Part shown: piece after piece, positions 1 to 64,000 of the stretch
How the letters are laid out: each line of letters opens with the position of its first letter
Numbering within the stretch: position 1 is the stretch's first letter
DNA from: Rhizobiales bacterium SYSU XM002
GTDB lineage: Bacteria; Pseudomonadota; Alphaproteobacteria; Rhizobiales; Beijerinckiaceae
Assembly: GCA_009846685.1 (NCBI GenBank)
Contig: VWVY01000004.1
Location: 124,001 to 188,000 of the forward strand
DNA length: 64,000 bases
Direction: 5' to 3'
Program-made: the position numbers and the translations under genes
Notes under the pieces: model-generated
What the model was told of the DNA's origin: nothing
Databases searched by the model: none
What the model saw: only the letters and a program-made list of their open reading frames with translations

Positions 1-23
1 TAGAGACTACTGATCAGGGTCAT
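1..23 (-). CDS. flgL: Flagellar hook-filament junction protein FlgL, N-terminal fragment (partial)
   Basis: An ATG on the minus strand at 21-23 lies 3 nt beyond the flgK stop codon and opens a frame reading MTLISSL before the window ends. A GAGG about 9 nt upstream, inside the end of flgK, can serve as ribosome-binding site. The flgK-flgL order is standard in alphaproteobacterial flagellar clusters, and FlgL proteins commonly begin with a short M-T-x-I-S-like segment. Only seven residues are visible, so the call rests on position and start signal. Confidence 0.55.
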
Positions 24-26
24 GGC

Positions 27-1922
27 TCAGATCCTCAGAAGGGCATCGAACATGTCACGGACGGCCGCGACGATACGGGCATTGGCGGCGTAGATATTCT
101 GGACCTCGACGAGATCGGCGAGTTCCTGATCGGTATTGACCCCGGAGACATCGGCCGCCCGTTCGCGCAGGGTAGAGAGAACCACTTCCTGTCCCTCCGC
201 CAGGGCCTTCGAGTTGCTGGCAGCCTGGCTTTGCGTCGCGATCACGCGGTCGAGAAACTGGCCCGAAGTACCGTGATAGACGGCGGTCGATCCCGTCAGC
301 GAGATTGCTGGCGTGAAATCGGTCTCCCATGACTGAATCTGGTCGCGCAGGAAGCTCGGGCGGGTAGGATCGCCTGTGGAGGTCGTGGTCGGGGCAGTCT
401 GGTAGACGACGAGACGGCTCGGGTCGGACAGCAGTGCCGGATTGACGCGGATGCCGGTAGAGAAACCGCGCTTCTGTGAGCCGGTGTCGAACGAGCCGGT
501 GTAGATCTGCGAGCCGGCGTTGCCATCCACGAAGAACGGCAGAGCGGTACCCTGATCGGTCAGCGCCGTCACGGTGGCGCGAGCCGAGAGGTTGTTGACG
601 TCGAGCGTATTGCCGGCACCGTCGTCGAGGACCTGGACGACACCCGCGCCAAGATTGTTGACGGTGAAGCCGGCGCCACCCGGCGCTGTGGCGAGTGCGG
701 CGCCGATGGCCGCGATCGCAGCGGCCATGCCGCCGGAGAAGTCGATGCCGAATTCGATGTCGTTCGGATCGGCAGTCGCGCCTGCAGCGAGCGGCAATGC
801 CGTCGGATCATTGACGGCGATCAGCGAGACCTTCTGCTTCGTCCCCGCAGGTTGCTGCGTATATTCCAGCGTGACGACGTTGCCGCTCTGGAGCGCATTG
901 AGATCGAGGTCGAAGCCGGTCTGGACGCCGACAGTCGCGGCCGTACCTGAAACCGTGCGGTCGCCGAGCGAGGTCGCGAGTGCGGCGGCGAACTCGTCGA
1001 GGTGCCCTTGCGTCTCCACCAGAATGCTGTCGCGCAGCTCGAACAACGCCGCGAACGAGCCGGACTTGATGAGACCGTTGCGGTTGAGGTCCACCGCCCC
1101 GCCGATCGGATCGGTGATCATCAGGTGGCCAAGGCCGCTCTGGGCGGCATTCTGGTTGTAGAGGCTATCGGCCGACACCGCAAAGCGCTCGTCGAACTGG
1201 AGCTTGAGATTGCGTCCCTCGATGAAGAGCGGGCCGCCAGCCGAGGTATAGATGTTGAAGTTGCCGGTCCCGTTGTCGAAGACACGTAGATCGAAATAGG
1301 TGGAGAGCTTGTCGATGTACTTGTCGCGTTCGTCGAGCAGCCCCTGCCGCGTCGCGCTGTCGGATATCTCGTTGAGCTTCTTTGTGGTCTGGCCGATACC
1401 CTCGAGGAGGGTGTTCACCTCCTCGGCCTGATCGGCGATGCGCGCCTCAATCTCGCCGCGCATGAGCTGGACGTTCTCGGACAGCGTGTTCAGCGTCGAG
1501 GCGAGGCTCTGGGCGTTGACGAGTGCGTTCTGGCGCGCGGTCGACGATGCCGGGTCGGCAGCAAGCGTCTGGATCGCGGTCGAGAACTTCGAAAAGATCG
1601 TGTTGATGCCCGCATCGCTCCCCGGCTGCCCGAACAGCGAGTCAACGCGCTGGAGGTAATCGGAGAGCATCGCCGAGTAGGAGGCTCCGCCCGATTCCGT
1701 CCGCATCTGCTTCTGCAGAAGCTGGTCGAGTACCCGGTTCACGCTGACATCGCGAACCGCGCCGGCGGTGATGCCGAGCGCACTCGTTTCCTGCGTATTG
1801 AGGACCCGGCGGGTGTAGCCGACGGTGCCGGCATTCGCGACGTTGCGCGAAATCAGGCTCATCTGCGCCTGATTGACCGTCAAGCCGGATACGGCGTTCT
1901 GCAGGCTCGAAAGCAGTCCCAT
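27..1922 (-). CDS. flgK: Flagellar hook-associated protein 1 FlgK
   Basis: This 631-residue protein is the first hook-filament junction protein, exported by the flagellar type III apparatus. The N-terminus (MGLLSSLQNAVSGLTVNQ, then SRNVANAGTVGYTRR) is the rod/hook-family D0 helix with the conserved asparagine-rich turn. The C-terminus (SGVNTDQELADLVEVQNIYAANARIVAAVRDMFDALLRI) is the matching FlgK helix. The middle is the variable surface domain. An AAGGAGG sits 5 nt before the ATG. It follows flgE copy 1 by 43 nt on the same strand and precedes flgL by 3 nt, so the three genes are probably one transcript. Confidence 0.95.
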   Translation of the reverse strand: MGLLSSLQNAVSGLTVNQAQMSLISRNVANAGTVGYTRRVLNTQETSALGITAGAVRDVSVNRVLDQLLQKQMRTESGGASYSAMLSDYLQRVDSLFGQPGSDAGINTIFSKFSTAIQTLAADPASSTARQNALVNAQSLASTLNTLSENVQLMRGEIEARIADQAEEVNTLLEGIGQTTKKLNEISDSATRQGLLDERDKYIDKLSTYFDLRVFDNGTGNFNIYTSAGGPLFIEGRNLKLQFDERFAVSADSLYNQNAAQSGLGHLMITDPIGGAVDLNRNGLIKSGSFAALFELRDSILVETQGHLDEFAAALATSLGDRTVSGTAATVGVQTGFDLDLNALQSGNVVTLEYTQQPAGTKQKVSLIAVNDPTALPLAAGATADPNDIEFGIDFSGGMAAAIAAIGAALATAPGGAGFTVNNLGAGVVQVLDDGAGNTLDVNNLSARATVTALTDQGTALPFFVDGNAGSQIYTGSFDTGSQKRGFSTGIRVNPALLSDPSRLVVYQTAPTTTSTGDPTRPSFLRDQIQSWETDFTPAISLTGSTAVYHGTSGQFLDRVIATQSQAASNSKALAEGQEVVLSTLRERAADVSGVNTDQELADLVEVQNIYAANARIVAAVRDMFDALLRI

Positions 1923-1940
1923 CCTTACCTCCTTCCGTCT

Positions 1941-1954
1941 CCGGCCTAGGCCGG
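1941..1954. repeat. 14-bp perfect palindrome between flgE and flgK
   Basis: CCGGCCTAGGCCGG is perfectly self-complementary and fills much of the 43-nt spacer just upstream of the flgK ribosome-binding site. No T-run follows, so it is not an intrinsic terminator. It could be an RNA-processing or stability hairpin separating hook-protein mRNA from flgK mRNA, or have no function. Confidence 0.5.
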
Positions 1955-1965
1955 GGACGACAAAC

Positions 1966-3309
1966 TCACCGGACGATGTTCATCACGTCCTGAAGCATCT
2001 GCTGCGCTGTGGTGATGATCCGCGTGTTGGCCGAATAGGCCTGCTGCGTGACGATCATCTTCGAGAATTCATCGGCGACATCGGCATTCGACCCTTCGAG
2101 CGTGCCACCGATCACATTGCGTCCGCCGTCCGAGAAGATCGGCTGGCCGGATTCCAGCGTTTCCTCGAAAACACCGCCGTCCTTGCGCTTGAGCAGCGAA
2201 TCCGCCGGGAACTGCGCGATCGGGATCTGCGCCAGCGCCACTGTCTGTCCGTTGGAGTAGATGCCCATGAGGCGCCCACCCTCGCCGATCTCGACGCCGG
2301 TCCGCGTGCCCGAGGGATAGCCATCCTGGTTGAGGGTGTTGACGTTGACGCTGCCGTTCGCGTCGGCGAACTGGGTCAGCCCGGTCAGACCGAAATTGAT
2401 GTCGACCGCGCTGCTGGTGGCCCCGTCAACGGTGAAGGCCTGGGTCAGAATGCCCGAAGCAGGTGCCGTCATCCGGCCGTTGGTATCGAACTGGACCGCA
2501 TTGCTGACCCGCGTCCATTTTGCGGTGGCGCCCGTCGCGTTGTTGTCCGAGAGATAATAGAGGCTCCAGGTCGCCGGACTGTTCGAAGTCTTGCCCCAGC
2601 GCATCTGTACGTCGATCGGCGTGCCAATCGCATTGTAGACGGTGACCGACTGGCCCGCGATCGTCCGGTCAACAAAGCCGGTCTCGTCGCTCGCCGCGAT
2701 CGTCGCGCCGGTATAGGCCGCACCGGAGAGGAGTTCCGAGCCAGGCAGCGACGCGTTCGCCACCTCCGTGCGCGGATAGCTCGGCAGATTACCCCGATAT
2801 TCGAGTTGGCGCGTCGCGCGTGCCGGCAGATTGTCGTTGGTAATCCGGAGGATCTCGAGCGCCGAGCCGGTTGCCGAGCCGGTGTTCGGATCGATCAGGT
2901 AACCTTGCAGGTAATAGCCCGATCCATTGACGAGATAACCGTTGTTCGACAATTCGAAATCGCCGCGGCGGGTATAGACCGCAGCACCGGAGAAGACCGG
3001 CGATCCGTCGACGAACGCAGAACGCTCGCGCACCGCAAAAAAACCCTCGCCGGAAATCGCGACATGCGTGCCGATCTGGCTGTTGAGGAAGTCACCCTGC
3101 ACCGTCGCGGTGCCGCGGCTGAAAGCGCCGACCGACCCCGCGATCTCCCGTCCCTTGGGCAGATCCGGGATCAGCGTCGAGAATGTCGTATCGACACGTT
3201 TGAAGCCGACCGTGCGGCTGTTGGCAATGTTACCGGAAATGTTCTCGAGGGCGTAACTCTGGGCCGTGAGCCCGGAGACCGCCGTGGTCATCGCACCGAA
3301 AATACCCAT
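1966..3309 (-). CDS. flgE: Flagellar hook protein FlgE, copy 1
   Basis: A hook-structure protein of 447 residues. It starts MGIFGAMTTAVSGLTAQSYA, contains the signature ENISGNIANSRTVGFKRVDT, and ends with the hook/rod D0 helix (DEFSKMIVTQQAYSANTRIITTAQQMLQDVMNIVR). The frame stays open to 3591, but the conserved FlgE N-terminus fixes the ATG at 3309, which has a GAGG 8 nt upstream. The neighbouring copy has exactly the same length and aligns end to end. A sigma-54-like promoter lies 83 nt upstream at 3392-3406. flgK follows after 43 nt. Confidence 0.93.
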   Translation of the reverse strand: MGIFGAMTTAVSGLTAQSYALENISGNIANSRTVGFKRVDTTFSTLIPDLPKGREIAGSVGAFSRGTATVQGDFLNSQIGTHVAISGEGFFAVRERSAFVDGSPVFSGAAVYTRRGDFELSNNGYLVNGSGYYLQGYLIDPNTGSATGSALEILRITNDNLPARATRQLEYRGNLPSYPRTEVANASLPGSELLSGAAYTGATIAASDETGFVDRTIAGQSVTVYNAIGTPIDVQMRWGKTSNSPATWSLYYLSDNNATGATAKWTRVSNAVQFDTNGRMTAPASGILTQAFTVDGATSSAVDINFGLTGLTQFADANGSVNVNTLNQDGYPSGTRTGVEIGEGGRLMGIYSNGQTVALAQIPIAQFPADSLLKRKDGGVFEETLESGQPIFSDGGRNVIGGTLEGSNADVADEFSKMIVTQQAYSANTRIITTAQQMLQDVMNIVR

Positions 3310-3391
3310 GAACGCAACCTCGTCTGGCATCGCTGGACGGAATGCGCCCGCCATGCCACGCGCACGCCGGACCAGTCCCGCCAGGACCGAT

Positions 3392-3406
3392 GCACGATAC
3401 ATGCCA
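3392..3406 (-). promoter_or_regulatory. Candidate sigma-54 (-24/-12) promoter of flgE copy 1
   Basis: On the minus strand the sequence is TGGCAT-GTATC-GTGC. It matches the sigma-54 consensus TGGCAC-N5-TTGC at 8 of 10 fixed positions with exact spacing and intact GG and GC doublets. It lies 83 nt before the flgE start, almost the same distance as the better match in front of copy 2. An AT-rich dyad sits directly upstream and could bind an activator of the FlbD/NtrC type. Confidence 0.6.
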
Positions 3407-3421
3407 AGGTTGTTTTCTTTG

Positions 3422-3451
3422 ATATTACACAATTTTTGGTTGTGTTGATAT
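3422..3451. repeat. AT-rich imperfect inverted repeat upstream of flgE copy 1 promoter
   Basis: The arms ATATTACACAA and TTGTGTTGATAT flank a 7-nt spacer, with one unpaired base in the arms. It lies about 15 nt upstream of the -24 element. Its symmetry, AT-richness in a GC-rich genome and position fit a regulator-binding site, although enhancer sites for sigma-54 activators usually lie further upstream. Confidence 0.4.
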
Positions 3452-3620
3452 TTTACCGCTCGCCGCTTCTGGAGAGGCTTGCCGGGTTCGAGGCAAAACT
3501 TGCCGGGCCGCCGCCAGAACACGGCGAAGCCGGAGGAGGCTGTGCCCTCCCCCGGTTTCCTGTCATGTCTGAAAGCGTTACGCGTGCTCATGACCTGCCC
3601 CGCCGAAGCGGGAACCTCCG

Positions 3621-4964
3621 TCAGCGGATGATGTTGATGACGTCCTGCAGCATGGTCTGCGCGGTGGTAACCACGCGGGTATTGGCCGAGTAAGCCTGCT
3701 GCGTGATGATCATTTTCGAGAACTCGTCGGCGATATCGGCGTTCGAATTCTCCAGGGAAGCGCCGACGATACCCGAACCCCCGGTCTGGACGAGAGGCTG
3801 GCCGGATTCGAGGGTAGCCTCGAAGGTGCCGCCATCGAGGCGCTTGAGCAGGTTCGGCGAGGGAAATTCCGCAAGCGCGATCTGCGCCAGCGGCACGGTC
3901 TGCCCGTTGGAATAGGAGCCCATGATGCGGCCGCCCTCAGCCACGGTGATCCCCTGCAGCGTGCCGGTCGGATAGCCGTCCTGCGTGATGCGGTTCGGGT
4001 TGATCTGGCCGTTCGGATCGGCGAACTGCGTCAAGCCCGTCGAGCCGAAGGTCAGGTTGATGGCGCCGGTCGGCACGGTATCGACCGTAAAGGTGGTCGG
4101 GATGATGCCGGTGGCCGGGCTTGTCAGCTGGCCCGAGGCCGAGAACTGGACGTTGTTCGAGATGCGGGTCCACTTGGTCGTGGCGCCGGTCGCGGTCGAG
4201 TCCGACATATAGAACATCGACCAGGTTTCCGGCGCGGCATTGGAGGTCTTGCCCCAGCGGATCTGAACGTTGATCGGTGAACCAGCCGCGTCATAGACGG
4301 TGACCGACTGGCCGGCGATCGTCTGGTTGAGGAAGTTGGTCTCGCTGGAGGCTGGCACGGCCGCGAGATCGAGAGCCGGCGTCAGCAATTCGGAACCCGC
4401 CACCGACGCGTTGGCGGTCGCCGTCAGCGGATATTTCGGCAGGTTGGCCTCGTATTCGATCGTCGTCGTCGCGCGAGCAGCGAGGTTCGCCGAAGGAATG
4501 CGGACCACGTTGAGCGAGGAGCCGGTGGTGGCACCGGTTGTCGGATCGACCTGATAGCCCATCAGGTAGTTGCCCGTGCCGTTCACGAGGTAGCCATTGC
4601 GGTCAACCTCGAAGTCGCCACGGCGGGTGTAGAGGCTGGAGCCCGCAAAGATCGGTTGACCGGCGGCGTCGCCGGTCCGTTCCTTGACGATGAAGAACCC
4701 CTCGCCCGAGATCGCGACGTTCGTCCCAATCGAGCTCGACTGGATGTCGCCCTGAACGGTGGCGGTGTTGCGGCTGAACGCGCCGACCGACCCAGACAGC
4801 TCGCGACGCGGCGGCAGATCAGGAACGAGATCGGCGAAAGAGGTGTCGACGCGCTTGAAGCCTGTCGTGCGCGAGTTGGCGATATTGCCGGAGATATTCT
4901 CAAGGGCGAAGCTCTGGGCGTTAAGGCCAGAAATCGCCGTCGTCATTGCACCAAAGATACCCAT
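3621..4964 (-). CDS. flgE: Flagellar hook protein FlgE, copy 2
   Basis: A second hook protein of 447 residues, identical in length to the downstream copy and collinear with it throughout (MGIFGAMTTAISGLNAQSFA; NSRTTGFKRVDTSF; final DEFSKMIITQQAYSANTRVVTTAQTMLQDVINIIR). The central surface domain differs more than the ends, as expected where D0 is held by polymer packing. A near-perfect sigma-54 promoter lies at 5043-5057. The ribosome-binding site is weak (AGGG). Either copy could be the main hook subunit; the sequence does not say which. Confidence 0.93.
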   Translation of the reverse strand: MGIFGAMTTAISGLNAQSFALENISGNIANSRTTGFKRVDTSFADLVPDLPPRRELSGSVGAFSRNTATVQGDIQSSSIGTNVAISGEGFFIVKERTGDAAGQPIFAGSSLYTRRGDFEVDRNGYLVNGTGNYLMGYQVDPTTGATTGSSLNVVRIPSANLAARATTTIEYEANLPKYPLTATANASVAGSELLTPALDLAAVPASSETNFLNQTIAGQSVTVYDAAGSPINVQIRWGKTSNAAPETWSMFYMSDSTATGATTKWTRISNNVQFSASGQLTSPATGIIPTTFTVDTVPTGAINLTFGSTGLTQFADPNGQINPNRITQDGYPTGTLQGITVAEGGRIMGSYSNGQTVPLAQIALAEFPSPNLLKRLDGGTFEATLESGQPLVQTGGSGIVGASLENSNADIADEFSKMIITQQAYSANTRVVTTAQTMLQDVINIIR

Positions 4965-5042
4965 GGACCCTGAACCCCATCACAAGAAACTGGTGGCAGG
5001 GTCGAACGCGAGACCTGTGACCCTGACCTGGGCCAAGGGTTG

Positions 5043-5057
5043 GCAAGGGGCGTGCCA
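5043..5057 (-). promoter_or_regulatory. Sigma-54 (-24/-12) promoter of flgE copy 2
   Basis: On the minus strand TGGCAC-GCCCC-TTGC matches the RpoN consensus at all ten fixed positions, including the preferred G after TGGCAC. It lies 79 nt upstream of the flgE copy 2 ATG in the 173-nt gap below ycjF. Hook genes of Caulobacter and related alphaproteobacteria are class III genes driven by sigma-54 and FlbD, so location and function agree. Confidence 0.8.
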
Positions 5058-5137
5058 TGAAGATCAATTCAGAAATTTCAATGAGTTATACAAATATACA
5101 CGTAATAGTTGCAGGAAGTTTCGACCCTTTCGGAGAG

Positions 5138-6202
5138 TCAGGCGGCAGTATTTTCCGCAACTTTATTTTGAGTAATTGAGATAGATACAACCTCCGATAG
5201 TAAAATGGGTGCGTTTTCGTGGAACGGAAGAGGCCGACAGACATCGGCAGCGGCAATTCCTACCCGGGCGGTGAGGATGCCGTTCAGCACACCCTCGCCC
5301 AGCTTCGCCGAAAGCCGGGCCGCGATCCCCGCGCCGAGCACCTGCGACAGGAACGAATCTGCGACCGCCATTCCGCCGGTAACGGTGAGATGCGACAGCA
5401 CCCGCCCGACAAGGCGAAGCAGGCCGAACCCGCTGGCCCGCCCGCCATAGATCGTCGAGAGTCGCCGGATCAGCCCGAAGCTCTGCACCAGCACGAAGCC
5501 GACGTCGATGATCGCCCGCGGCGACAGCGCCGTGACGACCGAGACGCGCTGTGCCGCCGCCGCGATGGCCGCCCGGGCAAGATCGTCCTTCGGTGCAAGA
5601 AGCGCGCGCTCCGCGACGCCGAGCAGGGTCGCCGGATCGTGGATCTCGTCGAGCACCCGGGCGATTTCCGTCCGCCCCGCCGTCGCGCCCGAATCGCGGG
5701 CATAGAAGGCGGAGAGATCGCGCAGGAACCCGCGCACCGCTTCGCGTTCCGGCACGGCGATCAGCTCCAGTGCCCGAGCCCGCAACTTGCCGACCTTGCG
5801 CATCCGCAGGATCGCGAAAAGTTCGCGCAGCAGGAAAACGACGATCCCGAGAACGACGATGCCGATCAGCCCCAGAACCACTTGCCCGATCCAGGGCGAC
5901 GCCTTTTCCATCGAGAGATAGAATGCGTAGACGCCGTCCGCGACATAGGCGCCGACCAGCAACGTCACCGCGCTCCAGAACAGCGACGACCACGAGAAGA
6001 TGCCGGTTCCGCCCTCTGCCGCAGCGAGATCGACAATCTGCTTCACCTCCATCTCCGGAGAGGTTTCGATCGTCACGCGCGCGCCCTCGCCGCTCCTGGC
6101 TTTGCCGCCTTCGTCCAGCGTGTAGGCGCGGGCGCCGCGCGGCGGGGCACCGTCGCCTGCTTCGAGAGAAATGGCGCGCGGCCTTGCGGGATCATCGCTC
6201 AT
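5138..6202 (-). CDS. YcjF-like inner-membrane protein (UPF0283/DUF697 family)
   Basis: A 354-residue membrane protein. After a polar N-terminus of about 75 residues come two hydrophobic segments (around residues 80-100 and 110-130), then a helical cytoplasmic domain and a glycine/alanine-rich membrane-associated C-terminal part typical of the TIGR01620/DUF697 family. Its ATG overlaps the stop of the YcjX-like gene by 4 nt, so the two are translationally coupled. In enterobacteria ycjX and ycjF are co-induced under envelope and heat stress; the molecular role is not settled. Confidence 0.8.
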   Translation of the reverse strand: MSDDPARPRAISLEAGDGAPPRGARAYTLDEGGKARSGEGARVTIETSPEMEVKQIVDLAAAEGGTGIFSWSSLFWSAVTLLVGAYVADGVYAFYLSMEKASPWIGQVVLGLIGIVVLGIVVFLLRELFAILRMRKVGKLRARALELIAVPEREAVRGFLRDLSAFYARDSGATAGRTEIARVLDEIHDPATLLGVAERALLAPKDDLARAAIAAAAQRVSVVTALSPRAIIDVGFVLVQSFGLIRRLSTIYGGRASGFGLLRLVGRVLSHLTVTGGMAVADSFLSQVLGAGIAARLSAKLGEGVLNGILTARVGIAAADVCRPLPFHENAPILLSEVVSISITQNKVAENTAA

Positions 6203-7683
6203 GCGAGGGCATCTCCGATGAGGAATTCAAGCGCCCGGTCGAGCCGGATCTGCGGCAGCCCACCGGCCTCCTTGCGCATCGCGGGCGAGGGCGGACGGAA
6301 CCGGAGGAAGCGAAGCGGCACATTCTCGCCCTTGAAGACCGCTTCCGCGTTCTCCGGCAGATCGCCGGGAAAGATCGCAACCTCGCCATTGCCGTCAAAA
6401 ACCTGCCCATCGAGCGTTTCCCCGGCGATCGGAACGCCGGCGACGCAAGGGAGTTCGCGCCCCTTCTCACGCGCGATCACTTCGCGGGTAGCCCGGATTG
6501 CGGCCAGCGCGATCGCCTCGCTCGGAACCCCGGCCCCCGTCGCGCGGTGATGCGCGCGCCGGACCAGCATCCTGAGAATGGCTTCGAGGCGATCGTGGTT
6601 CACATGGTGCAGGTGGTCAGCCTTCGTCGCTGCAAAGAGAATGCGGCTGACACGCGGCGAGAACAGGCTCGACAAAAGAGAAGAAGCGCCGACGCGGAAG
6701 GCAAGCAGCACATCCGCCAGCGCCTCCTCGAGGTCGCGAATTGCCTCCGGCCCGCCGTTGAGCGCTCCGAGCACATCCACCAGCACGATCTGTCGGTCGA
6801 TGCGCGAGAAATGCTCGGTGAAAAACGGCCGGACCACGCGCGCCTTGTAAGCTTCGAACCGGCGCTCCATCAGCGCTGCGAGCGAGTTGGGCTTGCTGCC
6901 CTCGCCGCCAAGGCGGAGCGGGGCGAAGGTCAACGCCGGCGCGCCTTCAAGATCACCCGGCATCAGGAAACGGCCAGGCGCCAACGCCGAGAGTTCGCGC
7001 CCTTCGGACCGGCACGCCCTGAGCGCTGTCGTGAAGAGATCGGCGAGCCGCCGCACTTCCGATTCGCTCACCGGACCATCCGGATCCACCGTCTGCAGGG
7101 CAGCGAGGTAGGGCTCGAAGGGTTGGCGCCGCTTGCCGATCCCGGCCTTGGCAAGCGTGTCCGCCGAGAATTGCGCATAACTCTTGGCGAGGAGCGGCAG
7201 ATCGAGCAGCCACTCGCCCGGATAATCGACGATATCGAGCGAAAGCCGCGATTGCCCACCCCCGATCAAACCTGCGGGCCCTAGAAGCCCGCCAAGATAC
7301 CGGCGGCGGCTCTGGTAATCGATTTCGAGGCTGAGCGCGGAAATCTGCCGCGTCGACTCCGGCCAGGCCCGCTCCGGCGATGTCAGGGTCGCAAGGTGAT
7401 CCTCATAGGCAAAGCGCGGCAGCGCATCATCAGGATGCTCGACAAGCCTTGCGCCAGCGATCCGGCCCTCGGCCATCGCCCGGAAGCCGGGCAATCTGCC
7501 CGACGAGACGAGCGCATGCACCATACCGGTGATGAATACCGTCTTGCCCGCGCGGGAAAGCCCAGTGACGCCAAGCCGAATGGAAGGTTCGCCCATGCGC
7601 GCGAGATAGGAACCGAAATTTCCCGCCCCGGCCTTCAGCCCTTCCCAGAGCGTGCCCTCCGGCACGGATGATCGCTGCGCCAT
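6199..7683 (-). CDS. YcjX family P-loop GTPase-like protein
   Basis: This 494-residue protein carries a P-loop GLSRAGKT at residues 41-48 and a DIVDYPGEWLLDL segment resembling a G3 switch region. Further family blocks (LVDVLGALNGG, FAATKADHLHH) resemble the YcjX/DUF463 predicted ATPase/GTPase family. Length matches the family (about 470-490). It is first in a two-gene operon with the YcjF-like gene. The KADH segment fits the xKxD base-recognition motif, which favours GTP. Confidence 0.87.
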   Translation of the reverse strand: MAQRSSVPEGTLWEGLKAGAGNFGSYLARMGEPSIRLGVTGLSRAGKTVFITGMVHALVSSGRLPGFRAMAEGRIAGARLVEHPDDALPRFAYEDHLATLTSPERAWPESTRQISALSLEIDYQSRRRYLGGLLGPAGLIGGGQSRLSLDIVDYPGEWLLDLPLLAKSYAQFSADTLAKAGIGKRRQPFEPYLAALQTVDPDGPVSESEVRRLADLFTTALRACRSEGRELSALAPGRFLMPGDLEGAPALTFAPLRLGGEGSKPNSLAALMERRFEAYKARVVRPFFTEHFSRIDRQIVLVDVLGALNGGPEAIRDLEEALADVLLAFRVGASSLLSSLFSPRVSRILFAATKADHLHHVNHDRLEAILRMLVRRAHHRATGAGVPSEAIALAAIRATREVIAREKGRELPCVAGVPIAGETLDGQVFDGNGEVAIFPGDLPENAEAVFKGENVPLRFLRFRPPSPAMRKEAGGLPQIRLDRALEFLIGDALA

Positions 7684-7756
7684 TCACCAGATCCGCTTTC
7701 GTTCAAGGAATGGCGATTGGCGCGGCAACTTGCAAGGTTTCGTGAGAGAGCGGCAG

Positions 7757-8284
7757 TCAGTCTTCGTCTGTGCCACCGAGCAACGATGGCGTGACGAAGG
7801 CCGCAAGCCGTGCGGTCTCCGGGCCGATCTCGCGCCAGTGCCCCTCCATCTGAAGATGGATGAGGCCGGCCGTCGGCAGCTTGCGTTCGAGGCGGGCATA
7901 GGCTTCGGCATCACTGTGCGCGGGATCGGCGAGGAACAGCGAAATCGCATGAAGGCCGGGGTTATGGCCGATCATCAGCACCGTCTTCGCTTCGCTCGGC
8001 AATTCCTCGACGACCTCGAGGAGGATATCTGGCGGAGCCTCGTAGATCATCCGGGTACGCTGCTGCTGCAGATCGGGAATGACCGTCTGGATCAGGGCGA
8101 AGGTTTCCTGCGTCCGGGTCGCGTCAGAGACCATGCAGAGATCGATGCGGGGTGCAAGCGTCTTGAGCTGTCCCGCGATGAGCGGCACGGCAACCTGCCC
8201 CCGGGGCGCGAGCGGGCGACGATGATCCGGAACGCCATCGGGCCAGGCCGCCTTGCCATGTCGCATCAGAAAGAGATTACGCAT
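7757..8284 (-). CDS. SixA-like histidine phosphatase
   Basis: A 175-residue protein of the phosphoglycerate-mutase-like superfamily. The catalytic RHG motif is at residues 8-10 (FLMRHGKAAWP) and the second histidine lies in VLMIGHNPGLH. SixA enzymes remove phosphate from phosphohistidine in Hpt domains or the nitrogen PTS. An Hpt-domain protein is encoded 4 kb away, but nothing here ties the two together. A general small-molecule phosphatase is possible. Confidence 0.8.
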   Translation of the reverse strand: MRNLFLMRHGKAAWPDGVPDHRRPLAPRGQVAVPLIAGQLKTLAPRIDLCMVSDATRTQETFALIQTVIPDLQQQRTRMIYEAPPDILLEVVEELPSEAKTVLMIGHNPGLHAISLFLADPAHSDAEAYARLERKLPTAGLIHLQMEGHWREIGPETARLAAFVTPSLLGGTDED

Positions 8285-8377
8285 CGCACCCCCGGCTGTT
8301 CCGGCCCATCAACCCTGCTAGCCGAAAAGCCTTCGCAGATCGGCTCCCCTCTTTGACGCCTGCGGCACAAACATGCA

Positions 8378-9028
8378 ATGGAGCTTTCGACCGATAGACC
8401 GAAAGCCGCCGCCATGGATCGCTCCCCCACCACGCTGCGCTACAGCCATCGCGCAAAACCCTTTTCGAGCGAGCTTGAGCTGGAATTGACCGGTCGGGAG
8501 CTGATCGCGGTCAAGGGACGTTCCCGGCAGGTTTTCCCGCTCGGCGGCATCGAACACATCCGGCTCGAATATTCCCCACGCAACGTCGCGCGGCTCGTCT
8601 TCCGTTGCATCGTCCGGGCAACGGACGGGCGGAGCGTGACCTTCGACAATCTCAACTGGCTCTCGCTGATCCAGACCGAGCGGCGCGATGCGGATTACAC
8701 GGCCTTCGTCACGGCGCTGGCCGAACGCGCAGCGCCAACCGCGCGGCGTGAAGCCGGGGCCGCGCCGATTCGTTTCCACCTTGTCCAGATCATCGGTTGG
8801 CTGACAATTGCCCTACTGTTCGGCAGTGCCGGGTATTTCCTGCTGCGCCCCGGCGGGTTCGGCACCTTCGTCAGCCGCGTCTACGCCGTCATCGGCGTCA
8901 TTTTCGGCGGCTATCTCACCATCTGGCATCTGGAATTCATGAAAAGAAACCCGCCCCGGCCTTTTACTGCCGGGGCGGTTCCTGCCGAAGTCCTGCCGCC
9001 CGAGGCACCCCCTGTCCCTCGGGCCTGA
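8378..9028 (+). CDS. Two-TM protein of unknown function
   Basis: I do not recognise this protein. It has a soluble N-terminal part of about 125 residues that looks beta-rich (SSELELELTGRELIAVKG, then RLVFRCIVRATDGRSVTFDN), followed by two hydrophobic helices (around residues 130-150 and 158-178) and a short proline-rich tail. The N-terminal half could be a PH-like fold, which is inference. The start may be here or at the ATG at 8414. The last 80 nt contain the terminator of the convergent uspA gene. Confidence 0.7.
   Translation: MELSTDRPKAAAMDRSPTTLRYSHRAKPFSSELELELTGRELIAVKGRSRQVFPLGGIEHIRLEYSPRNVARLVFRCIVRATDGRSVTFDNLNWLSLIQTERRDADYTAFVTALAERAAPTARREAGAAPIRFHLVQIIGWLTIALLFGSAGYFLLRPGGFGTFVSRVYAVIGVIFGGYLTIWHLEFMKRNPPRPFTAGAVPAEVLPPEAPPVPRA
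8951..8978 (-). terminator. Rho-independent terminator of uspA, embedded in the facing gene
   Basis: Perfect 10-bp arms CCGCCCCGGC and GCCGGGGCGG enclose an 8-nt loop. Read on the minus strand the stem is followed by GTTTCTTTTC, a U-rich tail. It lies 50-80 nt beyond the uspA stop, inside the 3' coding end of the convergent gene, where it encodes an ordinary proline-rich stretch. Confidence 0.8.
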
Positions 9029-9030
9029 CT

Positions 9031-9456
9031 TCAGGTCCGGATCACCAGCACCGAGCACTCGGCATGGCGCGCGATATTGGTCGCGTGGCTGCCGACCAGA
9101 TAGGTCGCGAGCGTCGGATGATGGGATCCGCAGATGATGAGGTCGCACTTGGCTTCGGAAGCCTCCGCCAGTACCTCATGATAGACACCACCGGAACGGA
9201 CAGCCGTGGACACCTTGTCGGCCGGCAAGCCGAGGCCGGTGACGATATCCCGCAATTCCTTGTCAACACGGCCCTTTTCGCCCGTCTCGAAATCGGCCGG
9301 AACGTATTCGAGATAGGTTGAGGGGACAATCGGCATGACGTAGAGCAGGCGAAGCTCTGCGCCCCAGTTCTTCGCCAGCCCGACAGCCTTCTCAAGTGCC
9401 GGTTTGGTGACTTCCGTATCGCCAAGATCGACAGGAACGAGCAGTTTCTTGAACAT
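9031..9456 (-). CDS. Universal stress protein, UspA family
   Basis: A single Usp domain of 141 residues. It begins MFKKLLVPVDLGD, the typical beta-1 strand and Asp of the ATP-binding fold, and ends with the phosphate-binding pattern GSHHPTLATYLVGSHATNIARHAECSVLVIR (GxxxxGS-like loop). The frame extends upstream to 9513, but the conserved start fixes the ATG at 9456, which has a GAGG nearby. It faces the MFS gene across a 198-nt divergent region. Confidence 0.92.
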   Translation of the reverse strand: MFKKLLVPVDLGDTEVTKPALEKAVGLAKNWGAELRLLYVMPIVPSTYLEYVPADFETGEKGRVDKELRDIVTGLGLPADKVSTAVRSGGVYHEVLAEASEAKCDLIICGSHHPTLATYLVGSHATNIARHAECSVLVIRT

Positions 9457-9654
9457 GGAACGATCCTCTGTGCATTCAGGAGCAGGAATTGCTCCGGAAG
9501 TTGCAAACATCATAGCGCCGCGCCTGCGCGGCAGCCTTGCCGCAGATCAATCTGACAAAATGACGCATCAAAGCCCCGCCAGCCCAGAATCCGATTGACC
9601 GGACCGGGCGCCGGGTTGAAGACTGCACCAACTCTTCCTTTCAAGGCCCCACCC

Positions 9655-10887
9655 ATGTCCGCTCCGCAAACGGTGACGCCGGCGCCCGCTCCCCTATTCG
9701 CGCGCCTTCGGTCCGAGCCCGTCTACTTCCTGATGGCGCTCTCCTTCATCAATTTCGTCGGCTTCGCCGGCTGGCAGACCCTCTTCAACAACTTTGCCAA
9801 GGAAGCGGCGTCAGCGACTGGCGCCGACATCGGCCTCGCGCAGTCAGTCCGGGAGATTCCCGGCTTTCTCGCCTTCACCGCGATCATCTGGTTCATGATG
9901 CTTCGCGAACAAACCTTCGGTTACATTTCGCTTCTGGTGCTCGGCGCCGGCGTTGCGCTCACCGGCTATTTCCCAACACTCACCGGCCTTCTGATGACAA
10001 CCTTCATCATGTCGGTCGGCTTTCACTATTACGAGACGGTCAACCAGTCGCTCTCGCTCCAACTCTTTCCGAAGTCTCACGCGCCGCGCCTGCTCGGCAG
10101 AGTGGCGGGCGCCAATGCAGCGGCACAGTTTCTGGTCTACTCCGGGCTCGCCATCGCCTGGTGGCTCGGCTTCACGCATTATGGCACGCTGTTCGGCGCC
10201 ATCGGCCTCGTCTGCATGGTGCTGACCGCCCTCGCTTTCACGTATTTCCGCAAGTTTGACGGCGATGTGCCGCAGACCAAGAAGATCGTGCTGCGCAAGC
10301 GCTACTGGCTCTATTACGCGCTCACCTTCTTCCACGGCGCGCGACGGCAGATCTTCTCGGCCTTCGCGAGCTTTCTTCTGGTGGAGAAATTCGGCTTCAA
10401 GGTCCCCGATGTCGCGATGCTGATGCTGGTGACAGCGGCGATGAACACTTTCGTCGCCCCGCGTCTCGGCGCGCTGGTCGGCCGTTGGGGCGAGAGGCGC
10501 ACCATCACCTTCGAGAACATCACGCTGATCTGCGTCTTCCTCGGCTATGCATTCGTGACGAACGGCTGGATCGCCGCCGGCCTCTACGTGATCGACGGTA
10601 TCTTCTCGATTCTCGTCCTGGCACAGAAGACCTATATCCAGAAGATCGCCGATCCTGCCGACATGGCGCCGACCGCAGCCTGCGCCTTCACCATCAACCA
10701 CATCGCGGCCGTGTTCATCCCCTTCTCCTTCGGCCTCATCTGGCTGAAGGACCCGAGCCTTGTCTTCCTGCTCGGCGCGCTGATCGCCTCGTCTTCGCTC
10801 TTCCTCTCGTTCTTCATCCCGCGAGACCCGGAACCGGGCAACGAGACGATTTTCTCGGCGAAGACCGCGCCGGCAGCGGCCGAATGA
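9655..10887 (+). CDS. Major facilitator superfamily transporter
   Basis: A 410-residue membrane protein with about 12 hydrophobic helices in two halves and a short charged cytoplasmic loop in the middle (FRKFDGDVPQTKKIVLRKRYW). No substrate-specific signature is recognisable. A TTG at 9595 would add 20 residues; the ATG at 9655 with AAGG upstream is preferred. It is convergent with the CcdA-type gene after 19 nt. Confidence 0.85.
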   Translation: MSAPQTVTPAPAPLFARLRSEPVYFLMALSFINFVGFAGWQTLFNNFAKEAASATGADIGLAQSVREIPGFLAFTAIIWFMMLREQTFGYISLLVLGAGVALTGYFPTLTGLLMTTFIMSVGFHYYETVNQSLSLQLFPKSHAPRLLGRVAGANAAAQFLVYSGLAIAWWLGFTHYGTLFGAIGLVCMVLTALAFTYFRKFDGDVPQTKKIVLRKRYWLYYALTFFHGARRQIFSAFASFLLVEKFGFKVPDVAMLMLVTAAMNTFVAPRLGALVGRWGERRTITFENITLICVFLGYAFVTNGWIAAGLYVIDGIFSILVLAQKTYIQKIADPADMAPTAACAFTINHIAAVFIPFSFGLIWLKDPSLVFLLGALIASSSLFLSFFIPRDPEPGNETIFSAKTAPAAAE

Positions 10888-10906
10888 AGCGCCTGTCGGC
10901 GCGGCA

Positions 10907-11629
10907 TCAGATCCGCGTCGTGAAGTCAACCAGCCAGGCCGGCATCAAGCGGACGATGGCCGCTTCGAGCGCCTTGTCGAAACCGGCGAGGATCATCACG
11001 CCCATGGCGATGAAGATGATCGCGAAGGTGAGCTTGCCCTTGCCGGAGGTCGAGAACTCCATCAGTGCCGCCTTGCGCCGGCCGAGCGCCTCGCGCGTTC
11101 CGTAGGCGAGCGCGAGCATCACGCTCGCGGCGCCCAGCGAGAAGACGAACATCGCCAGTGCTGCCTGCGCGACCGTCCCGGTCTGCGCCGCAAGGCCAAT
11201 GGCGGCGAAGAGGCTTGGGCCTGCACAGGGGCTCCACACAGCGCCGAGCAGCAGCCCGGTAACAAACTGGCCGGTGTTGCCGGAGAGCGAAAGCCGGTCT
11301 AGCGCGCCAGAGGCACGATCGGCGAGAGGGCCGAGGCCGGTCGCAAAGGCGGCCTGCCCCTGCGGCAGCAGCATCGCGACGCCGAGCGCCAGCATGATGA
11401 GGGCGCCGGCGAAACGGATATTATCCTGCGAGAGACCGATTGCCGGTCCGACGGAGGCGATGAGAGTTCCGAAAACCGTGAAAGTGACGCTCATGCCGGC
11501 CATGAGCGCGACAGGTCCCCACTTGCCCTCGCGCAGCGCGGTCGCCAGCACGAAGGGGATCATCGGCAGGACACATGGATTGAGCGTCGTCAGCGCACCG
11601 GCGAGATAGGCGAGAATGAGCGTCTGCAT
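10907..11629 (-). CDS. ccdA: CcdA/DsbD-type transmembrane thiol transporter
   Basis: A protein of 240 residues with six hydrophobic helices in the CcdA arrangement. One cysteine in each half is conserved: C19 in LNPCVLP and C135 in WSPCAGP. These two cysteines shuttle reducing equivalents across the inner membrane to periplasmic thioredoxin-like proteins for cytochrome c maturation or disulfide repair. The ribosome-binding site is AGGGG. No thioredoxin-like partner is adjacent. Confidence 0.87.
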   Translation of the reverse strand: MQTLILAYLAGALTTLNPCVLPMIPFVLATALREGKWGPVALMAGMSVTFTVFGTLIASVGPAIGLSQDNIRFAGALIMLALGVAMLLPQGQAAFATGLGPLADRASGALDRLSLSGNTGQFVTGLLLGAVWSPCAGPSLFAAIGLAAQTGTVAQAALAMFVFSLGAASVMLALAYGTREALGRRKAALMEFSTSGKGKLTFAIIFIAMGVMILAGFDKALEAAIVRLMPAWLVDFTTRI

Positions 11630-11726
11630 GGGAACCCCTGAAAGTTGCCGGAAAAATCCGGCATCGGGCCCCTCAATCGCAAGTCACGCTTGTGTGACGC
11701 CGTCGCGACCTGACCTGCGCAAGCAC

Positions 11727-12053
<327 letters not shown>

Positions 12054-12176
12054 TTATCCGGTCTGCAGAAAAGCATGCACCCCACCGCCCGTTTCGCGGC
12101 GTAGCGCCTGTTCAGCCGATTAAGCCGAAACCGGGGAAATGGCGAGGGGCGAAATCGAAATTCCGTCCGCCTCGTT

Positions 12177-12554
12177 TCAGGCAGCGGCGTGAAACCCGTC
12201 GATGGCGCCAATCGCCTCGCGCACAGAGGCGGTCAGCTCATCGAGCGCACCCCGCCAACTCGCCTCGTTCGCCGAAATGAGCTGCTCGCAGGCTTCGGCC
12301 TTTGCCGCCACGCGCCACGCGCCAATCGAGCGCGCAGAACCCTTCAGCGTATGCGCGAGATCGCCGCGCTGGCGCTGGTCGCGCGCAGCACCGAGCATGT
12401 CGAGAACCGAGCGTGCCTGCGCGACAAACAGCCCCAGCACCTCGCGTTCGAGATCGCGATCGCCGAGCGTCTGACGGGCAAGATGGACAAGATCGATCGG
12501 CCGCTCGAAGGACGGCGGCGCGGCTTCCGGCAACATGGAATTGCGGTAGAACAT
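12177..12554 (-). CDS. Histidine phosphotransfer (Hpt) domain protein
   Basis: A stand-alone Hpt domain of 125 residues. The phosphorylatable histidine is H68 in DLAHTLKGSARSIGAW, the canonical HxLKGxA motif on a four-helix bundle. Proteins of this kind relay phosphate between hybrid histidine kinases and response regulators. The start has GGGAGG 6 nt upstream. No kinase or regulator gene is adjacent, so its partners are elsewhere. Confidence 0.88.
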   Translation of the reverse strand: MFYRNSMLPEAAPPSFERPIDLVHLARQTLGDRDLEREVLGLFVAQARSVLDMLGAARDQRQRGDLAHTLKGSARSIGAWRVAAKAEACEQLISANEASWRGALDELTASVREAIGAIDGFHAAA

Positions 12555-12848
12555 GGGTGGCCCTCCCCCGGACCTGTGATGTCGTATCGATCAGCCTTGA
12601 GCCGCGCTGGTTAAGAAAGGCCGACGCAATCCCCCGGGTGGCAACGACGACACCGGGAATCGTTTCCGTTAGGGTGGCCGAGGCGTTAACGACGTTTGAA
12701 CATCGTTAACACTTTCTGTTTCCGTTCTCGCGAGCCTCAAAGTAAACTGCCCTTTCGAAATCGTGGGCTGCCCCTCGGGAAGGGGCAGGGTCGCGCCTTG
12801 TCTGCTGGCAGGATGCCACCGGGCGGCGCTGGTGAGGGTAAACGCGTT
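12555..12848. promoter_or_regulatory. Divergent regulatory region between the Hpt gene and the GPR-like gene
   Basis: This 294-nt spacer separates divergently transcribed genes. It contains the inverted repeat at 12685-12710 and a moderately AT-rich stretch after it (TTAACACTTTCTGTTTCCG). The upstream extension of the large frame (from 12696) covers part of it, but that extension has no helical pattern and starts within the dyad, so I treat it as non-coding. Confidence 0.5.
12685..12710. promoter_or_regulatory. Inverted repeat with CtrA-like half-sites
   Basis: Arms GTTAACGA and TCGTTAAC are perfect inverted copies around a 10-nt spacer. Read forward, TTAA-CGACGTT-TGAAC departs from the CtrA consensus TTAA-N7-TTAAC by one base; the other strand gives TTAA-CGATGTT-CAAAC. 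It lies about 140 nt before the GPR-like start. Confidence 0.45.
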
Positions 12849-15800
12849 ATGGCCACGCAGAAGATGAGCAAGGATCCCGCCGAGGCCGCGCTGTCGGCGA
12901 TCGAGGAGGCCCTGGGCGTGACAGCGCCAGCGTCAGGCGAAGGCGGCGACAAACCAGCGCTTCCTGCGGCAGAAACCGCATCCGGCAAGGCGAAGATCGA
13001 ACCGCAACTGCCGCGCGTGGACGACTTCGACATCTTCAAGCCGCTCGACGAGAAAAAAGCCGTCGGCGATGAGAAGCCGGCCCTCGCCGCGAAAAAGGAC
13101 GAACCCAAGACTGCCGAGCCCACACCGACCGAGGCGCCGACGCTCGCTGTCAAACCGCGCAAACCCGTACGTGCGAAGGAAACCGAGCCCGTCGAGGCTC
13201 CGGCGAAGGAACCTGAAGCCGCGCCTGCTCGCCCGTCGCGCGCGTCCGTGGTCCTGCCAGCCAACGACGATCAGCGCGCCTCGATCGGCGAATTGCTCGA
13301 ACCGCTCTCGCGCCCTTCGCCGAAAGGCCCGGTGCTCATCGCAACGCTGCTCTCGCTTCTCTGGGCCGGCGGCGGAGCTTACCTGCTGAGCCGCCCGGAT
13401 GGCCTGCTGCTGACGGCTGAAGGCGCGCTGCGTCCACATTCGGAAGCAACGATCATCCTTGCCGCGCTGGCGATCCTCGTCCCGGTGATGTTTTTCTTTT
13501 CGATGGCGATGCTCCAGCGACGCTCGCGCGACCTGAAGGTTTCGGCCGAAGTGATGGCGCTCGTCGCCGCGCGGCTCGCCGAACCGGAAGTCGCGGGCGC
13601 CGAAACGGTCTTCACGCTCGGCCAGGCCGTGCGCCGTGAGGTATCCTCCATCGGCGACGGCATCGAACGTGCGGTCGCGCGCGCCGGCGAACTCGAAAAT
13701 CTTGTCCACGGCGAAGTGACCGCGCTTGAGCGCTCCTACGCCGACAACGAATACAAGATGCGTGCCCTCGTGAACGAGCTTTCGGCCGAACGCGAGGCGA
13801 TCATGGCGACGGCGGAGCGTATCCGCGCGACGATCGACGCCGCGCATCAGGGTTTCAACGCCGATATCTCCAAGGCCTCCACCTCGATCTCGACAGCGGT
13901 CGACGAGGCCGGCACCCGCGTCGGCTTCCTGATCGGCGACCGGCAGAGCGAGCTCGTCTCGACCCTCGACCGCACAGCAGCAAACCTCGCCGAAATCATC
14001 GAGTCCCGTTCGAAAGACATGGTGCAACAGCTGTCGAGCGCCGCGCGTGACACCTCGGAATCGATCGAGATCGCCCGTACCGGCCTGATTTCCGATCTCG
14101 GGCAGACCGGCTCGGGCATCGTCTCGCAGATCGAGGATTCCTCGCGCGAACTCGCCCGCACCCTCGCCGATCACGGCGAAAACACTCGCAGCGCACTCGA
14201 TGAAGCCGGCACCCGGACAACTGAATCCCTCCGTGACGTGACAACAGGGCTCGTCACCCAATTCCGTGATGCCGGCACTGTAACGATCCAGTCGCTCACC
14301 GAGATCGCCGAGCAATCCGCGCGCGCCCTTGCCGAGGCGAGCGAACGCTCGACCGGCGATTTCCGCACCGCCAGCAGCGAACTATCGGAAGCGCTCGCGC
14401 TTTCCGCCGCGCAAACGACCGAATCGCTCCGCGAAGCCGGGGTTGCTGCCGCAGCCGAACTGCTGAACGCCTCGAACCAGTCCACCGGCGCGTTCCGCGA
14501 GGCGTCCGACGCAGCCAGCACCAGCTTCCGCGACATCGCTGCCCAGTCGACTCAGGCCGTCGCCGAGAGCCTCGACAATTCGACCCGCATGTTCCGCGAA
14601 GCCGGCCTTGCCCTCAAGACCGAGTTCGACGAAACCGCTTCGGTGGTCAACACGGCTTTCGCCGAAAATGGCCGCTCGATCATGGAATCGGTTGGAGCCC
14701 GCGCCATCGAGATCAACGAGGCGATGCGCACTGCCTCAAGCGAACTCATCGAGGCAATGGAAAGCCGCGGCCTCGAAGCGAGCCGCATGATCGAGGAAAC
14801 GGGTGGCAAGGTCGCCGAAAACCTGCTCACGAAGGGTAGCGCGCTTTCGGAGAATATTCTCACCAGCGTCAATCGCATTGAAACCAGCCTCAACCAGAAC
14901 GCCGGTTCGATCGAGACGAGCCTTGATTCCGGCACCGCGCGCCTCGCGGATATTCTCACCGCCCACGCCGATGGCATGAGCCGCAGCCTTTCCGGTGCGA
15001 CTGATCTGCTCGGAGACACGCTCCAGGAAAAGGCGGCAATCGTCGAACGGCATCTCGACAGTGGCACCGCGCGCATCTCCGGCTTGTTCGAGAGCCATTC
15101 GCGCGGCCTCACCGGCGAACTCGACCGGGTCGTCGGCAACATCGAACAGACGCTCAAGAGCCAGACTGAAGCGCTGGAAGCGAGCCTCGTCGAGCGCGGC
15201 CTGTCGCTGGCGGATTTGCTGTCGAGCCGGATCGCGCAGACCAACGAGGCCTTCGAGATCGCGAGCGAGAGCCTAGGTGCCCTCATCACGGACCGCACCC
15301 GCGACGCCAGCAAGGGCCTCAAGGACGAGATCGAAGGTCTCGGCACCACGCTCATGCAGCAGGCTGCCTCGGCAACCGAAAAGCTCGCCCATTCCGGTCG
15401 CGACGTCGTTCAGGCAATCACCACCCACGGCACGCGCGTCAACGAAGCGCTCGCCGCCAATGCCATGAAGCTCTCCGAGGCGGTCAGCGAACGCACGTCG
15501 GGTCTCGCCGACAAATTCGAGAATTTCGAGCGTGTCTTCTCGGAGAAAGCCAACAGCCTCGAGGACACCGTCGTCACGCGGTCGGCCGCTATCACCGAGA
15601 CCCTGCAAGCCCGGACGGAGAACGTTACCTCGACCCTCGAAAGCCTGCTCAACCGCATCGAGAGCGGGCTCGATTCCCGCGCCAAAACGCTGGGCGACAC
15701 GCTGGCACTGCGCACGCTCGAATTCTCGCGCATCGTCGGCGACAGCGGCACGCATCTCCTCGGTTCGCTCGAGGAGAAGGTCGAGACTTTCTCGAACCGC

Positions 15801-17516
15801 GTCGTCGCACCGCTGGCCGAACATGTCGCGGCAATGGAAACGCGCACCGACAGCGCGGCCAACCGCATCGCGGAGCGGCTCGAACAGACCAGCGGCGCGA
15901 TCGCACTGCGCGTTTCCGAGGTAGAAAAGTCGCTAGTCGCACTCGGCCAGGATGTCAGCAGCGAACTCATCGGCAAGGCGGACGACCTCGCCCGCCGTGT
16001 CACCGCCTCGCTCGCCGAACTGAATTCGGTTATCGAATCCGGAGCTGCCAACTCGATCGGCGGCGTTGCCGAAGCGAACGAGCGGCTACGCGGCGAGGTC
16101 GCGGAACTGCTGGGGCGCCTTGGCGATGCGAACCAGTCGCTCACAAGCATCGTTAACACGGCGTCCACGAGCCTTGGTGAGGTCGAGCGCCGCATGGCCG
16201 ACCGCGTGCGCGGACTTGAATCGACGCTCGCTGCGATCCTCTCCGCCTCGCGCGAGGGTGGCGATGCGCTCGCCACGAAGATCGAAGCAATCCGCGCTGC
16301 ATCCGGAGAAGTGCTCGACAACGGCGAGACGATCTCGCGCGACCTCGAAGCGCGCACCGGCGAGTTGCAAGCACTCGCAAAACAGCTCAACGCGACGCAG
16401 GGTCAGGTCAGCCAACTCCTGTCAGAGCGGCAGGAGGCTTTCGAGGCCCTGACCCAGACGCTGCATTCCCGCGTCGAAGACGTCGACAATCTGCTCAAGT
16501 CCTTCAGTTCCCTCGTCGACGACCAGCTCCATGCCGCCGAGGCCAAGGCGCGCGAAACGAGTGCGCTCGTCCATCAGACGGCGGAAACCGCCGCTGCCGC
16601 GATCGGCAACCAGTTCGAGCGCGTGCGGATCGAGTCCGGCAAGGAGCGCGAGCGCACGGCCGCCAGCCTGCGCTCGGCCTACGAACAGGCCAACACCGAG
16701 ATGTCGACGCTGTTCCAGCGCTCGCTCGAAGGATTCGCCACTACTGCCGCGCAATTCCGGCAGGCATCGCAAGAAGTCCTGCGTGATCTTGATGCGACGC
16801 GCGCTGCCCTCAAGAGCGGCGGCCTCGAAATCCCGCGCGAGGCCGGCGAGGCCGCAGCTAACCTGCGCCGTGTCGTCTCCGATCAAGTGCGGGCGTTGAG
16901 CGAACTCAGCGAGATCGTCACCCGCTCGGGCCCGGCGTTGGATGTCGCCCAGCCGCGCCGCAACGAGCCAGAACCGCGCTCCGCCGCGCCCTTCCGCCCG
17001 TCACCGGAACCGGCTGCGCCTCGCTTCGACACGCGGACGACGCGTCCTGCAACACCGTCTGCCACGCCCTCGCGCGGCACGGGCGGAAGCTGGCTTAGCG
17101 GACTTCTTGAACGCGCATCGGGCGATGAGGCGCCGCCGCCACGTCCCCGCGCGCCAGAAGCAGTGTCCGCCAACCGGATAGAATCGCTTGATTCCCTGTC
17201 GGTCGATATCGCTCGGATGATTGATCACGAGGCGGCGGTCGACCTGTGGGACCGCTACCGCAAGGGCGAACGCAACGTCTTCACGCGCCGTCTGTATACG
17301 CTCCAGGGGCAAGAAGCCTACGACGATGTCCGCCGTCGCTATCAGCGCGACACGGAATTCCGCCGGACTGTCGATGCCTATATCGACCAGTTCGAGCGTC
17401 TGCTGGCCGAAGTGGCAGGCGATGACCGCGATTCCATGGTAGCTCGCACCTACCTCACCTCCGAAACCGGCAAGGTCTACACAATGCTGGCGCACGCCGC
17501 CGGGCGCTTCGACTGA
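12849..17516 (+). CDS. Giant coiled-coil membrane protein resembling Growth Pole Ring (GPR)
   Basis: A protein of 1555 residues. The first 155 residues are acidic/proline-rich and disordered. Two transmembrane helices follow (about 161-180 and 200-222), then over 1100 residues of nearly uninterrupted amphipathic helix with roughly 22-residue apolipoprotein-like units (SLDSGTARL, TTESLRDV and GAFREASD variants). Next come a Pro/Arg-rich linker and a conserved C-terminal helical domain of about 110 residues (ending KVYTMLAHAAGRFD). This architecture is that of the Agrobacterium GPR protein, which forms a ring at the growing pole. Assignment is by architecture, not alignment. The ATG at 12849 is preferred over 12696. 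Confidence 0.75.
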   Translation: MATQKMSKDPAEAALSAIEEALGVTAPASGEGGDKPALPAAETASGKAKIEPQLPRVDDFDIFKPLDEKKAVGDEKPALAAKKDEPKTAEPTPTEAPTLAVKPRKPVRAKETEPVEAPAKEPEAAPARPSRASVVLPANDDQRASIGELLEPLSRPSPKGPVLIATLLSLLWAGGGAYLLSRPDGLLLTAEGALRPHSEATIILAALAILVPVMFFFSMAMLQRRSRDLKVSAEVMALVAARLAEPEVAGAETVFTLGQAVRREVSSIGDGIERAVARAGELENLVHGEVTALERSYADNEYKMRALVNELSAEREAIMATAERIRATIDAAHQGFNADISKASTSISTAVDEAGTRVGFLIGDRQSELVSTLDRTAANLAEIIESRSKDMVQQLSSAARDTSESIEIARTGLISDLGQTGSGIVSQIEDSSRELARTLADHGENTRSALDEAGTRTTESLRDVTTGLVTQFRDAGTVTIQSLTEIAEQSARALAEASERSTGDFRTASSELSEALALSAAQTTESLREAGVAAAAELLNASNQSTGAFREASDAASTSFRDIAAQSTQAVAESLDNSTRMFREAGLALKTEFDETASVVNTAFAENGRSIMESVGARAIEINEAMRTASSELIEAMESRGLEASRMIEETGGKVAENLLTKGSALSENILTSVNRIETSLNQNAGSIETSLDSGTARLADILTAHADGMSRSLSGATDLLGDTLQEKAAIVERHLDSGTARISGLFESHSRGLTGELDRVVGNIEQTLKSQTEALEASLVERGLSLADLLSSRIAQTNEAFEIASESLGALITDRTRDASKGLKDEIEGLGTTLMQQAASATEKLAHSGRDVVQAITTHGTRVNEALAANAMKLSEAVSERTSGLADKFENFERVFSEKANSLEDTVVTRSAAITETLQARTENVTSTLESLLNRIESGLDSRAKTLGDTLALRTLEFSRIVGDSGTHLLGSLEEKVETFSNRVVAPLAEHVAAMETRTDSAANRIAERLEQTSGAIALRVSEVEKSLVALGQDVSSELIGKADDLARRVTASLAELNSVIESGAANSIGGVAEANERLRGEVAELLGRLGDANQSLTSIVNTASTSLGEVERRMADRVRGLESTLAAILSASREGGDALATKIEAIRAASGEVLDNGETISRDLEARTGELQALAKQLNATQGQVSQLLSERQEAFEALTQTLHSRVEDVDNLLKSFSSLVDDQLHAAEAKARETSALVHQTAETAAAAIGNQFERVRIESGKERERTAASLRSAYEQANTEMSTLFQRSLEGFATTAAQFRQASQEVLRDLDATRAALKSGGLEIPREAGEAAANLRRVVSDQVRALSELSEIVTRSGPALDVAQPRRNEPEPRSAAPFRPSPEPAAPRFDTRTTRPATPSATPSRGTGGSWLSGLLERASGDEAPPPRPRAPEAVSANRIESLDSLSVDIARMIDHEAAVDLWDRYRKGERNVFTRRLYTLQGQEAYDDVRRRYQRDTEFRRTVDAYIDQFERLLAEVAGDDRDSMVARTYLTSETGKVYTMLAHAAGRFD

Positions 17517-17544
17517 AATCGGCCCCAATTGGAATTGACAAACG

Positions 17545-17574
17545 AAACGGCCCCTCGCGGGCCGTTTTGTTTTT
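17545..17574 (+). terminator. Rho-independent terminator after the GPR-like gene
   Basis: Arms AAACGGCCC and GGGCCGTTT enclose a 5-nt loop and are followed by TTTTGTTTTT. The opposite strand after the stem reads TTTCGTTTG, so it may also serve the convergent lipoprotein gene ending at 17590. Confidence 0.88.
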
Positions 17575-17589
17575 GAAACCAACACGCTG

Positions 17590-18210
17590 TCAGATGCGGG
17601 CCGAGGTCCAGCGCACAACATCGCGCAGAAGCGCTTGCGCCGCGAGATCGAGGGTCGCCATCGCCCCGGCGCCAGTCGTCGCGCCCCCTGAGGGCACGCG
17701 GCTCGTAAAGACTTCGCCTGCCAGAATACGGCCCGTCCGGTCGTTGACGATCTTGACCGAGACCTCGATCACGGCCTCCCCTGTCCGTTCATCGATCCCG
17801 AACTGGCGGATCTCGGAATTGAGTTGTGCCGCCGGCACCAGTCGGTCGCCGGGGCGTCCGATGGCACGGATGCGGCGACCGTTCTCGAAGGTCTGGATGA
17901 GCCGCGTCTGGAGAAGCTTCGGCAGACGATCTGCCCATTGAACGTCAGGCAAATAAGCGATACCGCCGCCCGCCATGATGACGACGCGCTGGGAATCGAG
18001 CGCTTGCAGAGCCTGAGGCTCGGCAACGACCAGAAGGCCACGCCCCTGCCCGCTCGAAACACCCTCCCGCGGCGCGGTGAGATCGAAGGTCGCCGGCGCA
18101 GCGCCCGACGAGCATCCGGCGGTAAACAGGCCAGCGCCGAGCACAAGAGCGCAGGCCGCAGCCATCCGCAGCCTGTTCGTGCTCACCATGCGCTTTTTAC
18201 TCGCCACCAC
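17590..18210 (-). CDS. ABC-type transport auxiliary lipoprotein (PqiC/MlaD-associated type)
   Basis: A lipoprotein of about 206 residues. The signal peptide ends at a lipobox (LFTAGC|SS) with Cys near residue 33. The mature part carries blocks typical of the DUF330/PqiC family (QALDSQRVVIMAGGGIAYLPDVQWADRLPKLLQ, then TGAGAMATLDLAAQALLRDVVRW). Such lipoproteins sit in the outer membrane as partners of MCE transporters. It is last in the Mla-like operon, 28 nt after the MlaD-like gene. ATGs at 18210 and 18189 are both possible starts. Confidence 0.85.
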   Translation of the reverse strand: MVASKKRMVSTNRLRMAAACALVLGAGLFTAGCSSGAAPATFDLTAPREGVSSGQGRGLLVVAEPQALQALDSQRVVIMAGGGIAYLPDVQWADRLPKLLQTRLIQTFENGRRIRAIGRPGDRLVPAAQLNSEIRQFGIDERTGEAVIEVSVKIVNDRTGRILAGEVFTSRVPSGGATTGAGAMATLDLAAQALLRDVVRWTSARI

Positions 18211-18238
18211 GTCGATCCGTCATTCGTTTGCGGCAACG

Positions 18239-19561
18239 TTATCGCCGATATTCGGGAATATTGGAACGCCCACCGAACAGCAACTGCTGCGGATTGCGTT
18301 CCAGTGAACGGACGGCGCGCGAAAGATCACCGACCGCCTTGCGCGATTCCGCCGCCAGCGCCTCGATATCGCGAAGTCCCGGCCCGGTGAAGCGGTTGAT
18401 GCCGGCGGTGATTTCCACCGTGCGCTTGTCGAGATTGGCGGCGAGAACGCGGATCGCTTTCGCGGCCTCGGTGATTTCCTTCATCATCCCCGCCGTTTGC
18501 CCGTCCTGCCCGCCACCAAGGAAGTTCTCGGCGCCGGCCATGACGTTGTCGAGCCGGTTGGCCGCCTGCCCCACCTTGTCGGCGATGCGGGCAATTTCCT
18601 TGATCGTCGAATCGACGCTATCGGCGTTGCGCCCAAGCGCATCGGCGAATTTCTGCGCGCCTTCCAGCGTTGAACCGAGCTTGGTCGAATCGATCGACTT
18701 GGCGACGCGGGTGACTTCCTCCAGCGCTGAATCGAGCTTCGTCGCACTCGCGTTGAGGCTGCGCGCCAGTTCAGCCGAATCCGCGAGGAGCTTTGTCACG
18801 TTCTCCTTGCCGTCCCCGAGCGCCTCGGTGAACTTCGTCACGTTCTCGACCGTCTTCGTGACGCTCGCGACATCGACCGCCTTTACGAGCGCTTCGGCCT
18901 GATCGACGAACTTCTCGATCCGCGCCGAGAGCGAGCCGACCTTCTGGCTCATCTCCCCGACATTGGAAAGGAACGAGGCAACGCCGGAGGAGTTGTCACC
19001 AAGCGCCTTCGAGAAAGCTTCGGCATTACGAAGAGTCGAGAGCAGCGGTCCCTCGCCTTTTTCCAGAAGTGAATCGGCCCGCGTCAGGAATGCATCGACC
19101 TTGCCGGAGAGCCGCTGCACGGTCTCGAGAATATCCTGGTAGTCGGAACGATCGGCGAAGAGGATCGGCATCTTGTCAGTGCCCGAAGGCTTGAGATCAT
19201 CCGAGTTGCCGGCCCCGCCACTCAATTGCACCGAGGCGACACCGGTCAGCCCCTGCGATTCGAGCCGGGCCTTGGTATCGATCTTCATCGGCGTCTTCGA
19301 ATCGACCTGAATGATCGCGACCACCTTGGACGGGTCAGACGGCATGATTTCCATGTCCGTCACCTCGCCGACGCGAAGGCCGTTGAACCGCACGACCGAC
19401 CCCTTCGAAAGCCCAGATACCGACCCCGAAAAGACGACCCGGTAAGCTTGGCGATCCCCCTGTTCGCCCGCGCGCTTGAACCAATAGACGAACGCGAACG
19501 CGCCGGCGATCACGGCCAGCGTGAAAAGTCCCACAAGGGCGTAGTTCGCGCGGTTCTCCAT
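18239..19561 (-). CDS. mlaD: MlaD-like MCE domain protein
   Basis: This 440-residue protein has one N-terminal transmembrane helix (residues 7-26, ALVGLFTLAVIAGAFAFVYW). An MCE domain follows (about 38-118, VVFSGSVSGLSKGSVVRFNGLRVGEV), then a long helical C-terminal region rich in heptad-like DNVMAGAENF and LDSALEEV units. MCE proteins form hexameric rings that carry phospholipids across the periplasm. It is longer than E. coli MlaD (183 aa), as usual in rhizobia. It lies 6 nt after the ATPase gene. Confidence 0.93.
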   Translation of the reverse strand: MENRANYALVGLFTLAVIAGAFAFVYWFKRAGEQGDRQAYRVVFSGSVSGLSKGSVVRFNGLRVGEVTDMEIMPSDPSKVVAIIQVDSKTPMKIDTKARLESQGLTGVASVQLSGGAGNSDDLKPSGTDKMPILFADRSDYQDILETVQRLSGKVDAFLTRADSLLEKGEGPLLSTLRNAEAFSKALGDNSSGVASFLSNVGEMSQKVGSLSARIEKFVDQAEALVKAVDVASVTKTVENVTKFTEALGDGKENVTKLLADSAELARSLNASATKLDSALEEVTRVAKSIDSTKLGSTLEGAQKFADALGRNADSVDSTIKEIARIADKVGQAANRLDNVMAGAENFLGGGQDGQTAGMMKEITEAAKAIRVLAANLDKRTVEITAGINRFTGPGLRDIEALAAESRKAVGDLSRAVRSLERNPQQLLFGGRSNIPEYRR

Positions 19562-19567
19562 GTGTGA

Positions 19568-20410
19568 TTACCCGGTCTGTTTCGCGCCCGGCGGCGCATG
19601 AACATGGCTGGCACGCGCCCGCGCGCCGTTGAAATAGGCCTGAAGCCAAGGGTGCGGCTGGGCCTTCATCTCGTCAAGTGTCCCCTCGTGCAACACCTTG
19701 CCATCCCCCAACGCGGCAATCCGGTCGCAGATCCCAGCAAGGCTGTCGAGGTCGTGCGTTACCATGAAAACGGTGAGCCCCAAAGTCTTCTGGAGAGTGG
19801 CGATCAACTCGTCGAAATCGCCTGCACCAATCGGGTCCAGGCCGGAGGTCGGCTCGTCGAGGAAGACGATTTCCGGGTCGAGCGCCAGAGCGCGCGCCAA
19901 AGCCGCCCGCTTGATCATGCCGCCGGAAAGCTCGGATGGGAACCGCTCGGCGGCCTCCGGCTTCAAACCAACCAGCTTGAGTTTCACCATCGCCATCTCT
20001 TCGAGGAGATCGTCAGACAGTTTGAGATGCTCTCGCATCGGAAACTGGATGTTCTGCTTCACCGTGAGCGAGGAGAACAGTGCACCATGCTGGAACAGCA
20101 CGCCCCAACGCCGCTCGATGAGCCGCCGGCGCCTCTCGCTGACCGTGCTCATGTCGTGGCCGAACACCTTCACCGTCCCGCGCCGCTGTTTGACGAGCCC
20201 GATGATCGTGCGCAGCAGGACCGACTTGCCGGTGCCCGAGGCGCCGACCACGCCGAGAATTTCGCCGCGCCGGACATCGAGTTCGAGCCCGTTCATGATA
20301 AGGCGCTCACCGAAGCCGACAGCGAGATCGCGCACCTCGATGATCGTCTGACCGATGGCAACCGGGTTTTCGTAGTCAGTTTCCTCGTTATCGGGGGTAA
20401 AATCGCTCAT
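19568..20410 (-). CDS. mlaF: MlaF-like ABC transporter ATPase
   Basis: The ATP-binding subunit of the lipid transporter, 280 residues. Walker A is GASGTGKS (after GEILGVV), the signature is LSGGMIKRAALARAL with the MlaF-type LSGGM, and Walker B is EIVFLDEPTSGLDP, followed by the H-loop MVTHDLDS. It lies 7 nt downstream of the permease gene and just before the MCE gene. Confidence 0.95.
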   Translation of the reverse strand: MSDFTPDNEETDYENPVAIGQTIIEVRDLAVGFGERLIMNGLELDVRRGEILGVVGASGTGKSVLLRTIIGLVKQRRGTVKVFGHDMSTVSERRRRLIERRWGVLFQHGALFSSLTVKQNIQFPMREHLKLSDDLLEEMAMVKLKLVGLKPEAAERFPSELSGGMIKRAALARALALDPEIVFLDEPTSGLDPIGAGDFDELIATLQKTLGLTVFMVTHDLDSLAGICDRIAALGDGKVLHEGTLDEMKAQPHPWLQAYFNGARARASHVHAPPGAKQTG

Positions 20411-20417
20411 CGCCGCC

Positions 20418-21575
20418 TCAATAATCGATGGCCGCGAAGAACATCGCGAACAATCCGTCCACGACGATCACGATGAAAATCGCCTTCACGACGGAGGCCG
20501 TCGTGTGACTGCCAAGCGATTCGGCGCTGCCACGCACGGCAAAACCCTCAATGCAGGCGATGATGCCGATCACCAGCGCCATGAACGGCGCCTTGATCAT
20601 GCCGACCATAAAGGTGTTGAAGCCGATCGCGTTCTGGAGGCGGCTGAAGAACACCTCGTAACTTACTCCGCCATAGAAGAACGCGACCAGCGCGCCACCG
20701 GCAATTCCGGCCATCGAAGCAAGAAACGTCAGCAGCGGCAGCGCGATGATGAGTGCGAGAATGCGCGGCAGCACCAACACTTCGAGCGGATCGAGCCCCA
20801 TCGTCTCAAGCGCATCGACCTCCTCGCGCATTTTCATCGAGCCGAGCTCGGCCGTGAAGGACGAACCGGATCGACCGGCGATCATGATGGCGGTGAGGAG
20901 AACCGCGAGCTCGCGCAGCACGAGAATGCCGAGCAGATCCGCGACGAAATGCACCGTGCCGAAAGTTCTCAATTGGAAAATCGATTGCTGCGCGATGATG
21001 GCGCCGACAAGAAAGGAAATCAGCGCGATGATCGGCACGCCGCGCAGGCCGACGCGTTCGAGCTGCGTCACGACTGCCGGCAGCCGGAGTCGGGCTCGCC
21101 CCGTCAGCAGACGGCCGAGTGCAACCACCGTGGCACCGAAGAAGGCGACACCGCTCGAAAGATCCTTCCCCGCATCGACGACCGCCTGGCCGATATCGGC
21201 CAGCATGCCATAGGCCCCGGCGTCGCGGCCTTTGTCATCTTTCGAGCGTTGCGGCAGCGCCACCTCGTCGACCAGCACCTGCCGCTCTGGCAAGAGACCT
21301 TGCAAAAGGACCGCTCGCCCGCCCGCCGACAGAGCCATGCGGACCTTCTGGAGAAGATGGCTACCCAGCGTATCGAGCAGCAGAATGCCGCTGCAGTCGA
21401 GGATCACCGGGATTCCGGCCGCCTGATCAGGCATTTCCTTCTCGATGCTTGCCAGCAGCTGTTCGAGATCGGGCGCATGGCCAGCGTTCCACGTGCCGGA
21501 CAGTTGAAGAACGCCGGCACGGCCATTTCCGGCCGCTTCGGCGCCAACGCTCCATGATGCGCGGGGTGTTGCCAT
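20418..21575 (-). CDS. mlaE: MlaE-like permease with N-terminal STAS domain
   Basis: A 385-residue fusion. Residues 1-115 resemble an anti-sigma-antagonist (STAS/MlaB-like) domain with PVILDCSGILLLDTLGSHLL, where S/T phosphorylation or partner binding occurs in the family. Residues about 140-385 are the MlaE permease (PIIALISFLVGAIIAQQS, FTAELGSMKMREEVDALETMGLDPLEVLVLPR). In E. coli MlaB and MlaE are separate proteins; here they are one chain. First gene of the four-gene operon E-F-D-lipoprotein. Confidence 0.94.
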   Translation of the reverse strand: MATPRASWSVGAEAAGNGRAGVLQLSGTWNAGHAPDLEQLLASIEKEMPDQAAGIPVILDCSGILLLDTLGSHLLQKVRMALSAGGRAVLLQGLLPERQVLVDEVALPQRSKDDKGRDAGAYGMLADIGQAVVDAGKDLSSGVAFFGATVVALGRLLTGRARLRLPAVVTQLERVGLRGVPIIALISFLVGAIIAQQSIFQLRTFGTVHFVADLLGILVLRELAVLLTAIMIAGRSGSSFTAELGSMKMREEVDALETMGLDPLEVLVLPRILALIIALPLLTFLASMAGIAGGALVAFFYGGVSYEVFFSRLQNAIGFNTFMVGMIKAPFMALVIGIIACIEGFAVRGSAESLGSHTTASVVKAIFIVIVVDGLFAMFFAAIDY

Positions 21576-21664
21576 CGTTTCCCTCGCGAAGGACCGTCGC
21601 CTTCGTTCCGTCTCCGAACCTTTCAGCTAACATCCGGCTCCCCGCGCGGCAAGCGATGGACGGG

Positions 21665-21681
21665 ACAGGATAAGATCCTGT
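21665..21681. repeat. Short inverted repeat in the mlaE/cheZ divergent region
   Basis: ACAGGAT-AAG-ATCCTGT has perfect 7-bp arms around 3 nt. It lies 84 nt from the mlaE start and 73 nt from the preferred cheZ start, in a position where an operator could act on either gene. No T-run follows. Confidence 0.35.
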
Positions 21682-21753
21682 TAACCCATTTCCTTCATGC
21701 TCCGGTCTTGCCTTGCGCCAAGGAAATCGCCTGCCGCCAACCCGGAATTCAGC

Positions 21754-22671
21754 ATGTCCTCGATGATCGTCAAACCACCGGATGACGAACACGCCTACGA
21801 GCAGATCGAGGCGGCCGTGATGGAAACAAGCCGAGGGCGTTGGTTTCTGGCCGAATATGCCCGGCGTCACCGTCATGCCGAAACCGAACTCGTTCTCGAA
21901 GCAATCGACCGTCTCCAGCGCTCGCTCGGCCTCCGTCAGGGCCCCTCGCCCTCCGCTGACAAGCTCCAGAACCAGATTCTCGAAATGGCCCGCGCGCTCG
22001 CTCAGGCCGAGCGCGATATCCGCGCGATCCAGCCCGACAATCCGGAGGCCTCGCGATACGGCACGGCCTCGACGGAACTCTCCGCCGTGGTCGATACCAC
22101 CGAACAGGCGACGCAAGCCATTCTTTCCGCCGCCGAACACGTTCAGGAATATGCCTGGACGATGCGCGAGCGGAACGGCAACGAAGCCGAGTGCGACCTG
22201 CTCGATCGCTGCGCCACCGAGATCTACACCGCCTGCGGTTTCCAGGATCTCACCGCCCAGCGCATCCGCAAGGTCGTCGAGACGATGACGTTCATCGATC
22301 TCCAGATCAAAGGCATTCTCGAAGCGACCGGCCTCGCCGAGGATTTCCATGCCGACGAGCGGATGATCGGCGAGCTTGAGGAACGCCCCAAACCCGCCAA
22401 CAGCGCTGCCGATATCTGGATGAACGACGCCTATCAGGCGGAAATCGACGACACCTTCGATTTCTTCGTCCCGGCCGAGGAAATTCACGAACCGACAATG
22501 GTCGGTGCCGATCTCATGCACCTCGACGAGCCCGTCGAGACGATGCCGGCGCCCGTCGCCGTGAAATCCACGCCCGCCCCGGAAGAAAAAGCCGCTCCAC
22601 CTGCGGCAATGGTTCCGTCGAGCCCCTATGACGGACTCTCCACTGAGGAAAAGCTGCGGGCCTTCCGCTAG
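21754..22671 (+). CDS. cheZ: CheZ-like chemotaxis phosphatase
   Basis: A 305-residue helical protein. The segment CGFQDLTAQRIRKVVETM contains the CheZ catalytic pair D165 and Q169 (D-x3-Q) that dephosphorylates CheY-P, at the end of a long helical hairpin (TTEQATQAILSAAEHVQEYAWTMRER). The C-terminal third is acidic and proline-rich and ends YDGLSTEEKLRAFR, unlike the E. coli CheY-binding tail. The ATG at 21754 is preferred over 21697. No che or CheY gene is adjacent. Confidence 0.82.
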   Translation: MSSMIVKPPDDEHAYEQIEAAVMETSRGRWFLAEYARRHRHAETELVLEAIDRLQRSLGLRQGPSPSADKLQNQILEMARALAQAERDIRAIQPDNPEASRYGTASTELSAVVDTTEQATQAILSAAEHVQEYAWTMRERNGNEAECDLLDRCATEIYTACGFQDLTAQRIRKVVETMTFIDLQIKGILEATGLAEDFHADERMIGELEERPKPANSAADIWMNDAYQAEIDDTFDFFVPAEEIHEPTMVGADLMHLDEPVETMPAPVAVKSTPAPEEKAAPPAAMVPSSPYDGLSTEEKLRAFR

Positions 22672-22773
22672 GCGACGTCAGTCCGGCATACAAAATACGG
22701 CTGAAGGTCGATTTGCCGTTGCTCCATCCGGCGAACAGCCTATTGTTGCGGCTCAACACGATCCCAGACCGCG

Positions 22774-23799
22774 ATGCCTGTTTCCGAAAAAGCTCCTCCG
22801 GCGGATGAAGATCCGTCGTCGATCCCGCCGTCACGCCCGCTGATCGGCATCCTGTTCAAGCTCGCCTCGGCCTTCGCCTTTTCCTGCATGGGCGCCTCGG
22901 TGAAATTCGTCGGCACACTGATGCCCACCGGCACGAGCCTCCCGGTTGGACAGGTCGTCTTCTGCCGCTCGTTCTTCGCGCTTATCCCGGTTTTCGTCTG
23001 GATGGCGGCGGTGGGCAAGCTCGCGACTGCCTTCTCGACCACCAACCGGATGGGCCACATCAAGCGTGGTCTCATCGGCTCGATGGGCATGTTTTTCGGC
23101 TTCGCCGGCTTGACGACGCTGCCCCTGCCGGATGCAACCGCAATCTCCTTCGCTGCCCCCTTGTTCAGCGTGGTGCTCGCCGCGCTGCTGCTCGGCGAGG
23201 TAGTTCGGCTGTATCGATGGACGGCAGTCTTGATCGGGTTCTGTGGCGTCATTGTCATGCTCTGGCCGCATCTGTCGGCGGATGCACTCTCCGCCTCCGG
23301 CTCCGAGGTGCAGGCGCGCGGTGCCGTCTTCGCGCTGGGAGGTGCGATCTGCGCGGCCTTCGCAATGATCGAGGTCCGGCGCCTGACCTCGACCGAAACC
23401 ACCGCGGCCATCGTCACCTACTTCTCGCTGATGACGACGACTTTCGGCATGCTCTCGGTGCTCGCCGGTGCGTTTGATCCGCGCTGGGCCTGGGTGACAC
23501 CGGATCTCAAGCAGGCCTTCTTCCTGGTTCTGACCGGCATCATGGGGGGCTTCGGCCAGATCTTCCTGACCGAAAGCTACCGCCGTGCCCCAGCCTCTGT
23601 GGTCGCGCCGTTCGACTACACCGGCATGATCTTCGCGTTGGGTTGGGGTTACGTCCTGTTCGGCGATCTGCCGGACACACTGGTGGTGATTGGCGCGGTG
23701 ATCGTTTCGGCCGCCGGCATCTACGTCATCCTGCGCGAGCGGCAACTCGGCATCGATCGCGCCAAGCAGGCTGCTGCATCGGCCCAACGCTCGATCTGA
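22774..23799 (+). CDS. DMT superfamily (EamA) transporter
   Basis: A 341-residue membrane protein with ten predicted helices in two EamA repeats. The first half includes VGQVVFCRSFFALIPVFVWM and the second ends ASVVAPFDYTGMIFALGWGYVLFGDLPD, a typical DMT closing segment. Family members export metabolites or amino acids; the substrate cannot be read here. The TPP riboswitch begins 45 nt downstream and controls the next genes, not this one. Confidence 0.9.
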   Translation: MPVSEKAPPADEDPSSIPPSRPLIGILFKLASAFAFSCMGASVKFVGTLMPTGTSLPVGQVVFCRSFFALIPVFVWMAAVGKLATAFSTTNRMGHIKRGLIGSMGMFFGFAGLTTLPLPDATAISFAAPLFSVVLAALLLGEVVRLYRWTAVLIGFCGVIVMLWPHLSADALSASGSEVQARGAVFALGGAICAAFAMIEVRRLTSTETTAAIVTYFSLMTTTFGMLSVLAGAFDPRWAWVTPDLKQAFFLVLTGIMGGFGQIFLTESYRRAPASVVAPFDYTGMIFALGWGYVLFGDLPDTLVVIGAVIVSAAGIYVILRERQLGIDRAKQAAASAQRSI

Positions 23800-23844
23800 C
23801 AGGACTTGCAACGAAGGGCCGCTTGGCCTAGCTCTTGTTCATGA

Positions 23845-23925
23845 AGCTTGGGGTGCCCCGCCGGGGCTGAGAGGCACACGCCAACCCATCGTACCTGATC
23901 CGGGTCATTCCGGCGGAGGAAAGCT
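23845..23925 (+). promoter_or_regulatory. TPP riboswitch (THI element)
   Basis: All THI-box landmarks are present in order: GGGGTGCCCC, GGGGCTGAGAGGCA, ACCTGATCCGGGTCATTCCG and GCGGAGGAAA. The closing P1 helix is AGCTT (23845-23849) with AAGCT (23921-23925). The thiM ribosome-binding site GGAGGA (23915-23920) is part of the aptamer's 3' side and the GTG start follows one base after P1, so TPP binding should block translation initiation directly. Confidence 0.96.
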
Positions 23926-23926
23926 C

Positions 23927-24727
23927 GTGACGACACCATCAGACCCTGCGGCTGATGCCGCATCTCTTCCTCGGGATCGCGTCTCGCTGGCCAATTGCAC
24001 GGCGAACTGTCTGGAGGCGATCCGCGTCCGCAAGCCCTTCGTGCTGGCGATTACCAACACCGTTGCCCAACACTTCACGGCGAACGGCCTTCTAGCGATC
24101 GGCGCGACGCCCTGCATGGCGCGCAATCCTGACGAGATCGAGGCTTTCGTTGAAGGCGCTGATGCCGTCCTGCTCAACCTTGGCACGATGATCCCCGCCG
24201 AATTTGAGCTGATGCGCTTGGCAGCCGCCACCTGCAACCGAACCGGCAAACCCTTCGTGCTCGATCCCGTTTTCGCCGAACGCTCACCCAAACGCCTCGC
24301 TCTCGCGCGGGAATTGCTGGCCGCACGGCCAGCCATCGCGAAATTCAACGCCGGCGAAGCCGCGGCCATGCAGGGGGATGTCGTCCCCGGAACGGCGGCA
24401 CTGGTAACTGGCGCCCGCGACAGGCTTGCCCATGATGGGCAGCGCGCCATTCTTGCGAATGGGCATCCGCTACTTGGGGAGATCACCGCGACCGGCTGCC
24501 TGCTCGGCGCCATCCTCGCCGCCTGCCTTGCGGTGGAGCGGGAAGCCTTCGTAGCGGGAATCGCCGGCGTCAGCATTCTCAACATCGCCGCAGAGATCGC
24601 CGCCGCCGGTGCGCGCGGTCCGGGCAGCTTCGCCGTCGAGTTGATCGACGCGCTGGCGGCGCTCGACCGCACGACCATCGAGCAGCGCTTCAAACTTGAG
24701 GACCATGAATTCCATGCCCCGTGTTGA
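23927..24727 (+). CDS. thiM: Hydroxyethylthiazole kinase ThiM
   Basis: Phosphorylates the thiazole moiety (HET) for thiamine salvage; 266 residues. Family blocks are PFVLAITNTVAQHFTANGLLAIGATP near the start, KPFVLDPVFAERSP, IAKFNAGEAAAM, and the ATP-site GEITATGCLLGAILAACLA, where the usual GC pair is kept. The start is GTG, placed right after the riboswitch. It overlaps thiE by 23 nt, so translation is coupled. Confidence 0.93.
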   Translation: MTTPSDPAADAASLPRDRVSLANCTANCLEAIRVRKPFVLAITNTVAQHFTANGLLAIGATPCMARNPDEIEAFVEGADAVLLNLGTMIPAEFELMRLAAATCNRTGKPFVLDPVFAERSPKRLALARELLAARPAIAKFNAGEAAAMQGDVVPGTAALVTGARDRLAHDGQRAILANGHPLLGEITATGCLLGAILAACLAVEREAFVAGIAGVSILNIAAEIAAAGARGPGSFAVELIDALAALDRTTIEQRFKLEDHEFHAPC

Positions 24728-25373
24728 CCTGCGCCTTTATGGCATCCTCGATCAGGACCGGCTCGCCGGTATGGACCTTGCCCGCCTCGCTCGAGAAAGC
24801 GTTGATGGTGGTACGACGCTCCTGCAACTGCGCGACAAGCATGGCTCCACGCGCCGGATGATGGAGAGCGCGAAGGCTATCCTCGAAGCGGTCGGAGGGC
24901 GTGCGCCCCTTCTCATCAATGATCGCGTCGACGTCGCGCTCGCGACCGGTGCGCAAGGAATCCATGTCGGGCGTGATGACATGGCACCAGTTGAAGCGCG
25001 TCGTCTGCTCGGTCCGGAGGCGATCATCGGCATCACGCTGAAGAATGAGGACGATCTCTCCGGGCTCGATCCTGCCGTCGTCGATTACGGCTGCATCGGC
25101 GGCGTTTACGCAACCGCGAGCAAGGACAATCCGGACCCGCCGGTTGGCCTCGCCGGTCTTGCCCGCTTGCGGGAACTCGCGCGTCGATCCGGCCTTCCGG
25201 TTGGCGCCATCGCCGGGATCGACCTCGCCCGCACCCGCAATTGCATCGCGGCCGGCGCGGACGGGGTGGCGATCATCTCCGCGCTCTACCTCGAACAGGA
25301 TGTGGCGGCGACCGCCCGTGCCTTCCGCCACACCATCGACGAGGCGCTCGCGGCACGCGGGAGCGAACCATGA
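24705..25373 (+). CDS. thiE: Thiamine phosphate synthase ThiE
   Basis: Joins HMP-PP and thiazole phosphate to thiamine phosphate; 222 residues in a TIM barrel. Motifs: TLLQLRDKHGSTR, PLLINDRVDVALATGAQGIHVGRDDM, and the phosphate-binding VGAIAGIDLARTRNCIAAGADGVAIISA. The ATG at 24705 has GAGG upstream; an ATG at 24714 is an alternative. The stop overlaps the thiD start as ATGA. Confidence 0.93.
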   Translation: MNSMPRVDLRLYGILDQDRLAGMDLARLARESVDGGTTLLQLRDKHGSTRRMMESAKAILEAVGGRAPLLINDRVDVALATGAQGIHVGRDDMAPVEARRLLGPEAIIGITLKNEDDLSGLDPAVVDYGCIGGVYATASKDNPDPPVGLAGLARLRELARRSGLPVGAIAGIDLARTRNCIAAGADGVAIISALYLEQDVAATARAFRHTIDEALAARGSEP

Positions 25374-26167
25374 CCGCCATTGCCTTGACGATTGCCGGTT
25401 CGGACTCGGGCGGTGGCGCCGGGATTCAAGCCGATCTCAAGACCTTCTCCGCACTCGGCGTTTACGGTGCCAGCGTTGTCACCGCGCTGACGGCGCAGAA
25501 CACTCTCGGCGTGCAGGGAATCCATGACATCCCGGCCGATTTCGTGCGCCTGCAGATGCATTCCGTCTTCTCGGACCTCAGGGTCAACGCCGTAAAAATC
25601 GGGATGCTCTCAGTGCCCGAAACAATCCTCGCTGTGGCGCGCGGACTCGCAGAGGACTATGCGGGTCCGGTGGTTCTCGATCCGGTCATGGTGGCGGCAA
25701 GCGGCGATTCACTGCTCACCGAAAGCGCGATCTCGACGCTCAAGACCGCGCTGCTGCCACGTGCCACGATCCTGACGCCCAACCTACCGGAAGCGGCACG
25801 GTTGCTCGGCTGCCCCGTTGCCCGATCCGAAGCGGAGATGCTCGATCAGGCGAAGCGCCTGCTCGCCTTCGGCTCCGGCGCGGTGCTGATCAAGGGCGGG
25901 CATGGCGAGGGTGCGGAGGCGGTCGATCTGCTCGTAACAGCCTCAGCAACTGTCCGGCTCGCCGCGCCTCGCATCCCCTCGCGCAATGCGCATGGCACCG
26001 GCTGCACCCTTTCCTCTGCCATCGCCGCCGGGCTCGCGAAGGGGCTCGCGCTCGAAGATGCAACCCGCGCCGCCAAACAATACGTCCATGCCGCCATCGC
26101 CGCCGCTGACCGGCTCGATATCGGCGCGGGACACGGACCGACGCATCATTTCCACGCCATCTGGTGA
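25370..26167 (+). CDS. thiD: Hydroxymethylpyrimidine/phosphomethylpyrimidine kinase ThiD
   Basis: Phosphorylates HMP twice to HMP-PP; 265 residues of ribokinase fold. It starts ALTIAGSDSGGGAGIQADLKTF, contains ILTPNLPEAARLLG and ALIKGGH-type VLIKGGHGEG, and ends with the anion-hole motif NAHGTGCTLSSAIAAGLA carrying the catalytic aspartate/cysteine region. The ATG overlaps the thiE stop, giving a thiM-E-D salvage operon without thiC or thiG in this window. Confidence 0.95.
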   Translation: MTAIALTIAGSDSGGGAGIQADLKTFSALGVYGASVVTALTAQNTLGVQGIHDIPADFVRLQMHSVFSDLRVNAVKIGMLSVPETILAVARGLAEDYAGPVVLDPVMVAASGDSLLTESAISTLKTALLPRATILTPNLPEAARLLGCPVARSEAEMLDQAKRLLAFGSGAVLIKGGHGEGAEAVDLLVTASATVRLAAPRIPSRNAHGTGCTLSSAIAAGLAKGLALEDATRAAKQYVHAAIAAADRLDIGAGHGPTHHFHAIW

Positions 26168-26173
26168 ACGCCG

Positions 26174-27244
26174 ATGATTTCCCGACGTTTCCTCCTCGCA
26201 GGCCTCGCCGCGCCCCCCGCCCTGATCGCGGCTCCGGCGGTTCACGCTCAACCGCGCCTCAAGTGGCGCATGACAACCTCATGGCCAAAGAACCTGCCCG
26301 GCCCCGGCCTCGCCGCGCGCTTTGTCGCGGAACGGGTCCTTGAACTCTCCGGCGGGCGGTTTGAAATCCAGCTCTTCGGCGCGGGGGAGATCGTTCCGGC
26401 ACTGCAGGTGCTCGACGCGGTCGGCAACGGCACGGTGGAGATGGGCCATACCGCCGCATTCTTCTGGCAGGGAAAGAACCCTGCGACGAATTTCTTCACC
26501 ACCATCCCGTTCGGTCCCGGTCCGCTAGAGCATGAAAGCTGGCTAGAGCGTGGTGGCGGACAGACGCTGTGGGACGAGCTTTACGCCCCTTTTGGCGTCA
26601 AGCCCCTGCTCGCGGGCAACACCGGACCGTCGATGGCCGGCTGGTTCAAACGCGAAATTCCTGATGTCCCATCCATCAAGGGCTTGAAGCTGCGCGTGCA
26701 GGGTCTCGGCGCAGAAGTCTGGCGGCGGCTGGGCGCAGTCCCTCTCTCCATCGCTCCGGGCGATCTTCTGATCTCGCTCTCGAGCGGCACGATCGACGGT
26801 GCGGAATTCCTCGCCCCAGTGAATGACCTACCACTGGGGCTCTACAAGCCCGCGCCCTACTACTACGCGCCGGGTTTCAACAAGCCGAACGGCGCTGCCG
26901 AGGCGCTGGTGCATCTCCCGGCCTGGGAGAAACTTCCGAGCGAGTTCCGTGCCATGTTGGCCGCCGCCTGCCGCGAAGCCCATGCGCGCGGGCTGACGGA
27001 GGCCGAGGCCGAAAATTCCCGCGCTCTGACGACGCTGGTCGGCGAACACAGGGTGCAATTGCGCCGTCTTCCGCCGGAAATCCTGCGCGCTGCGCGCGCC
27101 CACGCCGGTGAGATCGTCGAGGAACTCGGCGGAAAATCGCCGCTCGCAGGGCGCATTCTCGCCTCGCTCAGGAAGTTCGGCGTCGACGGCGCGGTCTGGC
27201 GACGCGTAACCTCGGCGAGCGCGCTGGCGCTTCAACCGGACTAG
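26174..27244 (+). CDS. TRAP-type solute-binding protein (DctP family) in the thi operon
   Basis: A periplasmic binding protein of 356 residues with a twin-arginine-like signal (ISRRFLLAGLAAPPALIAAPAVHA|Q). DctP-family blocks are MTTSWPKNLPGPGLAARF, LDAVGNGTVEMGHTAAFFW, the substrate-arginine region IKGLKLRVQGLGAEVWRRLGA and GTIDGAEFLAPVNDL. It begins 6 nt after thiD, so it should be on the riboswitch transcript. No DctQ or DctM membrane genes are adjacent. A thiamine-precursor or unrelated mono-carboxylate ligand are both possible. Confidence 0.88.
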   Translation: MISRRFLLAGLAAPPALIAAPAVHAQPRLKWRMTTSWPKNLPGPGLAARFVAERVLELSGGRFEIQLFGAGEIVPALQVLDAVGNGTVEMGHTAAFFWQGKNPATNFFTTIPFGPGPLEHESWLERGGGQTLWDELYAPFGVKPLLAGNTGPSMAGWFKREIPDVPSIKGLKLRVQGLGAEVWRRLGAVPLSIAPGDLLISLSSGTIDGAEFLAPVNDLPLGLYKPAPYYYAPGFNKPNGAAEALVHLPAWEKLPSEFRAMLAAACREAHARGLTEAEAENSRALTTLVGEHRVQLRRLPPEILRAARAHAGEIVEELGGKSPLAGRILASLRKFGVDGAVWRRVTSASALALQPD

Positions 27245-27618
27245 ACGTGCTCCTTGGGGCCGAGCGTCACCGTAAGCCCGTCGAGAACCGCCCGATCCCA
27301 GAGAAGCTGGCAGGAGAGGCGCGAATTAGGCTTGGCGTTGACGAGCCCGTCGAGCTGGTATTCCTCATCGCTGGTCGGTTTGGCGAGGCGATCGAGAAAG
27401 GCCGGGGCGACGTAGACATGGCAGGTACCGCAGGCTGCAGCGCCGCCACACGTTGCAGCGATATCCATCCCGAAATCGCGCATGATCTCCATCAACCGGA
27501 AGCCGTCCATGCCAGGCAGCCGATGCGCCTTGCCGACCCGGTCGATGACAGTGAAAAAGCCGTCCGCGAGGTCGTCGTCGAATTCCGGTTCGATGGCAGG
27601 CAGCGTCTGGTCGTTCAT
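27241..27618 (-). CDS. [2Fe-2S] ferredoxin
   Basis: A second adrenodoxin-type ferredoxin, 125 residues, with ligands C57, C63, C66 and C103 (TCGGAAACGTCHVYV and SRLSCQLLW). It has an acidic N-terminal extension (IEPEFDDDLADGFF) absent from the copy at 11727. Its TAG stop overlaps that of the convergent binding-protein gene in the shared tetranucleotide CTAG. The ATG at 27618 is preferred over the upstream TTG. Confidence 0.9.
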   Translation of the reverse strand: MNDQTLPAIEPEFDDDLADGFFTVIDRVGKAHRLPGMDGFRLMEIMRDFGMDIAATCGGAAACGTCHVYVAPAFLDRLAKPTSDEEYQLDGLVNAKPNSRLSCQLLWDRAVLDGLTVTLGPKEHV

Positions 27619-27763
27619 GGGCAAGGCTCAAATGGATCGGATAGCGATGGATAGATGCAAATAATTGAATATCTTGTCACCAGCCTTGCGCTGGGGCAAA
27701 GATCATGTTCTGAGCAACGAACAATCGTTCGGTGGACGAAACAGCGCACGCGGTCAAGATCAG

Positions 27764-28375
27764 ATGCAGGACAAGGACAAGCCCCGCGAGATGGAGGCCG
27801 GCGCGGTCGCGCTTTCCGGCCAGCTGGGCAAGACGATCCAGCGGCTGCGCAAGGCTTACAATCTGTCGCTCTCCGAGTTGGCGGAGCAATCGGGTGTCGC
27901 GAAATCGATCATAAGCCAGATCGAGCGCAACGAAACCAACCCAACCCTCGCGACAATCTGGCGCCTCAGCCAAGCGCTGGACGTGTCGATCGAGCGCTTC
28001 CTCGTCTCGTCCGACGACGAGCCCTTCATCGAGAAATCCTCCAAGGTCGATACGCCGATCCTCGTCTCGAACGACGGCAAGATGCGTCTCGCCATCATCG
28101 GCTGGCTGAAAACGGTCGAGTGGCTGCAATGGTACGATGTCCATTCCGAGCCTGGTGGCACGCTTGATTCCGATGCGCACCAGCGCGGCTCGGTCGAGAA
28201 CCTCTCGGTCATCAGCGGCGAGTTCGAGGTCGAGGTCGGGGGCGTGATCGAGACCGCGAAGGCTGGCGAGAGCCTGCGCTACCGCTGCGACCGGCAGCAC
28301 GTCATCCGCTGCATCGGCAAGGAGCCGGGGCACGCGACGATGGTGGTGATCCTCAAGGCCGCGGTGATGGAATAA
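27764..28375 (+). CDS. XRE-family regulator with C-terminal cupin domain
   Basis: A 203-residue transcription factor. Residues 20-75 form a Cro/CI helix-turn-helix (IQRLRKAYNLSLSELAEQSGVAKSIISQIERNETNPTLATIWRLSQAL). Residues 130-200 form a cupin ligand-sensing domain (SVENLSVISGEFEVEVGGVIETAKAGESLRYRCDRQHVIRC). Proteins like this (PuuR/SutR type) control uptake or catabolic genes. The frame extends to 27665, but similarity begins near the ATG at 27764. It converges on the cytochrome gene with only 3 nt between stops. Confidence 0.88.
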   Translation: MQDKDKPREMEAGAVALSGQLGKTIQRLRKAYNLSLSELAEQSGVAKSIISQIERNETNPTLATIWRLSQALDVSIERFLVSSDDEPFIEKSSKVDTPILVSNDGKMRLAIIGWLKTVEWLQWYDVHSEPGGTLDSDAHQRGSVENLSVISGEFEVEVGGVIETAKAGESLRYRCDRQHVIRCIGKEPGHATMVVILKAAVME

Positions 28376-28378
28376 ACG

Positions 28379-29311
28379 CTACTTCGCCGTAACGGGCTTT
28401 CCGGCGATCGGCGGCAGTGTGACAAGATATTCCGCCATGGCCGCTCGATCGGCATCGGAAAGTTCCGCCATGTTTTTGATCACCGAGACCATCGAGCCGC
28501 CGGCCTGATCATAACCGGGAGTCTCGCCGGTCTTCAGGAAACGGGCGTGATCCTCCCTCGACCAGCCGCCGAGGCCATCCCTATGCGGGGTGATATTGGG
28601 GACGATTCCCTTTCCTTCCGGGTTCGGCCCGCCGGCGAAGCGCTTCGCGCTCACGATTCCGCCGAAGAAATCGCGCGGTGAATGACATTCCGCGCAATGC
28701 CCGGGGCCTTCAACGAGATAGGCACCGCGATTCCAGTTGGCCGAGCGCTCCGCCACGGATGTGAAAACCTTCCCGTCCAGATTAAGGAGCTTCCAGCCGC
28801 CGACGAGGCGGCGAATGTTGAACGGAAAGCCAATTTCATGAGGCCGCGCCCGCCCCTCGACCGGCTCGAGCGTTTTCAGAAAGCCGAAAAGATCAGCGAG
28901 ATCCTTCGCGCTCATGCGCTGATAGGAAGCGTAGGGAAACGCCGGATAATAATGGCTTCCATCCGGGGCCACGCCCTCGTGCATCGCCGTGATGAACTGG
29001 TCGAGGTTCCAGCCGCCGAGCCCATCCTGCGGGTGTGGAGAAAGGTTCGGCACGTGGAAGGTGCCGAAGGGTGAATGCAGCGCGAGCCCGCCACCGAGCC
29101 TCAGCCGGTCTGTCTGCCCGGGAGTCGCATGACAGGAAGCGCAACCACCGGCGAAGAACAGCGTCCGTCCATTGGCAAGATCGGCTGCCCCGGGTGGAGC
29201 CGGGGGGCTTGCCCCGAAAATGAGGCGCTGGAAAGCTGGCGCCGTCATGATCAGGAAACCGACGGCGCCGAGCGCTCCAATCGAAAGAAGCCCCTGGATT
29301 ATCCGGCGCAT
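28379..29311 (-). CDS. Dihaem cytochrome c
   Basis: A periplasmic or membrane-anchored cytochrome of 310 residues. An N-terminal hydrophobic helix (residues 5-25) is followed by two haem c domains with CASCH at residues 57-61 and CAECH at 206-210. The sixth-ligand regions are not assigned. It resembles cytochrome subunits of membrane dehydrogenases that pass electrons from molybdenum or flavin enzymes to the respiratory chain. GAGGGG precedes the ATG. The cytochrome c' gene lies 23 nt upstream on the same strand. Confidence 0.9.
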   Translation of the reverse strand: MRRIIQGLLSIGALGAVGFLIMTAPAFQRLIFGASPPAPPGAADLANGRTLFFAGGCASCHATPGQTDRLRLGGGLALHSPFGTFHVPNLSPHPQDGLGGWNLDQFITAMHEGVAPDGSHYYPAFPYASYQRMSAKDLADLFGFLKTLEPVEGRARPHEIGFPFNIRRLVGGWKLLNLDGKVFTSVAERSANWNRGAYLVEGPGHCAECHSPRDFFGGIVSAKRFAGGPNPEGKGIVPNITPHRDGLGGWSREDHARFLKTGETPGYDQAGGSMVSVIKNMAELSDADRAAMAEYLVTLPPIAGKPVTAK

Positions 29312-29334
29312 GAGCCCCTCAAGGATTCACCGCG

Positions 29335-29781
29335 TCAGTTGCGGACCTGATATTTCTCGTGACACCCGCTGCAGACCTGCCCCACCGCGCCGACCGCGGC
29401 TTTGACCTCATCCAGCGATGCTGTCTTGCCCTTGTTGTCGGCAATGGCTTTCGCTAGAGTTACAAAGCGTGCGTCGAAATCAGCCTTGTCCTCCCAGATC
29501 TTGGGGCTTGGGCTGTAACGCGCATTGGGTGCGCCCTGGCCCGGCGCGGCGGAATAGAGCGGCGCGGCCTTCTTTGCAGCAGCCTCGATCAGCGGCCAGG
29601 CGGCCTGCACACGCGCCTGATCGAAGGGCGCATCCCCTCGCGCCATCCGGGCGAGCGCGCCGTAGAATTGCTGACCCATCGCCTTCATCTGATCATTCCG
29701 CTCAATCTGCGGATCGGATTGGGCGACCGCAACACCAGCACCGACGATGAACAGGGTAGCAAGAATGGCAGCACGGCGCAT
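29335..29781 (-). CDS. Cytochrome c' (class II cytochrome c)
   Basis: A 148-residue periplasmic protein. A cleavable signal (MRRAAILATLFIVGAGVAVA|Q) precedes a four-helix domain with the haem attachment motif near the C-terminus, C137-SGC-H141, as in cytochromes c'. These proteins bind NO or CO or act in electron transfer. It stands between the molybdenum hydroxylase gene (153 nt upstream) and the dihaem cytochrome gene. Confidence 0.9.
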   Translation of the reverse strand: MRRAAILATLFIVGAGVAVAQSDPQIERNDQMKAMGQQFYGALARMARGDAPFDQARVQAAWPLIEAAAKKAAPLYSAAPGQGAPNARYSPSPKIWEDKADFDARFVTLAKAIADNKGKTASLDEVKAAVGAVGQVCSGCHEKYQVRN

Positions 29782-29934
29782 GGTGGTCTCCCTCTTCCGG
29801 CCGCCCGACCGAGCGGCACCGGGTTGATAATAGAGCGGATGATTTCAGGCAAAGATGCGACTTGTCGAGGCATCCTTGCTTGCATTCGCGCAATTTTATC
29901 CGTTGTTCACGAAGACGTGACCCGCAGAACGACC

Positions 29935-32232
29935 TCAAGTCGCGCTGCGAAGCACCTCCCAGATCGTTTGCGCGTTCGCCGGCATGTCGACATGGCTGAT
30001 GCCCTTCGCCCGGCGGAGGGCATCGACAATAGCGTTGACGACGGCCGGCGCGGCGCCGATCGTCCCCGCCTCGCCCGCGCCCTTGAGCCCCATCGCGTTG
30101 GTGGTCGAGGGCACGTTCCGGGTCTCGAAGGTGAAGCTCGGCATGTCGTCCGCGCGCGGCATCGCGTAATCGAGGAACGAGGCTGTCAGGATCTGCCCGT
30201 TCTCGTCCTGCACGTAGCGCTCGATCATCGCCTGCCCGATGCCCTGCGCCGCGCCGCCGTGAATCTGTCCGGCCAGCAGGATCGGGTTCAGCGTGACGCC
30301 GAAATCATCGACGATGACAAAATTGACGATGCGCGTCTCCCCGGTCTCCGGGTCGATCTCGACCTCGCAGACATGCGTGCCGTTGGGATAGGTCGCCTCC
30401 GGCGGGGCGAAGGCTGCCGTGGTCGAGAGCATGTCCTTCTTCGCGCCCGGCAGCGCAGCGATCTCGGCGAAAGTGATGCGCCGGTCGGTACCGGCAATTC
30501 GGACGGCGCCGCCAGAAATCTCGAGGTCGCCGATGCCGGCTTCGAGCTTCTCTGCCGCCAGCGTCTTGAGGTTGGTCGCGAGCAATTCTGCCGCCTTCAT
30601 CACACCCGAACCGCCGACAGGTATCGAGCGCGAGCCGCCGGTGCCGAGCCCCGTCGGCGTATCATTGGTGTCACCCTGTTTCACTCGGATCTTATCGAGC
30701 GGCAGGTCGAGATGCTGCGAGACGAGCTGAGCATAGGCCGTCTCGTGCCCCTGCCCGTTCGATTGTGTGCCGATCCGGACCGTGGCCGTGCCGTCCTTTT
30801 CGAGGCTGACATAGGCCGGCTCGGGCGAACCGCCGCCACAGGCCTCGATATAGACGCCGAGACCGATGCCGCGCAGCTTGCCGACCTTCCTGGCGCTGCG
30901 GGCGCGAGCCGGAAACCCCTTCCACTCCGCGATTTCCATCGCGCGGTCGAGGTGGCCGGCGAACTCGCCGGTATCGTAAACGCGCCCGGTAACGGTCTTG
31001 TACGGCATTCTGGCCGGCTTGATGAAATTGAGCTTGCGCAGCTTGATCCGATCCATACCGATCTCGTCGGCGATGTAATCAACGAAGCGTTCGAGCATAT
31101 AAGCGGCTTCCGGCCGTCCGGCCCCGCGATAGGCGTCGAACGGCACGGAGTTGGTGAAGAGGCCACGAACGCGCGCATACCCGGCCTTGATATCGTAGAC
31201 GCCAGTCAGCATCGTTGCGCCGAGCCAGGGGATATAGGGCCCGTATTGCGAGAGATAGGCCCCCATGTTGGCGTCGATCTCGACGCGAAGGGCAAGGAAC
31301 TTGCCGCGCTCGTCGAGCGCCATCTCGCAGCGCGTGAGATTGTCGCGCCCATGCGCGCAGGCGAAGAAATGCTCGGTGCGATCCGACGCCCAGCGCACCG
31401 GTCGGCCGAGCTTCCCCGCCGCGAAGACAGCAAGCGGATACTCGCGATACATGAAGGTCTTGGTGCCAAAGCCGCCGCCGACATCGGGGGTCACGACGCG
31501 GAAATTGGCGGGGTCGGTCTTGAAGATGAACTTCGCGAGCGTGTTCCGGAGGCCGTGGCTGCCCTGGCTGCCGAGCGTGATGAGGAACTTCCCGTCCTTC
31601 TTCGGCTCGGCCACGATCGACCGGGTTTCCATATAGTTGGCGATCAGCCGGTTGTTGACGACGTCGAGCGACACGACACGCGCCGCCTTGGCGAACACCG
31701 CGTCGGTCTTCGCCTTGTCTCCCATCAGATGATCGAAAGCGACGTTGCCCGGCGCTGCCTCGTGCACGAGCGGCGCGCCCTTTTTCCGTGCATCCGCGAT
31801 CTCACTGACGACGGGCATCGCCGACCATTTGATGTCAATCGCCTCGGCGGCATCGCGCGCCTGATTCAGCGTTTCCGCAACGATGAAGGCCACCGCCTCG
31901 CCGACATGGAAGACGCGATCCTTCGGCAGGACGGGGTAGGAAGGCGCTCTGGGGGTGGAGCCGTCGCTGTTCTTCACCGGCGCCTGACACGGCAGATCGC
32001 CGAGGTGGGCAACATCGACATGGGTGATGACCGCAGCAACGCCGGGCATGGCGCGGGCGGCATCGAGCGATCCCATCCTGAAAGTCGCGCTGGCATAGGG
32101 CGAGCGCAGCACGAAAGCCTGCAATTCGCCCTTGGCGTGATAATCGGTGGCGTAATGGCCGGAGCCGGTGATGAAACGGTGGTCCTCCACGCGCGTCAGC
32201 GCCTGGCCCATCCCGAATTTCATTGGACGCAT
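29935..32232 (-). CDS. Molybdopterin-binding large subunit, xanthine dehydrogenase/aldehyde oxidase family (CoxL-like)
   Basis: This is a 765-residue catalytic subunit. The molybdopterin region shows DVGGGFGTK, and the catalytic glutamate is E721 in LKGAGEAGTIGAAPAV. The active-site loop reads AYRGAGRPEA rather than the AYRCSFR of true CO dehydrogenase, so it is an aldehyde oxidase or form-II type, not authentic CoxL. The usual FAD (CoxM) and [2Fe-2S] (CoxS) subunit genes are not adjacent; instead two cytochrome c genes follow and rhodanese and MBL genes precede on the same strand. Confidence 0.9.
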   Translation of the reverse strand: MRPMKFGMGQALTRVEDHRFITGSGHYATDYHAKGELQAFVLRSPYASATFRMGSLDAARAMPGVAAVITHVDVAHLGDLPCQAPVKNSDGSTPRAPSYPVLPKDRVFHVGEAVAFIVAETLNQARDAAEAIDIKWSAMPVVSEIADARKKGAPLVHEAAPGNVAFDHLMGDKAKTDAVFAKAARVVSLDVVNNRLIANYMETRSIVAEPKKDGKFLITLGSQGSHGLRNTLAKFIFKTDPANFRVVTPDVGGGFGTKTFMYREYPLAVFAAGKLGRPVRWASDRTEHFFACAHGRDNLTRCEMALDERGKFLALRVEIDANMGAYLSQYGPYIPWLGATMLTGVYDIKAGYARVRGLFTNSVPFDAYRGAGRPEAAYMLERFVDYIADEIGMDRIKLRKLNFIKPARMPYKTVTGRVYDTGEFAGHLDRAMEIAEWKGFPARARSARKVGKLRGIGLGVYIEACGGGSPEPAYVSLEKDGTATVRIGTQSNGQGHETAYAQLVSQHLDLPLDKIRVKQGDTNDTPTGLGTGGSRSIPVGGSGVMKAAELLATNLKTLAAEKLEAGIGDLEISGGAVRIAGTDRRITFAEIAALPGAKKDMLSTTAAFAPPEATYPNGTHVCEVEIDPETGETRIVNFVIVDDFGVTLNPILLAGQIHGGAAQGIGQAMIERYVQDENGQILTASFLDYAMPRADDMPSFTFETRNVPSTTNAMGLKGAGEAGTIGAAPAVVNAIVDALRRAKGISHVDMPANAQTIWEVLRSAT

Positions 32233-32347
32233 TGTCTTGAGACCTGAAAGGTGTGGCGGAAACCGCTTCCGCGCCGTTCAGTCGAGATTACAAGCACGCG
32301 CCCGGCTGGCAAGCCTTCAAAACAGGCTCGACCGGACTTTCGATACT

Positions 32348-32662
32348 TCAGCCTTGCTCCACCGGCTCGCCGGCCATGATCCAGTCGCGGAAACCACCGG
32401 CATAGTGGGCGTCGACCCCGACACCCTGCGAGCGGGCGACCATCGCCGCCTGCATCGAGCGGACACCCGCAACGCAGGACAGCACGATTCGCTTGCCCTC
32501 GGCCTCGGGAATGTCCGACAGGTCGAGTTGGGAAAGCGGGCGGGAGACGGCGCCAGGAATGCGCCCCATCGCGAATTCGTGGGGTTCGCGGACATCGACC
32601 AGAATGATCGTTCCGGCGGAAAGGCCTGCCTTGACCTCGTCACGCCCGAGAGAGGAAATCAT
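32348..32662 (-). CDS. Rhodanese-like sulfurtransferase
   Basis: A single rhodanese domain of 104 residues. The active-site cysteine is C63 in SCVAGVRSM, the six-residue loop of sulfurtransferases, with upstream DVREPHEFAMGRIPGA. It may move sulfane sulfur; placement between an MBL-fold gene (18 nt) and the molybdenum hydroxylase gene would fit sulfuration of the Mo centre or persulfide handling, which is inference. Confidence 0.9.
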   Translation of the reverse strand: MISSLGRDEVKAGLSAGTIILVDVREPHEFAMGRIPGAVSRPLSQLDLSDIPEAEGKRIVLSCVAGVRSMQAAMVARSQGVGVDAHYAGGFRDWIMAGEPVEQG

Positions 32663-32680
32663 GTGCTTTCTCCTTCAGCA

Positions 32681-33544
32681 TCATGCGGACGCCTGCAGAT
32701 TACGTGCCGGATTCGAGGCCGCGTTCGCCATCTGAATAATCTGCCCCTCACGGGCAAGGCAAGATGCCGGGAATTCCGACCGCAAGGCCTTTTCACGGGC
32801 GCGCAGCAACGTGTCATCATGCAGCGGATTGTGGTGAAATCCGGCCAGTCGATGCACCTGAGCCGCACGCGCGAGGCTCAGGGCGCCCTCACTTGTGCCA
32901 TGCCCCCAGCCACGCCGGGTCAGGATTTCCTCGCTCGTAAACATCGTATCGTGCATCAGGAGGTCCGCCCCCTCGGCCAGCGCGACGAGATCCCGCGAAG
33001 GCTGGGCCTGATCCTCGATATCCGTCACGAAGACAATCGCGGCTCCATCCTTCTCCACGCGATAGGCCACCGCCCCGCCGGGGTGTTCGACGAGCGTGCT
33101 TCGCGCGAGCGCTTCCCCAAGGACGAAACTCTCGCCCGGCGCATGTCGGTTGTAGGAAATCCGCCCCGCAAGATCGCCCGCTTCGTCGGGGAAATAGGGC
33201 GCGGAAATCATCGGCCGGATGAGTTCTTCGAGCCGCGGCTCAATCGGCAGGGCGCAGTGCAGCGCCACGGTCGTCCGCGGATCGGCGCAGGCGCCGTGCA
33301 GCAGGAAAGGCAGGCCGACAAGATGATCGTGATGGAAATGGCTGATGAGAACGCGAACATGCCGCACCGGATTGGCGCGAAGATACTCGCCGAGCGCTGT
33401 CGCACCCGAGCCTGCATCCAGCACGATGAGCTCGTCTCCCATCTGCGCGGAAACGCAGATCGTGTGATGACCGAATTCCGAAAATACCGCTCCCGATGCC
33501 GGGTAGCTGCCTCTGACCCCCCAGAACCGAACTTCCATCCTCAT
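32681..33544 (-). CDS. Metallo-beta-lactamase-fold hydrolase
   Basis: A 287-residue metal-dependent hydrolase. The motif H69-F-H71-H-D73-H74 (ISHFHHDHLVGLPF) binds the dinuclear metal site. Other ligands are expected in LLMHDTMF and FHHNPLHDD. The N-terminus MEVRFWGVRGSYPASG and this layout resemble the RNase Z/PhnP-like branch. The C-terminus lacks features of glyoxalase II or persulfide dioxygenase. Likely cotranscribed with the rhodanese gene. Confidence 0.87.
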   Translation of the reverse strand: MRMEVRFWGVRGSYPASGAVFSEFGHHTICVSAQMGDELIVLDAGSGATALGEYLRANPVRHVRVLISHFHHDHLVGLPFLLHGACADPRTTVALHCALPIEPRLEELIRPMISAPYFPDEAGDLAGRISYNRHAPGESFVLGEALARSTLVEHPGGAVAYRVEKDGAAIVFVTDIEDQAQPSRDLVALAEGADLLMHDTMFTSEEILTRRGWGHGTSEGALSLARAAQVHRLAGFHHNPLHDDTLLRAREKALRSEFPASCLAREGQIIQMANAASNPARNLQASA

Positions 33545-33709
33545 TCCCCTCTTGTCGAGGTTGCCATCAAGGCTCCGCGACTTGTCTAACTTTATGGCAG
33601 GGACACGCGCCCGATGCCATGCGCAAACCCAGCTTCAGCCGGCTAGAGGGGTATATTGTGGTGGCAACGAGGAGCCTTGGCAGTGCCAAATCACACAACA
33701 GCTGCCGGC

Positions 33710-35185
33710 TCAGTAGGCGTTCTTTGTGTTGAGGAGCGAGAGCGGCGTCATCGCCAGGATGTAGAGGTCGAACGGCAAAGACCAATGCTCGATATAATAG
33801 AGATCGTGCTCGACGCGTCGCTCGATCTTCTCCACCGTATCCGTCTCGCCGCGCCAGCCGTTGATCTGCGCCCAGCCCGTGATGCCCGGCTTCATGCGAT
33901 GGCGTGCGTAATAGCCATCGACGACTTCCTGATAGAGCTTGTTTGCCGCCTTCGATTGCGTGGCATGCGGACGCGGACCGACCAGCGAGAGTTCGCCCCT
34001 AAGCACGTTGATGAGCTGCGGCAACTCGTCGATCGAGGTCTTCCGGATGAAGCGGCCGACGCGCGTGACGCGCGGATCGTCCTTGGTCACCTGCTTCGCA
34101 CCGTGCCGGTCGGTGAGATCAGTATACATCGAGCGGAATTTCAGGACGCCGATCAGCTCGTTGTTGAAGCCATGACGAGGCTGGCGGAAGAAAACCGGCC
34201 CCTTCGATTCAAGCTTCACCGCCAGCGCGACCAGCAGCATCAGCGGCGAGAGGGCGATGAGCGCCAAAGCCGCAACGATGCGATCGAAGACCGCCTTGAC
34301 TGCCGAATTCCAGTCCGAAAGCGGTCGGTCGAACATCGCCAGAAACGGCACATCGCCGATATAGGTGTAGGCGCGCTTCGACAGCTTGAGGCGCGAGGTA
34401 TGCGCCGCGATCCGCACATCGATCGGCAATTCCCAGAGTTTCTTCATCAGATGGAGGATGCGATCCTCCGCCGTCTGCGGCAGGGCGATAATGAGAAGAT
34501 CGACGGCGTTTTCGCGGCAATAGCGTTCGAGTTCGTCGAAAGCGCCGATCTTGCGGTAGCGTCCAACGGCCTCCGGCGAGCGGTCCCCGCCACGATCGTC
34601 GAAAATCCCGAGAATACGGATCGCCTTCTTGCCGGTCTTCTCCAGCCTGCCAACGAGATCCTCGCAGGCCTTGCCGCCTCCGACGATCACCGCGCGGCGC
34701 GCAAGCTCCCCTCGCGTCTCGGCGCGGCTGATCGCGACGGAGACAAGAAGACGGAACAAGGTCAGCACGAGCAGCCCCGCGCCAAGCCAGGCCAGAACCC
34801 AATCGCGATAAGGCATGATGTCGATGCCGGAGAGAAACAAACCACCGGTCACAGCAACGAAAGCACCAAAGATGGCGCCGATCAGCGTCCGGACCTGCCG
34901 GGCAAAAGCGCTGAGCGCTGGAATGGTGTAGCCCCAGAGTCGCTGCGCGATATAGACCGTCAAGCCCGACTGCCCGAGGATGAGAAGCCCGGTCGCCAAT
35001 TCACCAACGTGACGGTCCGGCAGGAAGCAGAGCGCCGTCGCGATCCCGAAAAAGACGAGCGCGGAAACGTCGAACAGGAGGACGAGCCCGAGAATCTTGG
35101 TCTTCGAGGTTCTCCGGAGCCACCCGGAAACAGCACCATCGAGCTTGCCCTTTTGTGAATGGAACTCCACGGCCTCGATCGACAT
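33710..35185 (-). CDS. Undecaprenyl-phosphate glycosylphosphotransferase (exopolysaccharide priming enzyme)
   Basis: Starts polysaccharide repeat synthesis by moving a sugar phosphate onto undecaprenyl phosphate. The 491 residues comprise four to five N-terminal helices (residues 30-150), a Rossmann-like CoA-binding-type domain (RRAVIVGGGKACEDLVGRL), one more helix, and the C-terminal sugar transferase domain (GPVFFRQPRHGFNNELIGVLKFRSM; DELPQLINVLRGELSLVGPRPH). It matches the WcaJ/PssY class in layout. ATG at 35185 is preferred over a TTG at 35209. It is divergent from the Omp gene. Confidence 0.93.
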   Translation of the reverse strand: MSIEAVEFHSQKGKLDGAVSGWLRRTSKTKILGLVLLFDVSALVFFGIATALCFLPDRHVGELATGLLILGQSGLTVYIAQRLWGYTIPALSAFARQVRTLIGAIFGAFVAVTGGLFLSGIDIMPYRDWVLAWLGAGLLVLTLFRLLVSVAISRAETRGELARRAVIVGGGKACEDLVGRLEKTGKKAIRILGIFDDRGGDRSPEAVGRYRKIGAFDELERYCRENAVDLLIIALPQTAEDRILHLMKKLWELPIDVRIAAHTSRLKLSKRAYTYIGDVPFLAMFDRPLSDWNSAVKAVFDRIVAALALIALSPLMLLVALAVKLESKGPVFFRQPRHGFNNELIGVLKFRSMYTDLTDRHGAKQVTKDDPRVTRVGRFIRKTSIDELPQLINVLRGELSLVGPRPHATQSKAANKLYQEVVDGYYARHRMKPGITGWAQINGWRGETDTVEKIERRVEHDLYYIEHWSLPFDLYILAMTPLSLLNTKNAY

Positions 35186-35209
35186 TGCGAAAAACGCTCC
35201 GGAACGCAA

Positions 35210-35475
35210 GAACTCTGTTGGCTCGCTTTACCACGCAAGGCTCGCCATTCCGTTAATTCAAATGCCCGGCTTTTCCGCCAATACGCGGTTTACTTCCTGT
35301 TGGTGATGATTGTCGCCGCAATTTCGCCACGAAGAAGACAGGCAATTTCCATTAAGAGATCATTAAGTATCCACCAGTCGATTTACTTGTGTTGCAGCGC
35401 AGCTACAGACAGTCGTTACCAGACTGCTAATATCCATCCTAAGATTTCCGCACTTCTTTTCCCCGGAGCATCAAC
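35210..35475. promoter_or_regulatory. Divergent promoter region between the sugar transferase and Omp genes
   Basis: An AT-enriched region of 266 nt containing a TTAA-N7-TTAA motif at 35352-35366. Closer to the Omp start it holds TTACTTGTG and CTGCTAATATCC segments that could hold promoter elements, and a GGAG ribosome-binding site 9 nt before the Omp ATG. No gene is visible. Confidence 0.5.
35352..35366. promoter_or_regulatory. CtrA-like binding motif
   Basis: TTAA-GAGATCA-TTAA matches the core of the CtrA consensus TTAA-N7-TTAAC exactly except that the last base is G. It lies 110 nt before the Omp start and 167 nt before the sugar transferase start. Confidence 0.45.
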
Positions 35476-36141
35476 ATGAAGAAGCTGCTTGCCACCACCG
35501 CTCTTGCGGTTCTCACCGTTTCCGCCGCCAGCGCCGCTGATCTCGGCACGCGCAAGCCGTCGGCGCCGGTTGTTCCGATCATGGCTGCCTATAACTGGAC
35601 CGGCTTCTATCTCGGTATTCAGGGCGGCTACGGCTTCGGCGACGGCATCCAGCATCGTCAGGGTGCCGCCAGCTCCGGCAAGTTCGATTATACCGGCGGC
35701 CTCCTCGGCGCCACGATCGGCTACAATCAGCAATTCGGCAATCTCGTTGCCGGTGTCGAAGCGGATTATGCTTGGGCGAAGATCTCCGGCAGCACCGCGA
35801 CAGGCTGCGCCGCGCCGGGCTGTAAGACCGAGCTTCGTTCGTTCGGCACGGTTCGCGGCCGCATCGGTTACGCCTTTGACCGGTTCATGCCGTATATCAC
35901 TGGCGGTCTCGCCGTTGCCGATGTCTATGGCCGCGCGGGCGGTTTCACCGGATCGGATCTCCGCGCCGGCTGGACGATCGGCGCTGGTCTGGAAGCGGCT
36001 GTCTGGCAGAACATCAGCGTGAAGGGTGAGTACCTTTATTACGATTTCGGCCGCAACAACTACAACTCGGTTGCCGTGCCGCCGATCTCGACCAACGCCA
36101 AGGGTCACATCGTGCGCGCGGGCATCAACTACAAGTTCTGA
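35476..36141 (+). CDS. Outer-membrane beta-barrel protein, Omp25/Omp31 family
   Basis: A 221-residue porin-like protein. A cleavable signal peptide (MKKLLATTALAVLTVSAASA|AD) is followed by an eight-stranded barrel typical of rhizobial and Brucella Omp25/31 proteins. Characteristic blocks are YNWTGFYLGIQGGYGFGD, SFGTVRGRIGYAFDRFMPYITGGLA and the final strand HIVRAGINYKF ending in phenylalanine. A strong terminator follows at once, so the gene is probably expressed alone and highly. Confidence 0.94.
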   Translation: MKKLLATTALAVLTVSAASAADLGTRKPSAPVVPIMAAYNWTGFYLGIQGGYGFGDGIQHRQGAASSGKFDYTGGLLGATIGYNQQFGNLVAGVEADYAWAKISGSTATGCAAPGCKTELRSFGTVRGRIGYAFDRFMPYITGGLAVADVYGRAGGFTGSDLRAGWTIGAGLEAAVWQNISVKGEYLYYDFGRNNYNSVAVPPISTNAKGHIVRAGINYKF

Positions 36142-36165
36142 TTTCCCGTTCAGGGTAAGACGATT

Positions 36166-36196
36166 AACTCCCGGCTTCACGGCCGGGAGTTTTTTT
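36166..36196 (+). terminator. Rho-independent terminator of the Omp gene
   Basis: Perfect 10-bp arms AACTCCCGGC and GCCGGGAGTT with a 6-nt loop, followed by an unbroken T-run. It begins 24 nt after the stop codon. Confidence 0.93.
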
Positions 36197-36287
36197 ATGC
36201 CGCAAGGGCATTTCCCGGCATGACGGAAGGCACTTCCGCCAGCATGCGTGATGAATAAGCTCGCAAAAAAGCATCGCGAGGAAATGC

Positions 36288-37322
36288 ATGCCCTCTCCTG
36301 TGCGAATCGCCGTTCTCGGCGCCGGTCTGATTGGCGGGCGGCACATTGATCATGTCGCGGGCTCGCCCGACGCGACCCTTGCCGCCATCGCCGATCCCTC
36401 GCCTGCCGCCCGCGAACTGGCCGGGCGTCATCGGGTTCCGTGCTTCGCAGACATCCGTGATCTGATCGACAGTGCGGAGCCGGACGGTATCATCATCGCG
36501 ACGCCAAATGCCCTGCACGTCGAGCATGCACTGGCAGCTATCGAGGCTCGCATTCCGGTGCTTGTCGAAAAGCCGCTGGCCGATACGCTCGAAGGCGCGG
36601 AGCGGCTTGTCGCAGCGGCGGAAGCGGCAGGCGTTACGCTGGCCGTCGGTCATCACCGGCGCCACAACCCGATGATCCGGCAGGCACGCACGATCATCGA
36701 CGAGGGAAGGTTGGGCCGCCTTGTCGCCGTCCATTCTTTCTTCTGGCTCATGAAGCCGGACGATTACTTCGACATCGCATGGCGGCGCGAGGCCGGCGCG
36801 GGCCCCGTCCTCATCAACCTCAGCCATGACATCGACTTGATGCGCTATCTCTGCGGTGAAGTCGTTGCCGTGCAAGCGATGGATTCACACGAGGTCCGCG
36901 GCAATGCGGCCGAGGAAAGCTGCGTTGTCACCTTGCGCTTCGCGAGCGGAGCGCTCGGCACCATCACGCTTTCAGATACAGCCGTCGCCCCCTGGAGCTG
37001 GGAACACACGACCGGTGAAAATCCCATCTATCCGCAAACGGATCAGACCTGCTATTTCATCGCCGGCACGGAAGGATCGCTCACCGTGCCGAAGCTCGAA
37101 CTCTGGCGCAATCCTGCGAAGAGGTCATGGTGGGAGCCGTTCGAGGTCACGCGTCACATCGCCCCGAAAGCTGATCCCCTGCCGTTGCAGATCGCGCAAT
37201 TTGCCCGCGTGATCCGGGGTGAGGAAGCGCCGCTCGTTTCAGGCCGCGAGGGGCTTGCAGCGATGCGCGTGATCGACGCCGTGAAAAGGGCCGCGCGCTC
37301 CGGCGAAACGGTGAGGCTCTGA
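36288..37322 (+). CDS. Gfo/Idh/MocA family oxidoreductase
   Basis: A NAD(P)-dependent sugar or cyclitol dehydrogenase of 344 residues. The N-terminal Rossmann domain starts RIAVLGAGLIGGRHIDHV. The EKP motif is present as VLVEKPLADTLEGAERLVAAAE. The C-terminal alpha/beta domain holds the catalytic-site region NLSHDIDLMRYLCGEV with its histidine. It is joined to the AroE-like gene by a TGATG stop/start overlap, which suggests a shared pathway for a quinate-like or cyclitol substrate. Confidence 0.92.
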   Translation: MPSPVRIAVLGAGLIGGRHIDHVAGSPDATLAAIADPSPAARELAGRHRVPCFADIRDLIDSAEPDGIIIATPNALHVEHALAAIEARIPVLVEKPLADTLEGAERLVAAAEAAGVTLAVGHHRRHNPMIRQARTIIDEGRLGRLVAVHSFFWLMKPDDYFDIAWRREAGAGPVLINLSHDIDLMRYLCGEVVAVQAMDSHEVRGNAAEESCVVTLRFASGALGTITLSDTAVAPWSWEHTTGENPIYPQTDQTCYFIAGTEGSLTVPKLELWRNPAKRSWWEPFEVTRHIAPKADPLPLQIAQFARVIRGEEAPLVSGREGLAAMRVIDAVKRAARSGETVRL

Positions 37323-38155
37323 TGATTTCCGGCAAGACGGCGCTGATCGCGCATATCGGCTACCCGACATCGACCTTCAAAGCGCCGATGATCTACAATC
37401 CCTATTTCGAGAATCGCGGCATCGATGCCGCCGTCGTGCCGATGGGCGTGACGGCGAACAACTACGAAACCGTGTTCCGCTCGATTTTCTCGTTCACGAA
37501 CATCCGCGGCGCGCTCATCACCATGCCTCATAAGGTGACGACGCTGGCCTTGCTGGATTCCGCTTCCGTCACGGCGCGGATCGCCGGTGCGGTCAACGCC
37601 GTGCGCAAGGAGGCTGACGGGCGGCTCACGGGTGACATGTTCGACGGTGAAGGTTTTGTGCGAGGGTTGATCGGCAAGGGCTTTGCCGTTTCGGGCTCGC
37701 GCTCGCTGATCGTGGGATCGGGCGGGGTCGGATCTGCCATCGCCGCCTCGCTGGCCTCTGCCGGTGCCGGTGAACTCATGCTTTTCGATGTCAATTCCGA
37801 AACGGCAGAGGCGCTCGCCGGCAGACTTCGCACGAACTACCCCGAATTGCGCGCTGAGACCGGCGGCAACGACCCTGCCGGATATGATCTCGTCGTCAAC
37901 GCCACGCCGCTCGGCATGAACCCAGGCGATCCGATGCCAATCGACATAAGCCGTCTGGACGCGCGAACGCTCGCCGGAGAAGTCGTGCTGAAGGAAGAAA
38001 AGACAGCGTTTATTCTGGCAGCGGAAGCGCGCGGCTGCCGTGTGCAGGTCGGCCTCGACATGCTCTTCGAGATGATCCCGGCCTATCTCGAGTTCTTCGG
38101 CTTCGAGACGACGACAGCAGACGAGCTGCGCCGTCTTGCACGCATTCAATACTGA
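37322..38155 (+). CDS. Shikimate/quinate dehydrogenase-like protein (AroE superfamily)
   Basis: A 277-residue AroE-fold enzyme. The catalytic lysine is K71 in ITMPHKVT and the partner aspartate D108 in GDMFDGEGFVRGL, where biosynthetic AroE usually has N-T-D-G. NAD(P) binds at IVGSGGVGSAIAASLA (residues 130-145). The substrate-side motifs differ from biosynthetic AroE, and the pairing with an Idh/MocA gene points to catabolism rather than aromatic synthesis. Confidence 0.85.
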   Translation: MISGKTALIAHIGYPTSTFKAPMIYNPYFENRGIDAAVVPMGVTANNYETVFRSIFSFTNIRGALITMPHKVTTLALLDSASVTARIAGAVNAVRKEADGRLTGDMFDGEGFVRGLIGKGFAVSGSRSLIVGSGGVGSAIAASLASAGAGELMLFDVNSETAEALAGRLRTNYPELRAETGGNDPAGYDLVVNATPLGMNPGDPMPIDISRLDARTLAGEVVLKEEKTAFILAAEARGCRVQVGLDMLFEMIPAYLEFFGFETTTADELRRLARIQY

Positions 38156-38173
38156 TCGGGCGGAAAAGGAATT

Positions 38174-38249
<76 letters not shown>

Positions 38250-38356
38250 ACAGCCTTCCTGAAAAGGCAACGCGCGGGAGCCCCGCGCGATGGGGGTTCG
38301 ATAGCGCATCGATTTTGGCTTGTCGAGCAAAAAATTCCGAAAAATCGACTGCTCAA

Positions 38357-39271
38357 TTAACGGCCCCACAGCCATGCCGCGCCGCGCACTCCCGAGGAAT
38401 CCCCGTGCAACGCCGGGCGGATCGGCGTCGTCATCCGGTCGGAGAAGACATAGCGCGCCATCTCATCCGCAAGCCGCTCGTAGAGTTGGGCAATGTTGCT
38501 CATGCCGCCGCCGAGCACGATCACATCAGGGTCGAGGATGTTGACGATGTGCGCGAGCGAGCGCGCCAGCCGGTTGGTATAACGCCCGAACGCGGCGACG
38601 GCACCGGCCTCGCCTGCCTGCATGGCGGCGATGATATCCGGGCCGGGAAGATCGCTCCCCGTGACACGCGCGTGATCCTCTCGGAAGCCGGTGCCGGACA
38701 CCCAGGTTTCGATGCACCCGCGTCGGCCGCAGAAGCATGGCTTGCCCTGCTCCACTTCCTCGACGCTCGGCCAGGGCAGAGGGTTGTGCCCCCATTCCCC
38801 GGCGATGCGGTGGCGCCCATCCCAAGTCTGCCTATCGATGGAGATGCCGGCGCCGGTTCCCGTACCGAGAATCGCTGCGAAAACAACACGCGCCCCGGCG
38901 CCAGCGCCATCGACCGCCTCCGAGACCGCGAGGCAATTGGCATCGTTCGCGAGGCGCACCTCGCGCCCCAGCGCCTCTTGCAGATCGGTCTGGAACGGCT
39001 GACCGTTGATCTCGGTCGAGTTCGCGTTCATCGCCAGCCCGGTGAAGGGCGAGATCGCGCCCGGCATGCCGATGCCGAGGCTATGCGGGCCGGAATGACC
39101 CGCGCGGTCGAGTTCAGCCTCCGCCCCGACCACGAGATCCCGGATCGCCTCGACGATGCCGCGATAGGCGCCGCGCGGCGTCGGGCAGCGCCGGCGCAGC
39201 ATCTCCGCGCCATCATCGCCGAGGGCGATGATCTCGATCTTTGTGCCGCCGAGATCGATCCCCAAACGCAT
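38357..39271 (-). CDS. ROK family sugar kinase
   Basis: A 304-residue kinase of the ROK family. The phosphate-binding N-terminus is LGIDLGGTKIE. The zinc-binding signature is CFCGRRGCIETWVSGTGF and the ATP site contains VIVLGGGMSN. Specificity (fructose, glucose or N-acetylmannosamine) cannot be read. The frame runs to 39325, but the conserved start fixes the ATG at 39271. The gene faces away from the DUF2161 gene. Confidence 0.92.
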   Translation of the reverse strand: MRLGIDLGGTKIEIIALGDDGAEMLRRRCPTPRGAYRGIVEAIRDLVVGAEAELDRAGHSGPHSLGIGMPGAISPFTGLAMNANSTEINGQPFQTDLQEALGREVRLANDANCLAVSEAVDGAGAGARVVFAAILGTGTGAGISIDRQTWDGRHRIAGEWGHNPLPWPSVEEVEQGKPCFCGRRGCIETWVSGTGFREDHARVTGSDLPGPDIIAAMQAGEAGAVAAFGRYTNRLARSLAHIVNILDPDVIVLGGGMSNIAQLYERLADEMARYVFSDRMTTPIRPALHGDSSGVRGAAWLWGR

Positions 39272-39360
39272 CCCGCTATCCCTCGCCTGTGGGGAAGGGA
39301 TTGCGGCTCGCCCGGTCAAAGTCAAGCCGGCGGCGCCTTAAGCCTCTTCTAACCGCCTTC

Positions 39361-40062
39361 ATGACATCAAGGAGCATGCTCGAAACGGATCTCTACGCGC
39401 CCGTCAAAAACCTGCTCGAACAGCAAGGCTACACCGTCAAGGCGGAAATCGGCCGCTGCGACGTGATGGCCCTTCGCGAGAACGAGGCGCCGGTCATCGT
39501 CGAACTCAAGACCGGCCTGACGCTGAAATTGCTGCTTCAGGCAATCGATCGACAGACGTTGACGGATACGGTGTATCTCGCCGTTCCAGCTTCCTGTTTC
39601 GAGCGTGAACGGCAAGCACTCAAACTCCTCCGGCGACTGGGGCTGGGGCTGATCGTCATCCGGGGTGGCATGGCGGCTGCCGAACTCGATCCAGCGCCCT
39701 ACCGACCGCGCAAGAACACGCGCCGAACCACGCTCCTGCTCCGCGAGTTCGCGCGGCGGCACGGCGATGCCAATTGCGGCGGCTCGACCCGGCGGGCGCT
39801 GTTGACCGCCTACCGGCAGGACGCCCTGCGCTGCGCGGATCATATCGCACGCGACGGCAAGGCAAAGGTCGCGGAAATCCGCCAAAGCGCTGGCGTCGAG
39901 CGCGCCGCGTCGATCCTGCAGAACGACGTCTACGGCTGGTTCTACCGGATCGAACGCGGCAGCTACGGGCTGACCTCGAAGGGCAAAGACGCACTCCGCA
40001 CCTATGCGCCGGCGCTGGCGGCCATGCGGAGCGCGGCGCCCACAGCGAGCGCCGCGCTCTAG
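39361..40062 (+). CDS. DUF2161 family protein with PD-(D/E)XK-like motif
   Basis: A protein of about 233 residues. The N-terminal half has the restriction-endonuclease-like core: YTVKAEIGRCDVMALR supplies the aspartate and VIVELKTGLTLKLLLQAIDR supplies E-x-K. The C-terminal half is a winged-helix-like segment (AKVAEIRQSAGVERAASILQNDVYGWFYRIERGSYGLTSKG). The family is annotated as a putative phosphodiesterase; its role is unknown. The stop TAG lies within the first bases of the dispersed repeat. An ATG at 39376 is an alternative start. Confidence 0.8.
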   Translation: MTSRSMLETDLYAPVKNLLEQQGYTVKAEIGRCDVMALRENEAPVIVELKTGLTLKLLLQAIDRQTLTDTVYLAVPASCFERERQALKLLRRLGLGLIVIRGGMAAAELDPAPYRPRKNTRRTTLLLREFARRHGDANCGGSTRRALLTAYRQDALRCADHIARDGKAKVAEIRQSAGVERAASILQNDVYGWFYRIERGSYGLTSKGKDALRTYAPALAAMRSAAPTASAAL

Positions 40063-40162
40063 AGCATTTCCCGATCAAGTGGATGCCGGTTGATCGAAAG
40101 AAAATGCGACAAGACAGGAAGATGGAGCGGATGATCTAATTCAATCAGATCATCCGCCCTAG
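40057..40162. repeat. Dispersed palindromic intergenic repeat of rhizobial type
   Basis: This 106-nt element opens CTCTAGAGCATTT and closes CCGCCCTAG. It has two hairpins. The first has GCATTT/AAATGC outer arms (40064-40069, 40102-40107) and CGATCAA/TTGATCG inner arms (40072-40078, 40090-40096). The second has perfect 11-bp arms GCGGATGATCT and AGATCATCCGC (40127-40137, 40147-40157). The layout, with GAGCATTT...AAAATGCGACAA and a GAGCGG module, is that of multicopy intergenic repeats I know from rhizobial genomes. It fills the gap between the convergent DUF2161 and leuA genes. Confidence 0.7.
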
Positions 40163-40171
40163 CCCGCCTGT

Positions 40172-41749
40172 TTATGCGGCGCCATGGTGGGCGTGGACGC
40201 GATTGTCCGCACTCTGGCTTTTCGTGAGCTTGTTGAGCGCAACGATATAGGCCTTGGCCGAGGCGACCATCGTATCGGGATCGGCGGCACGGCCGGTGAC
40301 CAGCTTGCCAGCTTCGTCGGCAAGGCGCACCGAAACCTCTGCCTGCGCGTCCGTGCCCTCGGTCACGGCATGGACCTGATAGAGCTCCAGCTTTGCCTCG
40401 TGCGGAATCATCTGGTGGATCGCGTTGAAGGTCGCGTCCACCGGCCCGTTGCCCGTCGCCTGGCGGGTATGGTGCTGCCCGTCGATATCGAGCGTCAGCA
40501 CGGCCGACTGCGGCCCGTTCGTGCCAGCGACGACGAGCAGGTTGAGCACCTTCACACGGTCCTGCGCGGTGGCGATATTCTCGTCGACCAGAGCCTCGAT
40601 ATCCTCGTCGTAGATCACCTTCTTGCGGTCGGCGAGTGCCTTGAACCGCACGAAGGCATCCTCGAGCTGGTTGTCGGAAATCTCGTAGCCGAGTTGCTTC
40701 AATTTGTCGCGGAAGGCGTTGCGGCCCGAGTGCTTGCCCATGACGAGGCTGGTCTTGGTGACGCCCACCGTCTCCGGCAGCATGATCTCGTAGGTCTGGT
40801 TGTTCTTCAGCATCCCGTCCTGGTGGATGCCGCTCTCGTGCGCGAAAGCGTTCCGGCCGACGATCGCCTTGTTGTACTGCACCGGGAACGAGGTCGCCGC
40901 GGAAACGAGCTTGGAGGCGCGGTTGAGCATCGTCGTCTCGATGCCGGTCGTGAACGGGAAGGCGTCGTTGCGCGTCCGGATCGCCATCACGACCTCCTCG
41001 AGCGCGGCATTGCCCGCGCGCTCGCCAATGCCGTTGACGGTGCATTCGACCTGTCGTGCACCACCCAGCAACCCCGCGACGGTGTTGGCGACGGCGAGGC
41101 CGAGGTCATTGTGGCAATGCACGGAGAAAATCGCCTGATCCGCGTTCGGCACGCGATTGCGCACCATCTCGAACATCGCGCGATATTCGTCCGGCGTTGA
41201 ATAACCGACGGTATCCGGCAGGTTGATCGTCGTCGCGCCGGCCTTGATCGCGGCCTCGACGCAGCGGCACAGGAAATCCGCTTCCGTTCGCGTCGCGTCT
41301 TCCGCCGACCATTCGACGTCGGCGACGTGATTACGGGCGCGTGTCACCTGATCGATGACGAGCTTCAGAACCTCGTCCGGCTCTTTCTGGAGCTTGTATT
41401 TCATGTGCACCGGCGAGGTGGAGATGAAGGTGTGGATGCGCGGCCGCGCCGCGTGCCTCACCGCCTCGCCCGCGCGGTCGATATCCTTGAACGCCGCGCG
41501 GCTCAGGCCCGCGACAACGGAATTCTTCACGCGCCTCGCGATGGCGCTGACCGCCTCGAAATCACCTTCAGATGCAATCGGGAAACCCGCCTCGATGATA
41601 TCGACACCCATCTCGTCGAGAAAATCGGCAATGGCGAGCTTTTCCTCGAAGGTCATCGTCGCGCCGGGGCACTGCTCACCATCACGCAGGGTGGTATCGA
41701 AAATCAGGACGCGGTTCTTGTCGGCCTGGGAGAAATTGGGAGAAGACAT
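40172..41749 (-). CDS. leuA: 2-isopropylmalate synthase LeuA
   Basis: First committed enzyme of leucine synthesis, joining acetyl-CoA and 2-ketoisovalerate; 525 residues. The N-terminal TIM barrel has VLIFDTTLRDGEQCPGATMT with the metal-binding aspartate, HCHNDLGLAVANTVAGL with the HxH ligands, and the GIHQDGMLK region. The C-terminal regulatory LeuA domain (from about 400) gives leucine feedback. GAAGGA lies 5 nt before the ATG. A leucine-rich leader ORF and hairpin precede the gene. Confidence 0.97.
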   Translation of the reverse strand: MSSPNFSQADKNRVLIFDTTLRDGEQCPGATMTFEEKLAIADFLDEMGVDIIEAGFPIASEGDFEAVSAIARRVKNSVVAGLSRAAFKDIDRAGEAVRHAARPRIHTFISTSPVHMKYKLQKEPDEVLKLVIDQVTRARNHVADVEWSAEDATRTEADFLCRCVEAAIKAGATTINLPDTVGYSTPDEYRAMFEMVRNRVPNADQAIFSVHCHNDLGLAVANTVAGLLGGARQVECTVNGIGERAGNAALEEVVMAIRTRNDAFPFTTGIETTMLNRASKLVSAATSFPVQYNKAIVGRNAFAHESGIHQDGMLKNNQTYEIMLPETVGVTKTSLVMGKHSGRNAFRDKLKQLGYEISDNQLEDAFVRFKALADRKKVIYDEDIEALVDENIATAQDRVKVLNLLVVAGTNGPQSAVLTLDIDGQHHTRQATGNGPVDATFNAIHQMIPHEAKLELYQVHAVTEGTDAQAEVSVRLADEAGKLVTGRAADPDTMVASAKAYIVALNKLTKSQSADNRVHAHHGAA

Positions 41750-41844
41750 GATCTTGATCCTTCACGAGGAACCGGCTGTGGCGCATAAGCCCGGCTAACC
41801 GGCTCGAAAACTGACAATTTGTTGGAAGTTATCGTGGGTTGGTT

Positions 41845-41883
41845 CCCCTGAGAGCCCAGGCACGCCCGGACGGCCCTCAGGGG
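41845..41883 (-). promoter_or_regulatory. Leader hairpin upstream of leuA
   Basis: On the minus strand CCCCTGAGGGCC pairs with GGCTCTCAGGGG over 12 bp (one G-U) around a 15-nt loop. The 5' arm contains the TGA stop of the leucine-rich leader ORF, so a ribosome on the leader codons would prevent or alter folding. No T-run follows, so it is not a classical terminator by itself. Confidence 0.65.
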
Positions 41884-41990
41884 TTGATAAGAAGGAGCGC
41901 AAGGGCAAGGCAAAGCGCGACCGCCATCGCCGCGTCGAGGCGCGCGATGAGCCGGATCGTCCAACCAGCATTTGCCAGAACCTGAGTCAC
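41877..41990 (-). CDS. Candidate leucine leader peptide upstream of leuA
   Basis: A 37-codon frame from GTG at 41990 (or 16 codons from ATG at 41925-41927, reading MAVALCLALALLLINP) ends 127 nt before the leuA start. Six of the last eleven codons are Leu, five of them CTT, and an Ile follows. The stop lies inside the 5' arm of the leader hairpin. This is the layout of a leu leader. Neither start has a clear ribosome-binding site. A small membrane protein is an alternative reading. Confidence 0.55.
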   Translation of the reverse strand: MTQVLANAGWTIRLIARLDAAMAVALCLALALLLINP

Positions 41991-42144
41991 GAGGGCTCGA
42001 CTTTCAAATCACAACGCATGAACTCTACCGGAGGCCTTGGCGCAAGGCAAGATCACCCCGCTCGCAAGCCCTCACCCGCGCACAACCCCTTGCCGGATCG
42101 CCGATTTCGGCCTTCACTGGAATTTCCGAGCCGTGGAGCCGCGC

Positions 42145-42465
42145 ATGCCTCGTCTGAATCGCCTGCTGCTGACGCTTCTGCCCCTCCTCTTCTCAGTCGC
42201 CGCCCATGCCGACGCGATCGACGGCAATTGGTGCGGCCCCAAAGGGCGACGGATTTCCATCGAGGGTTCGGCCGGGGTTTATGCCGGTGGCCATCGCCTC
42301 GAAGGCCGCTACACGCGTCACAGCTATTCCTTCGCCATTCCGCAAGGCGCGACCGACGCCGGTGCGGCGGTGGACATGGTGCTTCAGGGCGAAACCCGCA
42401 CCAGCGTCCGCATCGACAATGGCCCCGCCGAGATCTGGCAGCGATGTTCGCCTGACATCAGTTGA
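42145..42465 (+). CDS. Small secreted protein of unknown function
   Basis: A protein of 106 residues with a typical Sec signal peptide (MPRLNRLLLTLLPLLFSVAAHA|DA). The mature part of about 84 residues (DGNWCGPKGRRISIEGSAG... GPAEIWQRCSPD) has two cysteines that could pair. I do not recognise the family. Probably periplasmic. A 74-nt gap separates it from the lipoprotein gene. Confidence 0.72.
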   Translation: MPRLNRLLLTLLPLLFSVAAHADAIDGNWCGPKGRRISIEGSAGVYAGGHRLEGRYTRHSYSFAIPQGATDAGAAVDMVLQGETRTSVRIDNGPAEIWQRCSPDIS

Positions 42466-42539
42466 GCGGCGAACGCTTGAACAGACGGCACGCTCGGCCC
42501 TAGGATCACGCCGACGACAATAGATCGACGGGATTCGCC

Positions 42540-42884
42540 ATGCGGAAATGCGCCTTCATTCTGGTCTCGGCCCTTGGCCTCGCTGCCTGTCAGACGACCT
42601 CGCCCCCGCCGCCGGCCGCTGCGCCCGCGCCGAAGCAGGAACCGCGCGGCGTTTCCGTCACCCCGACGAATTTCAAGTTGCCGGAAGGCTCAGGCTGTTC
42701 GGGCGACATCGCGCGCTTCCGCGCCATTCAGGCAAACGATCTCGAGACCGGCCACACCACCAAGCCAGTCTACGACCAGATCGAGGCCGAGATGAAGAAG
42801 GCCGATGCACTCTGCGCTGCCGGCAATTCCGGTGCGGCAAGCGCCCATGTGCGCGCGACGAAAAGCCGCTTCGGCTATCCCTGA
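42540..42884 (+). CDS. Small lipoprotein of unknown function
   Basis: A 114-residue lipoprotein. The signal ends at lipobox LAAC|QTT (Cys17), followed by a proline/alanine-rich linker and a helical domain of about 65 residues with two further cysteines (GSGCSGDIARF, ADALCAAGNSG). Likely periplasmic and membrane-anchored. Its last 10 nt overlap the end of the convergent Nudix gene. Confidence 0.75.
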   Translation: MRKCAFILVSALGLAACQTTSPPPPAAAPAPKQEPRGVSVTPTNFKLPEGSGCSGDIARFRAIQANDLETGHTTKPVYDQIEAEMKKADALCAAGNSGAASAHVRATKSRFGYP

Positions 42885-43588
42885 TCGGTGAACATCGCCT
42901 TGAGATAGGCCGCCTGGAACGGCGGCATCCGCGCGGGGTCGATATCGCCCGGGCCCCGCGCGATGTAGATATCCGCCAGCTCTTCCTCGTGCAGGGATTT
43001 CATCCGGTCGAGCATCAGCGCGCGGGCGTCCTCCGCCGGCATGTCGATCCGGACAGGACGCATGAACGCCGCCCGTACACCGTGTTCGACACAGTGCCAG
43101 AGATCGGAAACCGCGATCTCCTCCGGACGGATGCCCGTCTCCTCGCCGAGTTCGCGCAACACGGACCCTGCGAGATCGATCGTGCCGTCGGACAATAGAT
43201 CGTCGCGATCTGGTGTGCCGGCGGCAAAATAGATCTTGCCGGCATTGGCGGTCCCCGGCCCCATCACGCCGAGCAGGTAGGCGCCGTCACGCGCTTGCAG
43301 TGCCGCCATCGCAAAGCCATTGCGCATCGGCGGGCCCGGATGGCCAAAGTCGCGCCAGGCGATGAAGCTCGCGTAGTCCGTTTCGAGATAGCGCCCGCAG
43401 TAGATACCGTTCTCGATCGTCCAGTGGTGCTGGAGAAACACCTTGCCGTTGAAGCTTGCCGGCTTGTCAGCAATGAATTTCGACCAATTCGCCTCGATAT
43501 CCGCGCGCCGCTCTTCCGCGAACGGCCAGAGCCGAGGTTCGAACCGGCAATCGACCCCACCGAGGGGGATGACGACCGGTTCAGACAT
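42875..43588 (-). CDS. Nudix hydrolase-like protein
   Basis: A protein of 237 residues whose centre carries most of a Nudix box: AGSVLRELGEETGI gives the REUxEExGU core, but the first glutamate of the GX5E half is not in place. The N-terminal half (RRADIEANWSKFIADKP... WTIENGIYCGRYLETDYASFIAWRDFG) is characteristic of a larger Nudix subfamily of unknown substrate. Its start overlaps the PhzF stop by 8 nt, so the two are coupled. Confidence 0.75.
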   Translation of the reverse strand: MSEPVVIPLGGVDCRFEPRLWPFAEERRADIEANWSKFIADKPASFNGKVFLQHHWTIENGIYCGRYLETDYASFIAWRDFGHPGPPMRNGFAMAALQARDGAYLLGVMGPGTANAGKIYFAAGTPDRDDLLSDGTIDLAGSVLRELGEETGIRPEEIAVSDLWHCVEHGVRAAFMRPVRIDMPAEDARALMLDRMKSLHEEELADIYIARGPGDIDPARMPPFQAAYLKAMFTDQG

Positions 43589-44489
43589 GCAGTATGCCTT
43601 CGCTCATCCTCACCACGGACCCGCCGATGCTTGCCGCCACGAGGCGGCCGCCGTGAATATCGAGGTCCAGCGCGATCAGGCTCGGGCGCCCCATCTCGAA
43701 TCCCTGTTCGATGATGAGCTGGTGCGTGCCGTCATCGGGTAATTCAACCGTCGCCGCGAGGCCGGAGAAGGCCGCCACCGCACCGCCCGTCGCCGGGTCC
43801 TCGCTCATTCCTGCCGAGGGCCAGAACATGCGCGCGTGGACATGGTGCGCCGGATGCACGGTCTCGCGGGTATAGACGAAAACGCCCTCGCGGCCGGTGC
43901 GCGCGAATGCGGCCGACCATTGCGACACGTCGCAGCGGATGCGACCGATCGTTTCGAGATCCTTGACCGGCACCATCGAAAACGGAACGCCCGCAGACCA
44001 GGCCGAGAGACCATGCGCACCAAAGCCGAGGTCGAGCGGTTCCAGCCCCAGCGCCCGCGCCACCAGTTCGGGTTCGAACTCGACCGGCAGCCGCTGCGGC
44101 AGTTTCGGGATCTCGAAAACAGCCCGAGACCGTCCGCCGGGCTTGCGGCTCACGTCGACCTTGACGAGGCCGACCTTCTCCTCAAGCGCGATCACGACAC
44201 CGGGCGAAAGATGCCCCGGCGCGCGCAATTCGGCGAGCAGCGCCGCCGTTCCAACCGTCGGATGACCGGCGAACGGCAACTCACCCCCCGGCGTGAAGAT
44301 GCGGATTTTCGCCGAATGCACCGGATCGTCCGGCTCCTGCACGAAGACAGTCTCGGACAGGTTGAACTCACGCGTGATCGCGAGCATTGCCGCATCGTCA
44401 AGCCCCTCGCTGTCGAGCACAACCGCGAGCGGATTCCCCTCGAAAGGGGTTTCGGTAAAGACATCGACGACGTGAAACCTGCGCGACAT
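43581..44489 (-). CDS. PhzF family epimerase/isomerase
   Basis: This 302-residue protein of diaminopimelate-epimerase fold starts VVDVFTETPFEGNPLAVVLD. The PhzF catalytic glutamate is E46 in REFNLSETVFV. GHPTVGTAALL and SEDPATGGAVAAFSGL are the two conserved family blocks. No phenazine genes are near; most PhzF relatives have unknown small-molecule substrates. It is the first gene of a pair with the Nudix-like gene. Confidence 0.92.
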   Translation of the reverse strand: MSRRFHVVDVFTETPFEGNPLAVVLDSEGLDDAAMLAITREFNLSETVFVQEPDDPVHSAKIRIFTPGGELPFAGHPTVGTAALLAELRAPGHLSPGVVIALEEKVGLVKVDVSRKPGGRSRAVFEIPKLPQRLPVEFEPELVARALGLEPLDLGFGAHGLSAWSAGVPFSMVPVKDLETIGRIRCDVSQWSAAFARTGREGVFVYTRETVHPAHHVHARMFWPSAGMSEDPATGGAVAAFSGLAATVELPDDGTHQLIIEQGFEMGRPSLIALDLDIHGGRLVAASIGGSVVRMSEGILHV

Positions 44490-44739
44490 GAAGTATCCAT
44501 CCGGGAAATGCTGCCCCTTGTTTCACCGATCCGGCGAGCCTGCGCAACGGCGAATATGAATGGGGATCGAACGACCTGTTGCGCGACAATTCACGCGCGC
44601 TGATATATTTCGTTCTCATGAGAGTCAGAAACGGTCGGAAAGGATCCGGCGTCAGCATTCTTCTCTCCGTGATCGACGCGCACCCCCGGCAGCGTCGAAG
44701 CGAGGGCATCAAGGGGGTACACTCAAGGAGTGTCTCATA

Positions 44740-45162
44740 ATGTCGAAGAAACTCGTCCTGCGCACCGCCGCCATGCTGCTGATCGGCACCGGCGCCGCCT
44801 TGGCCCAGACCGCCGCGCCGAACACCACCGCGCCGAAGGCCACGCCGCCCGCCGCCACCGCCCCCAAGGCCGCGCCGGCCCCCGCAGCAGCGCCGGCTCC
44901 CGCGGCTCCGAAAGCCGCAGCTCCGGCTCCCGCAGCAGCACCGAAGGCCGCGACGCCTGCACCGGCCGTCGGCAAGCCGGTGAACCTCAACACCGCCACT
45001 CAGGCGGAACTCGAAACCCTGCACCAGATCGGCCCGGCTCGCGCCAAGGACATCATCGCGGCCCGTACCAAAGCCAAGTTCAAGAACTGGGATGATTTCG
45101 TGGCCCGCAATGTCGTGCCGAAGAACGCCGAGGACGCGATCAAGGCTCAGGCCCGCTTCTGA
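44740..45162 (+). CDS. Secreted helix-hairpin-helix protein, ComEA-like, with Ala/Pro-rich linker
   Basis: A protein of 140 residues. A signal peptide (MSKKLVLRTAAMLLIGTGAALA|Q) leads into a low-complexity Ala-Pro-Lys linker of about 55 residues, then a ComEA-type DNA-binding domain (PVNLNTATQAELETLHQIGPARAKDIIAARTKAKFKNWDDFV) with the LNTA and GIG-like turns. ComEA proteins bind incoming DNA in the periplasm. AAGGAG lies 9 nt before the ATG. No other competence gene is here. Confidence 0.88.
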   Translation: MSKKLVLRTAAMLLIGTGAALAQTAAPNTTAPKATPPAATAPKAAPAPAAAPAPAAPKAAAPAPAAAPKAATPAPAVGKPVNLNTATQAELETLHQIGPARAKDIIAARTKAKFKNWDDFVARNVVPKNAEDAIKAQARF

Positions 45163-45189
45163 TCCTCGGAACGATCCAAGCTCTCGCAG

Positions 45190-45217
45190 CGGCCGGAACC
45201 TCCGGCCGTTTTGCTTT
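45190..45217 (+). terminator. Rho-independent terminator of the ComEA-like gene
   Basis: Arms CGGCCGGA and TCCGGCCG with a 3-nt loop, followed by TTTTGCTTTT. It ends exactly where the convergent pdxY gene stops. Confidence 0.88.
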
Positions 45218-46066
45218 TCAGAAAGCTGCGATCTCAAACACGTGCGTCGGCGCGACGAACTCGTCCTGCGCCGCGACAAGCAGCAACTCACGACTTCCCG
45301 CCTCGACCGTCCGCCGCAGCAGGCCGTAGATCGCCGAGCCCGAAAGACGCAAGGCTTCGGCAGCATCACTCGAGCGGAGCATATGCACGAGAAATAACGC
45401 CGCGATGGCATCCCCCGCCCCGTTGAGATTGCAGTCGAGCCGCGGCGTCCGGAGTCGGCAACGCCGGCCGCTGTCCGAGACGACAAGATCAAGCGCATCA
45501 TCAGGCGTCTCGGCGGTCTGAACCGAGGTGACCAGCACCACCCTCGGACCCATCGCGTGAAGCCTGTCGATCGCCGCGCCGAGTGCTTCGTCTGTCGTAG
45601 TGGTCGTTCCGGCGAGTAACTCCAGTTCGAACTGGTTGGGCGTGATGATGTCGGCGGCAGGAACGGCCCGATCACGCATGAATTCGGGAATACCGGGCCG
45701 CACGAAAATCCCGCGCCCGATATCGCCGATCACCGGATCGCAGGCATAGAGCGCAGCGGGATTGGCACCCTTCACGCGTTGGACGGCGTCAAGGATCGCC
45801 TGCCCCGTCGCTTCCGCACCCATGTACCCGGAGAGAACGGCGTCGCAGCGTTCTAGCGCGCCACGCTCGGCAATGCCCTCGACAAGATCGGCGATGATCG
45901 AGGGATCGAAGACTTGTCCACGCCAGGCGCCGTATCCGGTGTGGTTCGAGAACTGCACCGTATGGATCGGCCAGACCTCAACGCCGAGTCGCTGCATCGG
46001 AAACGTCGCCGAGGCATTGCCGACGTGTCCGTAGGCGACATGGGACTGGATGGAGAGGATGTTCAT
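45218..46066 (-). CDS. pdxY: Pyridoxal kinase PdxY
   Basis: Salvages vitamin B6 by phosphorylating pyridoxal; 282 residues of the ribokinase fold. It starts [26 protein letters not shown]. PdxK/PdxY blocks are [47 protein letters not shown] and the ATP-site [17 protein letters not shown], where a GTGD-type motif appears as GAGD. The start is the ATG at 46066. A terminator separates it from the upstream ABC transporter genes. Confidence 0.93.
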
Positions 46067-46082
46067 CGAAAGCACCACAATG

Positions 46083-46107
46083 AAAAAAGGGGCCGCGACG
46101 GCCCCTT
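46083..46107 (-). terminator. Rho-independent terminator after the NitT/TauT binding-protein gene
   Basis: On the minus strand arms AAGGGGCCG and CGGCCCCTT surround 3 nt and lead into a run of T. It lies 41 nt beyond the binding-protein stop and 17 nt before pdxY. Confidence 0.9.
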
Positions 46108-46147
46108 CTCCATAGTTGATCGGATTCACAGCCCGGTAAAGAGGCGA

Positions 46148-47173
46148 TCAGCTCACGCTCTGCGCCGCCTTGAGCGCGAACTGCGATACGAAGGTCTTGG
46201 AGATATCGACATTGGTGCTCGCCATGTCCTTGTCGAGTGCCTTGAGCGTGTCATAGACCGACTTCATCCCGGCCGAGGCCATCATGCCCGTTTCGGAATA
46301 GGCCGCCTGCGAGGCCTTCACCGCGCGGATGTAGAGCGCCTTGTCACCGAGGTGATACTGTTCCGGCACCGCATCGGCGATCTCCTCGGGCTTCGCCTTG
46401 TTGATCCAGCGCAGCGCCTTGTAGATGCCGTTGACAGCGCCCTGCACGAGTTGCGGCTTCGCCTCGATCGTGTCCTGCTTCACGTAGAGGCAGGCCGCCG
46501 GATTGGTGCCGCCGAAGAGGTCGAAGGTGCCCTTCTCAGTGCGGGTGTCGATCAGCGTGACGATATCCTCATCCGCCTCCAGCTTGGCGATGACAGGATC
46601 GAGATGCGAGATCACGTCGATCTCACCCTTCTTCATGGCCGCGACCGCGCTCGCGCCGCCCCCGACACCGATAAAGCTGGCGTCGCCCGCGTTGAGCCCG
46701 GCCTTGTTCATCGCATGGAGCACGGTGATATAGGTCGAGGAGCCGGGCGCGGTGACGCCGATCTTGAGCCCCTTGAAATCCTTCGCACTCTTCACCTTGT
46801 CGGCGATGGCCTTGCGGACGCCGATGACGATGGTCGGAAAACGCAGCATCTCGATGACGGCACGGATGTCCTGCCCCTTGGCCTGCATACGGATCGTATG
46901 CTCATAAGCACCGGCGACAATATCGACGGAGCCGCCGACCAGCGCCTGAAGCGATTTCGCACCACCCGCGAAATCGTTGATCTCGGCATCGAGGCCGAAT
47001 TCCTTGAAGTAGCCCTTCCGCTCCGCGATGGTCAGCGGGAGATAATAGAGCAACGACTTGCCGCCGACGCCCATCGTGATTTTCTCGGCGGCCGCAGCCC
47101 GGCCGATGAGAGCGGGCGAAGCCACCAGCGCACCGCCGAGGGCCATGATCTGACGGCGATTGAAATGATCCAT
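46148..47173 (-). CDS. NitT/TauT-type ABC transporter substrate-binding protein
   Basis: A periplasmic binding protein of 341 residues with a twin-arginine signal (FNRRQIMALGGALVASPALIGRAAA|A). Family blocks are LAERKGYFKEFGLDAEI-like LTIAERKGYFKEFGLDAEINDF, ALVGGSVDIVAGAYEHTI and LKGLKIGVTAPGSSTYI-like FKGLKIGVTAPGSST. Ligands in this group include nitrate, taurine, sulfonates and thiamine-pyrimidine precursors; none can be read. GGAGG lies 5 nt before the ATG. Confidence 0.9.
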   Translation of the reverse strand: MDHFNRRQIMALGGALVASPALIGRAAAAEKITMGVGGKSLLYYLPLTIAERKGYFKEFGLDAEINDFAGGAKSLQALVGGSVDIVAGAYEHTIRMQAKGQDIRAVIEMLRFPTIVIGVRKAIADKVKSAKDFKGLKIGVTAPGSSTYITVLHAMNKAGLNAGDASFIGVGGGASAVAAMKKGEIDVISHLDPVIAKLEADEDIVTLIDTRTEKGTFDLFGGTNPAACLYVKQDTIEAKPQLVQGAVNGIYKALRWINKAKPEEIADAVPEQYHLGDKALYIRAVKASQAAYSETGMMASAGMKSVYDTLKALDKDMASTNVDISKTFVSQFALKAAQSVS

Positions 47174-47242
47174 AATTTCCTCCGTTCCGAAAAGCTGCGC
47201 CCTGCTCCGAGGGTTCTCAGCAAAAAATGCCCAACAGAATTG

Positions 47243-48046
47243 CTAGACTGTCTTTGTCTCGCCTGGGCGCCAGACAAGCAAGGGTTTCTCGACGAGCGTG
47301 ACGACGAAATCGATCAACATCACGAAGATCATCAGGATAAGCATCCCGGCGAAGACACCTGTCACGTCGAAGACGCCCTCGGCCTGATGAATGAGATAGC
47401 CGAGCCCGGCGGACGAGCCGAGATATTCACCGACGACCGCACCGACGACCGCGAAACCGACCGAGGTGTGGAGCGAGGAGAAGACCCAGGAAAGCGCGGC
47501 CGGCCAATAGACATGGCGCAGGAGCTGGCGCTCATTCATGCCGAGCATCCGGGCGTTGGCGAGCACCACGGGGCTGACCTCTCGCACGCCCTGATAGACG
47601 TTGAAGAACACGATGAAAAAAACGAGAGTGACGCCAAGCCAGACTTTCGACCAGATGCCGAGCCCGAACCAGAGCGCGAAAATCGGCGCCAGCACCACGC
47701 GCGGCAGGGCGTTCATCATCTTCACGTAAGGGTCAAAAACCGCCGCGACGAGTGGCTTGCGCGCGAACCAGAAGCCGATCATTACGCCCGAGAGAGCGCC
47801 AATCGCAAAGGCAAGCATCGCCTCGATCAAGGTGATCGCGAGGTGCTTGTAGACCTCGCCCGAGACGAACATCTTGATGACGCGCTCGATGACCGCGCCC
47901 GGTGTCGAGAAGAAGAACTGGGGCAGGAGGTAGAACGGCTTGCCGTTGGCGGCGGTGCCGATCGGGATCGTCGAGAACACATGCCAGATGCCGAGCGCGA
48001 CAACCGCCACGCCGATCTGCAGGGCGAGGAGTTTGGTGCGATTCAT
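47243..48046 (-). CDS. NitT/TauT-type ABC transporter permease
   Basis: A 267-residue inner-membrane permease with about six helices and the EAA-type loop (REVSPVVLANARMLGMNERQLLRHVYWPAALSWVFSSL). Its ATG overlaps the ATPase stop by 4 nt, and the binding-protein gene follows after 69 nt. The three genes form an import operon. Confidence 0.92.
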   Translation of the reverse strand: MNRTKLLALQIGVAVVALGIWHVFSTIPIGTAANGKPFYLLPQFFFSTPGAVIERVIKMFVSGEVYKHLAITLIEAMLAFAIGALSGVMIGFWFARKPLVAAVFDPYVKMMNALPRVVLAPIFALWFGLGIWSKVWLGVTLVFFIVFFNVYQGVREVSPVVLANARMLGMNERQLLRHVYWPAALSWVFSSLHTSVGFAVVGAVVGEYLGSSAGLGYLIHQAEGVFDVTGVFAGMLILMIFVMLIDFVVTLVEKPLLVWRPGETKTV

Positions 48047-48903
48047 GATGTCGCTCCTCCGCCGGCCTTGCCGTGGGCAGGCAGGCCGTAGGTCTTGCGG
48101 ACCTCCTCACGCAGGCACGCCCAGACCGCCGAATGCAGGCGATGGAACTCCGGTTCCGAACGGACCTCGGCGATATCGCGCGGACGGGCGAGCGGAATCT
48201 CGAAATTGCCGATGATCTTCGAGTGCGGCCCCGCCGACATGACGAGCACCCGGTCCGCCAACGCGATCGCCTCGTCGAGATCATGCGTGACAAACATCAC
48301 CGCCTTCCGGTCGGCCTGCCAGAGATCGAGCAGAAGTTCGCTCATGATCAGGCGCGTCTGCGCGTCGAGCGGCCCGAACGGCTCGTCCATCAGCAGAATC
48401 TTGGGTTCGCGCACCAGCACCTGCGCCAGCGCCACACGCTTCCTCTGCCCGCCGGAAAGCTGGTGCGGATAGCGGTCACCGAAGGTTGCGAGCCCGACCT
48501 TGACGAGAAAGGCATCGGCCGCCTTGAGCGCCTCGCTCCGCCGGACGCCGCGCGTTTCAAGCCCGATCGCCACGTTGTCGCGCGCGGTCTTCCACGGCAT
48601 CAGTGCATCCTGCTGGAAAAGATAGCCGGCCACCGTGTTGAGGCCGGAAAGCCTCTGCCCGAAGATCAGGCTCTCGCCGGACGACGGCGGCATGAGACCG
48701 GCAGCAATGTTGAGCAAGGTCGATTTACCACAGCCCGTCGGGCCGAGGATGGCCACGAATTCGCCGTCGGCAACGGCGACGTCGACAGGCTGGACGGCCT
48801 CGTAGCGCCCGCCACCCGACAGTCCATAGGCAACCGAAACGCCGCGCAAATCGACCGCGATGGAATGGATTGTCTGCGCGTCAGTCACGCAGCGCCCTTC
48901 CAT
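48043..48903 (-). CDS. NitT/TauT-type ABC transporter ATPase
   Basis: The ATPase subunit, 286 residues. Walker A GPTGCGKST, Q-loop FQQDALMPWKTARDN, signature LSGGQRKRVALAQVL, Walker B ILLMDEPFGPLD and H-loop VTHDLDEAIALADR are all intact. The spacing is that of the SsuB/TauB/NrtD group. The frame runs to 48960; the ATG at 48903 or a nearby GTG is more likely than the first codon. Confidence 0.93.
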   Translation of the reverse strand: MEGRCVTDAQTIHSIAVDLRGVSVAYGLSGGGRYEAVQPVDVAVADGEFVAILGPTGCGKSTLLNIAAGLMPPSSGESLIFGQRLSGLNTVAGYLFQQDALMPWKTARDNVAIGLETRGVRRSEALKAADAFLVKVGLATFGDRYPHQLSGGQRKRVALAQVLVREPKILLMDEPFGPLDAQTRLIMSELLLDLWQADRKAVMFVTHDLDEAIALADRVLVMSAGPHSKIIGNFEIPLARPRDIAEVRSEPEFHRLHSAVWACLREEVRKTYGLPAHGKAGGGATS

Positions 48904-48989
48904 AATCCCTCGGCATCGTCCACTCCCTGCCCCGTTTTGTATGCAGGTTAGGTCAGGCATTCTGTCCGAACAAGTTCTTTCTCGTCACC

Positions 48990-50162
48990 TCAGGGCAGCC
49001 GCAACTCGACAACGACAGGACAATGATCCGACGATTTCGGCCGATCCCAGCCGATACGGGGAAAACGCGGACCGACATAGCGTGTCGCGCGCCAGGGCTG
49101 GCCGGCACGGATAACCTCCGGAATAGCTGCCGGATTGGCCTCCGCCAGCCGCGGCGAGAGCAGGATATAATCAAGCTGACAGTAGATATCGTCTGGCGAA
49201 TGATAGCTCGTCCAGCGATCCTCGACCGATCGGCGTTCCATCAGGTTGACGGCAAAACCGTCATCCAGCACCACGCCCAGCGCGGAGGGCGCGTCCTCGC
49301 CCGTCACGTAATCACGAATGTCACGCTCGCCATCGATCTCGTAGTAGTCGTTGAAGTCGCCGCAAATGGCCCAGTTGGCATTCGCCGGGCCACCCTTGTG
49401 ATCCTCGAAGCGTTCCTCAACCAGCTTGCGCACCGCGCCAAGTTCGGCAAGGCGCATCGCATGGGTCGTGCGACGCCCGCCCGCCATCGACTTGAGATGG
49501 CAGCAGAAGAGTGTGAAGGGTCGGCTGTCGATGATGAACTCTGCGATCAGGAGGTTGCGCCGGAAAATGCGGTCCGTTCGCTCGACGAAGCGCGGGTTCT
49601 CGGGCGGACCTTCGCGGTATTCCTCGATCCCCGGCGGCCAGATACCGAGTTGCTTGAAGGTCACGTCGGCCCGGCTCGAAATATCCTGCCAGCCAATACG
49701 CGACAGGAGGCCTATATCGATCCCGCGCCGGTCGTTACCGTCAAAGAGCTTGAGGTACCGGTAGTTGACGGCAGCGATTGCCATCTCCCGCTCGCGCCGC
49801 ACCTGCTCCGGGTTGGGGCGCGGGTCACGGAAGATCACGTCGCGCATCACGCGGGCAACGTGCGGGCCTTCGAGCTTCTTGAGGTAGTTCTCGCGGAAAC
49901 TGCGCAGCGCACCCTCGCTGTCCACCTCCTGCAGCGCAATGATGTCAGCGTCGGTCGCCAACAGGGCAAGCGCGGTCAACTGGCATTTCTCATCCGAGAG
50001 AATGGCCTCGCCCAGCCGGCGCGCCTGTGTCGCTTCTGCCTTATCCTCAAAAAAAACGTTGCCGATCTGCTGATCGTTGCGTCGCTGCGGATCCCAGAAA
50101 TTTGGCCGGGAATAGAGATTTTCGACATTGAAAGTCGCCAATCTAAAGCTTCGGCTCGACAT
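48990..50162 (-). CDS. Endonuclease/exonuclease/phosphatase (EEP) family protein
   Basis: A 390-residue protein of the DNase I-like EEP fold. Catalytic blocks: LATFNVENLYSRPNF (Asn), IIALQEVDSEGAL (Glu), CCHLKSMAGG (His), CGDFNDYYEIDG (DxN) and the final SDHCPVVVEL (DH). Substrate may be nucleic acid or phosphoester; no signal peptide is present. GGGAG precedes the ATG. Confidence 0.9.
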   Translation of the reverse strand: MSSRSFRLATFNVENLYSRPNFWDPQRRNDQQIGNVFFEDKAEATQARRLGEAILSDEKCQLTALALLATDADIIALQEVDSEGALRSFRENYLKKLEGPHVARVMRDVIFRDPRPNPEQVRREREMAIAAVNYRYLKLFDGNDRRGIDIGLLSRIGWQDISSRADVTFKQLGIWPPGIEEYREGPPENPRFVERTDRIFRRNLLIAEFIIDSRPFTLFCCHLKSMAGGRRTTHAMRLAELGAVRKLVEERFEDHKGGPANANWAICGDFNDYYEIDGERDIRDYVTGEDAPSALGVVLDDGFAVNLMERRSVEDRWTSYHSPDDIYCQLDYILLSPRLAEANPAAIPEVIRAGQPWRATRYVGPRFPRIGWDRPKSSDHCPVVVELRLP

Positions 50163-50328
50163 TTTTACTCCCGTCGGCGGATGGAATCGCGAGAATCGCT
50201 TTCAAAATCGAGAATTGCGGCTTTTGGCATGACGCGGCAAGTCTTCAACAACCCACTGGCATTGCAATTTTTTTCCTCTATTCGCCCGCCTGAGGGCAAT
50301 TTGCCCGTTCAGCAATCAGGGGGCCTGA

Positions 50329-51660
50329 ATGAGCATCACCGGTTTTCTGCAAGCGGCAACCTTCCGCCGAACGCTTGCCAGTCTCGGCCTTTGGGCGGCC
50401 GGCACGGGCATCGCCCTGGCACAACAGGTTCCGGCGCCAAAATTTGATGGCGCGAACACAGCCTGGATTCTCACTGCCTCGGCGTTGGTTTTGTTCATGA
50501 CACTACCGGCATTGGCGCTGTTCTACGCCGGGCTGGTACGCGCCAAGAACGTGCTCTCGGTGATGATGCACTGTGTGGTGATCGCCTGTCTCGCCTCGGT
50601 ACTCTGGCTTATCGCCGGCTATTCGCTCGCCTTCGATGGCGGCAACGGCGGAGTAATCGGCTCTTTCTCGAAAATCTTCCTGAGCGGCGTGACCAAGGAA
50701 AGTCTCAACGGCACCATTCCCGAGATTGTCTTTTTCCTGTTCCAGATGACCTTCGCAATCATCACCCCGGCGCTGATGGTCGGCGCCTACCCCGAACGCA
50801 TCCGCTTTGGGGCAGTGGTGCTGATTTCCGGCCTCTGGCTGATGCTCGTCTACGTCCCGGTTTGCCATTGGGTCTGGGGCGAGGGCTGGCTGATGAAACG
50901 CTCGGTGATGGACTTCGCCGGCGGGCTCGTCGTTCACGCCACCGCCGGCACCTCCTCGCTCGTGATCGCGGCGATGCTCGGCCCGCGCGACGGTTTTCCG
51001 AAAGAGCTGCGGCCGCCGCACAATCCGGGGATGGCGATGATGGGCGCGGGCATGCTCTGGGTCGGTTGGTACGGGTTCAATGGCGGCTCGGCGCTGACCG
51101 CCGACGGCGCCGCCGGCATGGCGATTGTCGCGACACATCTCTCTGCCGCAACCGCTGGCCTCGTCTGGATGGGCCTCGAAATGATGCGTTTCGGCCGTGC
51201 GAGCATGATCGGCGCGGTGACCGGCGTGATCGCCGGCCTCGCGACGGTAACACCGGCCTCCGGCTTCGTCGGACCAATGGGCGGTGTCATTCTCGGGATT
51301 GCAGGTAGTGTCGTCTGTTTCTTCGCGGTCGATCTTGTGAAGCATCGCATCCGGGTCGACGACAGCCTCGACGTCTTCGCGGTACACGGCGTCGGCGGCA
51401 TTCTCGGCACATTGCTGGTGGCGTTCCTCGCCCATCCCGCAATGGGCGGCGCAGGTTATGCCAAGGACGTGACGATGGGCGGTCAGTTCGTGACCCAGAT
51501 CCTCGGCGTCGGTACGACGGTTATCTGGTCGGCCATTGCGACCTACGCGATTGTGGCGGTTACGCGCCAGTTCGTCGGCCTGCGCGCAGATCCGGAAGCC
51601 ATATACGACGGCCTCGACATGTCCGCGCACGGCGAGCGCGGCTACTCGCTCAACAATTGA
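50329..51660 (+). CDS. amt: Ammonium transporter Amt
   Basis: A 443-residue ammonium channel. A cleavable-looking N-terminus (ending IALAQQ) precedes about eleven helices. Conserved blocks include FYAGLVRAKNVLSVMM, the pore histidines in DFAGGLVVHATAGTSSL and DVFAVHGVGGILGTL, and WVGWYGFNGGSAL. No glnK/glnB gene is adjacent, unlike many amtB operons. No clean sigma-54 element is visible in the 166-nt upstream region, although TGGCAT occurs twice. Confidence 0.95.
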   Translation: MSITGFLQAATFRRTLASLGLWAAGTGIALAQQVPAPKFDGANTAWILTASALVLFMTLPALALFYAGLVRAKNVLSVMMHCVVIACLASVLWLIAGYSLAFDGGNGGVIGSFSKIFLSGVTKESLNGTIPEIVFFLFQMTFAIITPALMVGAYPERIRFGAVVLISGLWLMLVYVPVCHWVWGEGWLMKRSVMDFAGGLVVHATAGTSSLVIAAMLGPRDGFPKELRPPHNPGMAMMGAGMLWVGWYGFNGGSALTADGAAGMAIVATHLSAATAGLVWMGLEMMRFGRASMIGAVTGVIAGLATVTPASGFVGPMGGVILGIAGSVVCFFAVDLVKHRIRVDDSLDVFAVHGVGGILGTLLVAFLAHPAMGGAGYAKDVTMGGQFVTQILGVGTTVIWSAIATYAIVAVTRQFVGLRADPEAIYDGLDMSAHGERGYSLNN

Positions 51661-51684
51661 GCCGCCCAATCCCGACAGGAAACA

Positions 51685-51712
51685 GGGCGCGGTGCAATCC
51701 GCGCTCTTTTTT
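51685..51712 (+). terminator. Rho-independent terminator of amt
   Basis: Arms GGGCGCGG and CCGCGCTC (one G-U) with a 6-nt loop, followed by TTTTTT. It touches the stop codon of the convergent SnoaL-like gene. Confidence 0.85.
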
Positions 51713-52145
51713 ACATCGAAAATCCGCCGACGCGCACGACGGTGAAGGTATCGAAATACTCGCGGATCGCGCTCACCTTCTCATCGGAAAACTCGAACAC
51801 AAGGCACATCGAATCCTCGAATGCCTGCCCGGTCACACGATAGGTTTTCCTGCCGGCCACCTCGGCGACCGCATGATCGCCATCGTACAGGATTCGGCCT
51901 ACCGCGACATCGGTCCAGTCCCAGCGCTCGAACACACCGCCGAGTTCGTTGCGAAGTCTGCCCTTGCCTTCGAGATGCGTCATCAGCGGCCTGTCGCCGA
52001 GACGACCCATGACCCTGTAGCCGACGTCGTCGGTGCACTCGTCAAGCAGGGCATGAATATCGCCCTTGCGCCGGGCCTCAAGCATCCGTTCCAGACAGGC
52101 GATACGCCGCGCACGAACATCCGGAGCGGGGTCGGGTAGATACAT
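51711..52145 (-). CDS. SnoaL/NTF2-like protein
   Basis: A protein of 144 residues with the cone-shaped NTF2 pattern: an N-terminal helix pair (RIACLERMLEARRKGDIHALLDECTDDVGYRVMG) and beta strands (WDWTDVAVGRILYDGDHAVAEVAGRKTYRVTGQAF). Such domains bind small ligands or act as isomerases. No function can be assigned. Its 3' end meets the amt terminator. Confidence 0.72.
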   Translation of the reverse strand: MYLPDPAPDVRARRIACLERMLEARRKGDIHALLDECTDDVGYRVMGRLGDRPLMTHLEGKGRLRNELGGVFERWDWTDVAVGRILYDGDHAVAEVAGRKTYRVTGQAFEDSMCLVFEFSDEKVSAIREYFDTFTVVRVGGFSM

Positions 52146-52265
52146 CGGATCGCCTCATCCTGAGACAGCCACAACCGCCGTTGGTCGTGACTCAACCTAG
52201 AACTGAATACTCTGCGAGATAGAGGAATTTTTTCTTGATTCGCAAGATGTGGAAGACCACTAATT

Positions 52266-52294
52266 CGAAAGGCGCGGTCTCGCCGCGCCTTTCG
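52266..52294 (+). terminator. Strong hairpin between ilvC and the SnoaL-like gene
   Basis: Perfect 12-bp arms CGAAAGGCGCGG and CCGCGCCTTTCG enclose 5 nt. The T-rich tail (TTCTTTTCC) is on the plus strand, whereas the genes on both sides are on the minus strand; the minus-strand tail is only AATTAG. It probably ends ilvC transcripts inefficiently, or ends an unseen plus-strand RNA. Confidence 0.55.
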
Positions 52295-52404
52295 TTCTTT
52301 TCCGCTCACCCTCCGGCTGCAAGAGTTGCCGGCGAAGTTCCTCCGGCAATCCCGATCGGAGGCGAGCAATGCCGCGCCTCCGCCCCGGAACTACGGAAGC
52401 ACGC

Positions 52405-54100
<1,696 letters not shown>

Positions 54101-54120
54101 GGGGACCTGCGAAACCTAAG

Positions 54121-54136
54121 CGTAACGAACGTTACG
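54121..54136. promoter_or_regulatory. Probable operator of the TetR regulator
   Basis: CGTAACGAACGTTACG has arms CGTAAC and GTTACG around GAAC. It lies between the exporter stop and the tetR start, 20 nt upstream of the regulator's start codon. Confidence 0.6.
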
Positions 54137-54181
54137 GTTCGGAATTCTGCTAAGCCAAGCCGATGCCGCCGTCAAACGGAA

Positions 54182-54790
54182 TCAGCGTGCGAGCAGATCC
54201 ATCACGGCCGGATACAGCGAGGCGACGAGCAGGACCGCCATCGCCCGGTTGAACCACCGCACCTTGACAGGATCCTGCAGGAAATTCCGCATCGCCGAAC
54301 CGAAGGCAGCCCAGACCAGCGAGCCGGGTGTTCCGGTCAGTGCGTACAGCAATGTGATAACGACGAGCGAGACGGTGTAGTTTTCCGGCACGGTGTAGGC
54401 GGCGATCGCGCCGACGACCATCGCCCAGGCCTTGGGGTTGACCCACTGGAAAGCCGCAGCCTGCAGAAAGGTCATCGGCGTCGCGCGCTGGCGCCCCTCG
54501 CCGACCGGCCCAGCCTGCGCGATCTTCCACGCAAGCCAGAGCATGTAGACGATGCCAATCACCTTCATGGCCGTGTAGATCACCGGATATCGCGCGAAAA
54601 CCTGCCCGAGCCCCAGCCCGGAGAGCAACAGCATCACAGGGAAACCGACATTGATGCCCGCGACATGCCAGAGCGTGCGCTTAAGGCCGAAATTCACGCC
54701 TGAAGCGACGAGCATCATGTTGTTCGGCCCCGGCGTGACCGAACTCGCGAAAGCGAAGCCGAGAAAGGCAAGGAGCGTATCGAGCGGCAT
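54182..54790 (-). CDS. LysE family amino acid exporter
   Basis: A 202-residue membrane protein with about six helices. It starts with the LysE/RhtB block TLLAFLGFAFASSVTPGPNNMMLVASGVNFGLKRTLWHVAGI and includes FQWVNPKAWAMVVGAIAAY. Relatives export lysine, arginine, homoserine/threonine or branched-chain amino acids. Its position between ilvH and ilvC makes a branched-chain amino acid or threonine a reasonable cargo. Confidence 0.9.
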   Translation of the reverse strand: MPLDTLLAFLGFAFASSVTPGPNNMMLVASGVNFGLKRTLWHVAGINVGFPVMLLLSGLGLGQVFARYPVIYTAMKVIGIVYMLWLAWKIAQAGPVGEGRQRATPMTFLQAAAFQWVNPKAWAMVVGAIAAYTVPENYTVSLVVITLLYALTGTPGSLVWAAFGSAMRNFLQDPVKVRWFNRAMAVLLVASLYPAVMDLLAR

Positions 54791-54863
54791 CGAGGAGACC
54801 TTTTACGCAGAAGCTTGTAGCCTTCCCTCGACATGCCCACCAGTGAAAGAGCGTGATGGGTCG

Positions 54864-54886
54864 ATCACACCTTGTGATGTGTCACA
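54864..54886. promoter_or_regulatory. Overlapping dyads upstream of the LysE-type gene
   Basis: ATCACA-CCT-TGTGAT and TGTGA-TGTG-TCACA share their central bases. The second resembles a CRP-type site but with a 4-nt rather than 6-nt spacer. The block lies about 80 nt upstream of the exporter start and overlaps the end of ilvH, as expected for a control site of the exporter. Confidence 0.4.
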
Positions 54887-55424
54887 GCCCTTCAGCGCCG
54901 CGCGCGATCGCCGCCGCACCAGTTCGAGACACCTCGACCAGCCCGATAGCGCTCATCAGGTTGATGAAGCGCTCGACATCCTCGTAAGGCCCGGACAACT
55001 CGAAGATGAAGGAGTTGAGCGTCGCATCAACGGTCTTGGCGCCGAAAGCCGTCGCGAGGCGCAATGCCTCCATGCGGTGCTCGGAGCGTTCGGGGCCGAA
55101 TTGCGCCACCTTCACCAGCGCAAGCTCGCGCTCGATGGTCGAACCGGTGGAGAGGTTGACGACCTTGTGCACCGGCACCATGCGGTCGAGCTGCGCCTCG
55201 ATCTGGTTGAGCACGCTCGGAATGCCACTCGTCACAATCGTGAAGCGCGAGAGATGGCGCGCGTGCTCGGTTTCCGAAACCGTCAGGCTCTCGATGTTGT
55301 AACCCCGGCCCGAGAAAAGGCCGGCGATGCGCGCCAACACGCCCGGCTCGTTATCGACCAGCACGCAGAAGGTGCGGCGCTCGACGGTCTGGTTGCCCGT
55401 CGGATCGGAATAGTGCGATTTCAT
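54882..55424 (-). CDS. ilvH: Acetolactate synthase small (regulatory) subunit
   Basis: The valine-sensing regulatory subunit of acetolactate synthase, 180 residues. The N-terminal ACT domain (RRTFCVLVDNEPGVLARIAGLFSGRGYNIESLTV) carries the valine-site pattern NEPGVLARIAGLF. The C-terminal half is the second ACT-like domain (AFGAKTVDATLNSFIFELSG). It begins 17 nt after the dehydratase gene, which separates it from ilvB. Confidence 0.95.
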   Translation of the reverse strand: MKSHYSDPTGNQTVERRTFCVLVDNEPGVLARIAGLFSGRGYNIESLTVSETEHARHLSRFTIVTSGIPSVLNQIEAQLDRMVPVHKVVNLSTGSTIERELALVKVAQFGPERSEHRMEALRLATAFGAKTVDATLNSFIFELSGPYEDVERFINLMSAIGLVEVSRTGAAAIARGAEGL

Positions 55425-55441
55425 GTCTCATCCCTCGAAAG

Positions 55442-56398
55442 TCAGGCCGCACCGAGAACACGGTTGCGGAAAAGGTCCAGATCGATATTCCCGCCGGAAA
55501 GCACGAGCCCGGTCCTGCCCGGCCTGCCCTCCTTGAGTGCGGCCGCGAGCGGAGCAGCCGCCGCACCCTCGGCAAGATTGTGCGTGTCCTGCCAGTAGAC
55601 ACGTGTCGCCTCGGCGATCTCGTCGTCGGAGACGAGGACGATGCGCGCCGCGCCCTTGAGGATAATGTCAAGCGCATGCTCGTCCGGCACGCGGGTCGCC
55701 ATGCCGTCGGCGAAGGTGTCAGCAACGTCGGTGGAAACGGCATGGCCAGCGGCGAACGAGAGCGCATAGGCCGGCGCGCCCTCGGCCTGAACGCCGACGA
55801 TTTCGGTCTTCAGGCCCAGGAGATCACGCGCCATGATGCAGCCGCATATGCCGGAGCCCTGCCCGACAGCGACATAGAGCCGGTCAAGATCCGGATGGGC
55901 TGTCAGAAGTTCGAGTGCATAGGTCGCAACGCCGAGACAGAGGTCGCGGTGAAAGGCCGGCACGGGTTCGAGCCCGCGCACGCCGGCAAGGCGCATCGCC
56001 TCCTCGCGCGCCGCCTGAAAGTCGTCGCCGAACTCGATCAATTCCGCCCCGAATGCGCGCATCGCCGCGTTTTTCTCGCTCGAATTGCCGCGCGGCACGA
56101 GGATCGTGACCGGCACGCCGTAACGCCGCCCGGCGAAAGCGAGGCTCTGACCGTGATTGCCGCGTGTCGCCGAGATGAGGCCGGGCACATCCTTGCGTTC
56201 GTGCGCCATGCGGTCGAGATAGACGATCCCTCCACGCACCTTGAACGCACCGGTCGGCGTGTGGTTCTCGTGCTTGACGACAACCTCGGCGCCGAGCCGC
56301 TTCGCGAGCAACGGCCAGGCATATTGCGGCGTCGGCGGCATCGCTGCCGTTACCACGCCGTGTGCCGCTTCAAGGTCGGAAAGCGTGAACATCATCAC
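55442..56398 (-). CDS. Threonine dehydratase-like PLP enzyme inserted between ilvB and ilvH
   Basis: A fold-type II PLP enzyme of 318 residues. The PLP lysine lies in HTPTGAFKVRGG, the substrate loop in ATRGNHGQSLAFAG and the phosphate loop in VGQGSGICGC. There is no ACT-type regulatory C-terminus, so it resembles catabolic or short threonine/serine dehydratases. Its start overlaps the ilvB stop by 4 nt. Making 2-ketobutyrate there would feed isoleucine synthesis by the ilvB product. Confidence 0.9.
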   Translation of the reverse strand: MMMFTLSDLEAAHGVVTAAMPPTPQYAWPLLAKRLGAEVVVKHENHTPTGAFKVRGGIVYLDRMAHERKDVPGLISATRGNHGQSLAFAGRRYGVPVTILVPRGNSSEKNAAMRAFGAELIEFGDDFQAAREEAMRLAGVRGLEPVPAFHRDLCLGVATYALELLTAHPDLDRLYVAVGQGSGICGCIMARDLLGLKTEIVGVQAEGAPAYALSFAAGHAVSTDVADTFADGMATRVPDEHALDIILKGAARIVLVSDDEIAEATRVYWQDTHNLAEGAAAAPLAAALKEGRPGRTGLVLSGGNIDLDLFRNRVLGAA

Positions 56399-58170
56399 AC
56401 CAGCTGCTTGCCTCTCGAGTCGATCACATCGCCGATCGCGCCTTCGAAATCCGGCAGGAGCATATCGTTATGCGCCTTGCCCGAGGGGATCATCGGCAGG
56501 CAGTTCTCTTCCTTGGCGACGAGGCAATCGAAGATCACCGGCCCCGGATAATCGATCATCTCCATGATCGCGGCATCGAGCTTGGCTGGGTCCGAGCAAC
56601 GAATGCCATGCGCGTGATAGGCATCCGCGAGCTTGACGAAATCCGGCAGGGCAGCGGAATAGCTCTGCGAATAACGCCCGCCGTGGAGCAGTTCCTGCCA
56701 CTGGCGCACCATGCCCATGTATTCGTTGTTGAGAATGAAGATCTTGATCGGCAGGCGATACTGCGCCGCCGTCGACATCTCCTGCATGTTCATCAGGATG
56801 GAAGCCTCGCCTGCAATATCGATCACCAACGCGTCCGGGTGGGCCTTCTGCACGCCGAGCGCAGCCGGCAGGCCATAGCCCATCGTGCCCAGGCCACCCG
56901 AGGTCATCCAGCGGTTAGGCTCGTTGAAATGGAAGTGCTGCGCCGCCCACATCTGGTGCTGACCGACTTCTGTCGTCACGTAGGTCTTGCGATCCTTGGT
57001 GAGCTCATAGAGCCGCTCGATGGCGTATTGCGGCTTGATGATCTCCTTCGAGTTCTTGTAGCCGAGCGAATTGCGCTTGCGCCACTCGTTGATCTGCCCC
57101 CACCAAGTCTTGAGCGCGCCGGCATCGGCCTGAATCTTGCGCTCGCGCCAAACCTCGAGCATCACCGAGATCACCTTCGCGCAATCGCCGACGATGCCGA
57201 TATCGACCTTGACGTTCTTGTTGATGGACGATGGGTCGATGTCGACATGGATCTTCTTCGAACCCGGCGAGAAGGCGTCGAGACGGCCGGTGATGCGGTC
57301 GTCGAAACGGGCGCCGAGATTGATCATCACGTCGCAGTCGTGCATCGCGAGATTGGCCTCGTAGGTGCCATGCATCCCGAGCATCCCGAGCCATTGCGGA
57401 TCATTGGCCGGAAAAGCGCCCAGTCCCATCAGGGTCGAGGTCACGGGGAAGCCGGTGATCTTGGCAAATTCGCGCAGAAGGCGCGCAGCTTCTGGCCCCG
57501 AATTGATGATACCGCCGCCCGTGTAGAAAACCGGGCGCTTCGCCCTGGCGATGAGGTCGACGGCTGCTTCGATCTGCCGGCGGTCGCCGTCTGTCTTCGG
57601 GCGATAGGATTTGTGCATGATCTCGCCCGGCGGGGTATAGGTGCCGGAGGCGAACTGCACATCCTTTGGCACATCGATCACCACCGGTCCCGGCCGACCC
57701 GAGCGCGCGACATAGAACGCCTCGTGGATGATGCGCGGCAGATCCTCGACCTTTTTGACGAGGTAATTGTGCTTCGTGCAGTGCCGGGTGATGCCGACGG
57801 TATCACATTCCTGAAAGGCATCGGAACCAATGAGATGCGTCGGCACCTGACCGGTGAAGCAGACGAGCGGAATGGAATCGAGCAGCGCATCCGTGAGACC
57901 CGTCACAGCATTGGTCGCGCCAGGTCCGGAAGTCACGAGCACCACGCCGACCTTGCCGGAAGAGCGCGCGTAGCCCTCGGCGGCATGGACCGCTCCCTGC
58001 TCATGGCGCACGAGGATATGCTCGACCGAGTTCTGCTGGAACAGGGCATCGTAGATCGGAAGGACAGCGCCGCCGGGGTAGCCGAAGATATGCTCCACGT
58101 CCTGATCCTGCAGCGCGCGCACCACCATCTCGGCGCCGGTCATGGTGCAGGTTTCCTTGGTCTCGCTCAT
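56395..58170 (-). CDS. ilvB: Acetolactate synthase large subunit IlvB
   Basis: Thiamine-diphosphate enzyme of 591 residues that starts valine, leucine and isoleucine synthesis. The N-terminal domain has DVEHIFGYPGGAVLPIYDAL and the ThDP glutamate in HEQGAVHAAEGYAR. FAD domain RFDDRITG, and the ThDP-binding GDG-type motif appears as IAGEASILMNMQEM. The frame runs to 58224, but GGAGA spaced 6 nt before the ATG at 58170 and the family start favour MSETKET. It is preceded by a leader-peptide attenuator. Confidence 0.95.
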   Translation of the reverse strand: MSETKETCTMTGAEMVVRALQDQDVEHIFGYPGGAVLPIYDALFQQNSVEHILVRHEQGAVHAAEGYARSSGKVGVVLVTSGPGATNAVTGLTDALLDSIPLVCFTGQVPTHLIGSDAFQECDTVGITRHCTKHNYLVKKVEDLPRIIHEAFYVARSGRPGPVVIDVPKDVQFASGTYTPPGEIMHKSYRPKTDGDRRQIEAAVDLIARAKRPVFYTGGGIINSGPEAARLLREFAKITGFPVTSTLMGLGAFPANDPQWLGMLGMHGTYEANLAMHDCDVMINLGARFDDRITGRLDAFSPGSKKIHVDIDPSSINKNVKVDIGIVGDCAKVISVMLEVWRERKIQADAGALKTWWGQINEWRKRNSLGYKNSKEIIKPQYAIERLYELTKDRKTYVTTEVGQHQMWAAQHFHFNEPNRWMTSGGLGTMGYGLPAALGVQKAHPDALVIDIAGEASILMNMQEMSTAAQYRLPIKIFILNNEYMGMVRQWQELLHGGRYSQSYSAALPDFVKLADAYHAHGIRCSDPAKLDAAIMEMIDYPGPVIFDCLVAKEENCLPMIPSGKAHNDMLLPDFEGAIGDVIDSRGKQLV

Positions 58171-58257
58171 CGTCATTCTCCCACGGCCGGAGCGCCCGGC
58201 CTCACTGCACGCAAGGGCGATCATCGTCTCGTGAACCGGCGTCCTAGACCGGGCAAC

Positions 58258-58282
58258 AAAAAAGGCCCTCGAGGGGGCCTTT
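58258..58282 (-). terminator. Attenuator terminator in the ilvB leader
   Basis: On the minus strand AAAGGCCC and GGGCCTTT form 8 bp around CCTCGA and run into TTTTTTGTT. It lies 88 nt before the ilvB start and 29 nt after the leader peptide stop. Its 5' arm (GGCCCCCTC) can instead pair with GAGGGG...GGCC at the end of the leader ORF. Confidence 0.88.
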
Positions 58283-58285
58283 GGT

Positions 58286-58337
58286 TGCGCGCCGATCCGG
58301 GGTTCTGGCGTCAGGCCAGCCCCTCATTCGGCGCGCA
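58286..58337 (-). promoter_or_regulatory. ilvB leader pause structure
   Basis: Perfect 10-bp arms TGCGCGCCGA and TCGGCGCGCA enclose an inner hairpin (GGGGCTGGC / GCCAGAACCCC). The upstream arm starts right after the Leu-Leu-Ile-Val codons of the leader peptide. A ribosome stalled there would open this structure and free the antiterminator segment. Confidence 0.75.
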
Positions 58338-58358
58338 CGGTACAATAAGAAGCGACAT
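58311..58358 (-). CDS. ilvL: ilvB leader peptide
   Basis: A 15-residue ORF, MSLLIVPCAPNEGLA, with GGAGAG upstream. Codons 3-6 are CTT CTT ATT GTA (Leu-Leu-Ile-Val), the three branched-chain amino acids made by the downstream genes, all with A/T-ending codons in a GC-rich genome. A pause structure and a terminator follow. This is the standard design of transcription attenuation by leader translation. Confidence 0.85.
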   Translation of the reverse strand: MSLLIVPCAPNEGLA

Positions 58359-58572
58359 CGCTCTCTCCAAAATCGCCGCGCACGCTACACAGGTGAAAAA
58401 AGCCCGTCAATCGGCAAAATGGCGAACGAGCCGGACACATCCAAATCAGCCACATCCTCTGGAGAATTTTCTTCTCGTCTTTCCGGCCGCGCACCGGAAC
58501 GAAAACACTTTCTCAAATATTTGCGCGCAAGAGTATGTAGGTTTTCAAGATGCAAGTCCTGCGGGTCCGCCG

Positions 58573-60009
58573 TTGCACAACGAGCTTTTCATCGCTGACC
58601 TGGAAGTCCGCCTCCGGAGCTCCGAGGCGAATTTTCTGCTTCGGCGGTACCGCGGCGAGCGCAACAAGCACGACCAGGCAACCGTTGCGATGCTGGACCG
58701 CGACATCATGCGCGTTCACGGCCCGCATCTGGCGTTGCTGGAACCCGTCGGGAACGGGGAGTTCCGCTTCCTCTACGCCGGCGCCGCGATCCCCAGCATC
58801 GGCACCGACTCGCTTCGCGCCAAGGAAACCAGCGCGCTCGACAATGCGACCGGAGAATTCTACCGCCTCGGCTGTTCGGAAGCGGACAAGGCTGAAGACG
58901 CCATCGCCGTCATCCATCAAACGGGGATGCAGGCTTCGGTCCACCGCTGGGAATGCCTGTTCCTGCCGCTGGACGACGGCTCGGGTCAGCGGATGTTCGC
59001 GGCTCTCTGTATCGCGCGCGAAACCAAGCACGAATTCCTGCGTAACCTGATCGAATCCCTGCCGAACGCCGTGATTGTCGCCCGGCCGTTACGGGACGGC
59101 CACAACGAAATCTACGATGCCGCACTGATTGCCGCCAATCTGCGTGCGGTTGAGTATTCGAGCCACGATTCCGAGGAGGGCCTGCTCGCGACCACGCTGG
59201 GCCATGTCTTCGGCGAGACCCGACTCTCTTCCGGCTGGGACCGGAACCTCACCGTCCTCCGCAGCGGCAAGCCGCAGATCTTCGATTACCATCACCGCAC
59301 CGAAGAGGGTTCGCGCTGGCTCCAGGTCCATGCCGCGCCGGTCTGGGACGGTGTCCTCGTGTCGATGACCGACATCACCGACATGAAGCGCGCGTTTCTC
59401 GAACTCGAACACCAGAAAAAGGTGCTGATGGACGAAATGGAACAGCGCCGGGGCCTCGAACAGGAACTCTGGGCGCTTGCCCATCTCGACCCGCTAACGG
59501 GACTGCCCAACCGCCGCGCCTTCCGCGACGCCGCGATGCTCAAGCTCGCGGAAGCGCAGACGGCACATCGCCCCTGCGCCATCGTCACCATCGACATCGA
59601 CCACTTCAAGCACGTCAACGACGCATTCGGCCACGGCGCCGGCGATACCGTGTTGCGCCGCGTCGCTGATATCATCAAGGCGCCGCTGCGGCCGAACACC
59701 GATATCGGCGCTCGCATGGGCGGCGAGGAGTTCACCGTGCTGCTACCGGACACGGATGCCGAATCTGCCTTCGCCTTCGCCGAGAAGCTGCGCAAGCGCG
59801 TAGAGCAGACGGTTGTCGTCGTCGGCGAGCACGAAATCCGCCCGACGATCAGCCTCGGTATCGCGCTCAACCGCAAGACGACCGATCTCGACGATCTGAT
59901 CGACCGCGCCGACCGCGCGCTCTATGTCGCCAAGCGCACCGGCCGCAACAAGGTCGCGACCGAGATGGACGTCCAGGGCAATCAGGCGGGCAAAACCGCC
60001 GCCGCCTGA
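58573..60009 (+). CDS. Diguanylate cyclase (GGDEF) with N-terminal PAS-like sensor
   Basis: Makes c-di-GMP. About 478 residues from a TTG at 58573. The N-terminal 150 residues look like a PAS-like domain (VRLRSSEANFLLRRYRGERN; LLEPVGNGEFRFLYAGAAIPS), then a second PAS-like region (FLRNLIESLPNAVIVARP) ending DITDMKRAFLELEHQKKVL, a coiled coil and the GGDEF domain with the active site GGEEF (MGGEEFTVLLP). The first in-frame ATG is at 58690 and a GTG at 58393 is also open, so the start is uncertain. The last 28 nt overlap miaA. Confidence 0.85.
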   Translation: MHNELFIADLEVRLRSSEANFLLRRYRGERNKHDQATVAMLDRDIMRVHGPHLALLEPVGNGEFRFLYAGAAIPSIGTDSLRAKETSALDNATGEFYRLGCSEADKAEDAIAVIHQTGMQASVHRWECLFLPLDDGSGQRMFAALCIARETKHEFLRNLIESLPNAVIVARPLRDGHNEIYDAALIAANLRAVEYSSHDSEEGLLATTLGHVFGETRLSSGWDRNLTVLRSGKPQIFDYHHRTEEGSRWLQVHAAPVWDGVLVSMTDITDMKRAFLELEHQKKVLMDEMEQRRGLEQELWALAHLDPLTGLPNRRAFRDAAMLKLAEAQTAHRPCAIVTIDIDHFKHVNDAFGHGAGDTVLRRVADIIKAPLRPNTDIGARMGGEEFTVLLPDTDAESAFAFAEKLRKRVEQTVVVVGEHEIRPTISLGIALNRKTTDLDDLIDRADRALYVAKRTGRNKVATEMDVQGNQAGKTAAA

Positions 60010-60902
60010 TCGGCCGCATCGCGCCCCGAGAACCAGCGCCAGTTCGGCCCGACAAGATATTTCCGCGCGAAGATCGCCTGCCGCCGCGCATAGCGCCGCG
60101 TATCAGCCTGCCCGCGCGCGATCGCTTCCGCCAGCAAAAGCCGGCCTTCAAGGTGATCGACAAGATGGGGCACGCCGTGCGCTTTCATGATGCCGAGGTT
60201 GCGCGCGCGCGCCATCCCGGACGCCAGCAAGGCCTCGACCTCGTCGAGCGCCCCCGCAGCGATCATCGTCTCGAACCGACGGTTGATTGCATCGTGAAGC
60301 TGTGCCCGGTCGGGATCAAGGAAGACACCGCGAAACTCTCCGTCCTGAAGCAGCGCCTCCCCGGGGCTGGCCGTGAGCCAGTCCGAATAGGTCCGTCCGG
60401 TTGCCGCATGGAGTTCGATGGCGCGCAGCAAGCGCGGCGCATCCGCCGGGTTGAGTTGCGCCGCCCGTTTAGGATCGCGCCATACCAACTCGGCATGAAG
60501 ATCGACTCCGGCTCTCGCCTGTTCGCGCCAGAACGCCCGAACCTCGGCCGGGATCGCGGGGGTGGGCACCAGCCCCTCGGTCATCGCCCGGAAATAGAGT
60601 CCCGTGCCGCCGACGATAACCAGAGTCGCCCCGCCGGCCCTCGCCTCCTGCACCAGCGGTCTCAGCGCTTCGAGATAGCGCCCCACTGAGAATTCCTCGC
60701 CGGCAGGAACGAAGCCGTAGAGCCGGTGCGGGACCGCCGCTTCCTCGCTCGCGCTGGGGCGGGCAGAGAGAACACGCAGGCCGTCATAGACCTGCATCGA
60801 ATCGGCATTGACGACGAGACCGCCCGTCGCCCTGGCAATCTTGATCGCCAGCGCGGATTTGCCGCTCGCGGTCGGACCGGCGATGAGGGTTGCAAATGCC
60901 AT
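59982..60902 (-). CDS. miaA: tRNA dimethylallyltransferase MiaA
   Basis: Adds an isopentenyl group to A37 of tRNAs that read UNN codons; 306 residues, normal length. P-loop LIAGPTASGKSALA, the aspartate in NADSMQVYDGL, VIVGGTGLYFRAMTEGL and the insertion-domain DPKRAAQLNPADAPRLLRAIE are all family blocks. The frame runs to 61226; the ATG at 60902 matches the family start, with 60953 as an alternative. Its stop lies inside the GGDEF coding end. Confidence 0.95.
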   Translation of the reverse strand: MAFATLIAGPTASGKSALAIKIARATGGLVVNADSMQVYDGLRVLSARPSASEEAAVPHRLYGFVPAGEEFSVGRYLEALRPLVQEARAGGATLVIVGGTGLYFRAMTEGLVPTPAIPAEVRAFWREQARAGVDLHAELVWRDPKRAAQLNPADAPRLLRAIELHAATGRTYSDWLTASPGEALLQDGEFRGVFLDPDRAQLHDAINRRFETMIAAGALDEVEALLASGMARARNLGIMKAHGVPHLVDHLEGRLLLAEAIARGQADTRRYARRQAIFARKYLVGPNWRWFSGRDAADQAAAVLPA

Positions 60903-61024
60903 CTTGCCATTTCCCGCCCGGGGCGATACCGCCCGGGTCGCGAGCGAAGACATAATGGTTCGTCGCACGAAAACCAGCGATTTCGGACCCCCGTTCCCGG
61001 TCCGGTCGGATCGGGAGGTTGGAA

Positions 61025-61930
61025 ATGGGCACAATGCCGGCAAACTGGGTCGCGAGTCTCGTGAGCGCGCCGGGTGAAAAAGCCGTCGATCTTTCGGTGA
61101 TCGCGAAAGCGCGCGCGGCGCTGCCCTCGTCCGAGGTTGCCGTGCTATCGCCGGGCCGCGCCGTCGATCTCCATTTCGCCGATGCCGCTCCCGCGCCGCG
61201 CTGGACGACCGCTCTGCGCGAAGCACTCGCAGGTCTTGCCATCGATATTCTCGTCCAGCCGGACAGTGGTCGGCGCAAGCGGCTGTTCCTCGCCGACATG
61301 GATTCCACCATGATCGGTCAGGAGTGCATCGACGAACTCGCCGATGCCGCTGGGCTCCGCGCGCATGTTAGTGCCATTACGGAACGGGCGATGCGGGGCG
61401 AGATCGCCTTCGAACCCGCCCTGCGTGAACGCGTCGCGCTGCTCAAGGGACTGCCGGTCGGCATCGTCGAGGAGATGATCCGAACCCGCATCACATTGAC
61501 GGGCGGCGGGCCGGAATTGGTGCGCACCATGCGCGCGAACGGCGCCTATACCGCGCTGGTCTCCGGCGGATTTACTGTCTTCACCGGGCCGATCTCGGAG
61601 ATGATCGGTTTCGACATGCACCGCTCGAACATCCTCGACATCAGGGACGGGCATTTCGCCGGCACGGTGCGCGAGCCGATCCTCGGGAAGGAGGCCAAGC
61701 GCGCCTCGCTGGAGGAACTGCGTGCACGTTTCGCGCTTCCGCCCGCAGCAACGCTCGCGGTCGGGGATGGCGCGAACGATCTCGCGATGCTGGGTGAAGC
61801 CGGCCTCGGCGTCGCCTTCCATGCAAAGCCGATCGTCGCCGAGGCGGCTCACGCCCGCGTCGATCACGGCGATCTCAGGACGCTGCTCTACTTCCAGGGC
61901 TACCGTGACGAGGAGATCGTCGGAGCATGA
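61025..61930 (+). CDS. serB: Phosphoserine phosphatase SerB
   Basis: Last step of serine synthesis; 301 residues. An N-terminal ACT-like half of about 90 residues precedes the HAD domain, whose motif I is FLADMDSTMIGQE, motif II LVSGGFTVFTG, the lysine motif in LGKEAKRASL and motif IV VGDGANDLAML. GGGAGG lies 6 nt before the ATG at 61025. It diverges from miaA across about 120 nt. Confidence 0.96.
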   Translation: MGTMPANWVASLVSAPGEKAVDLSVIAKARAALPSSEVAVLSPGRAVDLHFADAAPAPRWTTALREALAGLAIDILVQPDSGRRKRLFLADMDSTMIGQECIDELADAAGLRAHVSAITERAMRGEIAFEPALRERVALLKGLPVGIVEEMIRTRITLTGGGPELVRTMRANGAYTALVSGGFTVFTGPISEMIGFDMHRSNILDIRDGHFAGTVREPILGKEAKRASLEELRARFALPPAATLAVGDGANDLAMLGEAGLGVAFHAKPIVAEAAHARVDHGDLRTLLYFQGYRDEEIVGA

Positions 61931-61931
61931 A

Positions 61932-61963
61932 AAAGGCCGCCCCGGAAGGCGGCCTTTCTTATT
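61932..61963. terminator. Bidirectional terminator between serB and degP
   Basis: Arms AAAGGCCGCC and GGCGGCCTTT with loop CCGGAA. A T-rich tail (TTTCTTATTC) follows on the plus strand and TTTTTC on the minus strand, so it serves serB, which ends 1 nt earlier, and probably the convergent degP gene. Confidence 0.9.
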
Positions 61964-62026
61964 CTCAAACTTTCGCCACTAGCGGGCGCACGAGCGAAGC
62001 CTTCCGGCGCAATCACCCAATCGACA

Positions 62027-63586
62027 TCAATCGATCGGCAGAGTCACGTAGCGGAGCGTCCCCTGCGGCCCGGAGGCAACGTAGAACAGAGCACGCTTCT
62101 GGCCCTGCTTGCGCAATTCGTCGAGCCGCTTGCGGATATCTCCAGCCGTGCTGACCTTCTCGCGCTGCACCTCGACGATCACGTCGCCGGCCGAGACCCG
62201 GCGTTCCGCCGCGATCGAATTCGGATCGACATTGAGGATCACCACGCCCTCGACACCATCCTTGACGTTGAAGCGGCGGCGGGTGTCATCGTTGAGCGGC
62301 GCGACCTCGAGACCGAGCACCTTCGGCGAATTGCCCGCATTCGGCGTCTCGGCCGTTGCGGAGGCCTTCTGTGGCGCTTCATTGAGACGGCCAAGCACGA
62401 CCTTGCGGACGATTTCCTTGCCCCCGCGCATGACCAGAACCTCGACCTCCTTGCCGATCGGGGTCTGCGCGACGATGCGCGGCAGATCGTTCGAGCGGCG
62501 GATATCGCGGCCGTCGAACTTGACGATCACGTCCTCGCGCTCGAAGCCTGCGCTCTTGGCCGGGCCGTTGTCATCGACATTGATGACCATCGCGCCGCGC
62601 GCCTTGCCGATCTTGAGCGCTTCGGCGGTGTCCTCGTCGACGTCCTGAATGGCAACGCCCAGCCAGCCGCGGCGGGTCTCGCCGAATTGCTTGAGCTGGT
62701 CGATCACCGGCACGGCGATGGAGGCCGGCACCGAGAACCCGATACCGATCGAACCACCCGAGGGCGAAATGATCGCGGTATTGATGCCCACCACATCGCC
62801 GTCGAGGTTGAAGAGCGGGCCGCCGGAGTTGCCCTTGTTGATCGCCGCATCGGTCTGGATGAAGCTGTCGTAGGGGCCCGAGCGGATATTGCGCTGCTTC
62901 GCGGAAACAATACCAGCCGAAACCGAGCCGCCGAAGCCGAACGGGTTGCCGATGGCGACCACCCATTCGCCGATGCGAAGCTTGTCGCTGTCACCGAACT
63001 TGACGGCCTTGAGCGGCTTGTCGGACTTCACCTTGAGAACGGCGATATCGGTCTTCTCGTCCTTGCCGACGACATCGGCCTTGAGTTCGGTGCCGTCGTT
63101 GAACACGACAACGATCTCGTTCGCGTCCTTGATGACGTGGTTGTTGGTCACCACCGTGCCGCCGGCATCGATCACGAAGCCCGAGCCGAGCGAGGATGAG
63201 CGCTGCTGCGGACCGCTCGGCGGTGCGCCGTTCGGCCCCTGCCCGCGACGGTTGAAGAACTCGTTGAACAAATCCTCGAAAGGCGAGCCCGGCGGCAGGT
63301 TCGGCATCGGCACCGCACGCTGTGCGATCTTCTGCGTCGCCTTGATGTTGACCACCGCATCGATCACGCGTTCCGAGACATCGGCGATCGTCTCCGGGCC
63401 ACGCGCCTGCGCCATCGCCGGGAAAAGAACGACGAACGAGAGTGCAAGCGCACCGGTCATCCGCGTGATGGCGCCGGCAAGGCCGCGCCGGGGCACCGCA
63501 TGTTCCGGTGTGAACTGGTCATGATGGTCCCGAACGAGTTCGGCCTGGTGAGCTGACACCAACTGAGTTGACATGGGGGTCCTCAT
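62027..63586 (-). CDS. degP: Periplasmic Do-type serine protease (DegP/MucD)
   Basis: Envelope quality-control protease of 519 residues. A signal/anchor helix at about 42-60 (MTGALALSFVVLFPAMAQA) precedes the trypsin-like domain with H150 (TNNHVIKD), D180 (TDIAVLKV) and S254 (GNSGGPL). Two PDZ domains follow (GWLGVAIQDV, and the second near EVAPLNDDTRRRF). The ATG at 63586 with GAGGAG upstream is preferred; the frame runs to 63835. The DUF2065 gene lies just upstream. Confidence 0.95.
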   Translation of the reverse strand: MRTPMSTQLVSAHQAELVRDHHDQFTPEHAVPRRGLAGAITRMTGALALSFVVLFPAMAQARGPETIADVSERVIDAVVNIKATQKIAQRAVPMPNLPPGSPFEDLFNEFFNRRGQGPNGAPPSGPQQRSSSLGSGFVIDAGGTVVTNNHVIKDANEIVVVFNDGTELKADVVGKDEKTDIAVLKVKSDKPLKAVKFGDSDKLRIGEWVVAIGNPFGFGGSVSAGIVSAKQRNIRSGPYDSFIQTDAAINKGNSGGPLFNLDGDVVGINTAIISPSGGSIGIGFSVPASIAVPVIDQLKQFGETRRGWLGVAIQDVDEDTAEALKIGKARGAMVINVDDNGPAKSAGFEREDVIVKFDGRDIRRSNDLPRIVAQTPIGKEVEVLVMRGGKEIVRKVVLGRLNEAPQKASATAETPNAGNSPKVLGLEVAPLNDDTRRRFNVKDGVEGVVILNVDPNSIAAERRVSAGDVIVEVQREKVSTAGDIRKRLDELRKQGQKRALFYVASGPQGTLRYVTLPID

Positions 63587-63678
63587 ATCTCTCCTCATTG
63601 CATCGCCGCCCGCGATGCCGTGATAACAATGCAACAAATGCGGCACAAACACGACGAAATCTTCACCGGCTTCGGCCT

Positions 63679-63885
63679 TCACAACAGGTTGAACGCGGGA
63701 AAGCCCTTGCCGACCCAGACGAGAAAAATCCCGACGAGCGCGGACGCGAATCCGAGCGTCCTCAAAAGCTTCTCCGGTGCCTCGGCGGCATCGCGCATCG
63801 CCTTGCGCATTGCGGCGGGAAAGGCGGCGAAACAAAGCCCCTCGATCGCGAGCATGAGTGCCAGCGCCGTCAGCAATTCCCGCAT
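63679..63885 (-). CDS. DUF2065 family small membrane protein
   Basis: A 68-residue protein with two hydrophobic helices (residues 2-22 and about 44-60), starting MRELLTALALMLAIEGLCFAAFP. In many proteobacteria this gene sits between hflC and a Do protease gene, as it does before degP here, so hflK-hflC may lie just beyond the window end. The ATG at 63885 is preferred over codons further upstream. Function unknown. Confidence 0.85.
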   Translation of the reverse strand: MRELLTALALMLAIEGLCFAAFPAAMRKAMRDAAEAPEKLLRTLGFASALVGIFLVWVGKGFPAFNLL

Positions 63886-64000
63886 CGGCCTCCCCTTCCC
63901 GCCGGATGCGCGAACATCGAGGTCGCGCATCCGTCGCGTTTCCAGTCGGCGCACCTGCTTCTTTTCCTGCCCATGCGGCAGGCCGGCAGGGTCGTCCGGC

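Follow-up and report, generated by a model that had tools for sequence, protein, structure and literature searches.

Control of a leucine gene by a short upstream reading frame is represented by the attenuator of the enterobacterial leu operon, which we take to be the Rfam family RF00512. In the translational attenuators of ermC and cat, a ribosome stalled in the leader exposes a downstream ribosome-binding site. The system closest in logic to the one described here is the actinobacterial LEU element, which precedes leuA (Seliverstov et al. 2005, PMC1262725) and for which the accessible text of that article proposes that the Leu-codon leader pairs with the Shine-Dalgarno sequence (SD) of leuA. 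The same text reports a pseudoknot in the LEU element and mutations in the leuA leader of Streptomyces coelicolor with some effect inconsistent with classical attenuation; elsewhere it states that Leu-codon mutations are without influence on regulation. No description of the leader found in Alphaproteobacteria came out of a literature search that stopped short of the likeliest place, Vitreschak et al. 2004, and the accessible portions of PMC1273637 and PMC10117765 describe no leuA leader. No Rfam family reaches its gathering score at the leader analysed below, and at E up to 1 nothing falls on the leader in five leader-bearing loci.

The window (the whole stretch of 64,000 nucleotides that was analysed) comes from Rhizobiales bacterium SYSU XM002 and carries the following features upstream of and within leuA:

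40172-41749, minus strand: leuA, 2-isopropylmalate synthase of 525 amino acids (NCBIfam NF002087, 858.8 bits)
41845-41883, minus strand: hairpin with the stop UGA (41879-41877) in its 5' arm, from folds and class-wide base-pair covariation
41877-41990, minus strand: leader ORF of 37 amino acids with a putative GTG start, C-terminus LLLINP followed by the stop
41889-41915, minus strand: the leucine codons, read from the sequence as CTT-TGC-CTT-GCC-CTT-GCG-CTC-CTT-CTT

On the minus strand, 127 nt separate the end of the leader ORF, whose translation is MTQVLANAGWTIRLIARLDAAMAVALCLALALLLINP followed by the stop, from the leuA start. Six of its final 12 codons encode leucine, and a codon reading of the stretch LCLALALLLINP gives five CTT and one CTC, as had been described in an earlier note on this DNA. 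The last CTT occupies positions 41891-41889, its first base being located 8 nt ahead of the hairpin. That note had also placed the leader stop within a 12-bp hairpin with no U-run behind it; both points hold in the window, since the computed fold comprises 12 outer pairs (one G-U) and four inner pairs, with TGA (41879-41877) in the 5' arm. The folding energy by itself is modest evidence and proves little for the window leader: a 151-nt piece folds with a z of -2.43 (3 of 200 shuffles are equally stable), and a 251-nt piece is unremarkable (z -0.69; 45 of 200 shuffles). A scan detected no sigma-70-type promoter site. Elsewhere, the window contains a TPP riboswitch (23839-23938, plus strand, 65.1 bits) and a tRNA gene (38177-38249, minus strand).

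Matches to leuA were recovered in 61 of 61 related genomes. The leader is present in all 30 loci first returned (the window and 29 of 29 others), always with the same layout: leucine codons, two free codons, a proline codon and a stop included in a CCCCUGAG...CUCAGGGG hairpin. The conservation of this layout in the window and in 29 of 29 other loci excludes chance for the leader. Among 25 further leuA loci from the 61 genomes, 23 have the leader and two (L114 and L117) do not; genomes G016, G045, G050 and G059, which lack either a leuA start or a nearby leuA, were left out of this survey. A covariance model (R1) built from the 30 first loci, by which the leader of genomes G017 and G024 was found, matches 63 of the 385 genomes sampled from the class. 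Besides the window, leuA is the next gene in 60 of the 62 R1 loci, and a small cupin gene followed by leuA is found in the other two. A second model, R2, was built from 58 diverse members and used with a cut-off of E <=0.01. It matches 122 of the 385 class genomes, the remainder being leaderless or below the threshold. In a sample of 299 genomes of the phylum, 55 matches to R2 were obtained, of which two (E 0.002 and 0.007) lie outside the class; these were taken as chance because tblastn finds no adjoining leuA. A DNA-pattern scan of named genomes detected at least 119 stretches, with names for 80. Among the pattern matches listed, 115 of 119 have the usual leuA start 30-400 nt downstream, the locus sequence of two matches (L188 and L219) stops about 107 nt downstream, and the carriers include Bradyrhizobium, Bosea, Chelatococcus, Xanthobacter, Ancylobacter and Kaistia. 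One match from Streptomyces (L157), without an adjoining leuA, was likewise taken as chance, and the last of the 119 is L249, described below.

Two groups of loci depart from the usual gene order or gene type. In family f48, the Leu leader and leuA are separated by a small gene with a cupin domain (PF07883; L310:1654-2010 and L311:1699-2055, both on the minus strand), which would thus be the first target of the leader. In L249, a CCCCTGAG-type leader precedes the other leuA type (NLPDRQWP, PRK03739-like; typed from the translation by eye).

Codon-level conservation was examined in 117 oriented loci (L001-L030 and L036-L122), of which 107 were kept for statistics; the ten dropped are eight loci with a leader whose leuA start was missed by the regular expression and the two leaderless loci L114 and L117. 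The codon table contains 54 families and was weighted by family (the row of L087 has a frame offset). Counting backwards from the stop, codon -4 is leucine in 54 of 54 families and CTT in 51 of them. By family weight, leucine is found at codon -6 in 51.2, at codon -5 in 36.5 and at codon -7 in 28.8 of the 54, all four third bases being used at -6. Codon -5 is arginine in about 16 families (15 CGA), and the leucine run is therefore shorter in about 16 of 54. The resulting Leu-Arg-Leu, in which the arginine is nearly always CGA, is seen for example in L057, L067, L078 and L083. The codon conservation across loci supports the earlier suggestion of a Leu-codon leader before leuA. As the case that would speak against it, the earlier note had named conservation of the whole peptide as a membrane protein; we looked for this, and no common peptide outside the leucine run is visible by eye in the leaders listed, so that this case was not encountered. 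At residues -2 and -3 the amino acid is variable, and the nucleotides are constrained (ANN, then mostly NGC).

The stop codon of the 107 loci is TGA in 94, TAG in six and TAA in four; two loci have no stop at that place and one (L087) is misregistered. Where the stop varies between UGA, UAG and UAA, the opposite arm co-varies and the pairing is kept: the second stop base and its partner form GC in 41, AU in nine, GU in seven and another combination in one of the 58 sequences of alignment A2. From this variation and the compensating pairing, it follows that the stop codon and its base-stem pairing are both maintained. With the 3' arm of the hairpin set at its best match, 95 of 107 loci form the complete base stem of 8 pairs and the 12 others lack one of the 8. 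Over the whole structure, two-sided changes occupy 99 cells, compared with 47.2 in shuffles. The score for covariation is 0.337, compared with 0.188 in shuffled alignments; none of 500 shuffles attained it, and slid controls remain at 0.146 or below. The number of pairs with a two-sided change is less telling: 11 versus 9.8, with 33 of 500 shuffles attaining that count. For the inner helix, no more than 63.7% of the cells show pairing. The conserved letters reach beyond the hairpin, in the form of CUUA, three freer bases and then GCCCC. The A directly after the last leucine codon (position 41888, minus strand, in the window, and its counterparts) is near-invariant; it lies outside the hairpin and is not dictated by the amino acid.

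Concerning the relation between the leucine codons and leuA, the minimum-energy fold of the window leader brings together two further features:

41891-41896, minus strand: UCCUUC inside the leucine codons, pairing with the leuA SD
41758-41763, minus strand: leuA SD GAAGGA, identified from the sequence and as the fold partner of 41891-41896

For the leuA SD of the window, 5.0 Leu-SD pairs are expected with its own leader versus 1.6 with swapped leaders. Own and swapped SD sequences were compared because leucine codons are pyrimidine-rich anyway. With one locus per family, the mean duplex energy of the leucine run with the SD is about -12.4 kcal/mol for cognate and -10.5 kcal/mol for swapped combinations, and the ungrouped permutation gives a z of about -5.3 (0 of 5000 permutations as low). 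As some ungrouped control pairs reached a z of -2.7, the permutation was restricted to GC-matched blocks, for which the leucine run and the SD give z values of -3.8, -3.76 and -4.16 (p up to 2.5e-4) and eight control region pairs give values between +1.03 and -1.54. A scan of the leader against the SD in 20 windows is strongest at -22..-4, which corresponds to the leucine codons (z -3.96); the neighbours overlapping it reach -2.5 to -2.8. At the ends of the scan, z is -2.06 in the window farthest upstream and -1.6 and -1.7 in the two final downstream ones. By eye, the complementarity extends over 10 bp in L069, 9 bp in each of L078 and L063, and 7 bp in L067. In L249, the Leu-codon stretch CTTCTGCTG matches, by eye, CAGCAGAAG located before the other-type leuA. 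In L310 and L311, leader letters including the codon after the leucine run fit the SD of the cupin gene by eye over 8 nt each (including a G-U in L311). Computed automatically on a narrower region, the duplex gives only -8.1 and -7.8 kcal/mol, respectively.

Ensemble folds of the 54 families contain 7.32 cognate versus 4.45 swapped Leu-SD pairs (p 9e-6), and cognate pairs exceed swapped pairs in 40 of 54 families, these ensemble swaps being made without GC matching. Fewer than three Leu-SD pairs are expected in the free folds of 10 of 54 families. The unpaired fraction of the SD is 0.383 in free folds, 0.517 when the leucine codons are masked by a ribosome, 0.460 with the ribosome at the stop and 0.407 with a control mask. 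The exposure by a stall on the leucine codons differs from that of the control mask (p 0.0013); this change is modest, upward in 37 and downward in nine of 54 families, and the mask at the leader stop likewise exposes the SD. With the ribosome on the leucine codons, the base of the hairpin is still paired (0.95); at the stop it is masked by construction.

We consider it likely that the leader is a translational attenuator of leuA in which the leucine run is both the sensor and the anti-SD, and that leucine shortage probably turns on the translation of leuA rather than relieving a transcription stop. The reading frame, the leucine codons, the in-frame stop, the covariation of the hairpin and a complementarity of the leucine run to the SD above swapped controls are legible in the aligned loci; from these we infer the stalling of the ribosome, the direction of control and the role of the hairpin as a brake. 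A ribosome would start the short leader and read the leucine run, whose last codon begins 8 nt short of a stable hairpin bearing the stop. With charged leucyl-tRNA in good supply, this ribosome would clear the leucine run, terminate inside the hairpin and depart; the hairpin would then refold, the freed Leu-codon stretch would pair with the leuA SD and the translation of leuA would decrease. When leucine is short, the ribosome would wait on the leucine codons and cover the anti-SD, the hairpin would stay folded and leuA would be translated. In the alphaproteobacterial set, the last leucine codon (codon -4 of the alignment) begins 8 nt before the hairpin, so that, with this codon in the A site, the hairpin base lies 11 nt beyond the first nucleotide of the codon in the P site. 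This spacing presumably brings the hairpin base near the helicase site of the ribosome, where the mRNA unwinds, and the hairpin would thus slow the ribosome at the last leucine codon.

The earlier note had left open the choice between translational control and Rho, and did not contain the pairing with the SD. Translation is favoured because the leucine codons and the leuA SD covary. Under Rho-dependent attenuation, the C-rich stretch after the hairpin would load Rho once the leader is terminated, and a stalled ribosome would prevent the early stop. The lack of a U-run behind the hairpin agrees with this model, as do the mean base shares between hairpin and SD (C 0.298, G 0.250), C exceeding G in 39 of 54 families. 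However, this C bias is weak and the covariation of leucine codons and SD is left unexplained; Rho-dependent attenuation appears unlikely as the explanation, and Rho and translational control could act together. An attenuator of the classical, transcriptional type known from the enterobacterial leu operon, with its intrinsic terminator, could account for a Leu-rich leader preceding leuA, and a terminator scan (four sites in total versus 1.5 in shuffles) gives two overlapping candidates on the minus strand (41934-41916 and 41930-41917). Both nevertheless lie ahead of the hairpin, within the leader ORF, and the hairpin itself is not followed by a U-run; TTTTT occurs between the hairpin and the leuA start in only six of 107 loci, and no cognate pairing was seen between the 3' arm of the hairpin and the 30 nt behind it (z -0.55 to -0.89). 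An intrinsic terminator is therefore highly improbable here. As an alternative partner for this arm, neither this 30-nt stretch nor the SD gives a cognate excess, and such a pairing was rejected.

Two other models would place the signal in a protein or in the nascent peptide. The very high conservation of the primary sequence, including CUUA, the three freer bases and GCCCC outside the hairpin, could reflect a regulatory protein bound to the hairpin and to the CUUA stretch, as suggested for the actinobacterial LEU element; the authors of PMC1262725, in the accessible text, favoured a protein. A protein site would, however, need no reading frame, whereas in-frame stops are maintained though their letters change and the third bases of the leucine codons are free, which makes this model improbable. 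The ending L-x-x-P-stop is conserved, with leucine also at -6, which would suit an arrest peptide sensing free leucine with the ribosome at Pro-stop. TnaC and SpeFL are precedents for such peptides. Against this, the constraint at residues -2 and -3 is on nucleotides and not on amino acids, the proline is accounted for by the CCCC arm and a common N-terminal part is not visible by eye in the leaders listed; we regard an arrest peptide as very improbable.

The alphaproteobacterial leader was compared with the actinobacterial element in 31 leuA loci from 79 actinobacterial genomes. In 27 of 31 loci, a script found leucine codons and, behind them, a stop enclosed in a hairpin, and the spacing between the last leucine codon and the hairpin is 8 nt in 26 of these 27. 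In the exception (L269), the script picked an earlier codon and the last leucine is likewise at 8 nt by eye; L281 has no additional leucine in the three preceding codons. A set of 43 actinobacterial and f24 loci was also searched with R2, giving only weak matches, with a best E of 4.3e-4 and 21 matches at E <=1, of which at least three are away from the leader; in the three alignments examined it is mainly the leucine run and CUUA that match, rather than the hairpin. Family f24 (L286-L297) belongs to the window's own order and possesses a PRK03739-type leuA in 12 of 12 genomes. It gave no R2 match in the class (385 genomes) and phylum (299 genomes) samples and has its own, different Leu-rich leader, for example LLLLGLIGDRRVR followed by the stop. 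By script, this stop is inside a hairpin in 10 of 12 loci, another stem being chosen in L288 and L291; an AAGGAGC/GCTCCTT pair is seen further on in some f24 leaders.

If the translational attenuator is confirmed, the leucine control of leuA would be translational in a considerable share of the Alphaproteobacteria, Bradyrhizobium, Bosea, Xanthobacter and Chelatococcus among them, and the leader would offer a clean, testable case of a coding run that is sensor and anti-SD at once. As for known systems, the alphaproteobacterial leader has in common with the enterobacterial leu attenuator a Leu-codon leader peptide before a leu gene, and differs from it by having neither a U-run terminator nor an Rfam match. 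As in ermC and cat, a ribosome stalled in the leader would expose a downstream ribosome-binding site; here, in contrast, the signal would be the leucine supply and not a drug, and the coding run itself would be the anti-SD. The LEU element shares the Leu-run leader ORF upstream of leuA, the proposed pairing of the leucine run with the SD (on the alphaproteobacterial side, deduced from sequence covariation) and, in several actinobacterial loci, the motif CUUAGCnGCC. It differs by its phylum, by a mostly distant leuA type (PRK03739 versus PRK00915 here, with the exception of L249) and by its hairpin letters (CCGCGGCGAGG-like versus CCCCUGAG in Alphaproteobacteria). Because the stop-in-hairpin layout and the 8-nt spacing from leucine codon to hairpin are common to both, the alphaproteobacterial leader is called a new variant of the LEU logic: its form appears to be new, and its logic close to that of the element published in 2005. 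The common geometry gives a new handle on the LEU element, whose mechanism is left open in the accessible text of the 2005 article. Tentatively, the two may even be one ancient or horizontally spread leucine switch, a class defined by geometry and not by hairpin letters, in which the hairpin would meet the unwinding site of the ribosome just as the last leucine codon enters the A site, and the leucine codons would double as anti-SD across phyla and two distant leuA types.
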